Positions 1 through 64,000 of a DNA stretch of 64,000 bases are shown in pieces. Both the position numbers and the translations under genes were made by a program. Origin of the DNA: Halobacteria archaeon AArc-dxtr1 (GTDB taxonomy: Archaea > Halobacteriota > Halobacteria > Halobacteriales > Natrialbaceae); the NCBI GenBank assembly GCA_025517425.1, contig JAOPJY010000001.1, positions 434,001-498,000 on the forward strand. Reading direction: 5' to 3'. The notes beneath the pieces are model-generated. The model was not told where the DNA came from. It made no database searches and worked only from the letters and a program-made list of their open reading frames with translations. Positions within the stretch are counted from its first letter, which is position 1; every line of letters starts with the position of its first letter.

Positions 1-404
1 GCAGCGACGTCCAGGCGGCCGCCGCCGGCGCCCGAAACCTCTCGATCAACGCGAGCTACCCGACCGCAAGCACGGCGCCGACGCTCATCGCGAAGGCGAC
101 CGGCGAGGCAAAGAGCCTCGGTCTACACGCCGCGATCGAGGACGAAGCGCTCATGCCCGACCTCGTCAGCAAGGCCGACGCGCAGCTTCGCGCGCTCGCG
201 GCCCAGATCGACGACGAGGAGGCACTCCCCGAGGAGCTCCAGGGTGTCGAGGCCCCGGCCGCGCCCGCGGCCACTGAGGAAGCCGACGAAGACGAATCGA
301 CAGACGACCAGCCCGACGACGACGCTGAGGCAGATGCCGACGCCGACGATGACGACGAAGACGACGGCGACGGCGCGGAAGGTCTCGGCGCGATGTTCGG
401 ATAA
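1..404 (+). CDS. rpl10: Ribosomal protein L10 (acidic P0 stalk base), 3' part
   Basis: The open frame enters from the left edge (first complete codon at position 3) and ends TAA at 402-404. The visible part has the end of the L10 fold ([20 protein letters not shown]), followed by a helical region and a long Ala/Glu/Asp hinge. It closes with EGLGAMFG, the C-terminal signature of archaeal P0/L10 that binds elongation factors. The gene lies 21 nt before the P1 gene, the usual archaeal L1-L10-P1 order, so both are probably one transcript. The 5' end is outside the window. Function: base of the ribosomal stalk that anchors P1 dimers. Confidence 0.95.
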
Positions 405-425
405 CGACACTACACACAGATTACA

Positions 426-764
426 ATGGAATACGTTTACGCTGCACTCATCCTGAACGAATCGGACGCAGAGATCACCGAAGAGAACGTCACCGACGTG
501 CTCGACGCCGCCGGCGTCGACGTCGAGGAGTCCCGTGTCAAGGCGCTCGTCGCCGCGCTCGAGGACGTCGACATCGAGGAGGCCGTCGAGGAGGCCGCCG
601 CCGTCCCCGCTGCCGGTGGAGCCGGTGGCTCGGCTGGCGCCGCCGACGCCGACGAGGGCGGTGACGACGAGGAGGCCGACGAGGCCGACGCCGCAGAGGA
701 AGACGACGACGATGACGAAGAGGAAGAGGCCAGCGGCGAGGGTCTCGGCGAACTCTTCGGCTAA
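426..764 (+). CDS. rpl12: Ribosomal protein P1 (L12 stalk protein)
   Basis: 112 residues, normal for archaeal P1. The N-terminal dimerisation half ([20 protein letters not shown], then [19 protein letters not shown]) is followed by an Ala/Gly hinge, an acidic stretch, and the terminal EGLGELFG factor-binding motif, which matches the L10 tail just upstream. It forms the mobile stalk that recruits translation GTPases. The start is the ATG at 426, 21 nt behind L10. The family assignment is secure from length, composition and neighbour. Confidence 0.97.
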
Positions 765-792
765 CTCGGCAACCACGCGGTAACCGACACGC

Positions 793-800
793 GATTTTTT
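793..800 (+). terminator. T-run terminator after rpl12
   Basis: A run of six T (795-800) follows a GC-rich stretch about 30 nt past the P1 stop. Archaeal termination commonly uses such U-tracts. No clear stem is needed or seen. Confidence 0.45.
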
Positions 801-856
801 GGCCACTGACCGTCGAGCCGTGGCGCTGCCGTCCCCGTCTCACTCCCGACGAGCAC

Positions 857-867
857 GAGTTTAAAAG
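857..867 (+). promoter_or_regulatory. TATA box for the TctA-like gene
   Basis: The AT-rich box agtttaaaag lies about 27 nt before the ATG at 892, the spacing expected for a haloarchaeal leaderless transcript. Confidence 0.5.
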
Positions 868-891
868 CGAGAGCGCGGCCAGAGACTCGCG

Positions 892-2133
892 ATGGCCGTC
901 CCTTCGTTCGAACTCGTGTCGGACCCGGTGCTCGTCGTCGAGCTCTGTCTATGGGTGCTCGCCGGGGCGGCGCTTGGCTCCTGTAGCGGCCTCGTTCCGG
1001 GGCTGCACGCGAACAACTTCGCGCTGTTGCTCGCCGGAATCGCGCCCTCGCTGCCGGGCGAGCCGCTGTTCGTCGGCGCGGCCATGCTCGCGGCGGGGGT
1101 CGTCCACACGTTCGTCAACGCCGTCCCGGCGATGGCACTGGGCGTTCCGGACGCGGAGATGGCCGTCACCGCCTTGCCGGGCCACCGACTGGTCCAGCAG
1201 GGACGGGGCTACGAGGCGATCCGGCTCTCGGCGCTGGGGAGCCTGCTTGCGGTCGTCGCCGCGATCCCCCTCGCGATTCCGATCACCTGGTCTGTGCTGG
1301 CGGTGTATCCGACGGTCCGAGCGAACCTCCCGCTCGTACTGGCGGTGGTCGTCGTCGCCCTCGTTGCCTCCGAATTTACCTGGCGCCGGCGCGTCGGCGC
1401 GGCGATATCGTTTGCTCTGGCTGGCGCACTCGGTCTCGCGACACTCGATCTCTCTCCGGAGTCGCCGCTCTCGGCCGGCGGGATGCTCGCGCCGCTCTTT
1501 GCGGGCCTGTTCGGTGCGCCGGTCCTCATCGACGCGATCCGGGGCGGCGGCGTTCCCCCACAGTCGGACGCCCACATTCGGCTCTCGAAACCGCTGCTCC
1601 TCGCGACGGCGCTGGCCGGCGCGCTTGCCGGCGCAGTCGTCGGCTACCTGCCGGGGATTTCGGCGGCAATCGCAGCCGTCGCCGTGCTGGTCTTCGTGCC
1701 CGGAAACGCGGGCGATCGGGGCTACATCGTCGCGACCAGCGGCGTCGATACGTCGAACACGATCTTCGCGCTGGTCGCGCTGGCGGCGATCGGCCAGCCC
1801 AGAAGCGGCGTAATGGTCGCATTCGAGAACGCAAACGCCCCGCTCGAGTTACCGATACTGCTCGCGAGCGTGCTCGTCGCTGGTGCGATCGGCTTCGTAC
1901 TGGTGCTGGTCATCGGCGACGTCTATCTCGAACTGGTCGGACGGGTCGCCTACTGGAAGATCTCGGCTGCGGTGCTGTCGCTCTTGCTCGTCCTCTCCTA
2001 CCTATTTACCGGCTCCCTCGGCGTTTTCGTCTTCATCGTCGCCGCCGCAATCGGGATGGTTCCGGTCCGATTTCGGGCTCGGCGCGTCCATCTGATGGGC
2101 GTACTGATCGGTCCCCTGATGCTCTCGGGCTAA
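892..2133 (+). CDS. TctA/DUF112-type permease
   Basis: 413 residues with about ten hydrophobic segments and a conserved N-terminal GLVPGLHANN motif (residues ~33-42). This corresponds to the G-x-x-PGL signature of the large membrane subunit of tripartite tricarboxylate transporters. A second PGISAAIAAVAVL motif near residue 254 is the internal repeat partner. Bacterial TctA works with TctB and a periplasmic TctC; neither is adjacent here, as is usual for haloarchaeal members, so the substrate and energy coupling are unknown. The start ATG is supported by a TATA-like box ~27 nt upstream. Inference: solitary organic-anion permease. Confidence 0.75.
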   Translation: MAVPSFELVSDPVLVVELCLWVLAGAALGSCSGLVPGLHANNFALLLAGIAPSLPGEPLFVGAAMLAAGVVHTFVNAVPAMALGVPDAEMAVTALPGHRLVQQGRGYEAIRLSALGSLLAVVAAIPLAIPITWSVLAVYPTVRANLPLVLAVVVVALVASEFTWRRRVGAAISFALAGALGLATLDLSPESPLSAGGMLAPLFAGLFGAPVLIDAIRGGGVPPQSDAHIRLSKPLLLATALAGALAGAVVGYLPGISAAIAAVAVLVFVPGNAGDRGYIVATSGVDTSNTIFALVALAAIGQPRSGVMVAFENANAPLELPILLASVLVAGAIGFVLVLVIGDVYLELVGRVAYWKISAAVLSLLLVLSYLFTGSLGVFVFIVAAAIGMVPVRFRARRVHLMGVLIGPLMLSG

Positions 2134-2203
2134 CGGATTTCGGTCTGTCTCAGAAACTAATAGATCAGCGAACGTTTTCTTCCGGTCCCGGTGAACGCGA
2201 GGT

Positions 2204-3118
2204 ATGTCACGCGGTATCGGCGAGTTCGAGCCGATTCAGAACCTGGTTCCCGAGTGGGTAGCGGTGGTCGTCGCCATGCTCACGCAGCTGGGATCGATCT
2301 GGTTTCTTGCCCTCCTGCTCGGCGCCCTCTACTGGGCTGGCGCGTCGGATCGGGACGGAATTGCGACCGTCGCTGGCGTCTGGCTGGCCGGGCTCGGGCT
2401 CTACAAGGGGCTGAAGGAACTGTTCGGCCTCCCTCGTCCCGAGGAGGCGCTACTGGACCCCGCGTTGCTACCGGGACTCGTCCAGCCGCTGTACGAACTG
2501 ACGGCGACGGCGAGTGGCTACGGCTTTCCGAGCGGCCACGCCGTCGGTGCGACGCTCGTCTACATTGGGCTCGCGAACGTCCTCTCCGTCGGGACGCGCC
2601 GGCTGCGCCACCTGGCGGCTGCGGTGATCATCGCCATCGTCAGTCTCTCTCGGGTCGCGCTGGGCGTCCACTACCTCGTGGACGTCGTCGTCGGCGTCGC
2701 GCTGGGGCTGCTCATCTGGCGCGTCGCCCGACAGCTGCTTCACCGTCGAACCAGCGACCAGCCGACGATCGCGTTCGCCTTGGCCGTCGGTGGCGCCGGC
2801 ATCTTCGTCGGTACAAGCGGCGGGAGCTGGGAATCAGTCGTCGTCGCGACGGCAGCGCTGGGCGCCTTCGCCGGCTGGCAGCTGGTCACACTTGGCCGCT
2901 GGCTCCAGCGACCGCGAGTCGGCGTGCGCCCCGTCTTCTGGGTCAGTGCTCGGTTCGGACTCGCCATGGTCGCACTTGCACCGCTGGCGCTGCTCGTCTG
3001 GGAGGCGCCGATCTCGTCGCCGGCGGGGGCCGGCGGACTCGTCGGACTTGGGATCGCAACGCTGCTCGTCTGGCCTGTCACCCGCTGGCACTACGAGACG
3101 AACGGCGCGCCTGCCTGA
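2204..3118 (+). CDS. PAP2-superfamily membrane phosphatase
   Basis: 304 residues. The three parts of the phosphatidic-acid phosphatase type 2 active site are in order: KGLKELFGLPRP (motif 1, K...RP), GFPSGHAVG (motif 2, PSGH) and SRVALGVHYLVD (motif 3, SR...H...D). All catalytic residues are present. Hydrophobic stretches before, between and after the motifs predict six or more membrane segments, with extra segments at the C-terminus beyond the core. Known members remove phosphate from lipid or polyprenyl pyrophosphates at the membrane surface; the substrate cannot be read from sequence. It ends 22 nt before the stop of the convergent thioredoxin-like gene. Confidence 0.88.
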   Translation: MSRGIGEFEPIQNLVPEWVAVVVAMLTQLGSIWFLALLLGALYWAGASDRDGIATVAGVWLAGLGLYKGLKELFGLPRPEEALLDPALLPGLVQPLYELTATASGYGFPSGHAVGATLVYIGLANVLSVGTRRLRHLAAAVIIAIVSLSRVALGVHYLVDVVVGVALGLLIWRVARQLLHRRTSDQPTIAFALAVGGAGIFVGTSGGSWESVVVATAALGAFAGWQLVTLGRWLQRPRVGVRPVFWVSARFGLAMVALAPLALLVWEAPISSPAGAGGLVGLGIATLLVWPVTRWHYETNGAPA

Positions 3119-3140
3119 GTGCGTCCAAAACGGCTCGCGA

Positions 3141-3710
3141 TTACTCGTATTCGATCCACTTGATCGAACAGCCCTGGGAGGGCTGCCACTCGAGTTCGAC
3201 CGGCTCGTCGGCGAGAATCGCGTCGATGGCCTCCCTGACGTGATACCGGCTCGGTTCGTCCTCTGGATTCAGCGCGTCGTCGAGCCGGCCCTGGTAGGCC
3301 AGACGAAAGCTGCCGTCGTCGGCGGCTTCGAAGAGGAACGGATCCGGAGTACAGACCGCACCGTACTCCGCGGCGACCGATTGGTCTGCATCCCGGAGGT
3401 AGGCGTCGAACGCAATCCGACCGTCGGCGACGAACTCCCGCATCTTCTCCAGAGAGTCTTCGGGGTACTCCTCGGCGTCGTTCGGGTTGATGCCGACGAC
3501 GGCGGCGTCGTCGTACTCGTCGGCCAGCTCGTTCATGAGGTCGAACTTGGCCTGGGCGTACGGGCAGTGGTTGCAGGTGAAGACGAGCAGGAGGGCCTCG
3601 GAGTCGGCAAACGAGTCGAGCGTGTAGGTGTCGCCGTCTGTGCCCTCGAGCTCGAAGTCGGGGGCTGTGTCGCCGGCGTCCAGTTCGGGTTCGGATTCCA
3701 GTAGCGCCAT
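3141..3710 (-). CDS. Thioredoxin-fold redox protein (AhpC/TlpA-like)
   Basis: 189 residues with the thioredoxin/peroxiredoxin fold: APDFELEGTDGDTYTLDSF at the start, a CNHCPYAQAKFD active site (CxxC) near residue 46, then VGINPNDAEEYPEDSLEKM. The C-x-x-C pair fits a thiol-disulfide reductase or resolving peroxiredoxin rather than a one-Cys enzyme. No signal peptide, so probably cytoplasmic. It stands alone, with a TATA box in front of the ATG at 3710. Substrate unknown. Confidence 0.85.
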   Translation of the reverse strand: MALLESEPELDAGDTAPDFELEGTDGDTYTLDSFADSEALLLVFTCNHCPYAQAKFDLMNELADEYDDAAVVGINPNDAEEYPEDSLEKMREFVADGRIAFDAYLRDADQSVAAEYGAVCTPDPFLFEAADDGSFRLAYQGRLDDALNPEDEPSRYHVREAIDAILADEPVELEWQPSQGCSIKWIEYE

Positions 3711-3734
3711 ATGCGACGCTTGCGCGTGCCCCGG

Positions 3735-3746
3735 CTTAAATACCGG
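3735..3746 (-). promoter_or_regulatory. TATA box of the thioredoxin-like gene
   Basis: On the minus strand ggtatttaagcc lies about 28 nt before the ATG at 3710, consistent with a leaderless transcript. It is back to back with the promoter of the gene at 3818. Confidence 0.5.
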
Positions 3747-3783
3747 GTTCGGTGTCGGCTCGACGGACAGTCAGCTGTGACCC

Positions 3784-3795
3784 ACCTATATGTAC
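3784..3795 (+). promoter_or_regulatory. TATA box of the gene at 3818
   Basis: acctatatgt lies 27 nt before the ATG at 3818. This supports the 3818 start and not the longer upstream reading from 3752, which would be translated from promoter sequence. Confidence 0.5.
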
Positions 3796-3817
3796 TCCGA
3801 CCCAGTATCGACGGAGT

Positions 3818-4378
3818 ATGAAGTCCCTCGAAGTCACGGACGAGCAGTACGCGCTGGTACAACACCTCCGCGAGGCCATCTCCGAACAGGTCGTCGGCAA
3901 GTACGGCCACGTCAGAGAGCGCGACGTCATCCAGTTCTTACTCGATAACGTTGGCGAGGACCTCGATGTCGAGTTGGACGTCGACGACGTACCGACCGGT
4001 GCAGACGCCGAGGGACTAGCCGCCGTGGCGTACGACGAGAGTTCGACTGCCACTGAATCTGCAGATCCAGTTGAGTCCGTAGACGGAGCAGACGGCGATG
4101 AGACGGATGAGAGGGAGGAGCCGGAGGCGGAGGCGGAATCGTCGGACGCGGAGACGTCGGACGCAGATTCCGAGGAGTCGTCGGGTTCCGACGAGGGCGC
4201 TGCCGACGACGACGACATGTTAAACGAGATGATGAATCTCCTCGATACCCACGACGACAAGTGGGAAGAGTCCTCCTCGGCCGATTACCGATACAGTGTG
4301 ACGCTTCCCGACGGCACCGTCGAAGACGTGCAGACGAAAGACGACGTGCGGGCGCTGCTGTTCAAGAATTACCGATAG
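3818..4378 (+). CDS. Haloarchaeal acidic-linker protein of unknown function
   Basis: 186 residues from the ATG at 3818, chosen because the upstream extension is basic and overlaps the promoter. Three parts are visible. An N-terminal helical block (MKSLEVTDEQYALVQHLREA to about residue 55) looks like a small DNA- or protein-binding domain. A Glu/Asp/Ser linker of about 80 residues follows. A C-terminal block (SADYRYSVTLPDGTVEDVQT...LFKNYR) ends the protein. I do not recognise a named family. The two folded ends joined by a flexible acidic linker suggest an adaptor, but that is inference. Confidence 0.7.
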   Translation: MKSLEVTDEQYALVQHLREAISEQVVGKYGHVRERDVIQFLLDNVGEDLDVELDVDDVPTGADAEGLAAVAYDESSTATESADPVESVDGADGDETDEREEPEAEAESSDAETSDADSEESSGSDEGAADDDDMLNEMMNLLDTHDDKWEESSSADYRYSVTLPDGTVEDVQTKDDVRALLFKNYR

Positions 4379-4396
4379 GTCGTCCCATCGACTGGC

Positions 4397-5074
4397 TTAC
4401 AGCGGGGCGCGTACGAGGGCCGGTCCGCTGCGCTGGCTGCTGTCGACGTCCACTTGGAACCACGCGTCCTCGACGTAGGGATGGTTTCGGTACGTGACGG
4501 AGTGTGTCTCCGAGTCGTACTCAATCAGTCCCGCATCGTCGAGCGCCGGGAGGTGGTGGTGGTGCAGCGAGATGTGAACTTCCTCGGCCGAGATAGACTG
4601 TTTGCCTTCAGAGCGTTCGCGCTGCGTGACCTGTCGAGCGATGGTCTTCGATTCGATCTGATCGCTCGCCTCGCTTACGACCGAGAGGACGAGCTGGTTG
4701 CGTCGTTTCGATAGCGTGGATGCGATGACTTCCCAGTCGGTCTCGCTCCCAGCCCGGGAGCTCTCGCTCGATTCGTCAGCGGGTAAGCGATTGCCGCCGG
4801 AGACGGATCCAGCGTCCCGGTTCCAGTCGACGAGGTCCGCCTCGTCGAGCATTGGGAGGTGGACGTGTACGAGGGCAGTTCGGATCGCGACATGTCCGGT
4901 CGCGGCCGCGTCGTCGGCATTCGTCTCTTCGAGTTGCGAAGCGAGCGTCTCGGTTTCGACGACCGACTCCGTCTCTGTGACCGTCGCGAGGATCCGGCGT
5001 CGGTAGGGGTGGGACAGACAGCGATACAGTGTGTCTCGCAGCGCCGAATCCGCATCGTCGATTCTCTGTGACAT
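4397..5074 (-). CDS. Tandem winged-helix regulator (DUF7344-like)
   Basis: 225 residues from the ATG at 5074 (MSQRIDDADSALRDTLYRCL). A longer reading from 5137 is possible, but its extra residues are basic and read like leader sequence. It has two copies of the same ~85-residue unit: SHPYRRRILATV...HLPMLDEADLVDWNRD and KRRNQLVLSVVSE...HHHLPALDDAGLIEYDSE. This is the ArsR-like haloarchaeal DUF7344 wHTH pattern. Having two in one chain suggests DNA binding as a pseudo-dimer. Target unknown. It is convergent with the gene at 3818. Confidence 0.75.
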   Translation of the reverse strand: MSQRIDDADSALRDTLYRCLSHPYRRRILATVTETESVVETETLASQLEETNADDAAATGHVAIRTALVHVHLPMLDEADLVDWNRDAGSVSGGNRLPADESSESSRAGSETDWEVIASTLSKRRNQLVLSVVSEASDQIESKTIARQVTQRERSEGKQSISAEEVHISLHHHHLPALDDAGLIEYDSETHSVTYRNHPYVEDAWFQVDVDSSQRSGPALVRAPL

Positions 5075-5296
5075 CGTAGTTCTGTGTAGTGGGGCTCTCC
5101 CCAAAGGGGTAGCTCCAAATTGTTTTAGAACCGTCACTATCTGTGGACAATCTGGGTAGCTTTAACGTGAGGCGTAGGTATTGATTACTCTCTGTTTGGG
5201 GCTGTTGAGAGACAATTTACCGGCGAAACACGGGGAATTTTCGTGTGTCATATACTCCTCCTACCGTGCGGAAACACGCTGTTATCAATTCACACA

Positions 5297-5335
5297 CCTC
5301 ACAAACCGTGCGTAATACCTCACAAACTGTGTGTA
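5297..5335 (+). repeat. Two 18-bp direct repeats, 21 bp apart
   Basis: cctcacaaaccgtgcgta (5297-5314) and cctcacaaactgtgtgta (5318-5335) match at 16 of 18 positions. Their starts are 21 bp apart, two helical turns. A partial third copy (ctaccgtgcgg) lies at about 5262-5272. Same-face spacing upstream of an lrp-type gene suggests operator sites, possibly autoregulatory. Confidence 0.55.
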
Positions 5336-5410
5336 AGATCGTACTACTCGGGTGATAGCCTACCTATCGGTCACAATCAACCCGGTTTCCCCTCATGGTG
5401 GCTACTCCGG

Positions 5411-5421
5411 AAGAAATTTAC
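5411..5421 (+). promoter_or_regulatory. TATA box of the lrp-aminotransferase operon
   Basis: aagaaatttac sits about 28 nt before the ATG at 5445, which supports that start over the longer upstream reading from 5352. Confidence 0.5.
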
Positions 5422-5444
5422 TCGCGCTCGCGCTTCGAGCCTGT

Positions 5445-5930
5445 ATGAGCGAACGCGAGGTTCTCGAACTACTCCGTGAGAACGCGCGGTACGAGACAGC
5501 CGACATCGCGCGAATGACCGATATGGAGGAGGCGGAGGTCGAGGCGACGATCGAGGCCTTAGAGGACGCCGGCGTCATCCACGGCTATCAGGCAGTCGTC
5601 GACTGGGACGCCTTAGAGGACGAACGCGTGCGCGCCGAGGTCGAACTCAACGTCCGCCTCGACCGCGAAACCGGCTACGGCGACATCGCAGAGCGTCTCG
5701 CACGATTTCCGCAGGTCACCGCCCTCAGACTCGTCAGTGGCGACTACGACTTCGATATGGAAGTCGAGGGCGACTCGATCCGCGAGGTCTCGCAGTTTAT
5801 CAGCGAGAAGGTCGCACCCGTCCCCGAGATCACCCAGACGGTCACCCACTACGTGATGACCTCCTACAAAGAACACGGGATCGAGTTCGGCGATGGCGAC
5901 GAGGACGATCGGCTCTCGATCTCTCCATGA
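5445..5930 (+). CDS. Lrp/AsnC-family transcription regulator
   Basis: 161 residues. The N-terminal helix-turn-helix (EVLELLRENARYETADIARM...IEALEDAGVIHGYQAVVDW) is followed by a RAM/AsnC ligand-binding domain (RVRAEVELNVRLDRETGYGD...VTALRLVSGDYDFDMEVEG). The start at 5445 is preferred because a TATA box lies ~28 nt upstream and the longer reading would include it. The stop overlaps the aminotransferase start by 4 nt (ATGA), so the two are co-transcribed and co-translated. It probably senses an amino acid handled by the partner enzyme and may bind the direct repeats upstream. Confidence 0.9.
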   Translation: MSEREVLELLRENARYETADIARMTDMEEAEVEATIEALEDAGVIHGYQAVVDWDALEDERVRAEVELNVRLDRETGYGDIAERLARFPQVTALRLVSGDYDFDMEVEGDSIREVSQFISEKVAPVPEITQTVTHYVMTSYKEHGIEFGDGDEDDRLSISP

Positions 5931-7153
5931 CGATCGAGCTCTCGGATCGCGTCCAGTCCGTCGGTCCCTCCGGAATTCGGCGGTTCTTCGAGATCGCAGA
6001 GGAGCGCGAGGACGTTATCTCGCTTGGTGTCGGCGAACCCGACTTCGCGACACCGTGGGCCGCCCGCGACGCCGCGATCGCCTCTCTGGAGCAGGGAAAG
6101 ACCTCCTACACCGCAAACCGCGGCAAGCGTGAGCTCCGCGAGGCGATCGCCGGTTACGTCGACGAGCGCTTCGGTCTCGAGTACGACCCCGACGACGAAA
6201 TCCTCGTCACGGCCGGCGCCAGCGAGGCCGTGGACCTCGCCTTTCGTGCCGTTGTCGATCCCGGCGACACGGTCGCGGTCGCCCAGCCCTCCTACATCTC
6301 CTACGGGCCGGGTGTCACCTTTGCCGGCGGGGAGGTACTCCCCGTGCCGACCCGTGAGGAAGACGAGTTCAGACTGACCGTCGACGCGCTCGAATCGGCT
6401 GGGGCAGCCGAGGCGGACGTCCTTGTCCTCTGTTACCCGAACAACCCGACGGGGGCGATCATGACGCGATCGGAGTTAGAACCGGTCGCCGACTTCGCCC
6501 GCAAGCACGATCTGGTCGTCTTCGCCGACGAGATCTACGCGGAGTTGACCTACGTCGCCAACGACGAGCCGGAGACCGCCTCCGAGCAGTCAGCCAGCAC
6601 GACCCAGAAAGCGACGGGAGGGACGGCAGATCACGCCTCCATCGCGACGCTTCCCGGGATGGCCGAGCGCACGATCGTCTTCAACGGCTTCTCGAAGGCC
6701 CACGCGATGACGGGACTGCGTCTGGGCTACGCGCTCGGGCCGGCCGAGGTCATCGGTGCGATGAACCGAATCCACCAGTATACCATGCTGTCGGCCCCTA
6801 CGACGCCTCAGTACGCGGCTATCGAAGCACTCGACAGCTGCGGACCCGACGTCCGCGAGATGGTCTCCCAGTACGACCGGCGCCGACGATACGTTCTTTC
6901 GCGCTTTCGCGAGATCGGCATGCCCTGCTTCGAGGCGAAAGGTGCCTTCTACGTCTTTCCGGAGGTGCCAGGCGACTGGGACGCAGCCGAGTTCGCCGAA
7001 GCACTGTTGCGCGAGCAAGGCGTCGCCGCCGTCCCGGGTGACGTCTTCGGCGAGGGTGGGGCGGGACACCTCCGAGTCTCGTATGCGACTGGGCTCGAAG
7101 ACCTTCGGAAAGCGCTCGACCGGATCGAGGAGTTCGTCAACGAGAGCGCGTAG
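5927..7153 (+). CDS. Pyridoxal-phosphate aminotransferase, class I/II
   Basis: 408 residues of the fold-type I aspartate-aminotransferase group: SLGVGEPDFATPW (substrate loop), TAGASEAVDLAF, CYPNNPTGAIMTRSELEPVA with the DEIYAEL segment for the PLP ring, and NGFSKAHAMTGLRLGY holding the Schiff-base lysine (Lys257). A 20-residue Ser/Thr-rich insertion follows DEIYAELTYVANDEP and is unusual but lies on a surface loop. Its translation is coupled to the Lrp gene. Specificity cannot be decided; branched-chain, aromatic or alanine-type activity are all possible. Confidence 0.9.
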   Translation: MTIELSDRVQSVGPSGIRRFFEIAEEREDVISLGVGEPDFATPWAARDAAIASLEQGKTSYTANRGKRELREAIAGYVDERFGLEYDPDDEILVTAGASEAVDLAFRAVVDPGDTVAVAQPSYISYGPGVTFAGGEVLPVPTREEDEFRLTVDALESAGAAEADVLVLCYPNNPTGAIMTRSELEPVADFARKHDLVVFADEIYAELTYVANDEPETASEQSASTTQKATGGTADHASIATLPGMAERTIVFNGFSKAHAMTGLRLGYALGPAEVIGAMNRIHQYTMLSAPTTPQYAAIEALDSCGPDVREMVSQYDRRRRYVLSRFREIGMPCFEAKGAFYVFPEVPGDWDAAEFAEALLREQGVAAVPGDVFGEGGAGHLRVSYATGLEDLRKALDRIEEFVNESA

Positions 7154-7198
7154 CGCGGCTCTCTCTGCGACGATCGGCACACCGCGAGGGCTGTGTGT

Positions 7199-7801
7199 CT
7201 AGCTCCGGATCTGCTTGTGTGCGATCTCCCGCCAGAGCTTCCGATAGGCGCCTGTCTCGATGAGTTCGCTGACTGTTTCATCCACATCAGTGCGGACGAC
7301 CGCGAGTTCGTCCTCCAGTCGGCGGTACTCCTGGCTCGCATCGATCTCGGCGTCGGATTTGGTCGCGTCGAGCGTTGCCTTCTTCGAGACGAGAGAAAAA
7401 AACTGCTGGAGCTGCTCGTCGTACGTCGACCGGAGCAGCAGCTGGTCGATTAGCGCCCGAAGCTCGTCTCGTGACACTGGTTTGACGAGGTAGTCGTCGA
7501 ACCCCATCTCGACGATATCGAAACCGGGTTCGACGGCCGTCACCATCGCGACCCGACAGTCTGCCTCGCGGTTTCGAACTGCACGCAACACCGAGTCGCC
7601 CGAGAGATCCGGGAGCTGGCGATCCAGCACGACGACGTCGGTGTCTCGGTCGATCGCCGCGAGCGCCCCGGCACCGTCGTAGGCTGGCGCAACTCGACAG
7701 CGGTCCTGGAGCCAGGTGGCGTATAGCTCGGCGAGATCGCGGTCGTCCTCTGCGATCACCACCGACGGCGTCTCCGACGACTCGTCATCTTCCGATTTCA
7801 C
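7199..7801 (-). CDS. Response regulator with HalX domain
   Basis: A receiver domain (VVIAEDDRDLAELYATWLQD; phosphoacceptor Asp in VVVLDRQLPDLSGD; switch Thr in AMVTAVEPG; Lys in DYLVKPVSRDEL) is joined to a ~65-residue coiled C-terminal segment (SKKATLDATKSDAEIDASQE...AYRKLWREIAHKQI). That segment is the HalX domain found only in haloarchaeal receivers. The GTG at 7801 (VKSEDDESSETPS) is chosen because the 31 extra residues from the ATG at 7894 are basic and unlike the rest. There is no DNA-binding domain, so the output is unknown. It follows purL, with no cognate kinase adjacent. Confidence 0.85.
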   Translation of the reverse strand: MKSEDDESSETPSVVIAEDDRDLAELYATWLQDRCRVAPAYDGAGALAAIDRDTDVVVLDRQLPDLSGDSVLRAVRNREADCRVAMVTAVEPGFDIVEMGFDDYLVKPVSRDELRALIDQLLLRSTYDEQLQQFFSLVSKKATLDATKSDAEIDASQEYRRLEDELAVVRTDVDETVSELIETGAYRKLWREIAHKQIRS

Positions 7802-7908
7802 GTGTGTTCGTCGAACAGATTGGTCTACCGATACATCAACATTCCGGCGGTTAGCAACATTCGTCTGTTTGCGTTTCGATAGACAGTCGAGCAACCGAGA
7901 GCTCCGAG

Positions 7909-10083
7909 TTACTCGAGTGCTCGCTCGATCGTCTGTCGCAACTGCTGGATCTCCGCGGCGTCGGCCTCGATCGTTTCTTCGCCGATTGCGATCTGCAGGC
8001 TACCGCCGTCGGTCGCCGAGCCGAGTTCGACAACCGGTGCGATCCCGTCGAACGCCTCGCGGACCGAGTCGGGGTCACGCGTCTGAATCAACGCGCGACC
8101 GGGCTGTTCCGAAAAGAGCGCGGCGGCCGCCTGGTCGCCAGCAACCGGAACCTCGACCGAGAGGCCGGCTGCCGGCGAGACCATCTCCGCGAGTGCGACC
8201 GCGAGCCCGCCGTGGCTCACGTCGTGGACCGCCGCCGTCGCCTCGTCATCTGCGACGGCCGCGAGCGTCTCGACCAGCGCTGCCGGATCCTCGGGCAGTG
8301 CCGGGAACCGGTCGCTGCCGCCGAACTGCGCCAGATACTCGGAGCCACCCAGCGGTGCGTCCCCGGTTTCGAGACCAGTGTCACCGACGAGCAGGAGCGT
8401 TCCGTCGGATTCGACCGTCTGGGGCGGCGCGTCGTAGCCGTCTTTGGTGCCGACCACGGCGAGCGTCGGTGTCGGTGGGATCGGGCCCGTCACCGAGTCG
8501 TTGTACAGCGAGACGTTGCCGCCGACGACCGGCGTCGAGAGCGACTCGCACATGTCTGCCAGCCCGTCAACGATGGCCCGGAAGCCACCGTAGACGTCAG
8601 GCTTCTCGGGGTTGCCCCCGTTGAGGCAGTCGACGGCAGCCAGCGGCGTCGCCCCCTTTGCGGCGAGGTTCGTCGCGTTCTCCAAGGCGACCGCACGCGC
8701 ACCCTCGTAGGGTGCAGCGCTCGTCCAGTTGGGTGCCGCACCCGAGGAGATGGCGAGCCCCTGCTCGGCTTCCCTGACGGCGATCACTGCTGCGTCGTCG
8801 CCCGGACCCACGCTCGTGCGGACGCCGACCTCGTGATCGTACTGGCGGTAGATCCACCGCTTCGAGGCCGTGTTCGGGCTCGAGACGACCGTCTCGAACG
8901 CCTCCTCGAGATCGGTGTCGGGTAGGTCCGTCTCGGGTGTCTCGGGATCCTCGTCCGGGAGGTCGTTCATCGGCGCGCCCTCCCCGAGGAAGTAGGCGTC
9001 GACGTCGACCACGGTCTCGCGCTCGCCGGTCTCGGGATCGTCGAACGTGCAGGTGTAGTTCCCGTCGGTGACCTCGCCGATGACCGAACAGCCGAGATCG
9101 AAGCGGTCGGCGATTTCGGCGACGCGATCGACATTTTCGGGCGCGACCTCGTAGCACATCCGCTCCTGGGACTCGGCGAGCAGGATCTCCAAGGCATTCA
9201 TGTTCGGCTCGCGCTGGTGGACGCGCTCGAGTTCGATGTCGGCGCCGAGGCCGCCCTTGGCGACCAGTTCGCTCGAGGCGCCGCCGAGGCCGGCCGCCCC
9301 GAGGTCCCGTGCGGACTCGACGAGTTGCTCCTCGACGAGGACCTCGTTGGCCTCGATCAGGAGCTTCTCGGCGTAGGGGTCGCCGACCTGGACTGCGGGG
9401 CGATCTTCGGTCTCGGCGTCCTCCGCCAAGTCCTCGCTGGCGAAGCTGGCGCCGCCCAGGCCATCGCGGCCGGTCGCATTGCCGACGAGCACCAGCTTGT
9501 TGCCCGGCTCCTGGGCGACAGCGGTGACGAGCCGTTCCTCGTCGGTGAGCCCGACGCAGGCGACGTTTACCAGGGGGTTCCCCTCGTAGTCGGGGTGGAA
9601 GTCGACGCTGCCGGCCACGGTCGGGACGCCGATGCAGTTTCCATAGTGGCTGATTCCCTCGACAACACCATCCAGAAGATACTGGGAGTGTTCCTCGTCG
9701 AACTCGCCGAAGTACAGGGAGTCCGCAAGTGCGACTGGGTAGGCGCCCATCGAGAGCGTGTCGCGGACGATACCGCCGACACCGGTCGCGGCGCCGTCAA
9801 ACGGGTCGACGTAGGAGGGGTGGTTGTGGCTCTCGATACCAAGCGTGATGTAGGTGTCACTGTCTTCGTCTCCATCGCTGGGCAGTGCGACGACCGCCGC
9901 GTCGTCACCGGGTCCAACGACGACCTGTTCGCCCTCGCTGTCAAACGCTGACAGCAGGGGTCGCGAGGAGCGGTACGCGCAGTGTTCACTCCAGAGGTTT
10001 TCGAACAGGGCCGCCTCGGCCGGCGTCGGCTCCCGTCCGAGCTCCGCGACGACGAGTTCGCGGTCCGAATCGGCAAGACTCAT
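7909..10083 (-). CDS. purL: Phosphoribosylformylglycinamidine synthase subunit II
   Basis: 724 residues, the usual length of the small-type PurL that works with PurQ and PurS. Visible features: [21 protein letters not shown] near the N-terminus (catalytic His region), the ATP/Mg segments [12 protein letters not shown] and [11 protein letters not shown] starting the two internal halves, [20 protein letters not shown], and the C-terminal AIR-synthase fold ending [16 protein letters not shown]. It catalyses ATP- and glutamine-dependent conversion of FGAR to FGAM in purine synthesis. The start ATG is at 10083. No purQ or purS is in the window. Confidence 0.96.
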
Positions 10084-10219
10084 TCATCTAGGTGGTGAAA
10101 GTGGGGGAGTAAATGGGTTTCTATATGCACGTTCGTGCCTTCTCAGCGGTGGTCCCCGAGTTTCCCGTCGTCGCCCCCGTACCGAGGCGCTTTTGATCAG
10201 TCGCGAGGTATGTACACCC

Positions 10220-10906
10220 GTGCTGTCGGTCGAACTCCACGTTCACTCGTCGCTCTCGTACGACGGTCGGGATCCGGTCGAACTCATCTTAGAGCAGGCC
10301 GCAGCGATCGGACTCGACGCCATCGCGGTCACCGACCACGACGAGATCGACGCCAGCCTCGAGGCGGTCGAGCGCGCTCCCGAGTACGGACTCGTCGCCA
10401 TTCCGGGTATGGAGGTCTCGAGCAAAGCGGGACACATCCTCGGACTGGGGATCGACGAGCCCGTTTCGCCCGGCCTCCCCTACGAGCGAACCATCGAGAC
10501 GATCCGCGATCGGGGCGGAATCGCCGTCATCCCCCACCCCTACCAAGAGTCACGCCACGGCGTCATGGCACGGATCAGCCGCGACCAGTTAGCCGAGGCC
10601 GACGCGATCGAGGTGTACAACTCGCGGCTCTTGACCGGTCGTGCGAACCGACAAGCCGAGCGATTCGCACGGGCCCGAGGCCTCCCGATGACCGCCGGTA
10701 GCGACGCTCACATCAGCGAGATGGTCGGACAGGCGGTCACGCGCGTCGATGCCCCGGAGCCGACGCCGGACGCGATTCTCGCGGCGATCCGAGAGGGGGA
10801 AACCTCGGTCGAGGGGAAGCGAACGCCCTGGCGGATCAGCTTCCGCCAGGCTGCCGGCGGCGTCACGCGCCGTCTGCGAAAGGGCGTCGGAGAGTTCATC
10901 CCATGA
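10220..10906 (+). CDS. PHP-domain phosphoesterase
   Basis: 228 residues from a GTG at 10220 (LSVELHVHSSLSYDGRDP). The frame stays open further upstream, but that part overlaps the purL promoter. Metal-binding PHP motifs are present: HVHSSLS, TDHDEIDAS, a Glu in GMEVSSKAGHILGLG, the HPYQESRHG loop and SDAHISEMVG. This is the set of the trinuclear-metal PHP family, which includes 5'-3' exonucleases and histidinol-phosphatase-like enzymes. The stop overlaps the next start by 4 nt. The physiological substrate is unknown. Confidence 0.85.
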   Translation: MLSVELHVHSSLSYDGRDPVELILEQAAAIGLDAIAVTDHDEIDASLEAVERAPEYGLVAIPGMEVSSKAGHILGLGIDEPVSPGLPYERTIETIRDRGGIAVIPHPYQESRHGVMARISRDQLAEADAIEVYNSRLLTGRANRQAERFARARGLPMTAGSDAHISEMVGQAVTRVDAPEPTPDAILAAIREGETSVEGKRTPWRISFRQAAGGVTRRLRKGVGEFIP

Positions 10907-12108
10907 CGCTACGCGGCGCCGATCCGACGCTCGTTCGAGCCGCACTGGATACTGGGGGTCCCTTCCCCGGGACGATCGGATTCGCCGGCCGGATCGACGA
11001 TCTCCTCGTTCGCGACGTTCTCGGCAGAGTCCCGTTGTACGTCGACGCCGCGAGCGTGGCAGATGCCGATCGTTCGCCAGACGATGCGTGGGCGTTCGAG
11101 CCGGGTTCGCTCGATGAGCCAGCGCTCGTTCCGGCTGGGACCACCATCTCCGTCACGGACGGTCGACCGACGGCCGCGGACGCGACCCGTCGCTGGGTGC
11201 TTCCCGACCTGACCCCTGAGCCGGATCCGAATCGTTCCCTCGCAGCTCTCTCGGATGCGATCGACACCGCTGCCTCGACCGTCAGCTCGGATTCGAGCGG
11301 TGAGAGCAGTGCCGGCGATGGGACCGCGGAGGCCAGTTCCGCGGACCAGACTGTGGCGACGGGCTCCGCCAATCGGACCGCGGTCGCCTTCTCCGGCGGC
11401 GTCGACTCCGCGCTCGTCGCGGCGCTTCTCGATGTGCCCCTCTACGTCGTTGGCTTCCCGGACAGCCACGACGTCAAGGCGGCCCGGAGCGCGGCCGCGG
11501 CGATGGGTCGAGACCTGACCGTGGTCTCCCTCGAGCCGGCGGATCTGGAACGTGCCGTCCCACGGGTCGCGCGAGCGATCGGCCGGACGAACGCAATGGA
11601 CGTCTCGATCGCCCTCCCGCTCTTTTTGCTCGCCGAACGCGTCGCCGCAGACGGCTTCGATCGACTCGCGCTCGGACAGGGTGCCGACGAACTCTTCGGC
11701 GGCTACGAGAAGGTCGTCCACCTCGACCACCGCGTCGAGGCCGACACCGTTCGCGGGGCGGTCCGGGAGAGTATCGCCACGATCCCCGAGCAGCTACCGC
11801 GAGACGTCTCCGCGGTTCGAGCCGGGGGCGTCGAACCGGTGGTCCCGCTGCTTCACGACGCCGTCGTAACCGCGGCACTTGCGCTCCCCGAGGAGTTGCT
11901 GGCCGACGAGACAGAACGGAAGAAGGCGCTTCGGGCCGTTGCTGGCGACTATCTCCCAACCGAGATCGTAACCCGCGACAAGAAAGCGCTGCAGTACGGC
12001 AGTCTCGTCAACCGAGAGCTCGACCGATTGGCTCGCCAGGCCGGCTACAAGCGCCGTATCGGCGACCACGTGAGGAAGTATATTACTGCCCGACTTGACT
12101 CAGCTTGA
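10903..12108 (+). CDS. Asparagine-synthase-like ATP pyrophosphatase
   Basis: 401 residues. The C-terminal half is an AsnB-type synthetase domain: PP-loop SGGVDSALVAALL (Ser164 onward), DVSIALPLFLLAERVAADGF, and LGQGADELFGGYEKV, which positions substrate and ATP. The N-terminal ~150 residues lack the Cys2 nucleophile of the glutaminase domain (the protein begins MTLRGADP). It still reads like a shrunken glutaminase fold (GFAGRIDDLLVRDVLGRVPL). It would therefore need ammonia, or do a different adenylation. Coupled to the PHP gene through an ATGA overlap. Not a certain asparagine synthetase. Confidence 0.82.
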   Translation: MTLRGADPTLVRAALDTGGPFPGTIGFAGRIDDLLVRDVLGRVPLYVDAASVADADRSPDDAWAFEPGSLDEPALVPAGTTISVTDGRPTAADATRRWVLPDLTPEPDPNRSLAALSDAIDTAASTVSSDSSGESSAGDGTAEASSADQTVATGSANRTAVAFSGGVDSALVAALLDVPLYVVGFPDSHDVKAARSAAAAMGRDLTVVSLEPADLERAVPRVARAIGRTNAMDVSIALPLFLLAERVAADGFDRLALGQGADELFGGYEKVVHLDHRVEADTVRGAVRESIATIPEQLPRDVSAVRAGGVEPVVPLLHDAVVTAALALPEELLADETERKKALRAVAGDYLPTEIVTRDKKALQYGSLVNRELDRLARQAGYKRRIGDHVRKYITARLDSA

Positions 12109-12233
12109 CTCTGTTTTCGCTGTTGCCGACCTGTTGTATCGTAGCCGGTAACAACAGACTACTGTCGTGATCCGCGTACTATCAATCGGGTGGGCTGTAC
12201 ATACTAATACCGGCTGGTATCACTTCCCCTGAT

Positions 12234-12791
12234 ATGGACCGACTCCGACCGACGCGACGGGGCTTCGGTGCGCTCGTAGCCCTCGGTGCACTGGGATTGA
12301 GCGGCTGTCTTGACGACGACGAGGCCGACGATATGGATGACGAGGCCGACGACATGGATGACGAGGCCGACGACATGGATGACGAGGCCGACGACATGGA
12401 TGACGAGAACGACGACGTCGACGTCGATGATCAGCCCGACGACGCGGCGGCGATGTTCGTCGTCCCTGAGGACGGCGAGACGGTTACCTCACCGGTCGAA
12501 ATCGAGGCCGACGTCGAAAACGTCGACCTCGCGCCGGCCGGCGAAGCAGTCGTCGGGGAGGGCCACCTACACGTCCTCGTCGATCAGGACTGTTTCGACG
12601 ACGGTGAGACCATTCCAGGCCCAAGCGACGACGCCGAGGACGACGGAATCTTCCACTGGGGGGACGGCCAGTCCGAGGGCGAACTGGACCTCGAACCCGG
12701 CGAGTACGACCTGTGTCTTCAGCTCGGCGATGGTCCCCACCGCGCATTCGGCGAAACCGACGAGATAACTATCACTGTCGAAGACGAATAG
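12234..12791 (+). CDS. DUF4399-type lipoprotein with acidic repeats
   Basis: 185 residues. A twin-Arg-containing N-terminus (RPTRRGFGALVALGALGLSG) leads to a lipobox Cys (LSGC). A linker of near-perfect DEADDMD heptapeptides follows, then a C-terminal domain with VPEDGETVTSPVEIEADVEN, GEGHLHVLVD and GPHRAFGETDEITI. That pattern matches the DUF4399 domain of small periplasmic or surface proteins. Export is probably by Tat, then lipid anchoring outside the membrane. Function unknown. It is monocistronic. Confidence 0.78.
   Translation: MDRLRPTRRGFGALVALGALGLSGCLDDDEADDMDDEADDMDDEADDMDDEADDMDDENDDVDVDDQPDDAAAMFVVPEDGETVTSPVEIEADVENVDLAPAGEAVVGEGHLHVLVDQDCFDDGETIPGPSDDAEDDGIFHWGDGQSEGELDLEPGEYDLCLQLGDGPHRAFGETDEITITVEDE
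12321..12404 (+). repeat. Four 21-bp tandem repeats in the lipoprotein gene
   Basis: Unit gaggccgacgacatggatga plus c, repeated at 12321, 12342, 12363 and 12384; only the first differs, by one base. Each unit encodes EADDMDD. Length variation by whole heptapeptides is likely between strains. Confidence 0.85.
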
Positions 12792-12878
12792 CACGGTCTT
12801 GGTGTGATAGTGCTGCTCTGTTTATAACTCCGTCTCGGAGACCGCCGATCTGACGGCAGGCAGCCCCAACGTCTCGAC

Positions 12879-13970
12879 TCAGCCGTCGAGTTCTGTCGGA
12901 ACCGCGTTGCCGGTCGCGTCGCTTCTGGCGTCGGCAACCTGCCGGCGGTTGATCTCGCCAACCCGATCGGCGGCGGCGCCGACGAAGTCGTTGACCGCGT
13001 CGTAGACCTGACTCTCCTCGTTCTTTGCGACGGCGCCGTCGGTGCCGTCGGCACCGAAGTCCGAATGCATCGGAATCCGGCTCAGGACGGGGACGTCGAA
13101 GTCCTCGGCGATGCGCTCGACACCGCCACTACCGAACAGTTCGTGCTCGTCGTCACAGCTTGGACAGATGAACGTGCTCATGTTCTCGACGACGCCGACG
13201 ATCGGCGTATCGTGCTTCTGGAACATGTTCAGCCCCTTGCGGGTGTCGTCTAGGGCCATCTCCTGGGGCGTCGAGACGATCACCGCGCCGTTTACCGGCA
13301 TCGACTGCAGCAGGTTCAGCGAGGCGTCACCGGTCCCCGGTGGGAGGTCGACGATGAGATAGTCGAGTCGGCCCCACTCGACGCCCTCTAAGAACTTCAT
13401 CATGAACTTGTTGACCATCGGTCCGCGCAGGATGGCGGGGTCGTCTTCTTCTTCCATCATGAAGCCCATACTCATGATACGGACGCCGTCGGAGCGCGGC
13501 GGGACGAGGTTCTCGTTAGGTGTGACGCCGGGTTCGCCCTCGATCGGCAGAATGCGGGGAACGTTCGGGCCGTGAATGTCTGCGTCTAAAATACCGACCA
13601 TCGCGCCGCGGGCCTCGAGCCCGGCGGCGAGGTTGGCCGCGACGGTCGTCTTCCCGACGCCACCCTTCCCGGAGGCGACGGCGATGACGTTGCGAACGTT
13701 CGGGAGGACGTCCTCGTCGAATCCCATGCTGGCGTCGACGCGAGCCCGGAGGTCCGCCGTGAGTCCGGCCTCTGAAACGACCTCGCGGATCCGGTTGCCG
13801 ATCTCCATCTCGGCGGGTGCGTACGGTGCGTTAAACGCAAGCGAGATCCGCGCGGTCTCGTCTTCGATCCGAAGATCGTTGATCAACCCGAGCGAGACGA
13901 TATCCTCGCCGAGTTGTGGATCCTCGACCCCTTCCAGCTCGATCGTGAGTTCGTGTTCGGTGATGCTCAT
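12879..13970 (-). CDS. Mrp/NBP35-family Fe-S carrier ATPase
   Basis: 363 residues: an N-terminal DUF59/MIP18-like domain (residues 1-85), a ParA-type P-loop (AVASGKGGVGKTTVAANLAA, residues ~94-113), the DADIHGPNVPRIL switch, DYLIVDLPPGTGDASL, and a CPSC pair (STFICPSCDDEH) that holds the bridging Fe-S cluster. A ~35-residue C-terminal tail is added. It assembles or delivers Fe-S clusters in the cytoplasm. It lies just left of the TnpB element, and its promoter region is next to the element's presumed left end. Confidence 0.93.
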   Translation of the reverse strand: MSITEHELTIELEGVEDPQLGEDIVSLGLINDLRIEDETARISLAFNAPYAPAEMEIGNRIREVVSEAGLTADLRARVDASMGFDEDVLPNVRNVIAVASGKGGVGKTTVAANLAAGLEARGAMVGILDADIHGPNVPRILPIEGEPGVTPNENLVPPRSDGVRIMSMGFMMEEEDDPAILRGPMVNKFMMKFLEGVEWGRLDYLIVDLPPGTGDASLNLLQSMPVNGAVIVSTPQEMALDDTRKGLNMFQKHDTPIVGVVENMSTFICPSCDDEHELFGSGGVERIAEDFDVPVLSRIPMHSDFGADGTDGAVAKNEESQVYDAVNDFVGAAADRVGEINRRQVADARSDATGNAVPTELDG

Positions 13971-14077
13971 GGTCGGAGGCGTTCTCGCGCGAGCTAGGGA
14001 ATCGACGGGGATACGTGTGATGGTTCGGGGCTACCTTTGACAGCGAGAGAGTCCCGCTCTTCCCGTGAGGGACGAGT

Positions 14078-14098
14078 GTTCCGACTCCAAGTCGGAAC
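14078..14098 (+). repeat. Perfect hairpin near the element's left end
   Basis: gttccgac / tccaa / gtcggaac forms an 8-bp stem with a 5-nt loop, preceded by a 5-bp gtccc/gggac stem at 14051-14073. IS200/IS605 group ends use subterminal hairpins for recognition by TnpA. Confidence 0.6.
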
Positions 14099-14157
14099 CG
14101 AGGACCGAACAGGGCGGGCGTGAATCGCGTAAGCTCCGGTGAGAAATCGCCGCGTTA

Positions 14158-14298
14158 CTACTTGTCTTGAGTCTCCAACGCTTCCAGTCCGGCTTCTAAC
14201 ACCTCTGAATAAGCTCCTGAGAGATCCATGTCGTTCGCTTCTGCGTAGTCTTTGATTCGTCCGTGGATTGCCCAGTCAATGTCGATGTTTGGCCTCAT
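14158..14298 (-). CDS. Small ribbon-helix-helix-like protein beside tnpB
   Basis: 46 residues from the ATG at 14298 (MRPNIDIDWAIHGRIKDYAE), ending TQDK. A short beta-strand-like start followed by two helices, with the IKDYAEAND...AYSEVLEAGLE pattern, resembles CopG-type ribbon-helix-helix proteins. Such small genes are often found divergent to tnpB in haloarchaeal IS1341-type elements. It shares a 39-nt AT-rich promoter gap with tnpB, so it may repress the element. A longer frame upstream to 14391 overlaps tnpB and is unlikely. Confidence 0.65.
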   Translation of the reverse strand: MRPNIDIDWAIHGRIKDYAEANDMDLSGAYSEVLEAGLEALETQDK

Positions 14299-14337
14299 CG
14301 GTGGACTTATTAGATATTGGGACTGATTATACTTTGG
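14299..14337. promoter_or_regulatory. Divergent promoter of tnpB and its small partner
   Basis: The 39 nt between the two starts hold overlapping AT-rich boxes (cttattagatattg and gattatactttg). Such close spacing means both genes can be controlled by one bound protein. Confidence 0.45.
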
Positions 14338-15675
14338 ATGAAGCGTACCAACACGTTCGCCGTGCGACCGCTCTCCAACGATGGTGAGCAACTGCTACGG
14401 GACCTGTTGGACGCTTCCGCCGCTCTCTGGAACGAAGTCAACTACGAGCGCCTCATGCGGTATAACGACGAAGACGGCTTCGAGGGCGATGTTTGGGACG
14501 CCGATACCGGCGCTCTCGGAGGGAAATACAAAGGCGTGCTTGGCGCGTCCACTGCCCAACAGGTGATACGGAAAAACAGCGAAGCGTGGCGCGGGTTCTT
14601 CGACACGAAGAACAAGTACCACGACAAGTCGGATACGTCGGTCACGGAACACCCTAAGCCCCCAGGATTCCGTGGCAACGAGGACGATGGGCGGCGACTC
14701 AAAGGCGTCATTCGCAACACGTCGTACACCGTCGAATGGGGCGACTGCTCTCGACTGGAGATCTTGGTCGGGAGCGAACTGAAAGACCGATACGACCACA
14801 CCGGGCGGCTCCGCCTGGAGATCGCCGGAGAACCAAACTGGCCCGACTACGAGAAGCAGGGCCGGTTGGACCTGTGGTACGACGACACTGATAGCACCTT
14901 CCGAGCTTCGCAACCCGTGACTGTTTCTGATGATGCACGGGACACTCCACTGGCCTCAGAGAAGGCCGCTCTGGACCTTGGTGCGAACAATCTCGTTGCC
15001 TGTACCACCAAGACCGGCGAACAATACCTATACGAGGGCCGCGGGTTGTTTCAACGATTCCGTGAGACGACGCGAGAAATATCCCGGTTGCAGTCCAAAC
15101 TACGGGAAGGCCGATACAGTAGCCAACGCATTCGGAGACTGTACCGGAAACGGACACGTCGCCGCGACCACGCACAAGAAGCACTGTGTCGTGACCTGCT
15201 CGAACGACTCTACGAGAACGGCGTGGACACGGTGTATGTCGGTGGCTTGACCGATGTACTCGAAACGCACTGGTCGGTCGAAACGAACGCCAAGACACAC
15301 AACTTCTGGGCGTTCAAGCAGTTCATCGAGCGACTGGCGTGTACCGCTGAAGAATATGGTATCTCGGTCGAGGTGCGGTCGGAAGCGTGGACGAGCCAAG
15401 AGTGTCCGCAGTGCGGGTCGAAAGACCGGACTACACGGCACCAGGACACGCTTACCTGCCCGTGTGGATTCGAGGGGTACGCTGACCTCACGGCGTCAAA
15501 GACGTTCTTAGAGCGGCAGACAGAACAGGCAGTCAGGCCGATGGCACGGCCCGTGCGGTTCGAGTGGGACGACCACGACTGGTCGGAGTCACCACGCTCT
15601 CACCGTCCCAAAGAACAGCGCACAGACCCGAGTACCGTCCACCGTGACGGGAATGTTGCCTCCGGGGAATCGTAG
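14338..15675 (+). CDS. tnpB: TnpB, RNA-guided nuclease of an IS1341-type element
   Basis: 445 residues from the ATG at 14338; the longer reading from 14317 runs into the divergent promoter. RuvC-I Asp213 is in [15 protein letters not shown]. The zinc ribbon is CPQCG...CPCG ([20 protein letters not shown]). RuvC-III Asp383 is in GYADLTAS. The RuvC-II segment reads [11 protein letters not shown], with Gly302 where a Glu is usual; Glu349 in VRSEAWTSQ could substitute. TnpB cuts DNA guided by an RNA made from the element's right end and helps retain the element after excision. Whether this copy is active is uncertain. Confidence 0.9.
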
Positions 15676-15735
15676 ACCGGCTGAGACTCCCACGTCGGAG
15701 AGGAAACCGCGCCGTTTACGGCGCGGAGGATGTCA
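15676..15735 (+). ncRNA. Predicted omega-RNA / sense-overlapping RNA 3' scaffold
   Basis: TnpB guide RNAs are derived from the 3' end of tnpB and the right end of the element. Here the 60 nt after the tnpB stop contain a perfect stem ccgcgccg/ttta/cggcgcgg at 15707-15726, and a smaller ctcc/ggag stem before it. The RNA probably starts inside tnpB, and its guide would continue into the flank after about 15735. Boundaries are inferred. Confidence 0.5.
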
Positions 15736-17556
15736 TTTGACGTCCGCGAGCTCGTCGACCTCCGTCTGGAGATTCGATACCTGCCGGGCGATCTCGTCGT
15801 TCGCGTCCGCGATCCGCTCGGCTTCCGCCGCCACGTCGTTTGCGAGTTTCGTCGCCTGCTCGGCCTGGGCGGCGATCTCTTCGGTGCTCGCGGCCTGTTC
15901 GTCGGTCGCGTCGGCGACCTCGCTAACGCCCGTCGAGGCGTCGGCGATCGCGTCGGCGACCTCCTCGAAGGCGTCGACGGCTTCCTCGACCAGCGTCGAT
16001 CCGGTGTCGATGCGCTCGACCATCGCTGACAGGCGCTCGACGGACTCGTCGGTGTTCTCCTGGATATCGTCGACCAGCCCTTCGATCTCGTCGGCGTTCT
16101 CCTGAGTCTCTTCGGCCAGCTGCTTGACCTCGTCGGCGACGACGGCGAAGCCGCCGCCGGACTCGTTGGCGCGGGCGGCCTCGATCGAGGCGTTCAGTGC
16201 TAAGATGTTCGTCTGGTCGGCGATGTTGTTGATGACCTCGACGATGCCGTCGATCTCGTTGACCCGATCCTGGAGCTCGTAGACGTCGTCGGCGACGTCC
16301 TCGGCCGAGTCCGTCACCTCGACGATGACCTCCTTTGCGTCCTCGGCGGACACCTGCCCCTCCTCGGAGAGCGTCGCCGCCTGCGAGCTCGTCGTCTCGA
16401 CCTCACTCGTGGTGGCGGCGATCTCCTCGATCGCCGAGTTCATGCTCGTCACACCGTCTAAGACGACCTCCATCGTCGAGGCCTGCTGGTTGGCTTGCTC
16501 GGTGACAGACCGCGACATCTCTGCGACCCCGCTTGTCGCGTCGTCGACGTCGCTGACCGTCTCGTTGACCTCCGAGGTAACGTTCTGGAGGTTTCTGTCC
16601 CGCTCTATCCGGCCGAACGCGGCTTCCATGTTCGACGCGAGTATCTTCGCGAGGTCGTCTTTGAACAGCACTCGGTCGAACGAGCCGATCTCGATCAACG
16701 CGTGTTCGCCGACGGGGATGATGATGTGAGAGGTAAGTGGACGGTCAACCGGCAGATCCGACGGGTCGATGTCCTCCTGGACTTTCGTCTCGATAGCAGA
16801 CTGCTGGCTGACGAAGCGCTCCCACTGGACGTCGCCGGGCCCGGCGACGACGGCATCGAGCTGCCGGACGCTGCTGTTGTCCGCGACCGCACGCGACCAG
16901 TCGAACAACTCGAGTTGGTCGCCAGCATCGTTGGGCAGCCACACCGTACAGTACTCCTGCTCGATCACGTCCGCCGAGGTCCGGGTCGCAATCGTCGCGA
17001 CTTCGTCGACGGACTCGACGCGCATGAGCTCCTGGATCGCCTGGTGGATGCCGACCAGCTTGTCGGTGTGCAAGCGGTTGGTGATGTCCTCGGCGATGCC
17101 GACGGTCGCGTCCTGTTCCGTAATCTCCGTCTCGAACGGACTCTTGACCGTTCGAAGAACACGTTCCTCGCCGTCCGGTCCGGTGATCCGTTCCTGTGGA
17201 ATGACCTTCGGCTCGCCGGTGTCCATGACCTCGATGTCGTCGGCGCGAAACTGCTCTTCTTCGATGTCGGCTTGCTCGCCCGAGCCGCGGATGTCCTCCA
17301 TGACTAACTCGTAGTCGGTCGTCCCGCGGATCTCATCCGGCGTCAGCTCGTAGGCCTCCCGGGACTGTTTCTCGTTCGAGAGGATGTACTCTCCGTCCCG
17401 GTTTTTGATCCAGACCCAGTGCTCGACGGCATCCAGAATCTGTTGGACCTCTTCGTAGCTGAAGGTGTACTCCCGTGGATGTGTCGTATGCGTCGATAGA
17501 ACTGCAGAATCGGTCTCCGTGCTATCCTCTTTCGAGATCGGCTGTTCGTTGCTCAT
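15733..17556 (-). CDS. Soluble PAS/GAF methyl-accepting chemotaxis transducer
   Basis: 607 residues without membrane segments. A PAS domain (HWVWIKNRDGEYILSNEKQS, residues ~45-150) is followed by a GAF-like domain (ELMRVESVDEVATIATRTSA, residues ~175-320). The long coiled-coil signalling region has the tip NNIADQTNILALNASIEAAR, then [20 protein letters not shown]. It should report a cytoplasmic signal to CheA/CheW. The last residues (ELADVK) and the stop codon touch the right end of the TnpB element, so the stop may have been supplied or moved by the insertion. It has its own promoter. Confidence 0.9.
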   Translation of the reverse strand: MSNEQPISKEDSTETDSAVLSTHTTHPREYTFSYEEVQQILDAVEHWVWIKNRDGEYILSNEKQSREAYELTPDEIRGTTDYELVMEDIRGSGEQADIEEEQFRADDIEVMDTGEPKVIPQERITGPDGEERVLRTVKSPFETEITEQDATVGIAEDITNRLHTDKLVGIHQAIQELMRVESVDEVATIATRTSADVIEQEYCTVWLPNDAGDQLELFDWSRAVADNSSVRQLDAVVAGPGDVQWERFVSQQSAIETKVQEDIDPSDLPVDRPLTSHIIIPVGEHALIEIGSFDRVLFKDDLAKILASNMEAAFGRIERDRNLQNVTSEVNETVSDVDDATSGVAEMSRSVTEQANQQASTMEVVLDGVTSMNSAIEEIAATTSEVETTSSQAATLSEEGQVSAEDAKEVIVEVTDSAEDVADDVYELQDRVNEIDGIVEVINNIADQTNILALNASIEAARANESGGGFAVVADEVKQLAEETQENADEIEGLVDDIQENTDESVERLSAMVERIDTGSTLVEEAVDAFEEVADAIADASTGVSEVADATDEQAASTEEIAAQAEQATKLANDVAAEAERIADANDEIARQVSNLQTEVDELADVK

Positions 17557-17664
17557 ATGTTACTGGTACGTGTTCCTACCCACTCGTCTAACTCCCGTCC
17601 CATTGGTCGTCGTCTGTGGCAGCTTGTCATCACGTGACACTATGCGGACCTATCGCCTCTCCTC

Positions 17665-17674
17665 ACTATAAAAG
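17665..17674 (-). promoter_or_regulatory. Promoter of the PAS/GAF transducer gene
   Basis: On the minus strand acttttatag gives a strong TATA box in the gap after hemAT. A TGTCA-N5-TGACA inverted repeat (17625-17639) lies about where transcription would start, leaving a leader of roughly 80 nt. A regulator could bind there. Confidence 0.45.
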
Positions 17675-17721
17675 TACCTGTACTGTCGGTTTCGATCACA
17701 TGTCTCTCACCGACGGCGACG

Positions 17722-19302
17722 TTATCGCTGTCCGACACCGGGGTCAGACGAGCGCTGTGGCTCGCTCGCTGCGTTCCTCTGGTCGAACTCGGCGAGAATC
17801 TCGTCGACGAGCTCGAGTTGTGTCTGGTTCTCGTTGATAATTCGGTCACCTTTTTCCGAGATCGTCTGCGCTTTCGCCATCGTGCTGTCGGTCATGCTCG
17901 CGACCTCCTCCGTGCTTACGGCCTGATCGTCGGTCGCCGTCGCGACCTCTGCGGTCCCCGAATTCGCCTCTCGGACCGACTCCTCGATTCGCTCTAGATT
18001 CTCGACAGTTTCCTCGACGAGTGCGGCACCGTCGGTGATCTCGTCGGTTGCGCGCTCTAGACTGTCGACAGTCTCTCTGGTATCTCGCTGGATCTGCTCG
18101 ACGAGCTCTTCGATGTCCGAGGCGCGCTCCTGGGACTGCTCGGCGAGCGATTTTACCTCGTCGGCGACGACAGCAAAGCCGTCGCCGGCTTCGTCGGCGT
18201 GAGCCGCCTCGATGGAGGCGTTTATCGCGAGCAGGTTCGTCTGGTCGGCGATCTCGTTTATCACCTCGACGAACTCGTCGATTCGCTCGATTCGGTCACG
18301 AAGCCGGTCGACGTCAGCGGACACCTCGTCGGCTGCGTGCTCGACGCTGTCCATCTTCTCGATGGCGTTCTCTGCGGCGTCGACGGTGTCACTGGCGATC
18401 TCTTCGGCGTGGTTCGTCGTCGCGCTCACCTCCTCGGCGTTCGACGCGATCTCCTCGACCGTCGCAGAGAGATTCGACACCTCGCCGGTCACCTCGGACA
18501 TCGACTCCGTCTGCTCGTCGGCGAGCGAGCCGATCTCTTCGGAGAGTTCGCTCGCCGTCTCGGAGGCGTCTCGGAGCTCGCCGGCCGTCTCTCGGACGTT
18601 CTCGGCGGTGCGCTCTTGTCGTTCGAGTTCGGTCTCGATTCCGGAGTACGAGTGGATGTACGTATCCATTGCGACCTGCTGGTCGATGTTCGTCAGCTTC
18701 AACACGGAGACCATCCGCTCCATCGCCTCGTCGACGGCTGCATTCGCTTCGGAGACGGGGACGTGCGCCTCCTCCGTCCCCGGCTGTGAGTCCGCGCTAC
18801 CAGCCGTGTCCGGACCCGACGTCGAGGCGTCCTCGAGCCGTGTTTTCGCCGCCTCGCCGATCATCGAGGCGATCTGTTCGTAGTAGATTGCGTAGGCACC
18901 GAGGTAGAACTTCGGCCCCATGTCGAGCATGTCGTGGACTTTGCCGACCCGGGCCTGTCTATCGAAGTACTCCTGTCCGTACTCACCGCGCCCGAGGCTC
19001 GTCAGATACTGGCGCTGGGAGCGTTTGAGCGCTCTAATCGACTTCGAGGACGAATCGAGAATCGCCGCAGACTCCGGGTGTGATTCGAGGTGCTTGTAGA
19101 ACTCGTCGACTGCGTCGTCGGCGATCGCTTCGAACTCGTCGTCGAGTGCCGTCAGGCGGGCGACGTCCTCGCGGCCCAGCCGCGTAAACGCCTTTCGCCA
19201 CTCGATCTCGGCTCGGTCGATGCCGATCTCGTCTGAGAGTTCGCTTCCGTCTACCGTCTGCCGGCTCCGGTCTGTGATCTTGTACTCGCCCGAGGAAGTC
19301 AT
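17722..19302 (-). CDS. hemAT: HemAT, globin-coupled aerotaxis transducer
   Basis: 526 residues. A sensor globin domain occupies residues ~25-180 ([20 protein letters not shown]...[20 protein letters not shown]), with the proximal heme ligand His123 in [15 protein letters not shown]. An MCP signalling domain follows, with the tip [20 protein letters not shown]. No membrane segment. HemAT binds O2 and mediates aerotaxis through CheA. The ATG at 19302 lies ~28 nt after a TATA box, so it is leaderless. A Ser/Pro/Gly linker of about 25 residues after the globin is longer than minimal. Confidence 0.95.
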
Positions 19303-19323
19303 TAGCTGTGAATGACCGTTCTC

Positions 19324-19336
19324 GGTACATAAATTG
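19324..19336 (-). promoter_or_regulatory. TATA box of hemAT
   Basis: Minus-strand aatttatgtacc lies about 28 nt upstream of the hemAT ATG, a leaderless arrangement. Confidence 0.5.
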
Positions 19337-19404
19337 TGCCGATACCATGGTCCTCACCACCGTCGGAGCCGACTCTCCGATGTTGTTCCGTGTTCACGCA
19401 GCCC

Positions 19405-20604
19405 CTACTTTGCGAAGAAATCGGCCGGATCCGCGCGTGTTTCGTTCGTCCGGTCCAGAGAGATTCCCTGGAGCGCCGCCTCGAGTTCCTCGCGGTGTGG
19501 GAGCGCAAGAAGCTGGCATTCGAGTACCTGGTCGCCGTCGGTTTCGATCGTCGAATCGAGCACGAACGCGTCGGTCTGAGTCCGCCCGAGATCCGCAATT
19601 AGCGGACTCACGATCGATGCGCCCATGTCGGCGACAAACGTCGGCGGTGAGTGGGAAATCGACGTCTCCAAGACGTTCGCCCAGCCGTCGATGAATCCGC
19701 TCGTAATGAGATTACACAGCTCTTCGAGCGCGCTTTGCTCTCTGTCGTCCCACGGCTCGCTTTCGACCGGGAGTAACGCGTCGACGCTCGTCCGGGCGGA
19801 CGCTCGATCGAAGAGGATCGCGAGGTAGCCACTCGGCGTCCCGTGGAACGCGACGACGGAGCCAATCCGGTGTTCGTTGCCGACTGCGGCGGGAATATCT
19901 GTGACCGGCATGAACCGCAGCCGGTTTACCGCTACCGTCGTCTCGATACCGGTCATCGCGGTTACGTTCTCGGCGGCTCGCGATGCGCCGCGCTCGGTCA
20001 TCTCGGTGAATCCCGACAGTCTCTCGAGTGGAACGCCCTCATCGGTCGGGCTCTCTAGCAGTTCGTCAACCGACTCGATTCGGGGGAACAACAGCATGCG
20101 AAACGTGACGTTCCGGCCGACGGCTTCGACGCGGCTCTCGAAGACGAGGCGATACGCATCTCCATCCGCAGCGTCCGTCGGGAGTACGTCCGTCCCCGTC
20201 CCCTCGATGTACTCCGGTGGCGACACCTCGACTTTCGTCTCGAGGTGATCCGCCCAGCCACCGATAAACCCGTTTAGCATGATGTTCCCGGTTTCGGTGA
20301 TCGCGCTCTCGGCCATCGATGGGTCGTCGCCAGGGACGAGCTCGTTCGTAATCGTTTCTCGACTCTCAGCGTCGAACGCCAGGACGGTCTCTCCGGCCAG
20401 AAGCGGCCGTAGCGATGCACTGACCCCCGCAAGATCCTGATCGCCGTAGGCGTGGCGCAGATCCGACGGCGTCATCAACGCTACTGTCGTCACTTCGACC
20501 CGCGTCTCGATGTCGACGAGCGCCGCAAGCGCGTCCGCTGCGGACTCCGCCCCCTCGCGTGCGAGATCGTTGTAGGTCTTCAGCGAGTGTATATCTATTT
20601 CCAT
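19405..20604 (-). CDS. cheC: CheC phosphatase with two CheC domains
   Basis: 399 residues made of two CheC units. Each carries the ExxN phosphatase motif: ITETGNIMLNGFIGGWADHL in the first half and LEELCNLITSGFIDGWANVL in the second. CheC proteins dephosphorylate CheY-P and bind CheD. The N-terminus (MEIDIHSLKTYNDLAREGAE) is nearly the same as that of the second double CheC at 45356-46564, so the two are paralogues. It stands between hemAT and a winged-helix gene on the same strand. Confidence 0.92.
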   Translation of the reverse strand: MEIDIHSLKTYNDLAREGAESAADALAALVDIETRVEVTTVALMTPSDLRHAYGDQDLAGVSASLRPLLAGETVLAFDAESRETITNELVPGDDPSMAESAITETGNIMLNGFIGGWADHLETKVEVSPPEYIEGTGTDVLPTDAADGDAYRLVFESRVEAVGRNVTFRMLLFPRIESVDELLESPTDEGVPLERLSGFTEMTERGASRAAENVTAMTGIETTVAVNRLRFMPVTDIPAAVGNEHRIGSVVAFHGTPSGYLAILFDRASARTSVDALLPVESEPWDDREQSALEELCNLITSGFIDGWANVLETSISHSPPTFVADMGASIVSPLIADLGRTQTDAFVLDSTIETDGDQVLECQLLALPHREELEAALQGISLDRTNETRADPADFFAK

Positions 20605-20708
20605 GTCCCTCGGTTTGGCGGTGTGTCCCTCACCATCTCCAGTATCGTCCCATCCACGCTCGTGTTCGTGTCGACAGTTCCCCTGTTAGGGTGATTCGCG
20701 TGTTCATC

Positions 20709-21062
20709 TCAGTCTCCATCCCCCAGCCCACGTCCGAGCCCGTCCCAGACGCTCGCGAGGTTCTGTCCGAGCCCCTCTCGATCGGTCGATTCGATCTGTA
20801 ACTCATCGCCGTCGAACCGGATCGTCAGCTCTCGGACACTGCGCTGGTAACGCGTCCGTTCGCGGTTTGCATCGCCAATCTCCGTCTCTGCCTCTTCCAG
20901 TAACCCCGTCTCGTGTAGCGTCTGGACGCGGCGATAGCTCGTCGTCGTCGGTATCTCGAGCGTTTCGCTGAGCTCCTGGGTGGAGATCGGCTGTTGAGCT
21001 TTTCGAAGGATGTCGGGACTGTACTTCTCTCCCAGTCCTTCGAGGAGCTCCGTCGGATCCAT
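20709..21062 (-). CDS. Winged-helix regulator, paralogue 1 of the motility island
   Basis: 117 residues, MDPTELLEGLGEKYSPDILR at the start. The helix-turn-helix is PISTQELSETLEIPTTTSYR followed by RVQTLHETGLLEEAE and a C-terminal beta-rich part (RERTRYQRSVRELTIRFDGD). It is clearly paralogous to the protein at 25849-26202, with the same length and order. Placement between cheA and cheC suggests control of motility genes. It is leaderless from the shared CAATA-type promoter at 21086-21098. I do not know a named orthologue. Confidence 0.82.
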   Translation of the reverse strand: MDPTELLEGLGEKYSPDILRKAQQPISTQELSETLEIPTTTSYRRVQTLHETGLLEEAETEIGDANRERTRYQRSVRELTIRFDGDELQIESTDREGLGQNLASVWDGLGRGLGDGD

Positions 21063-21085
21063 ACCTCCCGTTCAAAGTGAAATCA

Positions 21086-21098
21086 CTAAACGATATTG
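21086..21098 (-). promoter_or_regulatory. CAATA-type promoter box, copy 1
   Basis: Minus strand caatatcgtttag, centred about 29 nt before the ATG at 21062. It belongs to the four-member set described in the findings. Confidence 0.5.
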
Positions 21099-21187
21099 TC
21101 TATAACTTGACTTTCAGGAACGGAAGTCTTTCTAGACCACTGAGTGGTTTCAGACAGCAGTTCAGCGACCGAGCAGTTCACCCACAC

Positions 21188-23161
21188 TCACAGCGTTTCG
21201 ACGTCTAAAATCATCACGGCATCACCCTCGCCGAGAATAACGGCACCACTGATGCCGTCGACCCGACTCAGTGAGCCCTGGAACGGCTTGATCACCACTT
21301 CTTCCTGGCGGTTGATGTTGTTACACCGTAACGCGATCTTCCGAATGTCGTCTTTGATACGGACGACCAGATCGTCCTCGCTTGGCTGTGTGTTCGGGAC
21401 GTCGAGCGTCTCTCCTAAGTCGAGAACCGGATACGTCTGGTTCTCGTGGCTGAGGATCGTCGAGCCGTCGATCGACTGGATGTTGAGTTCCTCAAGCGCC
21501 GAAATCTCTTCGATGTTCTTGATCGGAATGCCGTACGTCTCCTGGCCGATCTCGACGAACAGCACCTTCACGATCGCGACGCTGACCGGGACTCTGACCT
21601 CGATCGCGGTCCCCTCGCCGGGTTCGCTTTCGACGGTGACGGAGCCATCGACGCTCTGGACGACCCGGTTGACGACGTCCATTCCGACCCCGCGGCCGCT
21701 GATGTCGGTGACCTCCTCGTTGGTCGAGAAGCCGGGGTGGAAGATCAGCTCGTAAATCTCCGATTGCTCCATCACCTGGAGCTCTTCGGGCGTTTTGATG
21801 TCCTTCTCGATCGCTTTCTGTCGAAGCGAGCGTTCGTCTAAGCCCTTCCCGTCGTCCTCGATCCTGAGGACGACCGTGTCTCGCTCGTGGGTCGCACGGA
21901 GCTCGATCTGTCCCTTTCTGGGCTTGCCCGCTTGCTCTCTGAGTTCCGGATCTTCGATCCCGTGGTCGATCGCGTTTCGCAGGAGATGGACCAGCGGATC
22001 ACGCATCTCGTTTAGGATCGATCGATCCATCTCGATATCGACGCCGGACATCTCGAAGTTGATCTCTTTGCCCTGCTCCTGGGCGAGGTCTCGGACGAGC
22101 CGCGGAAAATGGCCAACGATCGTCCGCAGCGGAATGAGGCGCATCTCGAGGACCGAGTCCTGAATGCGGGAGGTGATCTTATCGTGATCGTCGAGTTTCT
22201 TTTCGACGTCCGAGGCGCCGAGCTCCTCGATGAGCTTCCGGAGTTTGATCCGACTCGTCACCATCTCCTCGACCTGGTTGTACAGCTCGTCGACGGTCGT
22301 GACGTCGACCCGGATCGACTCGATCTCGGTGTCGTGGCGGTCGATGATCGACGAGGTGTCGTCTTCGTCGGCTTCCCCCTCCGAACCGTCCCCGTCTTCC
22401 GACAGCCCCGCGTGAACGGACGCTGTAACGTCATCGACCGCGAGGGACTCGAGATATCGGTGATCGCCGAACGCAGCTTCGAGCGTGTCCACGTCCGTCC
22501 CGTTCTCGCCGCCGACGTACAGCTCGAACCCGGTGTCGAACGCTCCGGATTCGATATCGGAGATCGGCGGCGAGCCCGTGAAGATCTCACACTCGTCTTG
22601 AATGTCGCCGATGATGAACATCGCGTCGACGAGTTTCGAGTCGGCGTCGCCGATTTCGATGGCCAGCCGGTAGACGCCGGCTGCATCGGCAGCGCCGGTC
22701 CCCGCAAGTGTCTCGAGGGGGAGCTCCGAGAGGTCGACATCGGCCGACTCCGCTGCGTCGACGTTCGGGGTGACTCCCGCCCCGTCGTTCGTCTCGATCT
22801 CGTCTCGCAGCTTTGTGACGATGGGGCCCGGATCGGCGTCAATCTCGCCCTCGTCGGCGAGCTGTGTCACCATATCCTCGAGTTCGTCGACCGCTTCGAA
22901 CAGTAGGTTCATCCGGTCGTTCGTGATCGCCATCGAGCCCTCCCGGACCTCGTCTAACAGATCCTCGAGTGCGTGGGCCAGGTTTGCCGGCTCCTCGTGG
23001 CCCATCGCACCGAAGTTCCCCTTCAAGTTGTGGCTGACCCGAAAGACAGCGTCGATCGCGTCCGCGTCGTCCGGGTTCTCTTCGAGTGCGAGCAAGGAGT
23101 TGTTTAACTCCAGTAGATCCTCCTGACTTTCGCGAATGAACGTATCAAAAACGGAACTCAT
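21188..23161 (-). CDS. cheA: CheA sensor histidine kinase
   Basis: 657 residues. P1/Hpt has the phosphorylated His44 in FRVSHNLKGNFGAMGHEEPA. Then comes a CheF/CheY-binding middle (P2), a dimerisation helix pair (VDVTTVDELYNQVEEMVTSR), an ATPase domain with N box HLLRNAIDHGIEDPELR and G boxes (EDDGKGLDE; GRGVGMDVVNRVV), and a C-terminal CheW-like P5 domain. It is the central kinase of archaeal chemotaxis and phosphorylates CheY and CheB. The start ATG follows a TATA box by ~28 nt. Confidence 0.97.
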   Translation of the reverse strand: MSSVFDTFIRESQEDLLELNNSLLALEENPDDADAIDAVFRVSHNLKGNFGAMGHEEPANLAHALEDLLDEVREGSMAITNDRMNLLFEAVDELEDMVTQLADEGEIDADPGPIVTKLRDEIETNDGAGVTPNVDAAESADVDLSELPLETLAGTGAADAAGVYRLAIEIGDADSKLVDAMFIIGDIQDECEIFTGSPPISDIESGAFDTGFELYVGGENGTDVDTLEAAFGDHRYLESLAVDDVTASVHAGLSEDGDGSEGEADEDDTSSIIDRHDTEIESIRVDVTTVDELYNQVEEMVTSRIKLRKLIEELGASDVEKKLDDHDKITSRIQDSVLEMRLIPLRTIVGHFPRLVRDLAQEQGKEINFEMSGVDIEMDRSILNEMRDPLVHLLRNAIDHGIEDPELREQAGKPRKGQIELRATHERDTVVLRIEDDGKGLDERSLRQKAIEKDIKTPEELQVMEQSEIYELIFHPGFSTNEEVTDISGRGVGMDVVNRVVQSVDGSVTVESEPGEGTAIEVRVPVSVAIVKVLFVEIGQETYGIPIKNIEEISALEELNIQSIDGSTILSHENQTYPVLDLGETLDVPNTQPSEDDLVVRIKDDIRKIALRCNNINRQEEVVIKPFQGSLSRVDGISGAVILGEGDAVMILDVETL

Positions 23162-23184
23162 GGCTGGAGTATGCGACGAACACC

Positions 23185-23199
23185 AGTTATATTTATTGG
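23185..23199 (-). promoter_or_regulatory. TATA box of cheA
   Basis: Minus-strand ccaataaatataac lies about 28 nt before the cheA ATG, so cheA has its own leaderless promoter although cheR is upstream on the same strand. Confidence 0.5.
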
Positions 23200-23279
23200 T
23201 CGGTTGATCGAGGGGTCTATGTAGAAGGCGTCTCCGTCGGCCGCTTCTCGGCCACCCAACACTGGCGTCGGTCGTCTCC

Positions 23280-24086
23280 TCAGTGCTCGTCTTTCCGATA
23301 AATTCGCAGCCGACTGTCGTGTTCTGCGAACATCGGTTTCAGCGCCGGCGGAATCGTCTCCGCTTTCCCGATCACGAGATAGCCGTCGGAGTCCATCGAC
23401 CGGGCGATCGTCCGAAGCATCGACTCCTTGTACTCCTCGTCGATGTAAATGAACAGATTCCGACAGAATACGAGATCGAACCCCGACTTCGGACGGTCGT
23501 TGATCAGGTCGTGGCGCTCGAAGTCGACAGTTCGGCGCACGGCGTCGTCGATCTGAAACGAGTTGTCCTCGATCGAGACGTACTCCTCGTAGCCGTCTAA
23601 GAACGCGAGTTCGTCGCCGATGTTGCGCGTCTTCGAACTTTGGTACCGCCCTTCTCGTGCAGTTTCGAGCGCCGGTTCACTGATGTCGGTCCCGAGAATG
23701 CGAACCGAGGACTCGTCGATCTCGGGGTCGACGTGTGAGAGCAGCGCAGTCGAGTACGGTTCCCGGCCGTCCGCACAGGCCGCACTCCAGACGTTGACCC
23801 GGTACTGCTCGGTCGAGAGCGTCCGCAGAACCGAGCGCACTTCTTCCCAGACGTCCGGGTTTCTGAAGAATCCGGTGACGTTGATGCTCATCGAATCGAG
23901 CAGCGCTTCCTGCTCGCCGGGGTCCTCCTGTAACAACTGTAGATACGCGTCGTGCGTGTCCGCGTCCGTTCGACGCATTCGCGAGGAGACCCGCCGGTCG
24001 AGATACCTGTCGTTGTAGTGACTCGTCGCGAACGAGAGGTCGTCCTCGACGTACGTGAGGAGCGCGTCGAACGCGTCACCGGTCAT
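23280..24086 (-). CDS. cheR: CheR, chemoreceptor methyltransferase
   Basis: 268 residues with the N-terminal helical CheR_N domain (residues 1-75, SHYNDRYLDRRVSSRMRR) and the SAM-binding domain: NVTGFFRNPDVWEEV, WSAACADGREPYSTALL (motif I region), ILGTDISEPALETAREGRYQ and FDLVFCRNLFIYIDEEYKES. It methylates glutamates of transducers. The usual GCSTGEEPYS loop reads ACADGREPYS here, a mild variant. The ATG at 24086 is preceded by a TATA-like gttaaatagc. Confidence 0.95.
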   Translation of the reverse strand: MTGDAFDALLTYVEDDLSFATSHYNDRYLDRRVSSRMRRTDADTHDAYLQLLQEDPGEQEALLDSMSINVTGFFRNPDVWEEVRSVLRTLSTEQYRVNVWSAACADGREPYSTALLSHVDPEIDESSVRILGTDISEPALETAREGRYQSSKTRNIGDELAFLDGYEEYVSIEDNSFQIDDAVRRTVDFERHDLINDRPKSGFDLVFCRNLFIYIDEEYKESMLRTIARSMDSDGYLVIGKAETIPPALKPMFAEHDSRLRIYRKDEH

Positions 24087-24375
24087 ACCCTCTGTATGAA
24101 GATTCGCTATTTAACGACTGTGATGACGACTTCTCGGTGGACGACCGGCTCTCGACGTGCCAGCCACGACACATTCTGTAGTACGACTATCATAAATTCG
24201 TGACTAATTGACCCGACGGGTGGTCGCGCTGCCTATCAGGTGCCGCCTACTGGCGCTGCTTCGATCGGAACCGGCTGGAAATCTGAAATTGATCAATCAG
24301 CGAGAACGTTACCACTTCGCTGTCGAAAATTGACGATAGGCACCCTAAGACGCCCATTTCCACTGTTGAAAACTC

Positions 24376-24390
24376 ACGAATAAATTTAAT
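24376..24390 (+). promoter_or_regulatory. Promoter of the archaellin operon
   Basis: acgaataaatttaat is the strongest AT box in the gap, about 50 nt before the arlB1 ATG. The mRNA should begin near 24410 and so have a leader of about 25-30 nt, unlike most genes here. Confidence 0.55.
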
Positions 24391-24413
24391 ACCAATCCAT
24401 AACCACATCCACA

Positions 24414-24428
24414 TACCCGATACGGGTA
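24414..24428 (+). promoter_or_regulatory. Inverted repeat in the archaellin leader
   Basis: tacccg / ata / cgggta is a perfect 6-bp inverted repeat with a 3-nt spacer, just after the predicted start of transcription. It may be an operator or a 5'-end stabilising hairpin for a very abundant mRNA. Confidence 0.5.
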
Positions 24429-24437
24429 GCGTACACA

Positions 24438-25001
24438 ATGTTTACAAACGATTCAGATGGCGAACGAGGCCAGGTGGGTATCGGTACCCTCATCGTGTTC
24501 ATCGCGATGGTCCTGGTCGCCGCAATCGCCGCAGGCGTGCTGATCAACACGGCTGGCTTCCTGCAGACGCAGGCGGAAGCCACCGGTGAGGAGAGTACAG
24601 AGCAAGTGAGTGACCGGTTGAGCATCGTGAGTGCGTCAGGTGATGTATCAGACGATGATGCAGTCGAAACATTATATTTCACCGTTGCAACGGCACCGGG
24701 CTCCGATCCAATTGATTTGGAGCAAACTACCTTGCAACTCATCGGTACTGAGGGAGAGGAGACCTTCACTCTCGAGGATGATCAAATAGATGATGTCCAA
24801 GGAATGGAGGGTAACGTGCTTGTAACAACCAGTGATCGAGCTGAAGTAGAGCTTGATCTTGGTGATGAGGGTGATGATGTCTACCCTGCACTCGAGGAGG
24901 ACGCTCGAGTGACGGCTATCTTCACCACTGATGCTGGTGCATCCACGGAATACGAAATCCGTGCCCCAAGTACGTTCATTGACGATACAGAGAGGTTCTA
25001 A
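24438..25001 (+). CDS. arlB1: Archaellin (major filament protein) 1
   Basis: 187 residues, short for an archaellin. A class III leader ([11 protein letters not shown]) is followed by [20 protein letters not shown], the conserved hydrophobic assembly helix, cut by the prepilin peptidase PibD after RG. The outer domain (residues ~60-187) is acidic and ends YEIRAPSTF. No N-glycosylation sequon is seen after the cleavage site. The outer-domain coding stretch is less GC-rich than neighbours. It is 2 nt from arlB2, so co-transcribed. Confidence 0.94.
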
Positions 25002-25003
25002 CA

Positions 25004-25672
25004 ATGTTCACAAAAGAAACTGACGACGGCCGCGGTCAGGTGGGTATCGGTACCCTCATCGTGTTCATCGCGATGGTGCTGGTCGCCGCAATCGCTGCAG
25101 GTGTGCTGATCAACACCGCCGGCTTCCTCCAGTCACAGGCTGAAGCGACTGGTGAGGAGAGTACGGAACTCGTTTCCGAACGTATCGATGTTAGTGGTGC
25201 CGTCGGTATTGTCGGAGATACCGATAACGAACTAGATTCAATTAATGTCTCCGTTAGCGGTGCTCCTGGCTCTGATGATATCGACCTCAACGAGACGATT
25301 ATTCAAGCCGTTGGGCCAGAAGGGCAGGATAATCTGAATCTAGCCGAGAGCGTCGATAGCGATCCTGGTGACAGTGAGGTGGAAGAGGGGGCGATTGCTA
25401 CTGCTTCTGACCTTGGTGATGGGTATTTCGGAGTCATGAATGAAGACGGTGAATGGGTCGCTTCAGATAGCGCCGTTCTCGATTCGACCAACGGCGACTT
25501 CACGATAATCCTCAACCCCGCGGCGGATCCATTCGGTGATGGGGCTGGTGATGCGTTCGGTGAAGGTCAAGAGGCAACCCTCGACATTGTCTCACCTGCT
25601 TCCGCAACGACCCAGGTCGAACTGCGCGCGCCTGATCTCTTCGGTGACGAAGGCGAAGCAGTCCGTCTCTAA
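25004..25672 (+). CDS. arlB2: Archaellin 2
   Basis: 222 residues with the leader [11 protein letters not shown] and the same assembly helix as arlB1; the first 80 nt of helix coding differ at only three positions. The outer domain differs and has two sequons (NVS in SINVSVSG and NET in DLNETII), absent from ArlB1. It ends [10 protein letters not shown]. It is a second filament subunit, perhaps in a different ratio or at a different position. Co-transcribed behind arlB1. Recombination between the near-identical helices is possible. Confidence 0.94.
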
Positions 25673-25811
25673 CCAACCTAGCACCCACTAGGTCCTTTCC
25701 GTTATTTTTAGCCCCTAGCGACAGCTTCCGTTGAATCCTCGGTTGTAGCTACCAGCCCACCGAACCCAGCGCTTAGACCGATTAGCTGAACAATTCACCT
25801 CAACCGACAGT

Positions 25812-25825
25812 CAATATTATTTTAC
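25812..25825 (+). promoter_or_regulatory. CAATA-type promoter box, copy 2
   Basis: caatattattttac, centred about 29 nt before the ATG at 25849. Preceded by gacagt, as is the copy at 26986. Confidence 0.5.
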
Positions 25826-25848
25826 GTACCCAGTCGATTCGACCTGGT

Positions 25849-26202
25849 ATGGACGCGAGTGACCTCCTTCGGGGGCTGGGAGAGACCTACAGCCCGCAGA
25901 TCCTCCAGGAGGCAGACGAACCCGTGTCCGCACAGGAGTTGAGCGAGCGCCTCGACGTTCCGGTGACGACGACCTACCGGCGGGTGAGCACGCTGACGGA
26001 GATCGGTTTGTTAGAGGAGGTCGACGCCCAGGTCGGCGAGTCGAACTACGAGCGGACGATGTACCGGCGGACAGTCGACGAAATCGTCGTCCGGTTCGAG
26101 GGCACCGAAATGACGGTCGATCATACAGCACGCAGCGACGAACCGGAACCACTCGCACGGGTGTGGAGCGATCTCCGGCGTGGGTTCAGTGGCGACGACT
26201 GA
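25849..26202 (+). CDS. Winged-helix regulator, paralogue 2 of the motility island
   Basis: 117 residues, MDASDLLRGLGETYSPQILQ. The HTH is PVSAQELSERLDVPVTTTYR with RVSTLTEIGLLEEVD, and the C-terminal strand region is ERTMYRRTVDEIVVRFEGTE. It matches the protein at 20709-21062 along its whole length. It is positioned directly downstream of the archaellins with its own leaderless promoter. A pair of such regulators around cheA and arlB suggests control of the motility island. No named orthologue is recognised. Confidence 0.82.
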   Translation: MDASDLLRGLGETYSPQILQEADEPVSAQELSERLDVPVTTTYRRVSTLTEIGLLEEVDAQVGESNYERTMYRRTVDEIVVRFEGTEMTVDHTARSDEPEPLARVWSDLRRGFSGDD

Positions 26203-26302
26203 CCGTCCCGAGGCGGCGGTTGGCTACGCTGGTTACGGAAAATAGCTGGCTATGGAAATCGAGCTATAGTAATCGCAATCGTCGCACGCGCGGTGTGCTA
26301 CG

Positions 26303-26914
26303 TTAGCTTTCGTCGTCCGCGACGTCGCCCGATTCCTCATCGATAGTGAGGTTGTCATCCAGAGCTTCGTCGCTGTCCTCGGGGTAGATTTTACTGTCGA
26401 CTATCTCGTTCCAGACGTCGAGTTCGGACGCCTCGCCCGCGAGATCCTCCTCGGCCCACTGGCTGTTGATTCCCCACCCTTCGACCTGTCCGTCGTACCG
26501 GTCGAGAACCTCCGTATAGACGTGGTTGACCGGCGAACCACGGTCGACGAGGCCGTCGCGGAAGATCAGGTAGATCAGCGCGATTTCGTCGTCCGACTCC
26601 TCTCTGTCCTCGGCCTGGGACTCGTAGAAGAGGATGTAATCATCGTCGCCCGTATCGTGATAGAGTTCGTCGACGACGATGTCGTTGTCCTCTAACATGT
26701 AGTAGAACTCCTCCGGCGAGCCGTCGGGATCGTCGCCCGGTTCCTCTTTTTCGGTGATCTCGACGCGGTCGCCGCCGACGAACGGAATCGAACCCGCACA
26801 GCCGGCAAGCGACGCAAGCGAGAGACTGCCGGCCGCTGTGAGGGCCGTTCGTCGGTCGATCGTCACTGCCTCAGACGGGGAGCAAGTACGCTGAAGTGTA
26901 TCGTCGTCGCCCAT
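26303..26914 (-). CDS. Acidic lipoprotein of unknown function
   Basis: 203 residues. A Tat-like N-terminus (DRRTALTAAGSLSLASLAGC) contains the lipobox LAGC with Cys about 38 residues in. The mature part is highly acidic, with a repeated YYMLEDNDIVVDEL / DDDYILFYESQ pattern and a single conserved-looking domain of ~100 residues. I do not recognise a function. It lies on the opposite strand inside the motility island, with no obvious partner, and could be a surface protein acquired or retained there. Confidence 0.65.
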   Translation of the reverse strand: MGDDDTLQRTCSPSEAVTIDRRTALTAAGSLSLASLAGCAGSIPFVGGDRVEITEKEEPGDDPDGSPEEFYYMLEDNDIVVDELYHDTGDDDYILFYESQAEDREESDDEIALIYLIFRDGLVDRGSPVNHVYTEVLDRYDGQVEGWGINSQWAEEDLAGEASELDVWNEIVDSKIYPEDSDEALDDNLTIDEESGDVADDES

Positions 26915-26985
26915 TCGTCTCAGGATCGCTGTTAGTCCAATAAAAGTCCACCGGCCGATCTGAACAGTACATGTTACCAGACAGT

Positions 26986-26998
26986 CAATACCATTTAG
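26986..26998 (+). promoter_or_regulatory. CAATA-type promoter box, copy 3
   Basis: caataccatttag, preceded by gacagt. Its centre lies about 28 nt before an ATG at 27022 that opens a seven-codon ORF, not before the larger gene at 27065. Confidence 0.5.
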
Positions 26999-27021
26999 TC
27001 ATCCCGCGATAGACGGCAGGT

Positions 27022-27045
27022 ATGGGCTTCCCGCTGGCCGTGTAG
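27022..27045 (+). CDS. Seven-codon leaderless upstream ORF
   Basis: ATG GGC TTC CCG CTG GCC GTG TAG encodes MGFPLAV. Its ATG sits where transcription should begin given the promoter box at 26986-26998, and it ends 19 nt before the next start. Inference only: leaderless initiation here followed by reinitiation at 27065 would tune the DUF7521-cheD pair. It may also be a chance ORF. Confidence 0.3.
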   Translation: MGFPLAV

Positions 27046-27064
27046 CCCCCTGGTCTCACAACGC

Positions 27065-27343
27065 ATGCAACTCATCGAACTCCTGTACGTCGTCTTTAGC
27101 GGAACGCTGATACTCTCGGGGCTGGCGATGGCTGGCCTCGCTATTCGGGCCTACGTCGAGACGAGACGCCAGTCGATGATCTTCCTCTCAGTTGGATTTT
27201 CCTTGATCGTCGCCGCTGCAGGTGCGACGACGATCAGTGCGTTTCTGACCGAATTCGAGGATCCGCGGCTGTTGCTTACGGTCAACTACTGTATCATGAC
27301 CCTCGGATTCCTCTCCGTAATCGTCAGTCTCACACAGGACTGA
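27065..27343 (+). CDS. Small three-helix membrane protein (DUF7521-like)
   Basis: 92 residues with three predicted membrane helices: LLYVVFSGTLILSGLAMAGL (residues ~4-23), SMIFLSVGFSLIVAAAG, and LTVNYCIMTLGFLSVIVS. It resembles the haloarchaeal DUF7521 family, usually found beside winged-helix regulators, as here. It is 29 nt before cheD and on the same strand, probably the same mRNA. Role unknown; a membrane partner for the upstream regulator or for a signalling protein is possible. Confidence 0.72.
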   Translation: MQLIELLYVVFSGTLILSGLAMAGLAIRAYVETRRQSMIFLSVGFSLIVAAAGATTISAFLTEFEDPRLLLTVNYCIMTLGFLSVIVSLTQD

Positions 27344-27372
27344 CCGACGAGGGCACGCGTGACAGAAGGCCA

Positions 27373-27867
27373 ATGACAGGAGAACAGGTGACCGATCCGG
27401 GCCCGATCCCGGTCGGCGTTGCCGAGTACGCCGTTGCGGTTGGGGAGCGCCCGCTTCGGACGACCGGCGTCGGATCGTGTGGCGTCGTCGTCGTCCACGA
27501 CGAGACGTCGCTGGTCAGCGGACTGCTCCACTTTATGCTCCCCGAAGCCGACGCACGGACCGACGACGACGCGAAGTTCGCAGATACCGGCATTGCGGCG
27601 CTGCTCTCTACGTTCGAAGCGAATGGCGGTGATCTCGCTACGGCCTGGGCGAAGCTTACCGGTGGAGCGACGATGGTCCAATTCGAGAGCTTCGATACAC
27701 CAATTGGTGAGCAGAATATCGGTGCCGCAGAGGAGGTGCTTTCCGACCGCAATCTCCCGCTTCGTGGCGCCGACACTGGCGGTGACGCCGGTCGGAAGGT
27801 TACGTTCTATCCGTCTTCCGGCGAGCTCCGAATCAAGCGTGCAACCGGCACCGTCCGCCGGATCTGA
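27373..27867 (+). CDS. cheD: CheD, receptor glutamine deamidase
   Basis: 164 residues. The CheD catalytic Cys36 is in TGVGSCGVVVVHDETSLVSG, His53 in LLHFMLPEAD, and the GGATM loop carries the Thr side. CheD deamidates glutamines in transducers and is inhibited by CheC binding, linking it to the two CheC proteins of this island. Start ATG at 27373. A terminator-like hairpin follows directly. Confidence 0.94.
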   Translation: MTGEQVTDPGPIPVGVAEYAVAVGERPLRTTGVGSCGVVVVHDETSLVSGLLHFMLPEADARTDDDAKFADTGIAALLSTFEANGGDLATAWAKLTGGATMVQFESFDTPIGEQNIGAAEEVLSDRNLPLRGADTGGDAGRKVTFYPSSGELRIKRATGTVRRI

Positions 27868-27869
27868 CC

Positions 27870-27904
27870 GGTTCCCGACCCAGGGACCTTTTTCCGTCGG
27901 AAAA
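27870..27904 (+). terminator. Hairpin and T-run after cheD
   Basis: ggttcccgacccagggacc can fold into a short stem and is followed by five T (27889-27893). The T-run itself begins a second inverted repeat ttttcc/gtc/ggaaaa. This separates cheD from arlCE1. Confidence 0.5.
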
Positions 27905-28056
27905 CCGACCAAAATAGATTAGTATCACGGGATTTGATATGCGGGTGTGATACTTCGCGACCCCCCGTCGCGAACCACGGAGTCTGCAATAGTCATGAAC
28001 AACACGCGATACACCACCCACGAATCCACTGCCGCTCCTTCTGAGCACTGATCACG

Positions 28057-29886
28057 ATGATCTCTCAGATCAAAAACATGCTCGGGAACGGTAGTGACGG
28101 AGATAATGGCGGAGCGGATGGCGGGTCGATGGACGACGACCCGCTCATGGGAGACGATCTCATGGATGACGGACTGATGAGCGACGAGCTCGGCGGTGGC
28201 GGCGACGAGCTCTCGTTCGGGGAGGAGGGCTCTGACGGGGGATCAGAGGGGGTTCCGGCCGAGCTGGAGGCTCGGGTGAGCGAGATCGAAAACGAGGTCG
28301 GATCACTCTCGTCGACGGTCAACACGGTCCAGAGTGAGAACGAGAACATCGCTGACTCGCTCGACGATATCGAGGAGAACATCAGGAAACTCCTGGAGGT
28401 GTACGAGATGGTCACCCAGGGAGTGAATCCGTTTATCGAGGACGATTCGCTGACGAATATGTTCGCCGAAGGGGAGGCTGCTCGACAGGCACCTGGAGAG
28501 GGTGAACACTTCGGTGGAGAATCGCTTTTCGACGGCGTCGACGATGACGCGGAGATGATGGACGACGACATCGCCGATGTGGAGGCAGACGAGTTCCTCG
28601 ACGATAGCTTCGAAGACGACGACCCGCTCATGGGAGACGATCTTGCGGGCGATGACTTCGGGGATGACCTCGAAGACGACGGGTTTGGAGACGACCTCGA
28701 AGACGACGGGTTTGGAGACGACCTCGAAGACGACGGCTCGGATGAGAGTGGTGGCGACGAGGGACTCTCCTTTGACGATCTCAAAGAGGAGTACGACTCG
28801 GGCGATGCCTCCTGGGCCGGAGACGACGGTTCGGAACCCGGCGATTCGGAGCCCGGCAGTTCGGAGCTTGACGGCATAGAAAGCGATCCCGTGTCGGAAC
28901 AGCCCGTTGTGGACGACGGCCTCGAAGCTGACGACACCTCCGAGGAGCCATCGGCCGTCGCGGACGATGACGATGCTACCAGCGAGGGCGAGGCAGTTGA
29001 CGGCATCGATAGTCGCCCATACCTGGTATCGGTCCCCTCCGGATACGATGTGGAGTTCGTCGTGATGGAGTGGCTCGACTACCTGACCGACGAGGTCGGA
29101 TTGAACGGTGCCGCACAGACCCTTCGGTTCTACGAGTCGATCGACTGGATCAGCGAGCCTGCCGAAGCCCATTTGCAAACGATGCTCAACGGGTTCAACG
29201 GCGGCCCGGATCTCGATAATCCACGTCCAAACTCTTCGCTTGGCGTCGAACACAGCCGGAGTCTCTGGTGGATTTCACAGATTACCGAGCCCGAACGGAA
29301 GTCAGGCGCGTTCGAGGAGTGGCTTCGCGAGGCAGATGTCGACCTTCCGTCGGTGGCTGGCCGCGATCTGTCGATCGATGTCGAGCCGGTCGAGGACACG
29401 ACCGAGGCGGACGGAGACGACGCGCCGTCGGCGTCTGCCGGTGATGGTGATGAGTCTGAGCGGACGCTGAAGATCTACGGTGACGATTCTGAGGGTGACT
29501 CGAAGCGAGATGTGGGATCCGGCGACACACCCATGCAGCCGCCCACAGAGGCTGACCCTGGGACTGCGACCGGCAACGAGCGCATGAACTGGGTCGGTGA
29601 CGATGTCGAGACCGTAACGGAAGCTGACGATACAGGTGGAACGACACTGTACTCGACCAAGTCGAGCAGACTCATGTCGCCGACGACCGAGACGTCCGGT
29701 CTCTCCCAGGGTGTGGTTACCGGCGGCGGTCGCGTCGTCTGGATCGGTCGGTACGAACCCGAAACCGGTGAGTGTGAGTTCGATCTCGATGAGGGAGCCA
29801 AACCGTCAGACGATACAGAGTACGTGTTCCACGTTGTCAACAAGAATTCGTCGACTCGCGTAGATCCACATGGTTCAGCTCAATAA
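28057..29886 (+). CDS. arlCE1: ArlCE paralogue 1 (archaellum switch-complex protein), long form
   Basis: 609 residues, longer than usual haloarchaeal ArlCE. Parts: an N-terminal acidic segment with [10 protein letters not shown], a coiled coil ([20 protein letters not shown], residues ~65-130, then [11 protein letters not shown]), a long acidic linker with tandem DDLEDDGFG repeats, the FlaD/E domain (residues ~325-425: [20 protein letters not shown]...[11 protein letters not shown]), and an extra ~160-residue tail ending in a compact beta-rich block ([20 protein letters not shown]). ArlCE receives CheY-P through CheF at the motor base. It overlaps arlH by 17 nt. Confidence 0.9.
28663..28743 (+). 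repeat. Three 27-bp tandem repeats in arlCE1
   Basis: Starts at 28663, 28690 and 28717; each encodes DDLEDDGFG, the last diverging at its end. In addition, a 28-nt stretch encoding [10 protein letters not shown] occurs exactly at about 28135 and about 28617. Confidence 0.85.
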
Positions 29887-30628
29887 TATCAAGTCGATTG
29901 GGTTAGAGGGCCGTGACCGGTTGAACAAGGAACTCGGAGGTGGAATTCCGAAAGGAAGCATCATCCTGCTTGAAGGAGATTACGGGGCTGGGAAAAGTGC
30001 CATCTCTCAGCGGTTTGCGTACGGACTCTGTGAGACGGGTCAGTCCGTTACGTTCCTCTCGACCGAACTGGACGTGAAGGGATTTATCAGCCAGATGCAC
30101 TCGTTGAATTACGGCGTCGAAGAGCACCTGCTGTTCGAGAATCTCCTGTTCATTTACGGCGATCTCGACAGCGGCGGCGTGCTCTCTGCACCCGACGAGG
30201 AGGAGTCGCGCAAGGATCTGCTAAATAAGTTGATGGACGAGGAGACGCTGTGGACCGCTGACGTCATTATTCTCGATACGTTCGACGCGATTTTACGAAA
30301 CGATCCGAAGTTCGAGGCCCTGGTCAGACAGAACGACGAACGACAGGCTGCCCTCGAGATCATTTCGTTCCTCCGAGACATCATCTCGCAGGGAAAAATC
30401 GTTATCCTCACCGTCGACCCATCGACGGTCGGCTCCGAAGCGATCGGCCCCTTCCGGTCGATCGCAGACGTCTACGTCGAACTCGAGATGATCGAGGTCG
30501 GAAACGACATTCGTCGTCAGCTGTTTATCAAGCGGTTTGCAGGAATGGGCGAACAGGTCGGAGACCGAATCGGGTTCTCGGTTCGATCGGGAACGGGTAT
30601 CGTGATCGAGAACCGGAGCGTGGCCTGA
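29870..30628 (+). CDS. arlH: ArlH, KaiC-like archaellum ATP-binding protein
   Basis: 252 residues. Walker [15 protein letters not shown] (Lys42) and a Walker B-like [12 protein letters not shown]. The RecA/KaiC fold covers the chain. ArlH stacks on ArlI at the membrane base of the archaellum and may gate assembly by nucleotide state. The ATG lies inside the end of arlCE1 and the gene is followed 7 nt later by arlI, so arlCE1-arlH-arlI form an operon. Confidence 0.95.
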
Positions 30629-30635
30629 TGGGTAT

Positions 30636-32399
30636 ATGACTGAACACGGGACGCGTGATCCCTCTCCGGAACTTCGCGAGATCGCAGCGCGGCGCCCCCA
30701 CCTGCGGGAACACTTGAAGAGTTTCAAGCAGATCACCGGCGAGTTTCCGATGCTCGTCGACGAGCCGACGTCAGACCACGAGACGAACTATCCGAACGTC
30801 ATCTACCCGGTCGGCGGGCCAATCTACAGTCACGTCTACGGCGACGTCGGATCGAAAATGCAGTACTTCGCGATCGAACCCACACTCTCGAGTGCAGAAC
30901 GACAGGTGTTCGACAGGGTTCGGGACTCGATTTTACGACAGAGCACGTCGACGAAGGCGCCACAGCAAGAAGCCGAGTACGGCGACCGGATCGAAGAGTT
31001 GTTACAGACGTCGACCTCGATCAAAGGTCCCCAGGGTGGGACGCTCATAGAGCAGTTGCGCAGCCGCCTGGATCCGAACTCGGAGATGCCCCAGAACGGC
31101 GGCATTTTGCAGCAGCTCAAGAGCCGGTTTCATCCCGGGATCCACGAAGTGTCTCCCGAAACGTATCAGAACATCCGATACCGGCTGAACCGCGATATCG
31201 TCGGTCTGGGGCCACTGGAGTCGGTGATGCGTGATCCGGCGAACGAGGACATTCACGTCATCGGCCCCAACGAGTGTTACGTCGACCACAGCGTCTTTGG
31301 AATGGTCGAGACCAGCGTGTCGTTTGGCTCGCACGAGCAGTTCGAACGCTGGCTCAGTAACATCGGCGAACGGATCGGGAATCCGATGACCGACGCCGAA
31401 CCGATCATCGACTCGACGCTTCCCGACGGCTCGCGTCTGAACGTCATCTACAGCGACGACGTCAGTATCAAGGGGCCGAGTCTGACCATTCGCCAGGGCG
31501 ACGAGGTACCACTGTCGATCACCCAGATTACGAACTGGGGAACGCTGTCTCCCGAGCTCGCCGCCTACCTCTGGCTGTGCCTGGAGAACGAACAGACGGT
31601 GTTCGTCGTCGGCGAGACCGCGTCCGGGAAGACGACGACGCTGAACAGCATGATGACGTTCATCCCTCGCGACTCGAAGATCTACACGGCAGAGGACACC
31701 GCGGAGGTCCTTCCGCCACACGATACGTGGCAGCAGCTGCTTACCCGTGAGAGTCACAGCGAAGACAGCGCAGACGTCGACCTGTTTAATCTCGTCGAGG
31801 CGGCGCTGCGATCACGGCCAGAGTACATCGTCGTTGGTGAGGTTCGTGGTGAGGAGGGGCGGATGGCCTTCCAGGCCGCCCAGACGGGCCACCCCGTGTT
31901 GCTCACCTTCCACGCGAGTGATATCGTCTCGATGATTCAGCGATTTACCGGTGACCCCATCAACATTCCGGAGACGTTCATGGACAACGCTGACGTCGCG
32001 CTGTTCCAGAACCGGGTCAAACAGGGCGACGACGTGTTGCGACGCGTCACCAGCGTTCAAGAGATCGAGGGCTACTCCTCGGAGATGGACGGCGTCGTGA
32101 CCCGACAGGTGTTCTACTGGGATCCCGTCGAAGACGAGATCGTCTTCCAGGGGCGAAACAACTCCTACGTCTTAGAAGAACAGATCGCGACGCTGCTCGG
32201 ATACGCCGATACCCGTGACATCTACGACGATCTGGACTTCCGTGCCAAGATCATCCAGCGGATGATCCAGGAGAACTTACTCGAGTATCACGAGGTCAAC
32301 GAGGCAATCGAGCGCTTCCAGCGCGACGGCGTCGAGGGGCTTCCGTTCCACGTCAGACGCGAGACAGATAGCCGCTTCAGTACGTCGGCAACGGTCTAA
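30636..32399 (+). CDS. arlI: ArlI, archaellum motor ATPase
   Basis: 587 residues of the type II/IV secretion ATPase family. Walker A GETASGKTTTLNSMM (Lys332), Asp box YTAEDTAEVLPPHDTW, Walker B EYIVVGEVRGEEG, and a His box (TGHPVLLTFHASD). The N-terminal domain has an inserted stretch with a repeat-like pair QSTSTKAPQQEAEYGDRIEE and QTSTSIKGPQGGTLIEQLR, which lengthens it. ArlI drives filament assembly and rotation. It is the last gene of the plus-strand operon and ends at a hairpin. Confidence 0.96.
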   Translation: MTEHGTRDPSPELREIAARRPHLREHLKSFKQITGEFPMLVDEPTSDHETNYPNVIYPVGGPIYSHVYGDVGSKMQYFAIEPTLSSAERQVFDRVRDSILRQSTSTKAPQQEAEYGDRIEELLQTSTSIKGPQGGTLIEQLRSRLDPNSEMPQNGGILQQLKSRFHPGIHEVSPETYQNIRYRLNRDIVGLGPLESVMRDPANEDIHVIGPNECYVDHSVFGMVETSVSFGSHEQFERWLSNIGERIGNPMTDAEPIIDSTLPDGSRLNVIYSDDVSIKGPSLTIRQGDEVPLSITQITNWGTLSPELAAYLWLCLENEQTVFVVGETASGKTTTLNSMMTFIPRDSKIYTAEDTAEVLPPHDTWQQLLTRESHSEDSADVDLFNLVEAALRSRPEYIVVGEVRGEEGRMAFQAAQTGHPVLLTFHASDIVSMIQRFTGDPINIPETFMDNADVALFQNRVKQGDDVLRRVTSVQEIEGYSSEMDGVVTRQVFYWDPVEDEIVFQGRNNSYVLEEQIATLLGYADTRDIYDDLDFRAKIIQRMIQENLLEYHEVNEAIERFQRDGVEGLPFHVRRETDSRFSTSATV

Positions 32400-32404
32400 C
32401 CGCT

Positions 32405-32428
32405 GAGAACCACTCCGGTGGCGTTCTC
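32405..32428. terminator. Hairpin between convergent arlI and cheB
   Basis: gagaac cac tccg gtg gc gttctc forms a stem. A second near-copy (gagaaacactccggtggcg) follows at about 32437-32456. With arlI and cheB converging on it, it may stop both strands, although no long T-run is present. Confidence 0.4.
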
Positions 32429-32459
32429 TACTCTCTGAGAAACACTCCGGTGGCGCTCG

Positions 32460-33557
32460 TTACTCGCTCGCCTGCGAGTGGATCAGCCGCTCGATTGCGG
32501 CGGGGATCTCCTCGACAGGGAGGACTTCCTCGACGGCACCTGTCTCGATTGCTGCCTTTGGCATGCCAAAGATTCTGGACGTAGCCTCGTCCTGAGCGAT
32601 CGTCCGACCGCCAGCCTCAGCGATCGATTGGATGCCGATCGCACCGTCTTTCCCCATCCCGGTGAGGACGACGCCGATCAGCAGGTCGTCGATGCAGGCG
32701 GCGGCGCTTCGCATCGTCGCGTCGACGGCCGGCCGGACGTTGTTCAGTTTCGGCGCCGTAGAGAGATCGACCGTAATCCGCCCGTTCCGGTATCCGACCA
32801 CCTCGAGGTGGTATCCGCCCTTTGCAAGGACGCCGTCGCCGGCGGTGATCGTCTGATTCGACGCGGCCTCACGAAACTGCAGGGGTGTCGCCGAGTCCAG
32901 CCGTCTGGCGAAGGATTCAGTCAGTGCGTCGGTCATATGCTGGACGACGATGACACGGACGTTGAGCGCCGGCGAGAGGTTCTTGAGCAGGGTCTGTACG
33001 GTGTCCGGACCGCCGGTCGAAGAGCCGATCACGACGGTCGCTGGTGCAGTTGACTCACGTTCGCCCGCTGGCTGTGTGCCAGGAGCGTCGGACGTGGGTC
33101 TCGATTCGTCGGCGTCACGATCGATACTCGCCGCCTGTCCGGGCTCTGACTGGGACGCGCCGGCGATTCGGTCGGCGATTTCGTCGGCGCGTTCCCACAT
33201 CGAAACGGTCGTCTCTTTTCCGCCTGGTTTGCGGATGATATCGACGACGCCTCGCTCCATCAACTCGAGTGCCTCGGCTTCTTCTTCGTGGACGTGAGCG
33301 CTGATGACGACGATGGGAACTGGATGGTTGTCCATGATCTCGTCGATCGCCCACCGACCGCCCTGTCCGGGCATCGAGATATCCATCGTGAGCACGTCTA
33401 CGTCGGTTTCGGTAACCAGCTCAATTGCCGACTCGCCGTCGCTCGCTTCGCCGACGACGGTGTGTCCTCGCTCCTCGAGTATCTTCGTCAAAATGCTCCG
33501 CATGAACGCGGAGTCGTCGACGATCCCGACGTTGACCGACTGGGTGCGAGATGCCAT
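32460..33557 (-). CDS. cheB: CheB, receptor methylesterase/deamidase
   Basis: 365 residues. The receiver domain (VGIVDDSAFMRSILTKILEE; phospho-Asp in VLTMDISMPGQGG) is linked to a methylesterase domain with Ser in VVIGSSTGGPDTVQTLL, His in VVQHMTDALTESFARRL and Asp in VLTGMGKDGAIGIQ. It removes methyl groups from transducers when phosphorylated by CheA. It starts 3 nt after the long CheW gene and ends the minus-strand operon that begins at arlF. Confidence 0.96.
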   Translation of the reverse strand: MASRTQSVNVGIVDDSAFMRSILTKILEERGHTVVGEASDGESAIELVTETDVDVLTMDISMPGQGGRWAIDEIMDNHPVPIVVISAHVHEEEAEALELMERGVVDIIRKPGGKETTVSMWERADEIADRIAGASQSEPGQAASIDRDADESRPTSDAPGTQPAGERESTAPATVVIGSSTGGPDTVQTLLKNLSPALNVRVIVVQHMTDALTESFARRLDSATPLQFREAASNQTITAGDGVLAKGGYHLEVVGYRNGRITVDLSTAPKLNNVRPAVDATMRSAAACIDDLLIGVVLTGMGKDGAIGIQSIAEAGGRTIAQDEATSRIFGMPKAAIETGAVEEVLPVEEIPAAIERLIHSQASE

Positions 33558-33560
33558 CCG

Positions 33561-34718
33561 TTAGGAGTACTCTTTCAGCGACTCGGTCAGGGAATCGAAA
33601 TCGACCAACGGCACAGTCATCTCGTCGTCGGCACGGTAGCCGTGGACGATTCCTTCGAGATAATTCTCGTCGATGGTAAGCAGATCCATCTCCGAGATGT
33701 CGTGGATCGACGTGATATCCTCGTCGGTAACTGTCTCGACGTGACTGATATCGTCGACTCGAATTCCGAGGCGGTGCTCGTCCTCGCGCTCGTTTTGAAC
33801 GATGATGTACTCGCCGCCTTCCCGCGGAGCGCTGGCGCCACTATCCGAGAGGTTGACGATCACCTTTGGGTTCAGTACTGCGATGATCTTTCCGCGCATG
33901 TCGGTTACGCCGTCGATCGGCTGCGGTGACCGTGGGTACCGCGTTAACCCGGGCAACTCCTCGACTGAACTGACGCTCTCGATCGATCCCGCAAACAGCT
34001 CGTCGTTTAGTTCGAAGTAGAGCAACTTCCGCTCCTCGACGTCGGCAGCGACGTCGTTGTCGCCGATTACAAAGCTGCTCTCGTTTTTGGTCACGGCCAT
34101 TCGTTCGCCTCGCTCTGTGCTGGCACCTCCGGTGAACGCTCCCTCGACTGTGCCAGTCGCCTCCGAGGAGCCCCCCCTGTTGCCAGATTGGCTCGGCGTC
34201 GCTGTCATCGACTGAAATTCGTACTGTTTTTCTGCAGGACTGCCAGCGCCATCGGACTCGTCTGCTGGATTTCGCTCGGTCCCGGCTCCGGTCGATGGTG
34301 TTGACTGGTCTGTTTGGCCAGACGTCGACTCGCCGGTCTGGCCGGACATCGACTCGTCTGTTTGGCCTGATGTCGACTCAGCCGGTGGCATGGCCGACGT
34401 CGGTTCGGAGTTGACCGGTTGGTTGTCACTGTTCCCGGAGCCATCCGCACCATCTTCGGTAGTGCCGACATCTGAATGTGTTCCTCCGGACTGCTCTTCG
34501 GGGGACCGCTGTTGTCCATGTTCGGCCGATTGGTCGCCGTCGGGTTCGGGGTCCGCACTCTCGTCCGTTTGATCGTCGTCGGCCGATGCTGTCGGCGAAA
34601 CGCCGAGCTTCTCGGCCTTCTTCCGATCACTCTCTGAGAGTTTCTCGCGTGCACGGCCACCCACGTCTGAGAGCTGGTCTTCGAACTCGTCGTCTGGGTC
34701 GGAATCGTTTGCAGTCAT
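33561..34718 (-). CDS. Long CheW-domain protein with disordered N-terminus
   Basis: 385 residues. Residues ~1-225 are low in hydrophobics and rich in Ser, Thr, Gln, Gly, Asp, with a repeated SGQTDES/SGQTGES/SGQTDQS pattern. Residues ~228-385 form a full CheW domain (LLYFELNDELFAGSIESVSS, DGVTDMRGKIIAVLNPKVIV, RLGIRVDDISHVETVTDEDI). A normal-length CheW is encoded at 40785-41246, so this is a second, specialised one. It directly follows the ParA-like gene with a 12-nt gap. Linker plus CheW is the architecture of bacterial ParP; see findings. Confidence 0.88.
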   Translation of the reverse strand: MTANDSDPDDEFEDQLSDVGGRAREKLSESDRKKAEKLGVSPTASADDDQTDESADPEPDGDQSAEHGQQRSPEEQSGGTHSDVGTTEDGADGSGNSDNQPVNSEPTSAMPPAESTSGQTDESMSGQTGESTSGQTDQSTPSTGAGTERNPADESDGAGSPAEKQYEFQSMTATPSQSGNRGGSSEATGTVEGAFTGGASTERGERMAVTKNESSFVIGDNDVAADVEERKLLYFELNDELFAGSIESVSSVEELPGLTRYPRSPQPIDGVTDMRGKIIAVLNPKVIVNLSDSGASAPREGGEYIIVQNEREDEHRLGIRVDDISHVETVTDEDITSIHDISEMDLLTIDENYLEGIVHGYRADDEMTVPLVDFDSLTESLKEYS

Positions 34719-34730
34719 TGTGCTGACTCG

Positions 34731-35612
34731 TTACTCACTGTTTGCTCGCTGCTGGCGGATCGTTTCTACCGTCATTGCTGTCGGTGTCTCGATACCGGCG
34801 TCGAACGTCGGCGGCTCGGTTTGCTCGACGACCAGTTGGACGAATTCGTCGTACACGTCGAGCTGGTCGTTGGCGAGCGCGTCGTCGTATCCGTAGATCG
34901 ACTGCTGATGTTTTTTCGCACGGGAGAACGCGGCGCGGTGGTCCGTTACGACCCCCTTCTCTCCGAAGGTGTCCTCGAACCAGTCGACGATCTGTCTGTT
35001 TTCCGTCGTCAACTTCGTCGAGTTGACCGTCATGAGGAAGGCGAGGTAGTCTATCTCCAGATCGTGTACCAGCTCGAGGACTTCGTACTGATCGAACAGG
35101 AGGTCGATGGAGTGGGGCATCTCCGTCTCGGGAATCATCGGGACGACCACGTTCTCGCCGGCCGTGATGGCGTTTTTCGTGTACGGCGAGAAATCCGGCG
35201 GGCAGTCACAGACGACGTAGTGGTACGCCCGGTCGAGGTTCTCGAGTACCTGTCCGAGCCTGATCGCACCGCCGTCGGCCGTATCGAGTGGCGTTCTGTT
35301 GCCGTTGTACGACTGGTTCGCAGGAATCAGATCGAACTCCGGGTGATCGGCCTCGATCAGCTCGTCGATCCGATCCCACTGTCGCGGGTCGAGTAACACC
35401 TCGTCGAGCGAGCGTGCGTCGAGATCGAAGTACTGCTCGCGCTTGCCCAGATTCGCCGTCAACGTCCCCTGAGGGTCCAAATCAACGAGCAAGACATCGA
35501 ATCCCCTGGCTGCGAGTCCACCGGCCAGATTCATCGCCGTAAACGTCTTTCCGGTCCCACCCTTCTGTAATGAGACGGCGATCACTTCCGGAGTCGGTTT
35601 CACGGTTGACAT
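34731..35612 (-). CDS. ParA/Soj-family ATPase in the archaellum operon
   Basis: 293 residues. A deviant Walker A QKGGTGKTFTAMNLAGGLAA (signature Lys17, Lys22), switch DLDPQGTLTANLGK, and HYVVCDCPPDFSPYTKNAIT. The middle and C-terminal parts are typical of chromosomal ParA/ParC-like proteins. There is no ParB next to it. ParA-type ATPases position plasmids, chromosomes, and in bacteria chemosensory arrays. Its place between arlCE2 and the long CheW gene points to positioning of motor or arrays. It may have an extra promoter near 35650. Confidence 0.9.
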   Translation of the reverse strand: MSTVKPTPEVIAVSLQKGGTGKTFTAMNLAGGLAARGFDVLLVDLDPQGTLTANLGKREQYFDLDARSLDEVLLDPRQWDRIDELIEADHPEFDLIPANQSYNGNRTPLDTADGGAIRLGQVLENLDRAYHYVVCDCPPDFSPYTKNAITAGENVVVPMIPETEMPHSIDLLFDQYEVLELVHDLEIDYLAFLMTVNSTKLTTENRQIVDWFEDTFGEKGVVTDHRAAFSRAKKHQQSIYGYDDALANDQLDVYDEFVQLVVEQTEPPTFDAGIETPTAMTVETIRQQRANSE

Positions 35613-35665
35613 GGTCTCATCCCTCGGTCGATTGGTACGTCACAGTGAAATACCATAATCCTTCG

Positions 35666-36943
35666 TCATTGCACACCGGTGTCGGACGCCATTTCGCCTG
35701 CCACCTCCTCCATCTCGGCACCGAGGTCGGGTGCCTGATCCGGCGTGGCGATCCACGCGATATACTGGAGACTTTGCTTGTGTTCGGCGACGGTAAGCGG
35801 CGACCGTCCGTCACCACTCACCTTGCCGACTCGCTGCTGGGCGGTTCCGAACCCGTCGAGCATGGAGTGGAGATACTCGGATGCCTCCTCGGAAATCCAG
35901 CCGACTGATTCGTAGTACGCGATCGTACGGGCAGCTCCCTGGACACCGCTTTTTTCGACGAGAAACTGCAGCCACTCGAGTGTCACCAGTTCCACGTCGT
36001 CACGAGCGCGGTGGGTCACGAGGTACGGCGGCTCGCCGAACTCCCCGTTGAGGGGGCCGTCGGACTCGGAGGGGCGTTCGTGACTGTCGACGCCCGGATC
36101 GTGCTCGGGTTCGTCGTCTTCGCTGGCCGCCGATTCGTCGAACGCCAGCTCGAACCCGTCGTCGGTTCCGGCCGAATCGTCATGATCATCGTCTTTGTCA
36201 TCAGTTCCGGCCGAACCGTCGTGTTCGTCGTCGGCATCGGCGCTCCCGTCTCCGAGATCCGCTTCGAACTCCTCGGATAGCGCCTCGTCCGCCTCGAATT
36301 CGTCGTTCTCGGCATCTTCAGCCAGTGCGTCGCCGAACTCGTCATCGTCGTCTTCCTCGTCTTCGAACTCGTCGTCGAGGAACTCGTCTGCATCGGCGGC
36401 GGCAAGCTCGTCGTCAACGTCGGGTCCCTGTTGTGCGCCGAACGCCCCCTCCCCAGTATCGAAGGCGTTACCCAGCTCTTGGTCACCGACGAACGGATTG
36501 ATCCCGCGGGTGACGATCTCGTAGAGGTCGACGAGCTTCTCGACGTTTTTGTCGACCGTTTCGACTCTGTTGCTGATCTGTTCGTTCTCTCCTCTGAAGA
36601 TCTCGACGCGGTTCTGGAGCGTGTCTACCTCTTCTTCGACATCGTCCAACCGATACGAGAGCTCGGTTGCACCGGTGTTTCCACCACCGGTCAACATCTC
36701 GTCTTCACCCAACAGGTCGTCGTCTCCACCACCCAACAGGTCGTCATCCGATCCACCGTCGCTTAACAGCGGACCGCTGGTGTCAGACTCGCCGACCCCC
36801 TCGTCCCTCGAGTCGGTCCCAAGATCGCCGAACACGTCGGTGTCGCTACCGCTATCACCGAACAGGTCACCCTCTTCCTCCCCGTCGTCGTGTTTGTCGG
36901 CCTGTTCCTCGCGCTTGCCGAATACGTTTGGTAGGTCAACCAT
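35666..36943 (-). CDS. arlCE2: ArlCE paralogue 2 (archaellum switch-complex protein)
   Basis: 425 residues: acidic N-terminal segment with DDDLLGGGDDDLLGEDEM, coiled coil ATELSYRLDDVEEEVDTLQN (residues ~95-150) with YEIVTRGINPFVG, acidic linker with a repeated DEFEADE-like composition, and a FlaD/E domain (GEPPYLVTHRARDDVELVTL to LHSMLDGFG, residues ~304-400). It has the same order as ArlCE1 but no long C-terminal extension. It starts 6 nt after arlG in the arlF-arlG operon, so the two paralogues are expressed from different operons. Confidence 0.9.
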   Translation of the reverse strand: MVDLPNVFGKREEQADKHDDGEEEGDLFGDSGSDTDVFGDLGTDSRDEGVGESDTSGPLLSDGGSDDDLLGGGDDDLLGEDEMLTGGGNTGATELSYRLDDVEEEVDTLQNRVEIFRGENEQISNRVETVDKNVEKLVDLYEIVTRGINPFVGDQELGNAFDTGEGAFGAQQGPDVDDELAAADADEFLDDEFEDEEDDDDEFGDALAEDAENDEFEADEALSEEFEADLGDGSADADDEHDGSAGTDDKDDDHDDSAGTDDGFELAFDESAASEDDEPEHDPGVDSHERPSESDGPLNGEFGEPPYLVTHRARDDVELVTLEWLQFLVEKSGVQGAARTIAYYESVGWISEEASEYLHSMLDGFGTAQQRVGKVSGDGRSPLTVAEHKQSLQYIAWIATPDQAPDLGAEMEEVAGEMASDTGVQ

Positions 36944-36949
36944 TATCTA

Positions 36950-37423
36950 TCACTCGCTGACGTAGAAGTCGAGCACAGCCTCGTTTCCGTTAACGATGAC
37001 GAGCACCTCGGTATCGTGTTGAATATCCAGTGAATCAGTAGCAGCGGTTACTTCGACGATTTCGTCGGGCCCCCAGACGTCGCTGTCGGTGTATACCGTT
37101 TCTACTTCCAGATCGTCGTTCGGGATGTACGTTCCATCGACAACGACGTCTACCTGCATTGGATCGCTAAGCAAGCTCGCTGACCCCGTGTTCTGGACGA
37201 GAACCGTCACGTTCGAACTCTCCTCGTCGTAAATGGCGTCACTCTGGCCCGGGTCGCTGATGATCGCAATATCGGTTTCGATCTCTTCTACGACACCGGA
37301 TCCTCGCGTTTCGATCGCCTCGTTGACCTGGCCCACTTCGACGATGAGGATTCCCGCGACACTTCCTGCAACAACGATACTCGCAACGAACAACACGAGG
37401 TGAGATAGCGACTCCCCGGACAT
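36950..37423 (-). CDS. arlG: ArlG, archaellum stator protein
   Basis: 157 residues. One N-terminal membrane helix (LVLFVASIVVAGSVAGILIV) precedes a beta-rich outer domain (SNVTVLVQNTGSASLLSDPM, GPDEIVEVTAATDSL, ending LDFYVSE). This is the FlaG pattern, with archaellin-like helix and S-layer-facing domain. ArlG caps ArlF filaments that hold the motor in the S-layer. Its ATG overlaps the arlF stop by 1 nt, and arlCE2 follows 6 nt after its stop. Confidence 0.92.
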   Translation of the reverse strand: MSGESLSHLVLFVASIVVAGSVAGILIVEVGQVNEAIETRGSGVVEEIETDIAIISDPGQSDAIYDEESSNVTVLVQNTGSASLLSDPMQVDVVVDGTYIPNDDLEVETVYTDSDVWGPDEIVEVTAATDSLDIQHDTEVLVIVNGNEAVLDFYVSE

Positions 37424-37896
37424 TATGACTCCTCCGTCTGGCCATCGACCGATGTTGCGTCGGTAATCGCCCCTTCCGTCGTGACTGCTACCCGTTCCGG
37501 AGCGGTGTCAAGTTCCGCTTCGAACTTGAGGGTCGTCCCAGGTGGCCAGATGTTCGTTACCGACTCGTTGCGAGTATCGTCACCATCGATAACCGTCCTC
37601 GTGGTTTGGTTTGTGTCTGTGGGTGTCCCATCAATGAGAAGATACGTTCGCGAGAGTTCCAGCGTTTCCGAGCCGGTATTGATGACCTCAATCGTCGTTG
37701 TCGAATTCTCACTGTCTACGGCAGTACTGTTGATCTCAATATCTGTATTTTTGTAGTCACGTATCTGCTCTGCCTGTGATGCGTACGCGTCACCCGCTGA
37801 GCTTCCGAGCGTAAACAACGTCGGGAGGGCAATACTGAGAACTATCAAAAATGCAACGAACAGCAGGGCGACCGAACTGCTCGTGCTAAATCCCAT
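37423..37896 (-). CDS. arlF: ArlF, archaellum stator protein
   Basis: 157 residues from the ATG at 37896 (MGFSTSSSVALLFVAFLIVL), chosen over the upstream ATG at 37953 because the helix then starts at the usual distance. A membrane helix is followed by a segment SQAEQIRDYKNTDIEINSTA and a beta-sandwich (TTIEVINTGSETLELSRTYL, GTTLKFEAELD). This is the FlaF pattern; FlaF binds the S-layer. It is first in the minus-strand operon arlF-arlG-arlCE2-parA-cheW-cheB. Confidence 0.9.
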   Translation of the reverse strand: MGFSTSSSVALLFVAFLIVLSIALPTLFTLGSSAGDAYASQAEQIRDYKNTDIEINSTAVDSENSTTTIEVINTGSETLELSRTYLLIDGTPTDTNQTTRTVIDGDDTRNESVTNIWPPGTTLKFEAELDTAPERVAVTTEGAITDATSVDGQTEES

Positions 37897-38009
37897 CGAA
37901 GCCACACTACTAACGGCTAGGATAAATAGTTCACTGGTACGGACTGTCAGCATAGTCCGAACGTATTTTACGTTCTACTGCGTCGTCTCCCCTACGTACT
38001 ACAATATCC

Positions 38010-38378
38010 ATGCACCGACGGTCGATTCTTATGGCTTCAGGAAGCGGTATCGCAATGGCAACTGCTGGCTGTCTCGGCATGTTCAGCGACGACGTCCTCG
38101 TTGATGAGACCATTGACGAGGGAATGATCTACGAGTTCGATCTGGAGTCGGACACGACTCTCATCATAGACGTGACGTACGAAGGGGACGAAGACGATGC
38201 TGAGGACGCGTTTATCGGCGTGGTTCTCCGGGATGCAGATCAGTCGATCGCCTTCTCCGATGGCACGCAAGAAGAGACGGCGGAGTTCGAGTACGACGTC
38301 ACCGAGAGCGGGTCGTACAGCCTCCAGATCAACCCATCCGATGAGTTCGCGGTACACGCCTCTTACGAGGACGAGTAG
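38010..38378 (+). CDS. Small lipoprotein divergent from arlF
   Basis: 122 residues. Lipoprotein start MHRRSILMASGSGIAMATAG with lipobox TAGC. The mature part has one small beta-rich domain (MIYEFDLESDTTLIIDVTYE...FEYDVTESGSYSLQINPSDE) of the pre-peptidase-like beta-sandwich type. Function unknown. It is divergent to arlF; an AT box is seen at about 37967-37975. It overlaps the 3' end of the convergent small gene by 16 nt. Confidence 0.72.
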   Translation: MHRRSILMASGSGIAMATAGCLGMFSDDVLVDETIDEGMIYEFDLESDTTLIIDVTYEGDEDDAEDAFIGVVLRDADQSIAFSDGTQEETAEFEYDVTESGSYSLQINPSDEFAVHASYEDE

Positions 38379-38620
38379 TGTGTCAACACGAGGAGTTTCT
38401 CGTCCGTCCGGGCGACACAGAAGGATCCGTCAGGTGGTGTGTCGAACGTATGGCTCTCCTGTTCGGTAACGAAGAGCCGATCGAACGGACGATCACAGGA
38501 CGGACAGCGTAGATCTGCCCGGTTTGCGAGGATGTGCGTTCCATCTGAGCCCTTGAGCAACTTGAGGTTCGCACGGTAGTCGTGGAAGCTAAATCCGTCG
38601 GAGAGGTCGAGTCGAGTCAT
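38363..38620 (-). CDS. Small zinc-ribbon-like flagella-cluster protein (DUF7385-like)
   Basis: 85 residues from the ATG at 38620 (MTRLDLSDGFSFHDYRANLK); another ATG is 15 nt upstream. It contains a CPSC pair (ANRADLRCPSCDRPFDRLFV) and a late single Cys in DGSFCVARTDEKLLVL, so a metal-bound fold is possible. It resembles short proteins annotated as haloarchaeal flagella-cluster proteins (DUF7385). It sits between arlF and arlJ, divergent from arlJ. Biochemical role unknown. Confidence 0.7.
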   Translation of the reverse strand: MTRLDLSDGFSFHDYRANLKLLKGSDGTHILANRADLRCPSCDRPFDRLFVTEQESHTFDTPPDGSFCVARTDEKLLVLTHYSSS

Positions 38621-38726
38621 ATCATACTTTTTCACCTGTAGGACTTATGTTATTCGACGACCCGGAGGCCCACTGTTTCTAGCGACTATCCTATCATATC
38701 AGTAACTAATTCGCCCGCTAGTGATC

Positions 38727-38740
38727 AATTTTAAATAGGT
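38727..38740 (+). promoter_or_regulatory. TATA box of arlJ
   Basis: aattttaaatagg is the clear AT box upstream of arlJ. It leaves a leader of roughly 60 nt before the ATG at 38818, longer than most genes here. Confidence 0.45.
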
Positions 38741-38817
38741 TTGATAGCAACGTTCGCAGCAGAACTCCGACGACTCACGCTCTTTGACTGATCAAACGAG
38801 AGACGAGTTCGTGAACA

Positions 38818-40545
38818 ATGGCAACGAAGGACAACGCGTCATCACTGGCGTCCGTCAGCCAATCCATCATCCGCTCGTACGATGAGATGGATTTCTCGAC
38901 CAGTGTCTACCTTCTCGGGATCGTTCTCCCCGCGTTCGCATTTTTCCTCCTCACCGTCGTCGTCACGGTGCTGATCGACGCGTTCTTGCTGGTCAGGTTG
39001 CTCATTCCGGTACTCGGACTGCTCGCGCTCGGCGCAGCAGTCGCCTATCCGCGTATCGCACTCGACGCACGGCGCGTTCAGATGGAAAACCGGTACCATC
39101 TGTTCGTCATCCACATGACGGTTCTCGCGACGACCAACATCGATCGGATGGAGATTCTGCGCGAACTCGCGAAAGAGGAAGAGTACGGCGAACTGACGGT
39201 GGAGGTTCAGCGGATCGTCGATCTCGTCGACGTCTGGCACTTGAGTCTCGACGAGGCCTGTCGACGTCGCGCAAAGGAGGTGCCCAGTGAGTCCATCGCC
39301 GACCTCTTCGAGCGGATGGCCTACACGTTAGAGGCCGGACAACAGATCGACGACTTCCTCACCCAGGAACAGGACGTGTTGATCGATCAGTACTCCACCG
39401 TCTACCAGCAGTCACTGAGCAATCTCGACGTCCTCAAAGATCTCTATCTGTCGATCATCATCTCGATGACGTTCGCACTGGTGTTTGCGATCGTCTTACC
39501 GCTGCTGACCGGAAACGACCCGACGCTCACCGCCGGTATCGTGATCGTGCTGTTCGTGTTCGTCCAGCTCGGCTTTTTCTTCATCATCCGGGAGACGGTC
39601 CCGGACGACCCCATCTGGTATCTCGAAGACGGATACCGTACGACGACGAAAAAGCGTCTTCTCGGGGCGACCGTTCTCGGCGTCGGGCTGACCGTCGTTC
39701 TCACTGGCCTCCTCTCGCTTATGTTCCTCTCCGTCCTTCCTGGTGCAGAACTGTTCGGCCTCCACCAGATCCCGTATCTGCTCGTGCTGCCGATTGCGAC
39801 GGCACCGCTTCTCATTACGGGCGTCGTATTCTGGTACGAAGAACGACGCGTCTTCGAACGAGATCGCTCGTTCCCGAGTTTCATTCGGGCACTCGGCACA
39901 AGCGAAAGCGTCAAACAGAGTACTACCACCGACGTCCTCTCGACGCTCCGGAGCAAGGACTTCGGCCACCTCTCGAAGAACATCGACGACCTCTACCGGC
40001 GGCTAAATATGCGAATCAGCACCGAAAAGTCCTGGCGGTACTTCACCGGGGACACCTGCTCGCACCTCATCCAGAAGTTCAGTGAGATGTACCTCGTCGG
40101 CCGAAAGATGGGTGGAAGCCCGAAACAGCTCGGCGAGCTCATCAGCCAGAACATGAGTGCGATTATCAACCTTCGCGAGGAACGAAAACAGAAGGTCACG
40201 ACGCTCATTGGCGTCGTCTACGGGATTACGGTCGCGGCGACGTTCGCCTTTTTCATCGGTCTGGAGCTTGCGATCTTGTTGTCCGGATTCGACATCGACA
40301 CCGGGGAGCAAACCGTCGCGGACTCGCTCATCTACACAGAACAGTACAATATCCCGCTACTCAGATATCTGCTCACGCTCGTCTTGGTGTTTAACGCGCT
40401 CATCTCCTCGCTGCTGATCCGCGCTATCGACGGCGGTCACCTCGGCAACTCGTACCTCCACTTCGTGTTGTTACTCTGGCTGGGCGCAATCACGGGCACC
40501 CTCACCGAGCGGCTGATAGATATGCTAATCACCGTCGACCTGTAA
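38818..40545 (+). CDS. arlJ: ArlJ, archaellum platform membrane protein
   Basis: 575 residues. Membrane helices at residues ~30-80 (YLLGIVLPAFAFFLLTVVVT, RLLIPVLGLLALGAAVAYPR), ~215-260, ~280-340 and ~470-570. Two cytoplasmic T2SSF-type domains separate them (EFAQ-like AKEEEYGELTVEVQRIVDLV, and FSEMYLVGRKMGGSPKQLGE). ArlJ is the polytopic core on which ArlI assembles filaments. It is transcribed alone, separated from arlI by the 6-kb opposite-strand block. Confidence 0.94.
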   Translation: MATKDNASSLASVSQSIIRSYDEMDFSTSVYLLGIVLPAFAFFLLTVVVTVLIDAFLLVRLLIPVLGLLALGAAVAYPRIALDARRVQMENRYHLFVIHMTVLATTNIDRMEILRELAKEEEYGELTVEVQRIVDLVDVWHLSLDEACRRRAKEVPSESIADLFERMAYTLEAGQQIDDFLTQEQDVLIDQYSTVYQQSLSNLDVLKDLYLSIIISMTFALVFAIVLPLLTGNDPTLTAGIVIVLFVFVQLGFFFIIRETVPDDPIWYLEDGYRTTTKKRLLGATVLGVGLTVVLTGLLSLMFLSVLPGAELFGLHQIPYLLVLPIATAPLLITGVVFWYEERRVFERDRSFPSFIRALGTSESVKQSTTTDVLSTLRSKDFGHLSKNIDDLYRRLNMRISTEKSWRYFTGDTCSHLIQKFSEMYLVGRKMGGSPKQLGELISQNMSAIINLREERKQKVTTLIGVVYGITVAATFAFFIGLELAILLSGFDIDTGEQTVADSLIYTEQYNIPLLRYLLTLVLVFNALISSLLIRAIDGGHLGNSYLHFVLLLWLGAITGTLTERLIDMLITVDL

Positions 40546-40588
40546 GCTGGCGAAAGATCCATTATTCCGGCCGTGAAAGTCACGTTGA

Positions 40589-40693
40589 ATGAAAGCTGAA
40601 CGTGCGATTGGGTCGGCCGAAAGCGGCATCCTCCTGTTTGGTGTCTCCATACTGCTCGCGTTCTTTATCGCTACCGTAGTGTTCCTCAACTGA
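40589..40693 (+). CDS. 34-residue single-helix membrane microprotein
   Basis: ATG AAA GCT GAA ... CTC AAC TGA encodes MKAERAIGSAESGILLFGVS then ILLAFFIATVVFLN. The charged N-terminus and a 20-residue hydrophobic helix fit a small inner-membrane protein with the N-terminus inside. It is 43 nt after arlJ with an AT box (cattatt) about 30 nt before its ATG. It is below usual gene-caller size. Coding potential is inferred from composition and position only. Confidence 0.5.
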   Translation: MKAERAIGSAESGILLFGVSILLAFFIATVVFLN

Positions 40694-40784
40694 GTGCAGG
40701 CGTCCACCCATCGGACCACGGTGGTGCCAGTAAACCATACATTCATTATCTCGCCATCGATTGGTGTTGGTAGCACTTCCGATT

Positions 40785-41246
40785 ATGCCAGCACAAGAGT
40801 TCGATCGAGAGAGCGCTGACGGCGAAACGCCGGCAGGCGAACACGAAGCAGTGGAGGCACTCGAGTTCGAGTTAAATGAGCAGGTCTACTGCGTCGAGAT
40901 CGGATACGTCGCAGAGATCGTCAACTGCGGCGAACTGACGACGATTCCGAACAGCCCGCCACATATCGAAGGCGTCGTCGCACTCCGAGACGAAGCGATC
41001 AAAGTCATCAATTTAAAAGAACTGTTCGAACTCGACGGCGAGTACGCCGATACGAAACTGATCGTGTTCAAACGCCGTGACGATGCGGACAGTCGACTTG
41101 GCTGGCTCGTCGATGGCGTCGTCGGCGTTACCACGTTCTCCCGATCGGAGGTCGAATCTGCCAGCGGTAAAGCGGGTCTCGAGGGTGTCGTCCAGCGAGA
41201 CGAGCAGTTCCTTCTTTGGTTCGATCCTGCCGAAGTACGGATCTGA
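40785..41246 (+). CDS. cheW: CheW coupling protein
   Basis: 153 residues from the ATG at 40785 (MPAQEFDRESADGETPAGEH). After a ~27-residue acidic start, the CheW fold runs to the end: ALEFELNEQVYCVEIGYVAE, IPNSPPHIEGVVALRDEAIK, RLGWLVDGVVGVTTFSRSEV. CheW links transducers to CheA in the array. It is the standard-length CheW, in contrast to the 385-residue one at 33561-34718. It converges on cheF1. Confidence 0.94.
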   Translation: MPAQEFDRESADGETPAGEHEAVEALEFELNEQVYCVEIGYVAEIVNCGELTTIPNSPPHIEGVVALRDEAIKVINLKELFELDGEYADTKLIVFKRRDDADSRLGWLVDGVVGVTTFSRSEVESASGKAGLEGVVQRDEQFLLWFDPAEVRI

Positions 41247-41273
41247 TAGCCCAGAGAGAGGCGACGACTGCCG

Positions 41274-42143
41274 TCACTTTTCGTTCATCGACTCGCTCGC
41301 GATGTTTCGTCCTCGGGGCTTCAGGACGACTTCGCGTCTGATTCGAACCTCTTCTAGCACGTCGAGTTCGATCATCCGCTCGTACATCTCCTCGACTTTG
41401 TCGGGGTTTACGTCGACGAATTCTGGAACTTCGAACGGCGAAACCCCCGAGTACAGCGCCATCAGCACTTCCCGTTCTTTCCCCGAGAGATCGATCTGCG
41501 AGGCGTTCTTCTCTGCCCCGCGGTCGAGTACCGACTTCAGGATCGAACAGTTTTGCTGTCCACCCGTCACGTACGTCTGGACGCTCTTCCCGTCTTCCGT
41601 GTGTTCGGCTTCGATGACCGGTCGCTCCTTCGATTTTACCGTTCGGTTGTCCGTTTCGATGGTGCCGACGTCGTCGACCTCTATCTGGACGAACGAACCG
41701 TCTTCAACCGCGAAGTTTGCGACTCCGGTGTCGATTTTCATCCGCGCTTTCTTCCACTCCGTGTCTTGGACGACCCCACCTTCGACGGCGGGATGTTTCA
41801 CGAGGACGATCTCGCCGTCCAGCATCGCCTTCTGCAGTTCGAGTTCGAACGTTTCGATGTCCTCTTCGCCCAGTGAGACGAGAAAGACGTTATCGCCGGT
41901 GTTGACGCTTACGTAGTTCGATACCTTCGCGATCGTCTGGTTGACGTCGTATCGCCCGCGGATCGATTTGATCGCCGAAAGCGGGATCGTCTCTTTTTGC
42001 TCGCTACTCGCGATCACCAGTCGCTTGTTCGAGAGCACGATCCGACCGTTCGACCAGTTCGTGTCCGATAGTCGGCGATTGTCTCGGACTACCTGCGTAA
42101 ACTGTCCCGTCGCGTCAGCGAGTTTCGTCTCGGACTTACTCAT
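41274..42143 (-). CDS. cheF1: CheF, archaeal CheY-archaellum adaptor, copy 1
   Basis: 289 residues of the DUF439 family: SNKRLVIASSEQKETIPLSA near the N-terminus, a central beta-rich part (FLVSLGEEDIETFELELQKA, VKHPAVEGGVVQDTEWKKAR), and a C-terminal winged-helix-like end (LSGKEREVLMALYSGVSPFE...LDVLEEVRIRREVVLKPRGR). In Halobacterium salinarum, CheF proteins connect CheY, CheD and CheC2 to the archaellum and are needed for switching. It overlaps the HEAT gene by 4 nt (ATGA). Confidence 0.93.
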   Translation of the reverse strand: MSKSETKLADATGQFTQVVRDNRRLSDTNWSNGRIVLSNKRLVIASSEQKETIPLSAIKSIRGRYDVNQTIAKVSNYVSVNTGDNVFLVSLGEEDIETFELELQKAMLDGEIVLVKHPAVEGGVVQDTEWKKARMKIDTGVANFAVEDGSFVQIEVDDVGTIETDNRTVKSKERPVIEAEHTEDGKSVQTYVTGGQQNCSILKSVLDRGAEKNASQIDLSGKEREVLMALYSGVSPFEVPEFVDVNPDKVEEMYERMIELDVLEEVRIRREVVLKPRGRNIASESMNEK

Positions 42144-43402
42144 GCGAATTTATCACCTGGTGCTCCGATCCCTCCGAGCTTCGAAAGTGCGGAAAATCCG
42201 TGCTTTCGAAGTCGTTCGTTCTCGGTTCGATCCGTAAACGCCGTCAGCTCCTGGCGAGCTGTCTTCCCCCCGATCTTCCCGAGGACGAACAGGGCCCTTG
42301 CCCGCGCCCCCTCATCGTTCGTGTCGTCAGTAACGAACTCCAGCAGTCGCTCCTCTAGGTCCTCGTCATCGAGGAGCGTGAGGCTCGTCGCGGCGAACTT
42401 CGAGGTCATCTCGTTGTCGTCGCTCAGCGTGTCGATCAGTGCCTCACGTGCCGGTGCCGTGTGAGTGTCGTCGGCTACCCGCCCCAGCAGCCAGGCAGCA
42501 TTGCGCCGCTGTGCGGTTTCGGTACTCTCGTCGAGGATTTCGATCAGCGGATCGACCGACTCGCTGGCGTTTGCCCGTTCCAGTTCGCCGACCATCTTCT
42601 GTCTCACCGTGTGACTTGCCTCTGCCGGGGCCTCCGAGAGCAGTTGGACGAGCGAGAACATCGCAGTTCGTCGGACGGTGTCGGAGTCATCTTGCAACGC
42701 TCCGACGAGGATCTCGACTGCCTCGACGCTTCCCAGGCGACTCAGTGCGTCGACGACGATCCGTCGGAGTGATTCGTCCTCCGCGTCGACGACGCTACTG
42801 AGCTCTCGTAGAGCGTTGTCCGATCCGATGTTCGCGAGCGCGTAGGCGGCTTCGACCCGTACCTCGTGGTGATCTTGTCGGAGCAACGGAGAGAGATGGG
42901 GCACGCTCTCGACCGATTCGAGCCGCCCACACGCGCGTGCAGCCTGTTTTCTAACTCGTGGATCCGGATCCTCGAGCGTCTCTACGAGCGCAGGGACTGC
43001 GTTCGTCTCGCCGAGGCGGCCAAGTCCCGTTGCAGCAGCCATTCGCAACTCGGGAACGCTATCGTTGAGGCTCTCTGCCAGCATTTCCGCTTTTTTCCAC
43101 GCTGCACCTCCGTCGAAGTCGTCATCCTGTAACTCGCCGATGAGCTCTTCGAGTGCTGGCTGTCCGTACTGGTCTATGGCGTCGACTGCGGCTGCTCGAA
43201 CCGACTTATCTTCGTCGGTTATCGCGGCCTCGACCAGCGAGTCGATGATCTTCGATCGGGAGTACTGCGCTCCCCCTGCTTCCCCCTCCAGACTCCCAAG
43301 TATCTCGGCAGATCGTTTACGAACTGTCGGGTTCGAACTCCGCTCGAGGCGCGCGAGGAGCTCGTCGAACGCTGCGTTTCGTTCGAGTTCGAAGAGACTC
43401 AC
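42140..43402 (-). CDS. HEAT-repeat protein linked to the Che-archaellum interface
   Basis: About 420 residues of tandem HEAT/PBS-lyase-type repeats, for example RLGETNAVPALVETLEDPDP, RVRKQAARACGRLESVESVP and DALSRLGSVEAVEILVGALQ. The start is uncertain; the GTG at 43402 (VSLFELERNAAFDELLARLE) begins the repeat region, with open frame to 43534 and another GTG at 43486. Its position and coupling to cheF1 match the H. salinarum OE2401F protein, which interacts with the Che system and archaellum. It is a probable scaffold. Confidence 0.88.
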   Translation of the reverse strand: MSLFELERNAAFDELLARLERSSNPTVRKRSAEILGSLEGEAGGAQYSRSKIIDSLVEAAITDEDKSVRAAAVDAIDQYGQPALEELIGELQDDDFDGGAAWKKAEMLAESLNDSVPELRMAAATGLGRLGETNAVPALVETLEDPDPRVRKQAARACGRLESVESVPHLSPLLRQDHHEVRVEAAYALANIGSDNALRELSSVVDAEDESLRRIVVDALSRLGSVEAVEILVGALQDDSDTVRRTAMFSLVQLLSEAPAEASHTVRQKMVGELERANASESVDPLIEILDESTETAQRRNAAWLLGRVADDTHTAPAREALIDTLSDDNEMTSKFAATSLTLLDDEDLEERLLEFVTDDTNDEGARARALFVLGKIGGKTARQELTAFTDRTENERLRKHGFSALSKLGGIGAPGDKFA

Positions 43403-43591
43403 CCGTGAGTCACCCCCCGTATTGCGATCGAAATCGCCGGTGAGGATAGCGTGAGTGCGTTCTGCGCCTCGTTGCTCGTCGTCCACATCGTACTGTTGAC
43501 AGCAAGGGTACTTAATTGTTGAATCAACGACCAAGCACCAGATAGCCCCGATTCCGTGGGAGGAACGTCGTCCCTGCTCTCCATGGATACG

Positions 43592-44215
43592 CTACTCGTC
43601 TAGTGCGTCAAATAGTTCCCCAATCGTGTCGTCTCGCTCGAGTCCGGTATCCTCAACGAGCCGCCTGACATGAGTCGGACCGAGCACCTGAGGAAAGTCC
43701 GATGCAGACAACAGCATTGCCAACGCACGCCGGGTCGGAGTACTCCCCGAGACGGAGGCTGCGTACCACCGGACCAGTTCGTCGAACGATCCGACGACGT
43801 CGTCCGACGCGATTCGTCGGGTGGCTGACTCTCCGTCGAGCCGCGAGATTACGTCGATCGCGTACCGATTTCCCGTCGCGTTGAGCTCTGTCGCCAGCGT
43901 CGCTCGTGCAGCCGACGGATCGACGGCCGAGCTGTCGTCGTCGAACCGAAGCGTCGTCGACTGTGTTGGCTCGTCGTCTGCGTCGTTTTCGGCTGGGTCG
44001 TCGTCTGCGCCGTCTTGGGCCGGCACGTCGGGTGGACGATCGTCCGTCGCGACGACGAACCGATTCTCGGAAAGTTCCTCGACGTACGGGCTTTCCGAAA
44101 AGTCGAGATCGTTCGGTGTGAAGGCACTCTTCTGGCTGGCTTTTGCCGGCTGTTCGCTCGGGAGCAGCGGCTTCGTATTGGCGTGCTCGTTCGAGTCCCC
44201 CTCACCATCACCCAT
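43592..44215 (-). CDS. Haloarchaeal Che-cluster protein (DUF7500-like)
   Basis: 207 residues. A disordered acidic N-terminal ~100 residues include a short motif NDLDFSESPYVEELSENRFV. A helical C-terminal domain follows (RATLATELNATGNRYAIDVI, SFDELVRWYAASVSGSTPTR, HVRRLVEDTGLERDDTIGEL). It resembles small proteins that accompany cheF genes in haloarchaea (DUF7500). A strong AT box (tttttataac on the minus strand) lies ~35 nt upstream. Molecular role unknown; an adaptor is likely from context. Confidence 0.72.
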   Translation of the reverse strand: MGDGEGDSNEHANTKPLLPSEQPAKASQKSAFTPNDLDFSESPYVEELSENRFVVATDDRPPDVPAQDGADDDPAENDADDEPTQSTTLRFDDDSSAVDPSAARATLATELNATGNRYAIDVISRLDGESATRRIASDDVVGSFDELVRWYAASVSGSTPTRRALAMLLSASDFPQVLGPTHVRRLVEDTGLERDDTIGELFDALDE

Positions 44216-44469
44216 ACCCAGTTCCTATCGGACCTACTACGTCAAGTGTTATAAAAATCACGTGGGAGTGAAACTGATCGATGGCGACACTCATCATCAC
44301 CCAAATCAGCCGCGTCCGGTATAGCCAGTTCGCACCGAACAGTTCACCTTCGTGAACATAGTCGATCCGGAGACCGTCGCCGGACCCGTACAGTTTTAGT
44401 TACCCGGTTCTCTACACTGAGATAGAATTGACAGCTGACCAACCTTGGCGGAACTTACAATAACACAGT

Positions 44470-45342
44470 ATGGGTGAGGATGTCGTTTCGGATATTACCG
44501 GTCGCTTTCTCTTCGGAGGACGCCAGCAGAGCACGCCGGTTGAGGGTCGTATCATTGCAACCACCAAGCGGGTCGTCCTCGCGACGGCCGAGGACAAACG
44601 GACCATCCCGCTCTCGGCAGTCGTCGACGTCAACGTCGGCAAGGTCCCGTCTCACGCCAAGCAGTTCTTTCAGGATACGGTGACGATCGGATACACTACC
44701 GACGACGAACTGCAGACAGCTGTGATCGAAAGCGTCGGGCAGAACGTCGAGCAGTTTCTGACGGCGTTGTTTCGGACCCTGCTCGACGACCAGCGCGTCG
44801 ACGTGAAACACCCGGCGCGAGTCGGCGGTCGGGTCAAGGATGCGGCCGTGGTCCCTGGAAAACTCACGATCTCGCCCGGAGAGATCGCCGTCAAGACTAA
44901 CAGCGGAACGCTGCGGATTTCGATCGCGACGGTGATGGGACTCGACCGGACCCAGAAGATCGGCGACGATACGAACCGGGTCACACTCTCGGTGAAACAC
45001 ACAGACGAGTCGGGCCGGACGCAGACGACGCTAATCGCCCCGCGGACGAGCCGGCACGTCAATCTTCTCGCGAGATATCTCCGTCTCGAGTACGACGAGA
45101 TCCGATCGGCGGTCGACGAGATTGACCTCACCGACGCAGAAAAGCAGGTTCTCGTCGGAATCCACGCCACCAACGGTGATCTCGACTTCGCGACCCTACT
45201 CGACGGTGACTCGACGTACGTCGCAGGTGTGCTCAACTCGGTTCGCGAGAAGAATCTGGTGCGTGAAACCGGAAACGAACTCGGACTCACTCCTCGAGGC
45301 CGAATCGTTGTCACCCACCGAATTGAAGACGTAAACGCGTAG
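44470..45342 (+). CDS. cheF2: CheF, copy 2
   Basis: 290 residues, DUF439: IIATTKRVVLATAEDKRTIP, LDDQRVDVKHPARVGGRVKD, LSVKHTDESGRTQTTLIAPR, and a C-terminal winged-helix part (LTDAEKQVLVGIHATNGDLD...VRETGNELGLTPRGRIVVTH). It aligns along its length with CheF1 at 41274-42143 but is clearly diverged. Two CheF proteins are normal in haloarchaea and may serve different partners (CheY versus CheC/CheD). It is convergent with cheC2. Confidence 0.92.
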   Translation: MGEDVVSDITGRFLFGGRQQSTPVEGRIIATTKRVVLATAEDKRTIPLSAVVDVNVGKVPSHAKQFFQDTVTIGYTTDDELQTAVIESVGQNVEQFLTALFRTLLDDQRVDVKHPARVGGRVKDAAVVPGKLTISPGEIAVKTNSGTLRISIATVMGLDRTQKIGDDTNRVTLSVKHTDESGRTQTTLIAPRTSRHVNLLARYLRLEYDEIRSAVDEIDLTDAEKQVLVGIHATNGDLDFATLLDGDSTYVAGVLNSVREKNLVRETGNELGLTPRGRIVVTHRIEDVNA

Positions 45343-45355
45343 CGGTCGGCGAGGA

Positions 45356-46564
45356 TTACAGCACGTCGCTGGGATCTGCACTCATCTCCTGTGCGTCGCT
45401 GACGAGGATGTCGTCGAGCACTGATTCGAGTTCGTCGCGACGAGGCAGCGACAGCAATTTGCAGGTGAACACGCCTTCGGTGTCAGTCTCGATGTCCGAG
45501 TCGATGAGGAAGGCGTGGTCGTCGTTCTCTGCGAGTTCGGAGATGACGGGCTCCATGATCGACGAACCGACGTCGGCGACGAACTGTGGCGGGGAGTGTT
45601 TGATGTCGGTGTTGAGGACGTTCGCCCAGCCGTCGATGAACCCACTCGTCATGATATTGCCAAGTTCCTGGAGTGCAGCTCGCTCCATGTCACCCCACTC
45701 GCCGTCCGTTTCGGACGGAATCAGGGCGTCGACGACGGCCTGCCCGGACGGTTGGTCGAACAGGATGACGAGGTAGCCACTGAGTCGGCCACGGTAGCTC
45801 ATCACGGTCCCAACGTACTGCGTCTCGCCGACCTCTCTGGGGATATCAGCCAGGGGAACAAGGCTCAGTCGGCTGATGTTCACCGTCGTCTCGATGCCCG
45901 TCATCGACGTGATGTTCGTCGCCGACTTCTTGGCACCCTCCTTGGTCATCGTGTTGAACATCTCTAACTTCTCGAAGGAGATGCTGCTCTCGTTTCGCGG
46001 TTCGAGGGCCTGCTGGAGGGACTCGCTGTCGGGAACGAGCAATAGCTGAAAGTCGACTGGCTGGCGGACGCCGTCCTGTTCGGTTTCGATGCGGCTGCGG
46101 AAGACGAACAGGTGGTGATCTGCCTGCGTAGCCGACTTCGGGAGGACCTCGGCACCGGTTCCCTCGACGTACCCAGGTGGCGAACTCTTGATCCGCATAT
46201 TGAGGTGGTTCGCCCAGCCGTCGACGAAGCCACTGGTCATGATATTCCCCACCTCTTTGATGCTGCTTCGTTTCATCTCCGGATCGTCCGCAGGAACCAA
46301 CGTCTCCGTGATCGCGGTCCGTGCACTCTCGTCGAACGCGAGGACGGTCTCACCTTCGATCCCGCCGTCTAATTCGATACTGACGCCGGCGTACTTGCCC
46401 CCACTGAGCTCGTACTGGAGGTCCTCGGGAGCCATCAGCGACACGTCGGTCACCTCGACGTTGGTCGGGATTCCCGTCAGCGTCGCGAACGAATCGACGG
46501 CCGACTGGGCCCCCTCGTGGGCTAACTCGTTGTAGGTTTCGAGCGCCTGAATATCGATCTCCAT
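45356..46564 (-). CDS. cheC: CheC phosphatase with two CheC domains, paralogue
   Basis: 402 residues from the ATG at 46564 (MEIDIQALETYNELAHEGAQ), just 2 nt after the cheY stop; a longer reading from 46690 overlaps cheY and is rejected. Both halves carry the ExxN motif: IKEVGNIMTSGFVDGWANHL and LQELGNIMTSGFIDGWANVL. It should remove phosphate from CheY-P, and its coupling to cheY fits. It shares start and domain order with the CheC at 19405-20604. Confidence 0.93.
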   Translation of the reverse strand: MEIDIQALETYNELAHEGAQSAVDSFATLTGIPTNVEVTDVSLMAPEDLQYELSGGKYAGVSIELDGGIEGETVLAFDESARTAITETLVPADDPEMKRSSIKEVGNIMTSGFVDGWANHLNMRIKSSPPGYVEGTGAEVLPKSATQADHHLFVFRSRIETEQDGVRQPVDFQLLLVPDSESLQQALEPRNESSISFEKLEMFNTMTKEGAKKSATNITSMTGIETTVNISRLSLVPLADIPREVGETQYVGTVMSYRGRLSGYLVILFDQPSGQAVVDALIPSETDGEWGDMERAALQELGNIMTSGFIDGWANVLNTDIKHSPPQFVADVGSSIMEPVISELAENDDHAFLIDSDIETDTEGVFTCKLLSLPRRDELESVLDDILVSDAQEMSADPSDVL

Positions 46565-46566
46565 GA

Positions 46567-46920
46567 TTAGGCGGTCAGGCTCTCGATCTCTTTTAAGACG
46601 CTCTCTTTCTGGAACGGCTTCGTGATGTATCCTTCCGCACCGACTTTGATCGAGTCTTTCATCTGCTCGGCCTGTTCGACGCTCGTACACATGATCACCG
46701 TCGCATCAGGGTCGTAGTCGGTGATCGCATCGGTAGCCTCAATGCCGTCTTTGATCGGCATGACGATGTCCATGAGGACGACGTCCGGCTCAGTTTCTTT
46801 GTACAGTTCGACCGCTTCGACGCCGTTTTCACCCTCCCCGACGACGGTGTGTTCCCCCTCGAGAATCTGTCGAAGAAGATCTCGCATGAAGTCCGAGTCG
46901 TCCGTGATCAGCACGTCCAT
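46567..46920 (-). CDS. cheY: CheY response regulator
   Basis: 117 residues, a lone receiver domain: acidic pocket Asp7/Asp8 in LITDDSDFMRDLL, phosphoacceptor Asp51 in VVLMDIVMPIKDG, Thr in IMCTSVEQAEQM, Lys in GYITKPFQKESV. It is phosphorylated by CheA and switches archaellar rotation through CheF. It is leaderless from the CAATA-type promoter at 46945-46957 and co-transcribed with cheC. Confidence 0.96.
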   Translation of the reverse strand: MDVLITDDSDFMRDLLRQILEGEHTVVGEGENGVEAVELYKETEPDVVLMDIVMPIKDGIEATDAITDYDPDATVIMCTSVEQAEQMKDSIKVGAEGYITKPFQKESVLKEIESLTA

Positions 46921-46944
46921 AGATGCGTCGATACAGTGGGTTTA

Positions 46945-46957
46945 CTTAATGATATTG
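46945..46957 (-). promoter_or_regulatory. CAATA-type promoter box, copy 4 (cheY)
   Basis: Minus strand caatatcattaag, centred about 29-30 nt before the cheY ATG at 46920. Confidence 0.5.
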
Positions 46958-47102
46958 ATTGGGAGATTACAGATTCTAATCATATCCTGTGCAGACACGC
47001 CGTCAGCCCCACTCGTCTCGACAACTGACCTGAATCGGCACCCGTGTCGGATCTGGGACACTCGACCACAGGAACATCCTCACCTGACAACTGCGCACAC
47101 AA

Positions 47103-48290
47103 TCACGCCGACCGGGTCCCCGCGACGACGGTGACGAACGCGATGACGGCGACACCGAGCGTCAGCCCGATTACGACCGTGTAGCCGCCGGTGTAAGCGA
47201 CGCTCGCAACACCAAGTGGTGGCATCAACAGCGCACCCATCCCGCCGGCGATGTTGAATACCCCGACGATGGCAGTATCTCGATTCGGATCGTACGCCTG
47301 CATGAGAAGCGGGATATACAGCGTCGCGGTCCCGCCGAGGCCGATTCCGATGAGGAAGACGGCGACGAGGAGAACCGCCACGGAGGGAGCAAAGAGCAGC
47401 GAAATGCCGACGCCGGCACAGCCAAGCGACGCCAGAAACGCCCGTCTCGCGCCGACGCGATCGGCAGCGTACCCACTTCCGATTCGGGAGATGATACTGA
47501 TGCCGCCGATGAGTCCGAACATCGTCGAGGCAGCCGTTTCGGGAAGGCCTCGCGCCCCGAAGAGGTCGATCGCGTAGGCCGCCAGCAACTGGTACCAGGC
47601 AAACGCCAGCGCCATCCCGACGAACAGTAGCTGGAACGACCGGGTGCCAAGCAGCCGAGAGAGCCACGCGAGCAGTTCGCCTGACGTCGCCGTCGTCTGC
47701 TCGGCCCACGATGGGCGTCTGCAGAGCAAACCCGCCAGGAAGAATGCGACGGCGCTGACCGACATGATGAGCAAAAAGCCCGAGCGGACACCACGTGCCC
47801 CGATCGCCTGCTGCCAGATCGGCGGGAGTACGAACAGTCCGAGTCCGTTTCCCACGAAGATCAGCCCGGTCGCCGCCCCTCGGCGACGCTCGAACCAGCG
47901 AGGAACGATCGACGCCGTCAGCACGAAGACGGTCCCGAGTGCAAGTCCGAGAACGGCAAAAACGATCGCGAGTCCGAGGTACGACGAGACGACGTACAAT
48001 GCAGGTGCGATCAGGCCCGTTGCCACCGCACAGAGCACGAGCACCAGTCGAGCCGGAATGCGGGCGGCGAAGATACCGATCAATCCGGAGCCGATAAAGA
48101 ACGTAAACAGCATGATCGAGAAGATCCCCGAAAGTGCGACCGCAGAGATTCCGAAGGCGTCGCTGAACGGCTGCTGAAAGACGCCGTAGGAAAGTGGCGT
48201 CCCGAAGGTAAACACCATCGCGACCGAGCCGACGATCGCCACGAGCCAGCTACGGCGGCCGTCTGGTCGGTCGGCTGCACGAACGTTCAC
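47103..48290 (-). CDS. MFS transporter (oxalate/formate-antiporter-like)
   Basis: 395 residues with about 12 hydrophobic segments and a central polar break near residue 195 (RRPSWAEQTTATSGELLAWL). The first-half pattern (FGTPLSYGVFQQPFSDAFGI, then GLFVLPPIWQQ) resembles the monocarboxylate/oxalate-formate branch of the major facilitator superfamily. Substrate cannot be told. It is monocistronic and not obviously part of the motility island. Confidence 0.85.
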   Translation of the reverse strand: MNVRAADRPDGRRSWLVAIVGSVAMVFTFGTPLSYGVFQQPFSDAFGISAVALSGIFSIMLFTFFIGSGLIGIFAARIPARLVLVLCAVATGLIAPALYVVSSYLGLAIVFAVLGLALGTVFVLTASIVPRWFERRRGAATGLIFVGNGLGLFVLPPIWQQAIGARGVRSGFLLIMSVSAVAFFLAGLLCRRPSWAEQTTATSGELLAWLSRLLGTRSFQLLFVGMALAFAWYQLLAAYAIDLFGARGLPETAASTMFGLIGGISIISRIGSGYAADRVGARRAFLASLGCAGVGISLLFAPSVAVLLVAVFLIGIGLGGTATLYIPLLMQAYDPNRDTAIVGVFNIAGGMGALLMPPLGVASVAYTGGYTVVIGLTLGVAVIAFVTVVAGTRSA

Positions 48291-48479
48291 CTCGAGAGAT
48301 CGTCGATCTTCGTGTGAAAACGTTGCGTTTGTCCACGGCGACGGCGCCCCGGTGGGGCCGCAGTCAGCTGGACAGCGGGGCAGTTCGAGGAGAGTTGGTG
48401 ATAACCATCCACTCGGTCTCGGTCTTTTATTATACGAATGTATTTCACCGTTGGGTGGAAAGAGTGTACACTATCTGCT

Positions 48480-50009
48480 ATGGAGGGGTCCGTTCGTCAC
48501 CGTCCCGGGCTTCCCCTCTCCGTGGTTGGGTGTATCGCTCTCGGTCTCGTTCTCGCTCACTGGTATCGACTCGCGTTCCGTGACGGCACGACGATCGTTA
48601 CGGTCCTGGTTCGAGATATTGGCCCGTTGCTCGCTTCAATTATGGCTCTCGCCGGGGTGTACTGGCTTGTTGCCCAAAAGCTCGACGTGGCCGCCCAGCG
48701 GAGGATCCTGCTGTGGGTTCTTGGTGGCATCGGGGCTGTCGGTGGTATTGGCTTTCTCACCAGTCTCGTTCAACAGCCCGGAGCGATCCTGTCGGTCCCG
48801 TCGTACGTGGTGGTCAACGTTGCGACTGGTGGGCTGGTGATCGGATTGCTGGTCGGCGTCTACGACGCCAGGAGTGAACAGCGCGATCGGGCGCTTCTGG
48901 CGCTTCACGAGACGGCACAGAACCTTCTCGAAGCACAGTCGAAGGTCCAGGCGTGTCGAATTTCGGTCGATGCAGCCAATTCGGTCGTTCACCTCCCGCT
49001 GACTGCCATCTGGCTCGTCGAGGAAGATCGACTGGAGCCGGTCGCGATGTCCGACGATGCAGCCGACGTCTTCGAGACACAGCCCGTATTAACGGCCGAT
49101 GACAGCCTCGCCTGGTCCGTCTACGATCATCAGGAGCCGTCACTGTTCGACGACGTGAGCGGCCAGGACGATGTGCATAATCCACAGACAGCGGTCACAT
49201 CCGAGTACATCGTCCCGCTCGGTGAACACGGCGTGATGATCAGTGGGCGATCTGCACCAGTTGGATTCTCCTCGTTGCAGCTCGAACTCGTCGAACTGAT
49301 CGCCGCCTACACCGAACTCGTCCTCGACCGGATCGACAGAACACACCGATTACAGGCCAACGAACGGGAGCTCGAACAGCAGAACGAACGCCTCGAGCAG
49401 TTCGCGAGCGTCGTCTCTCATGACCTTCGTAATCACCTGAACGTCATCGACGGCTACCTCTCGCTGGCTCGCCAGACGCGTTCGGCCGCGGACTTCGACG
49501 AGACGAGCCGTGCGGTCGATCGGATGAACACGCTTGTCGACGATCTCCTCGCACTGGCACGCAGCGGTGAGCCCATCGACGACCCCGAACCCGTCTCCCT
49601 CCAGCGCGTCGTCGAGAACGCATCGGGTAGCGTCGACGTTGCCGGAATCGACGTGCTCACTGACGACGATCTCGGGGTCGTCCTCGCCGACGGGTCACGC
49701 CTCAAACAGCTGTTCGAGAATCTCTTTACGAACGTCGCCGAGCACGCCGAGGATGCAGAGACAATCCGCGTCGAATCGATCGACCAGGGGTTTGCCGTCG
49801 AAGACGACGGACCGGGTATCCCCGAACAGAAGCGAGAAACCGTCTTCGAGTACGGCTACACGAGTTCGCAGTCCGGGACCGGCCTCGGACTGTCGATCGT
49901 CCACGATATCGTTCAGGGCCACGGGTGGTCGATATCAGTCGGCACGGGGGCAGACGGTGGGGCGAGATTCGAAATCCGTGGCGTCGCGAGGGCTGAGTCC
50001 GCACCGTAG
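48480..50009 (+). CDS. Membrane sensor histidine kinase with GAF domain
   Basis: 509 residues from the ATG at 48480 (MEGSVRHRPGLPLSVVGCIA). Four membrane helices lie in residues ~10-135. A GAF-like domain follows (VQACRISVDAANSVVHLPLT, residues ~150-285), then a coiled linker. HisKA has His314 in FASVVSHDLRNHLNVIDGY, and the ATPase domain carries LFENLFTNVAEHAED, VEDDGPGIPEQKRE and GTGLGLSIVHDIVQGHGW. It phosphorylates an unlinked response regulator; none is adjacent. Confidence 0.9.
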   Translation: MEGSVRHRPGLPLSVVGCIALGLVLAHWYRLAFRDGTTIVTVLVRDIGPLLASIMALAGVYWLVAQKLDVAAQRRILLWVLGGIGAVGGIGFLTSLVQQPGAILSVPSYVVVNVATGGLVIGLLVGVYDARSEQRDRALLALHETAQNLLEAQSKVQACRISVDAANSVVHLPLTAIWLVEEDRLEPVAMSDDAADVFETQPVLTADDSLAWSVYDHQEPSLFDDVSGQDDVHNPQTAVTSEYIVPLGEHGVMISGRSAPVGFSSLQLELVELIAAYTELVLDRIDRTHRLQANERELEQQNERLEQFASVVSHDLRNHLNVIDGYLSLARQTRSAADFDETSRAVDRMNTLVDDLLALARSGEPIDDPEPVSLQRVVENASGSVDVAGIDVLTDDDLGVVLADGSRLKQLFENLFTNVAEHAEDAETIRVESIDQGFAVEDDGPGIPEQKRETVFEYGYTSSQSGTGLGLSIVHDIVQGHGWSISVGTGADGGARFEIRGVARAESAP

Positions 50010-50176
50010 TCCCGGCCGCCGAACTGTCGCTGACCGAAACACAAATCCGTCATCTCCTCCTACCGTCGACCGAAAATGATCGGCGAGACCGTTCTCGGGG
50101 CGGTCGCTCGTCGGACCGCGCCTGTGTCGGCAGGTCGACACTCCCGAGCCGGCGATTGGACGACCGGGTGGGAGCC

Positions 50177-51271
50177 GTGAGTGACATTGTCATCGCTGAC
50201 GCCGTCGACGCGTATCTCGCACGGAAGGCGACCGGCGACCCGGACGAGAACGACGCCGGTGTCTACGCCTCGAACGCGGGTTCAATCCTGCGACGCTGGG
50301 CGGCGTGGCTCGAATCGGAGCGCGACTGCACCGCGTTGTTCGCACTCGAGGACGGCCACCTCCGCTCGTACGCCGAGCGGTTGCGCGCTCTCGTCCGCGA
50401 GGGGTCGTACGCCGCGTCGACCGCGCAGACGTACTTCGCCGTCGTACGAGCGTTTCTCGCATGGTGTGTCCGTGGCGGCCTCCTCGAGACGAATCCAGCA
50501 GCCACGGCACACGCTCAAGAGCCCCTGCCGGCGGTAGACGGGGATAGCTCGGGTGACGCTGACGCGTTCGACGAACGCCGCCAGCGACTCGTGGGCTACG
50601 TCAGCGACCGCGCCGCCGAGGCAACCGATGCGGACCGTCGCGAGCGCCTGTCCAAGCGCCGCGATCACGCGCTCGTGTCGCTCCTTGCCCACTCGGACGT
50701 ACGCGGCTCGGAGGTGTTTCGCGTTCCCACTGATGGTCGGCGCGACGGGGCGACCTGGGACGACGTCGACTTCTACGCCGGGACGATGCAGGTGCGTGCC
50801 AGCTCCAACTCACTCGAGCAGGTCGTCCTCCCCGCGGCTGCCCGGACGCCGCTTCGACGCTACCGCATCCTCCAGCAGCCGCCGACACCCGACTGGCCAC
50901 TGTTCCCGACCCGCCACGCCCCATCTGTGGCGAGTCACGTCCGCTCGGTGTTGCGTGATCGGGGCCTCTCGACGGAGACGGTCGACGACGTGCTCGCGGA
51001 ATCGACGGCGATCGACGTCGCTCGAGAACGGCGCGTTCCGCCGCCGGCGGTCACGACGGAAGGGGCGCGTTCGATCCTCAAACGTCTCTCCGCCGACGCA
51101 GGGATCGAGGGCGAGCACCTCACACCGCGACGGATGGGGGCAGCTGCTCCGGAGAGCGAACGCGAAGCCACAACCCCCTCGAAGACGACGCTTCGGTCGT
51201 TACCCTCCGAACGGTCGATCGTTCTCCTCGACGACCACCGGAACACAGCTCCGGATACCGACAGTCAGTAG
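50177..51271 (+). CDS. Tyrosine-recombinase-like protein, probably inactive
   Basis: 364 residues from a GTG at 50177 (an ATG at 50156 adds 7). The N-terminal SAM-like domain (residues ~1-115, ILRRWAAWLESERDCTALFA, AQTYFAVVRAFLAWCVRGG) and the first catalytic box with Arg (LLAHSDVRGSEVFRV) are typical of XerC/D-type integrases. The second box reads EHLTPRRMGAAAPES, without the usual H-x-x-R, and there is no Tyr in the last 100 residues. DNA binding without strand cutting is likely. Confidence 0.78.
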   Translation: MSDIVIADAVDAYLARKATGDPDENDAGVYASNAGSILRRWAAWLESERDCTALFALEDGHLRSYAERLRALVREGSYAASTAQTYFAVVRAFLAWCVRGGLLETNPAATAHAQEPLPAVDGDSSGDADAFDERRQRLVGYVSDRAAEATDADRRERLSKRRDHALVSLLAHSDVRGSEVFRVPTDGRRDGATWDDVDFYAGTMQVRASSNSLEQVVLPAAARTPLRRYRILQQPPTPDWPLFPTRHAPSVASHVRSVLRDRGLSTETVDDVLAESTAIDVARERRVPPPAVTTEGARSILKRLSADAGIEGEHLTPRRMGAAAPESEREATTPSKTTLRSLPSERSIVLLDDHRNTAPDTDSQ

Positions 51272-51336
51272 CACTGCCGACCGACTGCGAAGGGCAATTC
51301 GAGACCAGGAGATCCTCGCGCTGACGCGTGAGGATG

Positions 51337-51417
51337 TGTTACGTGAGCAAGAAGAGGACGACCTGTTACGTGAGCAAGAAGAGGACGACCTGTTACGTGA
51401 GCAAGAAGAGGACGATC
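51337..51417. repeat. Three 27-bp tandem repeats at the end of the Mrp operon
   Basis: Starts at 51337, 51364 and 51391; unit tgttacgtgagcaagaagag + gacgacc, the last with one change. Copy 3 contains the final codons and TAA stop of the antiporter gene on the minus strand. Copies 1 and 2 repeat that gene end downstream of its stop. Confidence 0.9.
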
Positions 51418-53240
51418 GTCAGTACCAGCGTGAGCACCAGCACCGTGAGCCCGATGGTCGCCCGGAGGTGGATCGTCGACGGCCGGCCGCCGTCGGTCGG
51501 CTGGGGCGGTTCGGTGTCGACGACCCAATCAGGGAGCTGTCCGGTGACTTGCGCGACCGCGAGAACGGGGTTCGCCCCGATCCAGTAGGTTCGCCGGACG
51601 AGTTCGACCGCGGCGGCGTCGACGATCCGGTAGAGCTCCGTGACTGCGAGCATCGACGTGCGCCCGAGGTGGTAGCCGGCGGGGTTGACGATCGTGGCCG
51701 GGTCGGGGTAATCGAGCGTCGAGAGCGGCTTCCGGATGAGCTTGAAGCCCACCGCGGAGACGACGATCAGGATCAGCGCGTCCTGCAGGTGACCGAGACT
51801 GTAGGGAGTAAGCCCCTGGTTCTCGCCGGCGATGTCGATCTCCGCGCCGTCGACCAGCGGGAGAAGGTCGGTGAACTGCCACCAGAGAAGCCCGAGGACG
51901 ACGCAGGCCGCACCCACCGCGAGCATGGCGACCGACTGGCCCGGCTTTGCGTCTCTGACCGTGCGATCGCTCTCGCCGTGGAAGAAGACGTAGTAGCCGA
52001 GTTTGATGAACGAGAGGAAGGTGCCGATGGCGCCGATAAACAGCAGCCAGTACAGCGCCGTGTACTCGGTCGTTCCGTCGAAGTAGCCCGCGGCGGCGTC
52101 TAACACCATCCCCTTGCTGATGAAGCCGCTGAACCCGGGGACGGCGGTAATCGAGAGCGCGCCGATGAAGAAGGCGATGGCGGTGATCGGCATCTCCCGC
52201 CAGAGCCCGCCGAGCTTGTAGAGGTCGTTCTCGCGGGTGCGGTAGATGACGACCCCGACGGCCATGAACAGCAGGCTCTTGTAGAGGACGTTGTTGAACA
52301 GGTGTCCCATCGCGCCAGCGGCGCCGATAGTCGTCCCGATGCCGATTCCGGCGACCATGTAGCCGAGCTGGGCCTGGATGTGATAGGAGAGAAGCGCCCG
52401 CATATCGTGCTGGAGCAAGGCGAAGACGACGCCGTAGACGGCCATCAGCCCGCCCATATATGCAAGGTAGAGGTTCCCTTCGGGAACCGCCCGAAGCAGG
52501 ACGTAGGCGCTGGTCTTCGTCGTGAACGCGGCGAGGAATACTGAGGCCGCGAAGTGCGGTCGCGGGTAGGTATCCGGCAACCAGGTGTGGAAGCCGACGA
52601 AGGCGACGTTGACGCCGATCCCGAGGATCGCGAGGATCATCGGGATCCCCTCCGCGATACCACCTGCGAGCAGGGCGTCGGTGTAGCCGACGCCCTCACC
52701 GTAGACGAACGTGCCGACCTGTGCGTAGTGGGCTGCGACGGCGAAGAGCACCAGACTGCCGCCGATCCCGTGGGCGAGCGCGTAGCGGTAGCCGGCCCGG
52801 ACCGCGTCGCCACGGTACTGCCAGACCAACAGCGTGCTCGTCAGCGCCATGATCTCCCACATGAACACGAGGACGAGCCAGTCGCCGGCGTACACCGCGC
52901 CCAGCGCGCTGGCGACGTATGCAAGCGCAATGGCCCCCAGGTTTCGGGAGGCCTCGCTCGAGTAGGCGTAGACGACCGCGAACGTGCCGAGGAAGGCGAG
53001 TCCGAGCCCGACCATCCGGGTAAAGTCGTCGACCAGCATCGGCTGGACTTCGAAGCCGAGGAACGTCGCCTCGACGGCGCCCTCGGGAGCGAAGACGGCG
53101 ACGGCCATCGCCGCGAGGAGGCTGAGTGTTCCGACGGCGTAGCCGAGGACCCGCGGCAAGACGAGTACGAGCAGCGCCGCTGCGAAGACGACGAGTGGCG
53201 GGTAGACCATCGAGAGTGCCTCGATCTCGATCCCCATCAT
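51393..53240 (-). CDS. Mrp antiporter, proton-conducting subunit 3 (MrpD/NuoL-like)
   Basis: 615 residues with ~14 membrane helices and the complex-I antiporter core: FMWEIMALTSTLLVWQYRGD (Glu in helix 5), HTWLPDTYPRPHFAASVFLA, LLSYHIQAQLGYMVAGIGIG, and GHLFNNVLYKSLLFMAVGVV with the key Lys/His pattern. It is the last gene of the Mrp operon and overlaps the previous gene by 4 nt. Its C-terminus (VLFLLT) lies in a 27-bp repeat array. Role: proton or Na+ path of a multi-subunit Na+/H+ antiporter. Confidence 0.92.
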   Translation of the reverse strand: MMGIEIEALSMVYPPLVVFAAALLVLVLPRVLGYAVGTLSLLAAMAVAVFAPEGAVEATFLGFEVQPMLVDDFTRMVGLGLAFLGTFAVVYAYSSEASRNLGAIALAYVASALGAVYAGDWLVLVFMWEIMALTSTLLVWQYRGDAVRAGYRYALAHGIGGSLVLFAVAAHYAQVGTFVYGEGVGYTDALLAGGIAEGIPMILAILGIGVNVAFVGFHTWLPDTYPRPHFAASVFLAAFTTKTSAYVLLRAVPEGNLYLAYMGGLMAVYGVVFALLQHDMRALLSYHIQAQLGYMVAGIGIGTTIGAAGAMGHLFNNVLYKSLLFMAVGVVIYRTRENDLYKLGGLWREMPITAIAFFIGALSITAVPGFSGFISKGMVLDAAAGYFDGTTEYTALYWLLFIGAIGTFLSFIKLGYYVFFHGESDRTVRDAKPGQSVAMLAVGAACVVLGLLWWQFTDLLPLVDGAEIDIAGENQGLTPYSLGHLQDALILIVVSAVGFKLIRKPLSTLDYPDPATIVNPAGYHLGRTSMLAVTELYRIVDAAAVELVRRTYWIGANPVLAVAQVTGQLPDWVVDTEPPQPTDGGRPSTIHLRATIGLTVLVLTLVLTIVLFLLT

Positions 53241-55255
53241 CGGGCAATCACCCCCTCACCGGTGACCGACTCGACGATGACGTCGGCCAACTCGAGGAAG
53301 ATCGCGTAGTCGGGGATCACGCCGAGCGTGACGGCGCCGACCGCGATCACGGTGATCGGCATCAACATGAGCCAGGTGCTCTCGGCGAAGCCGATCGATT
53401 TGCGTTCCCAACCGCCTGGCGGTGGTCCGCCATGGTGGTGGTCACCGTGGTCGTGGTGCTCGGTGGCGTGGTCGGCGTGGCCTTCGCCCTCGTGGGCCGG
53501 CTCCTGGCGCTCGGAGTCAGTCTCTCCGTACGGGACGTCGGCGTCGCTCGGATACTCGTCGACGGCGTGTCCCTCAGGCTCCGAGGGCGTACCTGTTCCC
53601 TTGGCTTCTGCGTCGGGATCGTCCCGGTCGGTGGGCTGGGGCTGGCCGCTTGGCGGTTTCTCGTCGTCGGCAGCTTCGACATCTTCCTCGTCGTTCGGCT
53701 CACCGCCGTCGGACCGGAGGCCCGACGCGGATCGCGACCCGTCGGCTCGCTCACCGCCGTCAGTCGCGACGTCGTCCGCGAGGTACGACTCTCGCGTGCC
53801 ACCCGGCGGGAACTCGAGTAGTGGTTTGGCGTCGTGGCGGTCTTCGCTCTCGAAGAAAGCGGTGTAGACCACCGGCCAGAGGTAGGCGATGTTTAAGATT
53901 CCCGAGACGATCAGCGCGGCGGCGAACAGCCAGTAGCCGCCGCCGACGGTGCCCGAGCCGATCAGCATGTAGAACTTGCTGACGAAGCCGGCGATGAGGG
54001 GCATGCCGGCCATTCCGGCCGCGCCGATCGCGAACGCGCTCATCACGACCGGCATCCGCTTGCCGATGCCGGCCATCTCGCTGACGTAGTCCGTGTGGGT
54101 CTCGACGTGGACCGCGCCAGCACAGAAGAACAGCGTGAGCTTCCCGAACGCGTGGGCCGGGATGTGGAACAGGGCTCCGAGGATCGCCGCGGGGTGGAGA
54201 ATCGAGAGCCCGAGTACGATGTACGACAGCTGGGCGGTCGTCGAGTACGCCAACCGCCGTTTCAAGTGATCCTTCCGGAGCGCGATGATGCTCGCCGCGG
54301 TGAGCGTAAACGCCGCCAGGATCGCGACCGGCACGTTCATCCCGACCTGAGTCGCGATCCCCGGCACTTCGAAGCTGAGACTGCCGGTGAGGTCGATGCC
54401 GTAGACGTCTAAGATGACCCGGGCGACGCCGAAGGCGCCGGACTTGACGACGGCCACCGCGTGGAGCAGTCCCGACACAGGCGTCGGCGCGACCATCGCG
54501 TCGGCGAGCCAGGAGTGAAGCGGCATCACGGCCGCCTTGACGCCGAAGCCGGCGATCAGCAGGTAGAAGGCGGCCATTGCGATGCCGGGATCGGCGTTCG
54601 CGGCGGTCGCCAGTGCCTCCATTCCGCCGGCTTCGAAGCTGACGGTCGCATTTCCGGCCTGGCTCGTCAGCCAGTAGACGAGTACGGTGCCGGCAAGCAG
54701 GAAGACGCCGCCACCGAAGAACGTGTACGTGAGGTACTTCCGGCCGGCGATACGGGCCTCGTCGTCCTCGTTGTGTGCGACCAGCGGGTAGGTCACGAGC
54801 GAGAGCAACTCGTAGAAGATGAAGATCGTCACGAGATTGCCGGAGAACGCGATCCCAACGGCGGTCGAGAGGCTGGCCGCGAACGCGGCGAAGAATCGAG
54901 TCTGGGCGTGCTCGTCGAGCCCGCGCATGTAGCCCGCCGCGTAGAACGACGTAAAGATCCAGAGGAAGCTTGCAAGCGTCGCAAACAGCATCCCCAGCGG
55001 ATCGGCTCGCAGCACGAAGTCGATCCCGGCGACGAACTCGAAGCCGGTCGACTCGGCGAAGCTCCACTCGTAAACCGTGCCGTCGAGCACGCCAGGAAGC
55101 ATACTCACGACGATGGCGAACTTCGCGAGGGCGGCCGCGACGGACCACCCCTCGCGGACGTTCGGGTAGCGATACGAGCCGACGATCAGGATCACGGCGA
55201 TCGCCGACACCAACACGGCAGCCAGCGGTCGGACGGACGTAATGACTTCGGACAT
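53237..55255 (-). CDS. Mrp antiporter, proton-conducting subunit 2 (MrpA/NuoL-like)
   Basis: 672 residues. The antiporter core occupies residues ~1-475: FIFYELLSLVTYPLVAHNED (helix 5 Glu), HSWLADAMVAPTPVSGLLHA, AYSTTAQLSYIVLGLSILHP, LFHIPAHAFGKLTLFFCAGA. A ~150-residue acidic cytoplasmic or external loop follows, ending in the His cluster HADHATEHHDHGDHHHGGPP. A last helix pair follows (LMLMPITVIAVGAVTLGVI). It overlaps the next gene by 4 nt and abuts the previous one. It is one of three antiporter-like subunits, as in other haloarchaea. Confidence 0.92.
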   Translation of the reverse strand: MSEVITSVRPLAAVLVSAIAVILIVGSYRYPNVREGWSVAAALAKFAIVVSMLPGVLDGTVYEWSFAESTGFEFVAGIDFVLRADPLGMLFATLASFLWIFTSFYAAGYMRGLDEHAQTRFFAAFAASLSTAVGIAFSGNLVTIFIFYELLSLVTYPLVAHNEDDEARIAGRKYLTYTFFGGGVFLLAGTVLVYWLTSQAGNATVSFEAGGMEALATAANADPGIAMAAFYLLIAGFGVKAAVMPLHSWLADAMVAPTPVSGLLHAVAVVKSGAFGVARVILDVYGIDLTGSLSFEVPGIATQVGMNVPVAILAAFTLTAASIIALRKDHLKRRLAYSTTAQLSYIVLGLSILHPAAILGALFHIPAHAFGKLTLFFCAGAVHVETHTDYVSEMAGIGKRMPVVMSAFAIGAAGMAGMPLIAGFVSKFYMLIGSGTVGGGYWLFAAALIVSGILNIAYLWPVVYTAFFESEDRHDAKPLLEFPPGGTRESYLADDVATDGGERADGSRSASGLRSDGGEPNDEEDVEAADDEKPPSGQPQPTDRDDPDAEAKGTGTPSEPEGHAVDEYPSDADVPYGETDSERQEPAHEGEGHADHATEHHDHGDHHHGGPPPGGWERKSIGFAESTWLMLMPITVIAVGAVTLGVIPDYAIFLELADVIVESVTGEGVIAR

Positions 55256-56802
55256 CAGTTAAACACCTCCGCGAGGAACGGTTCGAGCCACTCGAAGAAC
55301 GCATCACCAGCGAAGCCGAGTGCGACAGCGAGGAGGGCAGCGCCGACGATCAGGACCAGCATGCCGACGGACACGGGACCGCGAACGCTCGCACCGGCGC
55401 TCGAGGTTCCTGTACCGCCGTCGGTAGCGACGGCCGGAATCGACTCCCTGTGGGGCGACTCGACCCGCGGCGTGAAGTACATCTTCTCTAATAGCCGTGC
55501 CGAGTACGCCAGCGTGAGCATCGTGCTCAGGAAGACGACGGCCGCGACCGACCACACCTGGGCCTCGACGGCGCCGACGGCGATGTACCACTTGCCGATG
55601 AAGCCGACCGAGGGTGGGATACCGATCAGCGCGATCAACAGGACCGCCATCGACGCCGCCGGAACTGGTCGGTGATGGGCCAATCCGGCGTACTCGTTGA
55701 CGGTCCGGGCACCGTATGAAAGCGCGACGACGCCGGCGGCGGCGAACAGCCCGGCTTTCAGCAGGCCGTGGCCGACGAGGTGGATCACCGCACCGGCGAA
55801 GGCGATCTGCGTGACCAGTCCGTAGGCCGCGACGATCAGCCCGAACTGGGCGACCGAGGAGTACGCGAACATCCGCTTGACGTCGCGCTGGATGACCGCG
55901 AGGGTGCTCCCCGCGATCACGCTCACGGCACCCACTGCGAGGATGACCTCTTGGGCGTACGGTGTCGCCGTGAGGAACTCAGCACCGAACGCGGAGTACA
56001 GCACGCGACCGAGCGCGTACGCCGAGACCGTCGAGACGAGCGCCGCGATCAGCGGCGTCACGCCGTCGGGGGCGTGCTGGTAGGCGTCTGGCTGCCAGGT
56101 GTGAAGCGGCCATTGGGCGACCTTGATCGCGAAGCCGACGAAGATAAAGGCGAAGCCGGCTCGCAACAGCGTGAGGTCGCTGCCGCCCTCGGCGGCGATC
56201 TGGGGGACCGCCTCGCCGAGCACCTGGATGTTCAGGGCGCCGGTCGCCATAAAGAGGAAGCCGACGCCGATCAGGTACAGCGAGGCACCGACGGTACCGA
56301 GGATGAGATACTTGAGCGCCGCAACGGCCGACTCGGGACCGTCGCCGCTTGCGATCATCGCGTAGGTTCCCAGGCCGACGATCTCTAAGAAGACGAACAT
56401 GTTGAAGACGTCGCCGGTCAGCGAGAGTCCGAGCAGGCCGCCGACGAGCAGCAGGTAGCCGGCGTAGAACGTGTTCCCGCGTGGCCCGCCCACGCGCGTG
56501 TACGCGAGAAGACTTGCAGAGGTGACCGTCACGAGGCAGATGATCAGCGTCGAGAACGGATCGGCAACGAGTTCGATGCCGATCCCCTGCGGTTCCTCCC
56601 ACCCGCCGAGGACGTGAACGACGCGCTCTTGGGCGTATACTGCGTTCGCCAGGTATGCCGACGCGGCGACGAGCGCAGCTGTCGTCGCCGCAGTGACCGA
56701 CCAGCCGGTCCGGTCGAACCACAGCCCGAGAGCGATGGGGACGGCCGCCATCAGAATCGGGACGGCGATCAACAGCGGGAGGATGAAATCGGCGCTACTC
56801 AT
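55255..56802 (-). CDS. mrpD: Mrp antiporter, proton-conducting subunit 1 (MrpD)
   Basis: 515 residues from the ATG at 56802 (MSSADFILPLLIAVPILMAA), which overlaps the mrpC stop by 8 nt. Core motifs: FVFLEIVGLGTYAMIASGDG (helix 5 Glu), HTWQPDAYQHAPDGVTPLIA, AYSSVAQFGLIVAAYGLVTQ, and a conserved His/Lys HLVGHGLLKAGLFAAAGVVA. A late cytoplasmic Ser/Gly-rich loop has a weak repeat. It forms the ion-translocating subunit next to MrpC. Confidence 0.93.
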   Translation of the reverse strand: MSSADFILPLLIAVPILMAAVPIALGLWFDRTGWSVTAATTAALVAASAYLANAVYAQERVVHVLGGWEEPQGIGIELVADPFSTLIICLVTVTSASLLAYTRVGGPRGNTFYAGYLLLVGGLLGLSLTGDVFNMFVFLEIVGLGTYAMIASGDGPESAVAALKYLILGTVGASLYLIGVGFLFMATGALNIQVLGEAVPQIAAEGGSDLTLLRAGFAFIFVGFAIKVAQWPLHTWQPDAYQHAPDGVTPLIAALVSTVSAYALGRVLYSAFGAEFLTATPYAQEVILAVGAVSVIAGSTLAVIQRDVKRMFAYSSVAQFGLIVAAYGLVTQIAFAGAVIHLVGHGLLKAGLFAAAGVVALSYGARTVNEYAGLAHHRPVPAASMAVLLIALIGIPPSVGFIGKWYIAVGAVEAQVWSVAAVVFLSTMLTLAYSARLLEKMYFTPRVESPHRESIPAVATDGGTGTSSAGASVRGPVSVGMLVLIVGAALLAVALGFAGDAFFEWLEPFLAEVFN

Positions 56803-57172
56803 CGGCACGCACCTCCCGGAGGGTGTCCTCACGGAGCGTTCCGTACTCCGCGTGGATCCGGATGATCAGCGCGAGGCCGACCGCCGTCAGCGCGATGCCG
56901 ACGACAATGGCGGTCAGCACGATCACGTGCGGAAGCGGGCTCGCCATCAGCCCCGGATCGCCCTCGGTCGGAACGACCGGCGACGTTCCACCTTCGACGT
57001 AGGCGACCGCGACGAAAAAGAGGAAGATGGCAGTCTGGAAGAGGTTGACGCCGATCAGTTTCTTGACGAGGTTCTCGTTGGCGATCATCATGTACATCCC
57101 GATCCCCATCAGCACGAACATCAGCGCGTAGGCGTAGCGGGTCGCCAGCACGTCGAGTGCGCCCTCAATCAT
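56795..57172 (-). CDS. mrpC: Mrp antiporter subunit C (NuoK-like)
   Basis: 125 residues, three helices: YALMFVLMGIGMYMMIANEN, KKLIGVNLFQTAIFLFFVAV with the conserved GxNL...F segment, and PHVIVLTAIVVGIALTAVGL. It is homologous to NuoK. The ATG at 57172 overlaps the stop of the mrpB gene by 8 nt, and its own stop overlaps mrpD, so translation is coupled. Confidence 0.93.
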   Translation of the reverse strand: MIEGALDVLATRYAYALMFVLMGIGMYMMIANENLVKKLIGVNLFQTAIFLFFVAVAYVEGGTSPVVPTEGDPGLMASPLPHVIVLTAIVVGIALTAVGLALIIRIHAEYGTLREDTLREVRADE

Positions 57173-57683
57173 CGTCGCTCACCTCCGCGCGGGTGGCGTC
57201 GGCTTTGTGGTGTCCGTACTCGTCGTGGCTGGTCGGCGTAAACCCGGCTGCCATCGCAAAAAACAGCGTCATGATGACGCCGGCGACGATCAGCGCGACA
57301 CCGCCAACCTCGATGGCTTCCATCCCCCAGTAGTGGGCGATGTCGAACGTGTCCTCGAATGCCCGGTACTCGAGGAAGTTGTAGCCAAGCGCCATCGTCG
57401 CGAGGCCGGTCGCGATGAAGATGGTGACGCCGCCGGCGACAAGTCCGACGACGAAGGAGTTACGCAGCCACTGGCGGGTCGACTCGATTCCGAAGGCGAA
57501 GGCAAGCATGAGGACGGTGACGCCGATGATGGCCCCGCCCTGGAAGCTCCCGCCGGGGGTGTCGGCCCCGTGTAGGGAGAGGAACATGCCGTAGGTCAGC
57601 GTAAACGGTGCGATGATCTTGACGGAGGTCAAGATTACCTGACTCTCCGTGTAGGTATCGCCGTAGGAGTCTGATTCGGACAT
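57165..57683 (-). CDS. mrpB: Mrp antiporter subunit B (MnhB domain)
   Basis: 172 residues from the ATG at 57683 (MSESDSYGDTYTESQVILTS). Four helices and the MnhB signature TYGMFLSLHGADTPGGSFQG plus GAIIGVTVLMLAFAFGIEST. The longer open frame upstream is in the neighbouring gene's DNA and is rejected. The start overlaps the DUF4040 gene stop by 1 nt. This is the second half of the bacterial MrpA C-terminus/MrpB module. Confidence 0.92.
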   Translation of the reverse strand: MSESDSYGDTYTESQVILTSVKIIAPFTLTYGMFLSLHGADTPGGSFQGGAIIGVTVLMLAFAFGIESTRQWLRNSFVVGLVAGGVTIFIATGLATMALGYNFLEYRAFEDTFDIAHYWGMEAIEVGGVALIVAGVIMTLFFAMAAGFTPTSHDEYGHHKADATRAEVSDDD

Positions 57684-58237
57684 TATGTGAACACCTCCCG
57701 TTTTAACACCAGCAGAACGGCGAGGCCGGCTGCGAAGACGACGACGGCCTCGCCGAACGTGTCGAAGCCACGGTAGGAGGCGAGCACCGCGGAGACCGCG
57801 TTCTGTGCGCCGGTGTCTGCGTACGTCTCCTGGACGTAGTACAGCGACGGGGTCTCCGAGAGCACGCCACCGCCCCAGATCGGGGCGTCTGCGTCGCCGA
57901 CGGCGTACATCTCCGGCAACAGCGTCGCGAGGACGAGGACGAAGGCTCCGACGACGACGACCGCGGGGACGTTGATCCGCTCGAATCGACGCTCGGTCGA
58001 CGGTCGGGTCGTCCGCGCGATCGTCAGTAATAAGAGAAGCGTCGTCACGCCGGCCCCGATCGCTGCTTCCGTCATCGCGACGTCTGGCGCGAGCAAGAAC
58101 GTATAGAGGATCGCCATCCCCAGGCTGTAGGCACCGAAGACGACGATCGCCGAGAGAACGTCTCGGAAGAGCGCCGTGGTGACTGCTGCCAGCAGGATGA
58201 AGACAGCGAGCGTGTAGGCGACGGCGCTTTCGATCAT
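57683..58237 (-). CDS. Mrp antiporter DUF4040/MBH-D-type subunit
   Basis: 184 residues. Membrane helices include AVAYTLAVFILLAAVTTALF, SAIVVFGAYSLGMAILYTFL with the conserved LLAPDVAMTEAAIGAG segment, and a C-terminal GFDTFGEAVVVFAAGLAVLL. This is the DUF4040/MrpA C-terminal-domain pattern, a separate protein in haloarchaea. The central periplasmic loop is variable. It overlaps mrpG by 4 nt. Confidence 0.9.
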   Translation of the reverse strand: MIESAVAYTLAVFILLAAVTTALFRDVLSAIVVFGAYSLGMAILYTFLLAPDVAMTEAAIGAGVTTLLLLLTIARTTRPSTERRFERINVPAVVVVGAFVLVLATLLPEMYAVGDADAPIWGGGVLSETPSLYYVQETYADTGAQNAVSAVLASYRGFDTFGEAVVVFAAGLAVLLVLKREVFT

Positions 58238-58590
58238 CGCTGCTCACCCCCGTCGGCGGCGGCCGTCGACTCGGCCTCGTCGTCGTCGGCCGTCCACGGC
58301 TCGACGCCGACCTCCGAGGCCGAGCGCGCGATCGCGTGAGCAGCTGTCGGGTTCGTAATGAAGACGAAAAACAGCAGTAAGACGGTGTAAATCGTCGCGG
58401 ACTGCCAGCCCAGTGCGAGCGCGACCGCAGCCAGCGCCATCCCGGCGCCGAGCGTGTCCGTCTGGGAGGCGGTGTGGGCCCGCGAGTAGATGTCGGGCAG
58501 GCGCAAGACGCCAACCGCAGAGACGAACGTAAAGAAGATCCCGAGGACGAGCAAGACGACGATCGCCCAAAAGCGGATCGTCTCGATCAC
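58234..58590 (-). CDS. mrpG: Mrp antiporter subunit G
   Basis: 118 residues from a GTG at 58590 (VIETIRFWAIVVLLVLGIFF), giving a GTGA overlap with mrpF. The MnhG motif GVLRLPDIYSRAHTASQTDT and a third helix IYTVLLLFFVFITNPTAAHA are present. The acidic Asp/Glu tail (~30 residues) is haloarchaeal. A longer ATG reading to 58683 would start inside mrpF and is rejected. Confidence 0.92.
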   Translation of the reverse strand: MIETIRFWAIVVLLVLGIFFTFVSAVGVLRLPDIYSRAHTASQTDTLGAGMALAAVALALGWQSATIYTVLLLFFVFITNPTAAHAIARSASEVGVEPWTADDDEAESTAAADGGEQR

Positions 58591-58868
58591 AGGACCCCAC
58601 CTCGGTCGACCGTGAACTTCGAGATGGCGACAGCCATCAGGAAGTTGAGCAGGGCGTAGATGAGTGCCACGTCTAAGAACCACGGCTGGTCGAGTCCGGC
58701 CGCCAGCAGCGCGAGGATGACGACCGTGTTCGTCCCGAGGACGTTAACGGCCAGCAGGCGGTCCTGGGTCGTCGGGCCATCGATGGCCCGGTAGAACATG
58801 GCGATAGCCAGCAGGACGAAGACGGCTGCGGCCACCAGAAACAGCTCTTCGATGGCGACGGGCGTCAT
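58587..58868 (-). CDS. mrpF: Mrp antiporter subunit F
   Basis: 93 residues, three helices: LVAAAVFVLLAIAMFYRAID followed by GPTTQDRLLAVNVLGTNTVV and DVALIYALLNFLMAVAISKF, the MnhF pattern with RLLA and DVAL motifs. It overlaps mrpE at its start and mrpG at its stop by 4 nt each. Confidence 0.92.
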   Translation of the reverse strand: MTPVAIEELFLVAAAVFVLLAIAMFYRAIDGPTTQDRLLAVNVLGTNTVVILALLAAGLDQPWFLDVALIYALLNFLMAVAISKFTVDRGGVL

Positions 58869-59896
58869 CGGTGCTCACCCTCCAGAATCTCGGTGTCGCC
58901 GCGCTCTTCGGGCGTCGGAATTCCCGCCGCCGCTCGGCCGTGGAAGACGAAGCGGACAGCCCGCTCGAGCCCGCCGTCGAACAGGTCCTGGCGAGCTGAC
59001 GGAATGAGCGTGTGAATCAGCAGCCGTTGGTCGTTCGCGCGGACTGTCAGTGTGCCGGGAGTCAGGGTGATGCTGTTGGCCAGTGCCAGCAGCGGAAGCC
59101 CGTCCCGAACGCGAGCGTTGACCCTGGTCATCTGCGGATCGATCGGCATCGAGGGCCGGAGGATGACGACCGAGATCGCCAGGTTTGCCCTGATAATCTC
59201 GACTAACAGGTAGGGAACGTAGAGCGCAAACCGGAGGTTGCGAAGCGGCGAGCGAACCAACGTCGGTGCGGTGGTAAACGTGATCGAAGAGAGCGCCACC
59301 GCGACGATGCCGGCGACCGCAGCACCCGTGACCAGATCGAACCAGTAGGTTGGATCGCCCAGAACGAGATAGAAGCCATACGAGATCAGGAACATCGTGA
59401 CTACGCGCCCGACGCTTTCACTGCCGGTCAGGCGCTCGTGGCGCGCAGAGCGCTCGACAGGCGCCTCGTCGTATGACTGGCCGATCTCGTCGAGTTCGCG
59501 CTCTAGGGGCTGGAGGATCGGCGCAGTCACGCCCGGCTGATACTCGGGATCCAGAACGAGGCGCTCTATTCCCTGCTCGTCGGCGTACGCACGAAACGTC
59601 TCGGCGTACTCTCGGGGGCCAAACAGGTACTCCCCACGGCCCAATATCTCCGTTTCGACCGTCACGTCAGCGCCTTCGGCGTCCTCGCGGACCCATTCCG
59701 TCGCTCGTCTGAGCAGGCCGTCAGCGTTCTCGAATGCGGTACGCCCCTCTGGGACGCTGTCGTCGTAGGGAACGGCGACGACGAGATGACACTCTACAGA
59801 CTCGGCATCGTTGAGCGCCGAACGGACCGCGTAGCCGACCGTCTGTCTGACGGTCACCGACTCCGAGAGCGGCACGAGAATGCGACTATCCGCCAC
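58865..59896 (-). CDS. mrpE: Mrp antiporter subunit E fused to a universal-stress domain
   Basis: 343 residues. Residues ~1-150 form a Usp-like nucleotide-binding fold (MADSRILVPLSESVTVRQTV, EILGRGEYLFGPREYAETF, GIERLVLDPEYQPG). Residues ~170-340 are the MnhE membrane domain (FLISYGFYLVLGDPTYWFDL, YVPYLLVEIIRANLAISVVI, ANSITLTPGTLTVRANDQRL). The Usp fusion is common in haloarchaea and may sense ATP or stress to adjust antiport. It is the first gene of the nine-gene operon. Confidence 0.92.
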   Translation of the reverse strand: MADSRILVPLSESVTVRQTVGYAVRSALNDAESVECHLVVAVPYDDSVPEGRTAFENADGLLRRATEWVREDAEGADVTVETEILGRGEYLFGPREYAETFRAYADEQGIERLVLDPEYQPGVTAPILQPLERELDEIGQSYDEAPVERSARHERLTGSESVGRVVTMFLISYGFYLVLGDPTYWFDLVTGAAVAGIVAVALSSITFTTAPTLVRSPLRNLRFALYVPYLLVEIIRANLAISVVILRPSMPIDPQMTRVNARVRDGLPLLALANSITLTPGTLTVRANDQRLLIHTLIPSARQDLFDGGLERAVRFVFHGRAAAGIPTPEERGDTEILEGEHR

Positions 59897-60145
59897 GGTA
59901 CCTCCCTCCTGGTGACCGCTGTGTGGTCCTCATAGCGTGGGCTGTTGGTAGTCGACCCAAGCGGTACCCGCAGGAAAACTATTTCGTTATCGGTCGTATC
60001 TCGCGGACAGCGCCGCGAACGAACCCAATTGTTCGGGATGGTTTCACCCACGTTTTAGATCGACCCTGGATCGAGCCCTGTTGGAATCAGTCGTCATCCC
60101 GGCGCTTCGAGGGGTTTACCTATTCGCCGTCCGGAGTACGCGCCG

Positions 60146-61210
60146 ATGACGCTGTACGCTCGGGTCAGGCCGCTCGCGTTCGCGCTTCCGGCCGAGACGG
60201 CCCACGAGCTGGGGAAGAGTGCCCTTCGGGCTGCCCAGTCGACGCGGCCGACGCGAGCCGCGCTGGATCTGGCGTACCGGTACGAACATCCGGCACTCGC
60301 GGTCGAACGGTTCGGGCTGCGATTTCCGAATCCGGTCGGCGTCGCCGCCGGCTTCGACAAGAACGCCGAGGTCACCCACGCCCTCGCCGCGCTCGGGTTC
60401 GGGGCCGTGGAGATCGGTACAGTGACGCCCTATCCTCAGGCAGGAAACGATCGGCCGCGTCTCTTCCGGTTGCGCGAAGACGAGGGGATGGTCAACCGCA
60501 TGGGATTCAACGGCGAGGGGATGGAGCGGGTCCGGGAACGCCTCGAGCGCGACGGCACCCCCGCGATCCCGATGGGCGTCAACGTCGGGAAGATGAACAC
60601 CTCGAACGCCCCGGAGGCGATCGAAGACTACCGGCGGGTGTTCGACCGACTCTCACCGTTCGCCGATTACGTCGTGGTCAACGTCTCCTGTCCGAATACG
60701 CCCGACGCCTTCGACGAAGGCTCGCCCGAACATCTGCGGACGATATTCGAGACTCTCGCTGCAGAGAACGACGACGGGACGCCGATTCTCGTCAAGATCG
60801 GCCCCGATTCGTCGACGGAGTCGCTGCTCGAACTGGTCTCGATCGTCGAGGCGTTCGAACTGGATGGAATCGTCGCCACGAACACGACGACGACCCGTGA
60901 GGGAGTATCGGATCCGAACGGCCGGGAGACCGGCGGAATGAGCGGACAACCGCTCGAAACGCGGTCGACCGAGACCGTCCGGACGCTCGCCCAGAATACC
61001 GACCTCCCGATTATCGGGGTCGGCGGAGTCGATTCGGCCGAAAGCGCTTACGAGAAGATCAGGGCGGGGGCCTCGCTCGTCCAACTGTACACTGGCTTCG
61101 TCTACAACGGGCCGGCGACGGCCCGGCAGATCAATCGGGGACTGGTCGACCTCTTGGAGCGCGACGGCTTCGGCTCCGTCGACGACGCTGTCGGCGCGGA
61201 TCTCGAGTGA
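60146..61210 (+). CDS. pyrD: Dihydroorotate dehydrogenase (quinone-type)
   Basis: 354 residues. Class 2 features: membrane-facing N-terminal helix (MTLYARVRPLAFALPAETAH), FMN-binding GVAAGFDKNAEVTHALAALG, catalytic Ser region VVVNVSCPNTPDAFDEG, TNTTTTREGVSD, and phosphate-binding GVGGVDSAESAYEKIRAGAS. It oxidises dihydroorotate to orotate in pyrimidine synthesis, passing electrons to the quinone pool. ATG at 60146. Monocistronic. Confidence 0.95.
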   Translation: MTLYARVRPLAFALPAETAHELGKSALRAAQSTRPTRAALDLAYRYEHPALAVERFGLRFPNPVGVAAGFDKNAEVTHALAALGFGAVEIGTVTPYPQAGNDRPRLFRLREDEGMVNRMGFNGEGMERVRERLERDGTPAIPMGVNVGKMNTSNAPEAIEDYRRVFDRLSPFADYVVVNVSCPNTPDAFDEGSPEHLRTIFETLAAENDDGTPILVKIGPDSSTESLLELVSIVEAFELDGIVATNTTTTREGVSDPNGRETGGMSGQPLETRSTETVRTLAQNTDLPIIGVGGVDSAESAYEKIRAGASLVQLYTGFVYNGPATARQINRGLVDLLERDGFGSVDDAVGADLE

Positions 61211-61448
61211 GTCGACCGCCGGCAGAGGCGGCTGTGAGCCGAGACGATCGGTTGCTACCGACGACTATCCAGCCGCCGTGAGTAGTTGTCGCTTGCGACG
61301 GTCTACCCGATCCATAACTAATTGTCTCTGACCGGAACTCCCAGCCGATGAGGGGGGTTATCGAAGACGGTTGGGGAACCGATACCGAGTACGTCCGGCC
61401 TGCAATGCAGACGCCACGTTTGGATGGGGTGGGGGCGCTTGGAGGTGG

Positions 61449-62048
61449 GTGAGCGTGGCTGCAACACACGCCCGAGAGAGCGCAACAGCGCCCGCTGAGC
61501 GCGATCGGGGGCTCTCACAGGACAGCGCGTTCGAGCTGTTGAGTTGTCGACGGCGGCGACAGATCATCCACTGCCTCAAACAGCACGGCAGTCCCCTTGC
61601 GCTTCGGGACCTCGTCGAGCACGTCGCCGCCTGGGAGAACGACGTTCCGGTCGGGGCCGCGGACTACGACCAGCGCATGCGCGTTTACACTGCGCTTCGC
61701 CAATCGCACCTGCCCAAGCTCGACGACGGTGGTGTCGTCCGCTTCGACGCCGACCGCGGAATCGTCGAACTCACCGACGCCGCCTCCGAACTCGACGTCT
61801 ACCTGGATGTCGTTCCACACGACGACATCCCCTGGAGCACGTACTACGTCGGATTAGGATTCGTCTGTTTCGGCTTCGTTACCGGGATATGGGCCGGCAT
61901 CGTGCCATTCTCATTCGTTCCACCGACCGCCGGTGCGTTTCTCGTCACGGGACTGTTTACCGTTTCAGCCGTCGCGCACGTCCGGTACGATCGGCAGATG
62001 CGCCTCGGAACGAACGGGGCGTTACCAAACAATGACGGAGGCGCGTGA
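61449..62048 (+). CDS. Membrane-anchored winged-helix regulator (DUF7344-like)
   Basis: 199 residues from a GTG at 61449 (another GTG at 61455; an ATG at 61371 adds a 26-residue unlikely tail). An N-terminal wHTH (FELLSCRRRRQIIHCLKQHG, then RMRVYTALRQSHLPKLDDGG) of the DUF7344 type is followed by two C-terminal helices (TYYVGLGFVCFGFVTGIWAG, PTAGAFLVTGLFTVSAVAHV). A membrane-tethered regulator of the next genes is plausible. Its stop is 3 nt before the signal peptidase ATG. Confidence 0.78.
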   Translation: MSVAATHARESATAPAERDRGLSQDSAFELLSCRRRRQIIHCLKQHGSPLALRDLVEHVAAWENDVPVGAADYDQRMRVYTALRQSHLPKLDDGGVVRFDADRGIVELTDAASELDVYLDVVPHDDIPWSTYYVGLGFVCFGFVTGIWAGIVPFSFVPPTAGAFLVTGLFTVSAVAHVRYDRQMRLGTNGALPNNDGGA

Positions 62049-62051
62049 GTT

Positions 62052-62603
62052 ATGCTCCCGAATCGAACTACCGCGGTGGCCGCCGTTGCGAGTTTCGTCG
62101 TCCTGATCAGTCTCGTCCTCGTCAGTATCGTTGCCGCCCCGGGGCTCGTCGGTGGCGACGACGCCTTCGTCGTCACCTCCGGGAGTATGAGCCCAGAGAT
62201 CCAAAGTGGTGACGTCATCGTTACCCAAGACGTCCCAGCCGAGTCGATCGAGACCGGAGACGTCGTCACGGTCCGTGCCGAGGATGGGGCAGCCTCCGGA
62301 TACGTTACCCACCGCGTCGTGGACATCGAGGTCGACGACGGAGACCGCTACTTCCAACTTCAGGGCGATGCGAATCCCGACCCTGATCCAGGGTACGCCG
62401 TCGCGGAGGATATCGTCGGGACGACTCACCTCCATATTCCGTATCTCGGATACATGCTCTTGTTTGCGAGCTCGGATATCGGGCTGTTCGCGCTCGTAAT
62501 CGTTCCCGGTGTCCTCCTCGTTGCGTCGGGGAGCTGGCAGCTCCTTCGGGAGTTCGGTTATCTCCCGCTGGATGATGCGGTGGGTGCGGAGGGAGACGAA
62601 TGA
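62052..62603 (+). CDS. Signal peptidase I (S26, ER/archaeal type)
   Basis: 183 residues. An N-terminal helix (VAAVASFVVLISLVLVSIVA) precedes the active site: Ser45 in TSGSMSPEIQSGDVI and His87 in SGYVTHRVVDIE, then the Asp region QLQGDANPDPDPGY. A C-terminal helix follows. His instead of Lys as base is the archaeal/eukaryotic form. It overlaps the next gene by 4 nt. In this setting it may be a dedicated enzyme for exported proteins encoded nearby (SipW-like role). Confidence 0.9.
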   Translation: MLPNRTTAVAAVASFVVLISLVLVSIVAAPGLVGGDDAFVVTSGSMSPEIQSGDVIVTQDVPAESIETGDVVTVRAEDGAASGYVTHRVVDIEVDDGDRYFQLQGDANPDPDPGYAVAEDIVGTTHLHIPYLGYMLLFASSDIGLFALVIVPGVLLVASGSWQLLREFGYLPLDDAVGAEGDE

Positions 62604-63004
62604 TCCCAACCCGAACGCTCGCAGCCGTCGCCGCGCTCGCGCTCGTTCTCGCGGCAGTGTCGTTTGGGGCAGCCACCGCCATGCTCTCGACAGGCGTGAC
62701 GTTCGAGGGCAACCACGTCGGAGCCGCCGACGAATGGGGAGCCGTCGACGTCGAGACGACAGCCACCGAGTCGGTGCTCGACGTGACGGTGACCAACGAC
62801 GGCGAGACGACCGCCGTGGCTGACTACGAAATCGCCGTGGACGGAGAACTCCACGACGCCGGAACACTGAATCTCGGTCCCGACGACGAGTGGACCGCCC
62901 AGTACGCACCCGGAACTGTGGCTGCGAACGAGACGGACCGCGAGTGGACGGTTTCGGTCGGCGCCGTCACCGAAACCGAGACGGTGCCTTCCGAGGAGAC
63001 GTAG
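62600..63004 (+). CDS. Exported small protein of unknown function
   Basis: 134 residues. Signal-like start (TRTLAAVAALALVLAAVSFG AATA region) and a mature part of one Ig-like beta domain (VDVETTATESVLDVTVTNDG, DYEIAVDGELHDAGTLNLGP) similar to CARDB-type folds. No lipobox. Its start overlaps the signal peptidase stop (ATGA), so it is likely its substrate. Function unknown. Confidence 0.7.
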   Translation: MIPTRTLAAVAALALVLAAVSFGAATAMLSTGVTFEGNHVGAADEWGAVDVETTATESVLDVTVTNDGETTAVADYEIAVDGELHDAGTLNLGPDDEWTAQYAPGTVAANETDREWTVSVGAVTETETVPSEET

Positions 63005-63027
63005 CACTCATCCTCTTGCCGAACGGT

Positions 63028-63207
63028 TCAATCGCGGTGATCGAGGATCAACTCGAGTGCCTCGGCCGACTCGTTTCGTGCCAAGAGGCGCTCTGCCTGC
63101 CGTCTGACGTCCGGGGTCACGAGATCTCGCTCGAGAAAGTCTTCAACCACGCTTTCCATCCGATTTTCGAGCCAACGACTGGACTGACGTGGCGGACGAT
63201 GTGACAT
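63028..63207 (-). CDS. Small helical protein of unknown function
   Basis: 59 residues from the ATG at 63207 (MSHRPPRQSSRWLENRMESV), ending LELILDHRD. It appears all-helical with many charged residues (FLERDLVTPDVRRQAERLLA). The extension to 63258 is basic and hydrophobic in an AT-rich region that looks like promoter. No family recognised. Confidence 0.5.
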   Translation of the reverse strand: MSHRPPRQSSRWLENRMESVVEDFLERDLVTPDVRRQAERLLARNESAEALELILDHRD

Positions 63208-63342
63208 ACGATACGATCTTTTCGACTCGATAAAGATATATCTATTGGTGAATTCCAATGGTGTTCTATCGCTGGTATCGAACGAGGATAACGGAAATGC
63301 CGAACGACGGTAAGGGAAAGACCGTCCCGCAACCGAGCGTCG

Positions 63343-64000
63343 TCAGTGAGCGAACGGGTTCGTCGGATCGTCGTTGTGTCGGCACTGCTCGGTGTAGAAC
63401 TTCAGGTCGAAGTCGATCGACTCTCCTTGCACCTCGTTGCCGACCTCCTTCGGAAGACACCACTTGAACCCGAGATACTGCGTCGTCGAGTTCGGGACGC
63501 AGACCGGATCGTCCGGCTCTTCGGTGCACTCCCAGAAGGTGATGTTGCTGATTGCGGCCTGGTTTCCAGCCGGGTTGAGCGGCGCGAGAACGTCCGTTCC
63601 CTCCGTGGCGCACTCGTCGTACTCGTACGTCCGCGTCTCACCGCCACCTCCAACGACGATCTTGCAGACGCCGCCGTTCTCGCTCTCCCAGTCGAAGCCG
63701 AACGCCTCGTCGCCATCTTTGATGTCGACGCGCGTCAGGGTGACTTCGAGATCGGAGTCGGGGAACGAGAGGACGTCATCCTCCCGCAAGTCCTGGGGAT
63801 CATCTCTGGATGGGGAACTATTGTCACTGAGGTTGTCGTCATCGAGTGTTGTTAGCTGGGTACATTCCTCAGACGGCTCGACGGCGCCCTCGGTCGGCTC
63901 GCCGTCTAACAGGATTCCCTCGTTCAACGCATCGAGGACGTTTCGGAGCGAACCGCTGACGATGACCGGCTCGCCCTCGTCGAGTTCGTTGTTCCCGTCG
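63343..64000 (-). CDS. Probable SipW-type exported acidic protein, C-terminal part
   Basis: The frame is open to the right edge; the first visible residues (DGNNELDEGEPVIVSGSLRN) lie upstream of the ATG at 63927, so the true start is outside the window. Visible part about 218 residues, with several Cys (SEECTQL, GGVCKIVVGGGG, DECATEG, FWECTEEPDDPVCVPN, KWCLPKE, TEQCRHNDD) and a calcium-loop-like DGNNELDEGE. This is typical of haloarchaeal SipW-dependent TasA-like exported proteins. The nearby signal peptidase is a likely processing enzyme. Confidence 0.7.
   Translation of the reverse strand, partial: DGNNELDEGEPVIVSGSLRNVLDALNEGILLDGEPTEGAVEPSEECTQLTTLDDDNLSDNSSPSRDDPQDLREDDVLSFPDSDLEVTLTRVDIKDGDEAFGFDWESENGGVCKIVVGGGGETRTYEYDECATEGTDVLAPLNPAGNQAAISNITFWECTEEPDDPVCVPNSTTQYLGFKWCLPKEVGNEVQGESIDFDLKFYTEQCRHNDDPTNPFAH

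What the first reader, a model, noticed from the sequence alone, without database searches (positions are those of the whole stretch)
15676..15760. TnpB element abuts a transducer gene; predicted guide matches the gene's 3' end
Seen: a right-end hairpin at 15707-15726, and the MCP stop codon complement at 15733-15735 directly after it. Known: TnpB guides are taken from sequence just past the element's right end, so that TnpB cuts the donor site left after excision. Inference: the guide would begin about tttgacgtccgcgagctcgt (15736-15755) and be antisense to the last codons of the transducer. The RNA could then also affect the transducer mRNA. The insertion may have set the MCP stop.
Basis: partly seen in the sequence, partly recalled or inferred. 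Interest (0 to 1): 0.52.

Follow-up and report, generated by a model that had tools for sequence, protein, structure and literature searches.

The report
Mobile element swaps host stop codon
A small RNA-guided-nuclease element sits exactly on the stop codon of a sensory gene and brings its own stop codon, so the gene's protein is probably unchanged; the same trick is seen at many other genes in salt-loving archaea.

Summary
In detail: a TnpB element ends at the 3' end of the transducer (MCP) gene. The element is 14035-15736, TnpB-only, with target motif (TAM) CTAC at 14031-14034.
Removing the element predicts ...GTC AAG TAG; with it the gene reads ...GTC AAA TGA: same protein, stop swapped. 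TAM (CTA = TAG reversed) and element tip (TCA = TGA reversed) put stop codons in the same phase.
This is a family rule. In three collections of related haloarchaeal elements, 73 of 196 copies sit at a convergent gene's stop in this register, against 52 of 2690 background CTAY sites. Empty sites in relatives of three other copies confirm the boundaries and a stop at the same codon. The MCP site itself has no relative to check.
TnpB lacks the usual RuvC-II glutamate but has the alternative one known from Fanzors, so it may be active. Guide-directed silencing of the MCP is unsupported. TnpB-driven homing is possible but not needed: TnpB-less copies show the same bias.

The parts
14031..14034 (+). 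target/TAM CTAC; its CTA is the complement of the predicted original MCP stop TAG
   Evidence: conserved CTAY left of copies; empty sites of other copies join CTAY directly to the right flank
14035..15736 (+). TnpB-only IS200/IS605 (IS1341-type) element, 1702 bp
   Evidence: boundaries by comparison with copies and with empty sites of other copies
14158..14298 (-). small divergent ORF, about 46 aa, no Pfam or NCBIfam match
   Evidence: translation and homologs in 45 of 158 copies
14338..15675 (+). tnpB, 445 aa from the first Met; RuvC D213, E349 (alternative Glu), D383
   Evidence: Pfam OrfB_IS605 and Cas12f1-like_TNB, NCBIfam guided_TnpB, alignment A1
15607..15736 (+). 3' part of the presumed omega RNA
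   Evidence: conserved right end
15707..15726 (+). right-end hairpin
   Evidence: covariation
15733..15736 (+). element tip TCAT (transposon-encoded motif); its TCA is the complement of the present MCP stop TGA
15737..15756 (+). predicted start of guide / flank
   Evidence: position past the right end; length assumed
15733..17556 (-). MCP (PAS + MCPsignal), 607 aa; stop supplied by the element
12879..13970 (-). Mrp/ApbC-like P-loop NTPase (ParA/NUBPL family), the gene on the left flank

Best explanation
A TnpB-only IS200/IS605 element inserted 3' of CTAC, and that CTAC contained the antisense of the MCP's own TAG stop codon. Removing 14035-15736 predicts MCP ...GAC GTC AAG TAG; with the element it reads ...GAC GTC AAA TGA. 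The tip TCAT supplies a new stop in the same phase and a synonymous last codon, so the insertion is silent for the protein. The same phase match (TAM CTA / tip TCA, each one base from the junction) makes every TAG-ending convergent gene a harmless landing site, which is where more than a third of the sampled family sits. The tip differs from the TAM, so the occupied locus should not be a TnpB target, while an empty allele (CTAC + TTGACGTCC...) should be. Shown: anatomy, register, enrichment, empty sites at other copies. Inferred: the empty MCP site, RNA production, nuclease activity, and why stops are over-represented. The likeliest reason is selection: insertion is harmless there, and later loss of the right end is harmful because it now holds the gene's stop.
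For: Coding frame to the right of the tip is the stop register in 34 of 88 copies (set A), 20 of 69 (set B, other subfamilies) and 19 of 39 (set C, found by the right-end pattern); background CTAY sites 52 of 2690 (pooled Fisher p about 1e-57). With flanks joined, 41 stop / 46 intergenic / 24 in gene of 111 copies, against 54 / 978 / 1727 of 2759 background sites. The 72 convergent proteins fall in 68 blastp clusters, so mostly independent insertions. Empty sites: L035 copy, 4 close relatives with CTAC or CTAT joined to the flank; L048 copy, one relative 99.6% identical over 260 nt with the site empty; L036 copy, in 5 of the 9 genomes searched the match runs across the junction with flank on both sides, 4 with CTAC and 1 with TTAC. 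Homologs of the L050 gene mostly stop at the same codon with TGA or TAA. NCBI-annotated CDSs end exactly in the tip in L057, L059, L060. The window MCP ends where homologs end: 17 of 19 within 8 residues.
Against: No relative carries this MCP (best about 45-49% identity over the signalling domain; 61 genomes), so the MCP empty site is predicted, not seen. In annotated plasmid records only 3 of 16 copies are at a stop. Background gene calls are my own simple caller, and the intergenic class is probably over-called. Some more distant L035-site and L048-site relatives place the stop some codons away or do not align at the junction.
Confidence: 0.85

Rival explanations
1. TnpB homing: the guide targets the conserved 3' end of a coding gene, TnpB cuts empty alleles, and repair copies the element in. 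Stops are favoured because they join a conserved target with no harm to the host.
For: Stop:intergenic ratio about 16-fold over background; D213/E349/D383 invariant in 36 of 36 TnpBs; occupied sites carry TCAW instead of the TAM; four pairs of copies sit at the stop of homologous genes in different loci.
Against: TnpB-less or strongly decayed copies have the same bias, 12 of 25 against 5 of 8 with 300+ aa of TnpB in the same set (p 0.69). TnpA presence makes no difference, 11 of 34 with and 43 of 123 without. Nuclease activity untested.
Confidence: 0.25
2. The tnpB 3' RNA, or a TnpB-RNA complex, acts on the transducer: antisense RNA or TldR-like repression.
For: The predicted guide is complementary to the last MCP codons. 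Haloarchaeal tnpB 3' RNAs exist (PMC12558985, abstract and sections 19 and 25 read).
Against: The same geometry follows from insertion at any convergent stop, in 68 different gene clusters, so it is not specific for chemotaxis. The occupied site lacks the TAM, and no CTAY+guide match with 0 or 1 mismatches exists in the genome. The guide start folds back on the tip.
Confidence: 0.05
3. The insertion truncated or extended the MCP, and TGA at 15733-15735 is a new end.
For: The stop triplet lies inside the element.
Against: Joining the flanks gives TAG at the same codon; homolog ends agree within 8 residues in 17 of 19; at the L035, L036 and L048 sites the close relatives whose junction aligns stop at the same codon.
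Confidence: 0.05
4. The true junction is at the TTTGAC found on both sides (14036-14041 and 15735-15741 region), with the guide starting at GTCCGCG.
For: TTTGAC occurs near both ends.
Against: The bases after CTAY vary between copies (TTTGAC, TTGATT, TGTAAC, TTTCAAC) and are not repeated at the right ends listed; empty sites of other copies join CTAY to the base after TCAT.
Confidence: 0.03

Closest known systems
IS200/IS605 elements, IS1341-type (tnpB only), of haloarchaea (PMC3119063)
   Same: OrfB_IS605/TnpB, subterminal hairpin, insertion next to a short target, no target duplication, no linked tnpA
   Different: That paper (section 29 and search passages read) describes a conserved terminal oligonucleotide as targeting sequence but does not mention stop codons at the insertion site in what I read
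TnpB with alternative RuvC-II glutamate, D-hydrophobic-G clade (PMC10711439)
   Same: E six residues before the first CxxC (E349 AWTSQE C356PQC359), DLG motif in RuvC-I
   Different: That paper's focus is the DPG pro-Fanzors; this is a haloarchaeal DLG/DIG/DVG member
sotRNA / omega RNA of Halobacterium salinarum (PMC12558985)
   Same: 3' tnpB RNA with right-end hairpin and transposon-encoded motif
   Different: No expression data for this organism
IS608 of Helicobacter pylori (recalled: cleavage sites TTAC left, TCAA right)
   Same: If recalled rightly, the same phase: antisense TAA in the target, antisense TGA in the tip
   Different: Not tested here
Integrases that restore tRNA 3' ends; IStrons (recalled; IStron abstract seen in the listing)
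   Same: Mobile elements that land in genes without destroying them
   Different: There by restoring the att copy or by splicing; here by supplying a stop codon in phase

Membership tests
IS200/IS605 (IS1341-type) | TnpB/OrfB protein with Zn ribbon | tested here: met
   PF01385 1.7e-30, PF07282 6.8e-13; NF040570 157 bits, cut-off 100
IS200/IS605 (IS1341-type) | insertion 3' of a short motif without target duplication | tested here: met
   empty sites of three other copies; inferred for the window copy
IS200/IS605 (IS1341-type) | subterminal hairpin at the right end | tested here: met
   covariation
IS200/IS605 with both genes (IS605-type proper) | Y1 TnpA in the element | tested here: not met
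   PF01797 0 matches in the genome; hence filed as tnpB-only, IS1341-type, in which TnpA is absent by definition
RNA-guided nuclease TnpB | D-E-D RuvC triad | tested here: met
   D213, E349 (alternative place, ExxxxxxCxxC), D383 invariant in 36 of 36; canonical place is G302. Motif from PMC10711439. The AlphaFold model was too poor to show geometry (pLDDT 59.6)
RNA-guided nuclease TnpB | cleaves TAM + guide target | not testable with these tools
   needs biochemistry
TldR-like guide-directed repressor (recalled) | RuvC inactivated | tested here: not met
   triad complete with alternative Glu
TldR-like guide-directed repressor (recalled) | guide matches a TAM-flanked site at a host gene | tested here: not met
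   CTAYTTGACGTCCGCGAG: no match with 0 or 1 mismatches in the genome; the three 2-mismatch matches, one of them the element's own junction, all break the CTAY

The most novel reading that the evidence does not exclude
IS200/IS605 elements have a target motif and a right tip that both read as stop codons on the opposite strand in the same phase, so that stop codons of conserved genes act as safe, guide-matched homing sites. TnpB then keeps or spreads the element at gene ends across strains, and afterwards the host gene depends on the element's right end for its stop.
Probability: 0.3. Interest if true: 0.8.

Novelty: new variant of a known kind. Interest (0 to 1): 0.6.

Why it matters
It gives a simple rule for where these very common elements can live without harm, and so for what their guides are: antisense to the 3' ends of host genes. 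It explains why TnpB elements so often abut a convergent gene and why right-end remnants persist. It makes a testable claim about TnpB: is it needed for this site choice, or is selection enough?

Tried and rejected
Rejected: TTTGAC repeat as the junction. Rejected: TnpB simply dead, because the missing Glu is replaced by the alternative Glu. Rejected: element-made truncation of the MCP.

Led nowhere: AlphaFold model of TnpB (mean pLDDT 59.6, several RuvC stretches under 50), not used for geometry and no fold search run. Rfam: only sub-threshold HgcC (23.1 bits, gathering 50) and Ysr224. Canonical-Glu TnpB families in the same order as a comparison: heterogeneous right ends; 5 of 19 and 5 of 25 (in which 72 loci gave no right end) in the stop register, some with tips that are not stops; not used. 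Paper searches returned nothing.

Controls: TnpB-less copies and TnpA-bearing copies show the same bias, which speaks against a need for TnpB or against age alone. Rows dropped: set A used 88 of 89 copies (one with under 240 nt of flank); set B 69 of 75 right ends found in 80 loci (6 duplicates; 5 loci with no right-end match); set C 39 of 40 (1 duplicate); joined-flank classification 111 of 158 copies (left end not found or flank short). Alignment A1 used 35 loci plus the window; loci with stops in the stretch used (L107, L111, L124, L127) were left out, and L139 and others of the 80 loci were not put in. Set A and set C were found with patterns that fix TCA[AT], or TCAT with one mismatch, so tip conservation is claimed only.

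Literature: (listings), passages of PMC3119063, PMC7290912, PMC10711439, section 29 of PMC3119063, sections 19 and 25 of PMC12558985 (with abstract), section 23 of PMC10711439. None that I saw reports stop-codon insertion or in-phase stop replacement; subscription journals are mostly not held.

Full report
Setting. The window is a stretch of a 2.8 Mb genome whose relatives are haloarchaea. A tnpB gene (445 aa from the first Met, 14338-15675) lies between an Mrp-like gene (12879-13970, minus) and an MCP gene (15733-17556, minus).

Ends of the element. Related right ends align to the last base of GATGTCA plus one more base: T in 30 and A in 1 of 31 distinct places. Left ends share CTAY followed by a variable stretch and CAGCGAGAG. 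For the window this gives TAM 14031-14034 and element 14035-15736. The hairpin at 15707-15726 is real and covaries.

Empty sites. Flanks of single copies were joined and searched in congeners. For the copy in L035, four close relatives read CTAC or CTAT directly followed by the right flank. For L048, one relative is 99.6% identical over the 260-nt joined query, with nothing inserted. For L036, five genomes match across the junction, four with CTAC and one with TTAC; a sixth match starts in CTAC itself. So nothing is lost or duplicated on insertion, and the gene that now ends at the element ends at the same codon without it. For L050 the left flank did not match, but homologs of the gene mostly stop at the same codon with TGA or TAA.

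The stop swap. On the opposite strand, CTAC next to the junction reads G-TAG, and TCAT reads A-TGA. A convergent gene ending NNG TAG therefore ends NNA TGA after insertion (L035: TCG TAG to TCA TGA; L048, with CTAT: GGA TAG to GGA TGA). For the MCP the joined flanks predict GTC AAG TAG; the present sequence is GTC AAA TGA. The printed codon split of the predicted string is out of frame because the right flank was cut at 54 bases; reading back from its end gives AAG TAG. No MCP relative above about 49% identity was found, so this step is inferred. Homolog C-termini agree: 17 of 19 within 8 residues.

How general. Codon scoring of 240 bases to the right of the tip puts 34 of 88 copies in the stop register, with 16 in all other coding frames and 38 unassigned. 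A second set of other subfamilies gives 20 of 69, a third, found by right-end pattern alone, 19 of 39. Background CTAY sites in the same flanks and the window: 52 of 2690. With flanks joined and genes called: 41 stop, 46 intergenic, 24 in gene of 111 copies, against 54, 978, 1727 of 2759 (odds ratio stop to intergenic 16). The genes are different: 72 proteins in 68 clusters. Plasmid records with NCBI genes are less striking: 3 of 16, five of which are already in set A.

Why so many. Avoiding genes does not account for the excess over intergenic sites. TnpB-less or decayed copies show it as well (12 of 25), and TnpA makes no difference. I think selection is the simplest cause: insertion is silent, and a right end that holds a host stop cannot be lost without changing the protein. 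Homing by TnpB would also favour conserved gene ends and is not excluded.

The protein. The canonical RuvC-II glutamate aligns with glycine (Cas12f MEDLT against VGGLT; G302 in 36 of 36). An invariant E349 stands six residues before the first CxxC, the alternative position described for Fanzors and a TnpB clade (PMC10711439). With D213 and D383 the triad is complete. Activity is untested. The genome has no detectable Y1 TnpA.

The guide. It would begin at 15737 and be antisense to the last MCP codons. The genome holds no CTAY+guide site with fewer than two mismatches. Folding predicts that the start of the guide pairs with the element tip in this copy, which could weaken it. Nothing supports regulation of the MCP.

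Verdict. The element is an ordinary tnpB-only IS; the in-phase stop replacement and the strong preference for gene stops are what is new to me and, in the papers I could search, not described.

Noticed in passing
window 14158-14298 (-): Small ORF (MRPNIDIDWAIHGRIKDYAEANDMDLSGAYSEVLEAGLEALETQDK) divergent from tnpB inside the element; homologs in 45 of 158 copies, annotated as hypothetical in L057. Looks like a ribbon-helix-helix protein by eye; no Pfam or NCBIfam match.
   Followed up: partly
window 15728-15745: In this copy the tip and the guide start form a predicted 7-bp hairpin across the junction, which may mask the guide seed.
   Followed up: no
window 15646-15745 (+): Sub-threshold match to Rfam HgcC (23.1 bits, gathering 50, E 0.012) over the right end; HgcC may be worth checking as a tnpB-associated RNA.
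   Followed up: no
window 15707-15726 (-): Read in the MCP direction the right-end hairpin is followed by TTTCC and scores as terminator-like; the element may also end the convergent transcript.
   Followed up: no
L406-L439 (set C): Right-end remnants without tnpB persist at stop codons of host genes: 12 of 25 with under 100 aa of TnpB left.
   Followed up: partly
L124/L431, L206/L419, L221/L429, L236/L437: Pairs of copies at the stop of homologous genes: shared old insertion or repeated insertion.
   Followed up: no
window 17722-20604 (-): A protoglobin-MCP and another ORF lie just upstream of the MCP: a chemotaxis gene neighbourhood; the second ORF's CheC-like look is by eye only.
   Followed up: no
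L057: The convergent gene ending in the element's tip is itself annotated as a TnpB, so elements can nest end to end.
   Followed up: no
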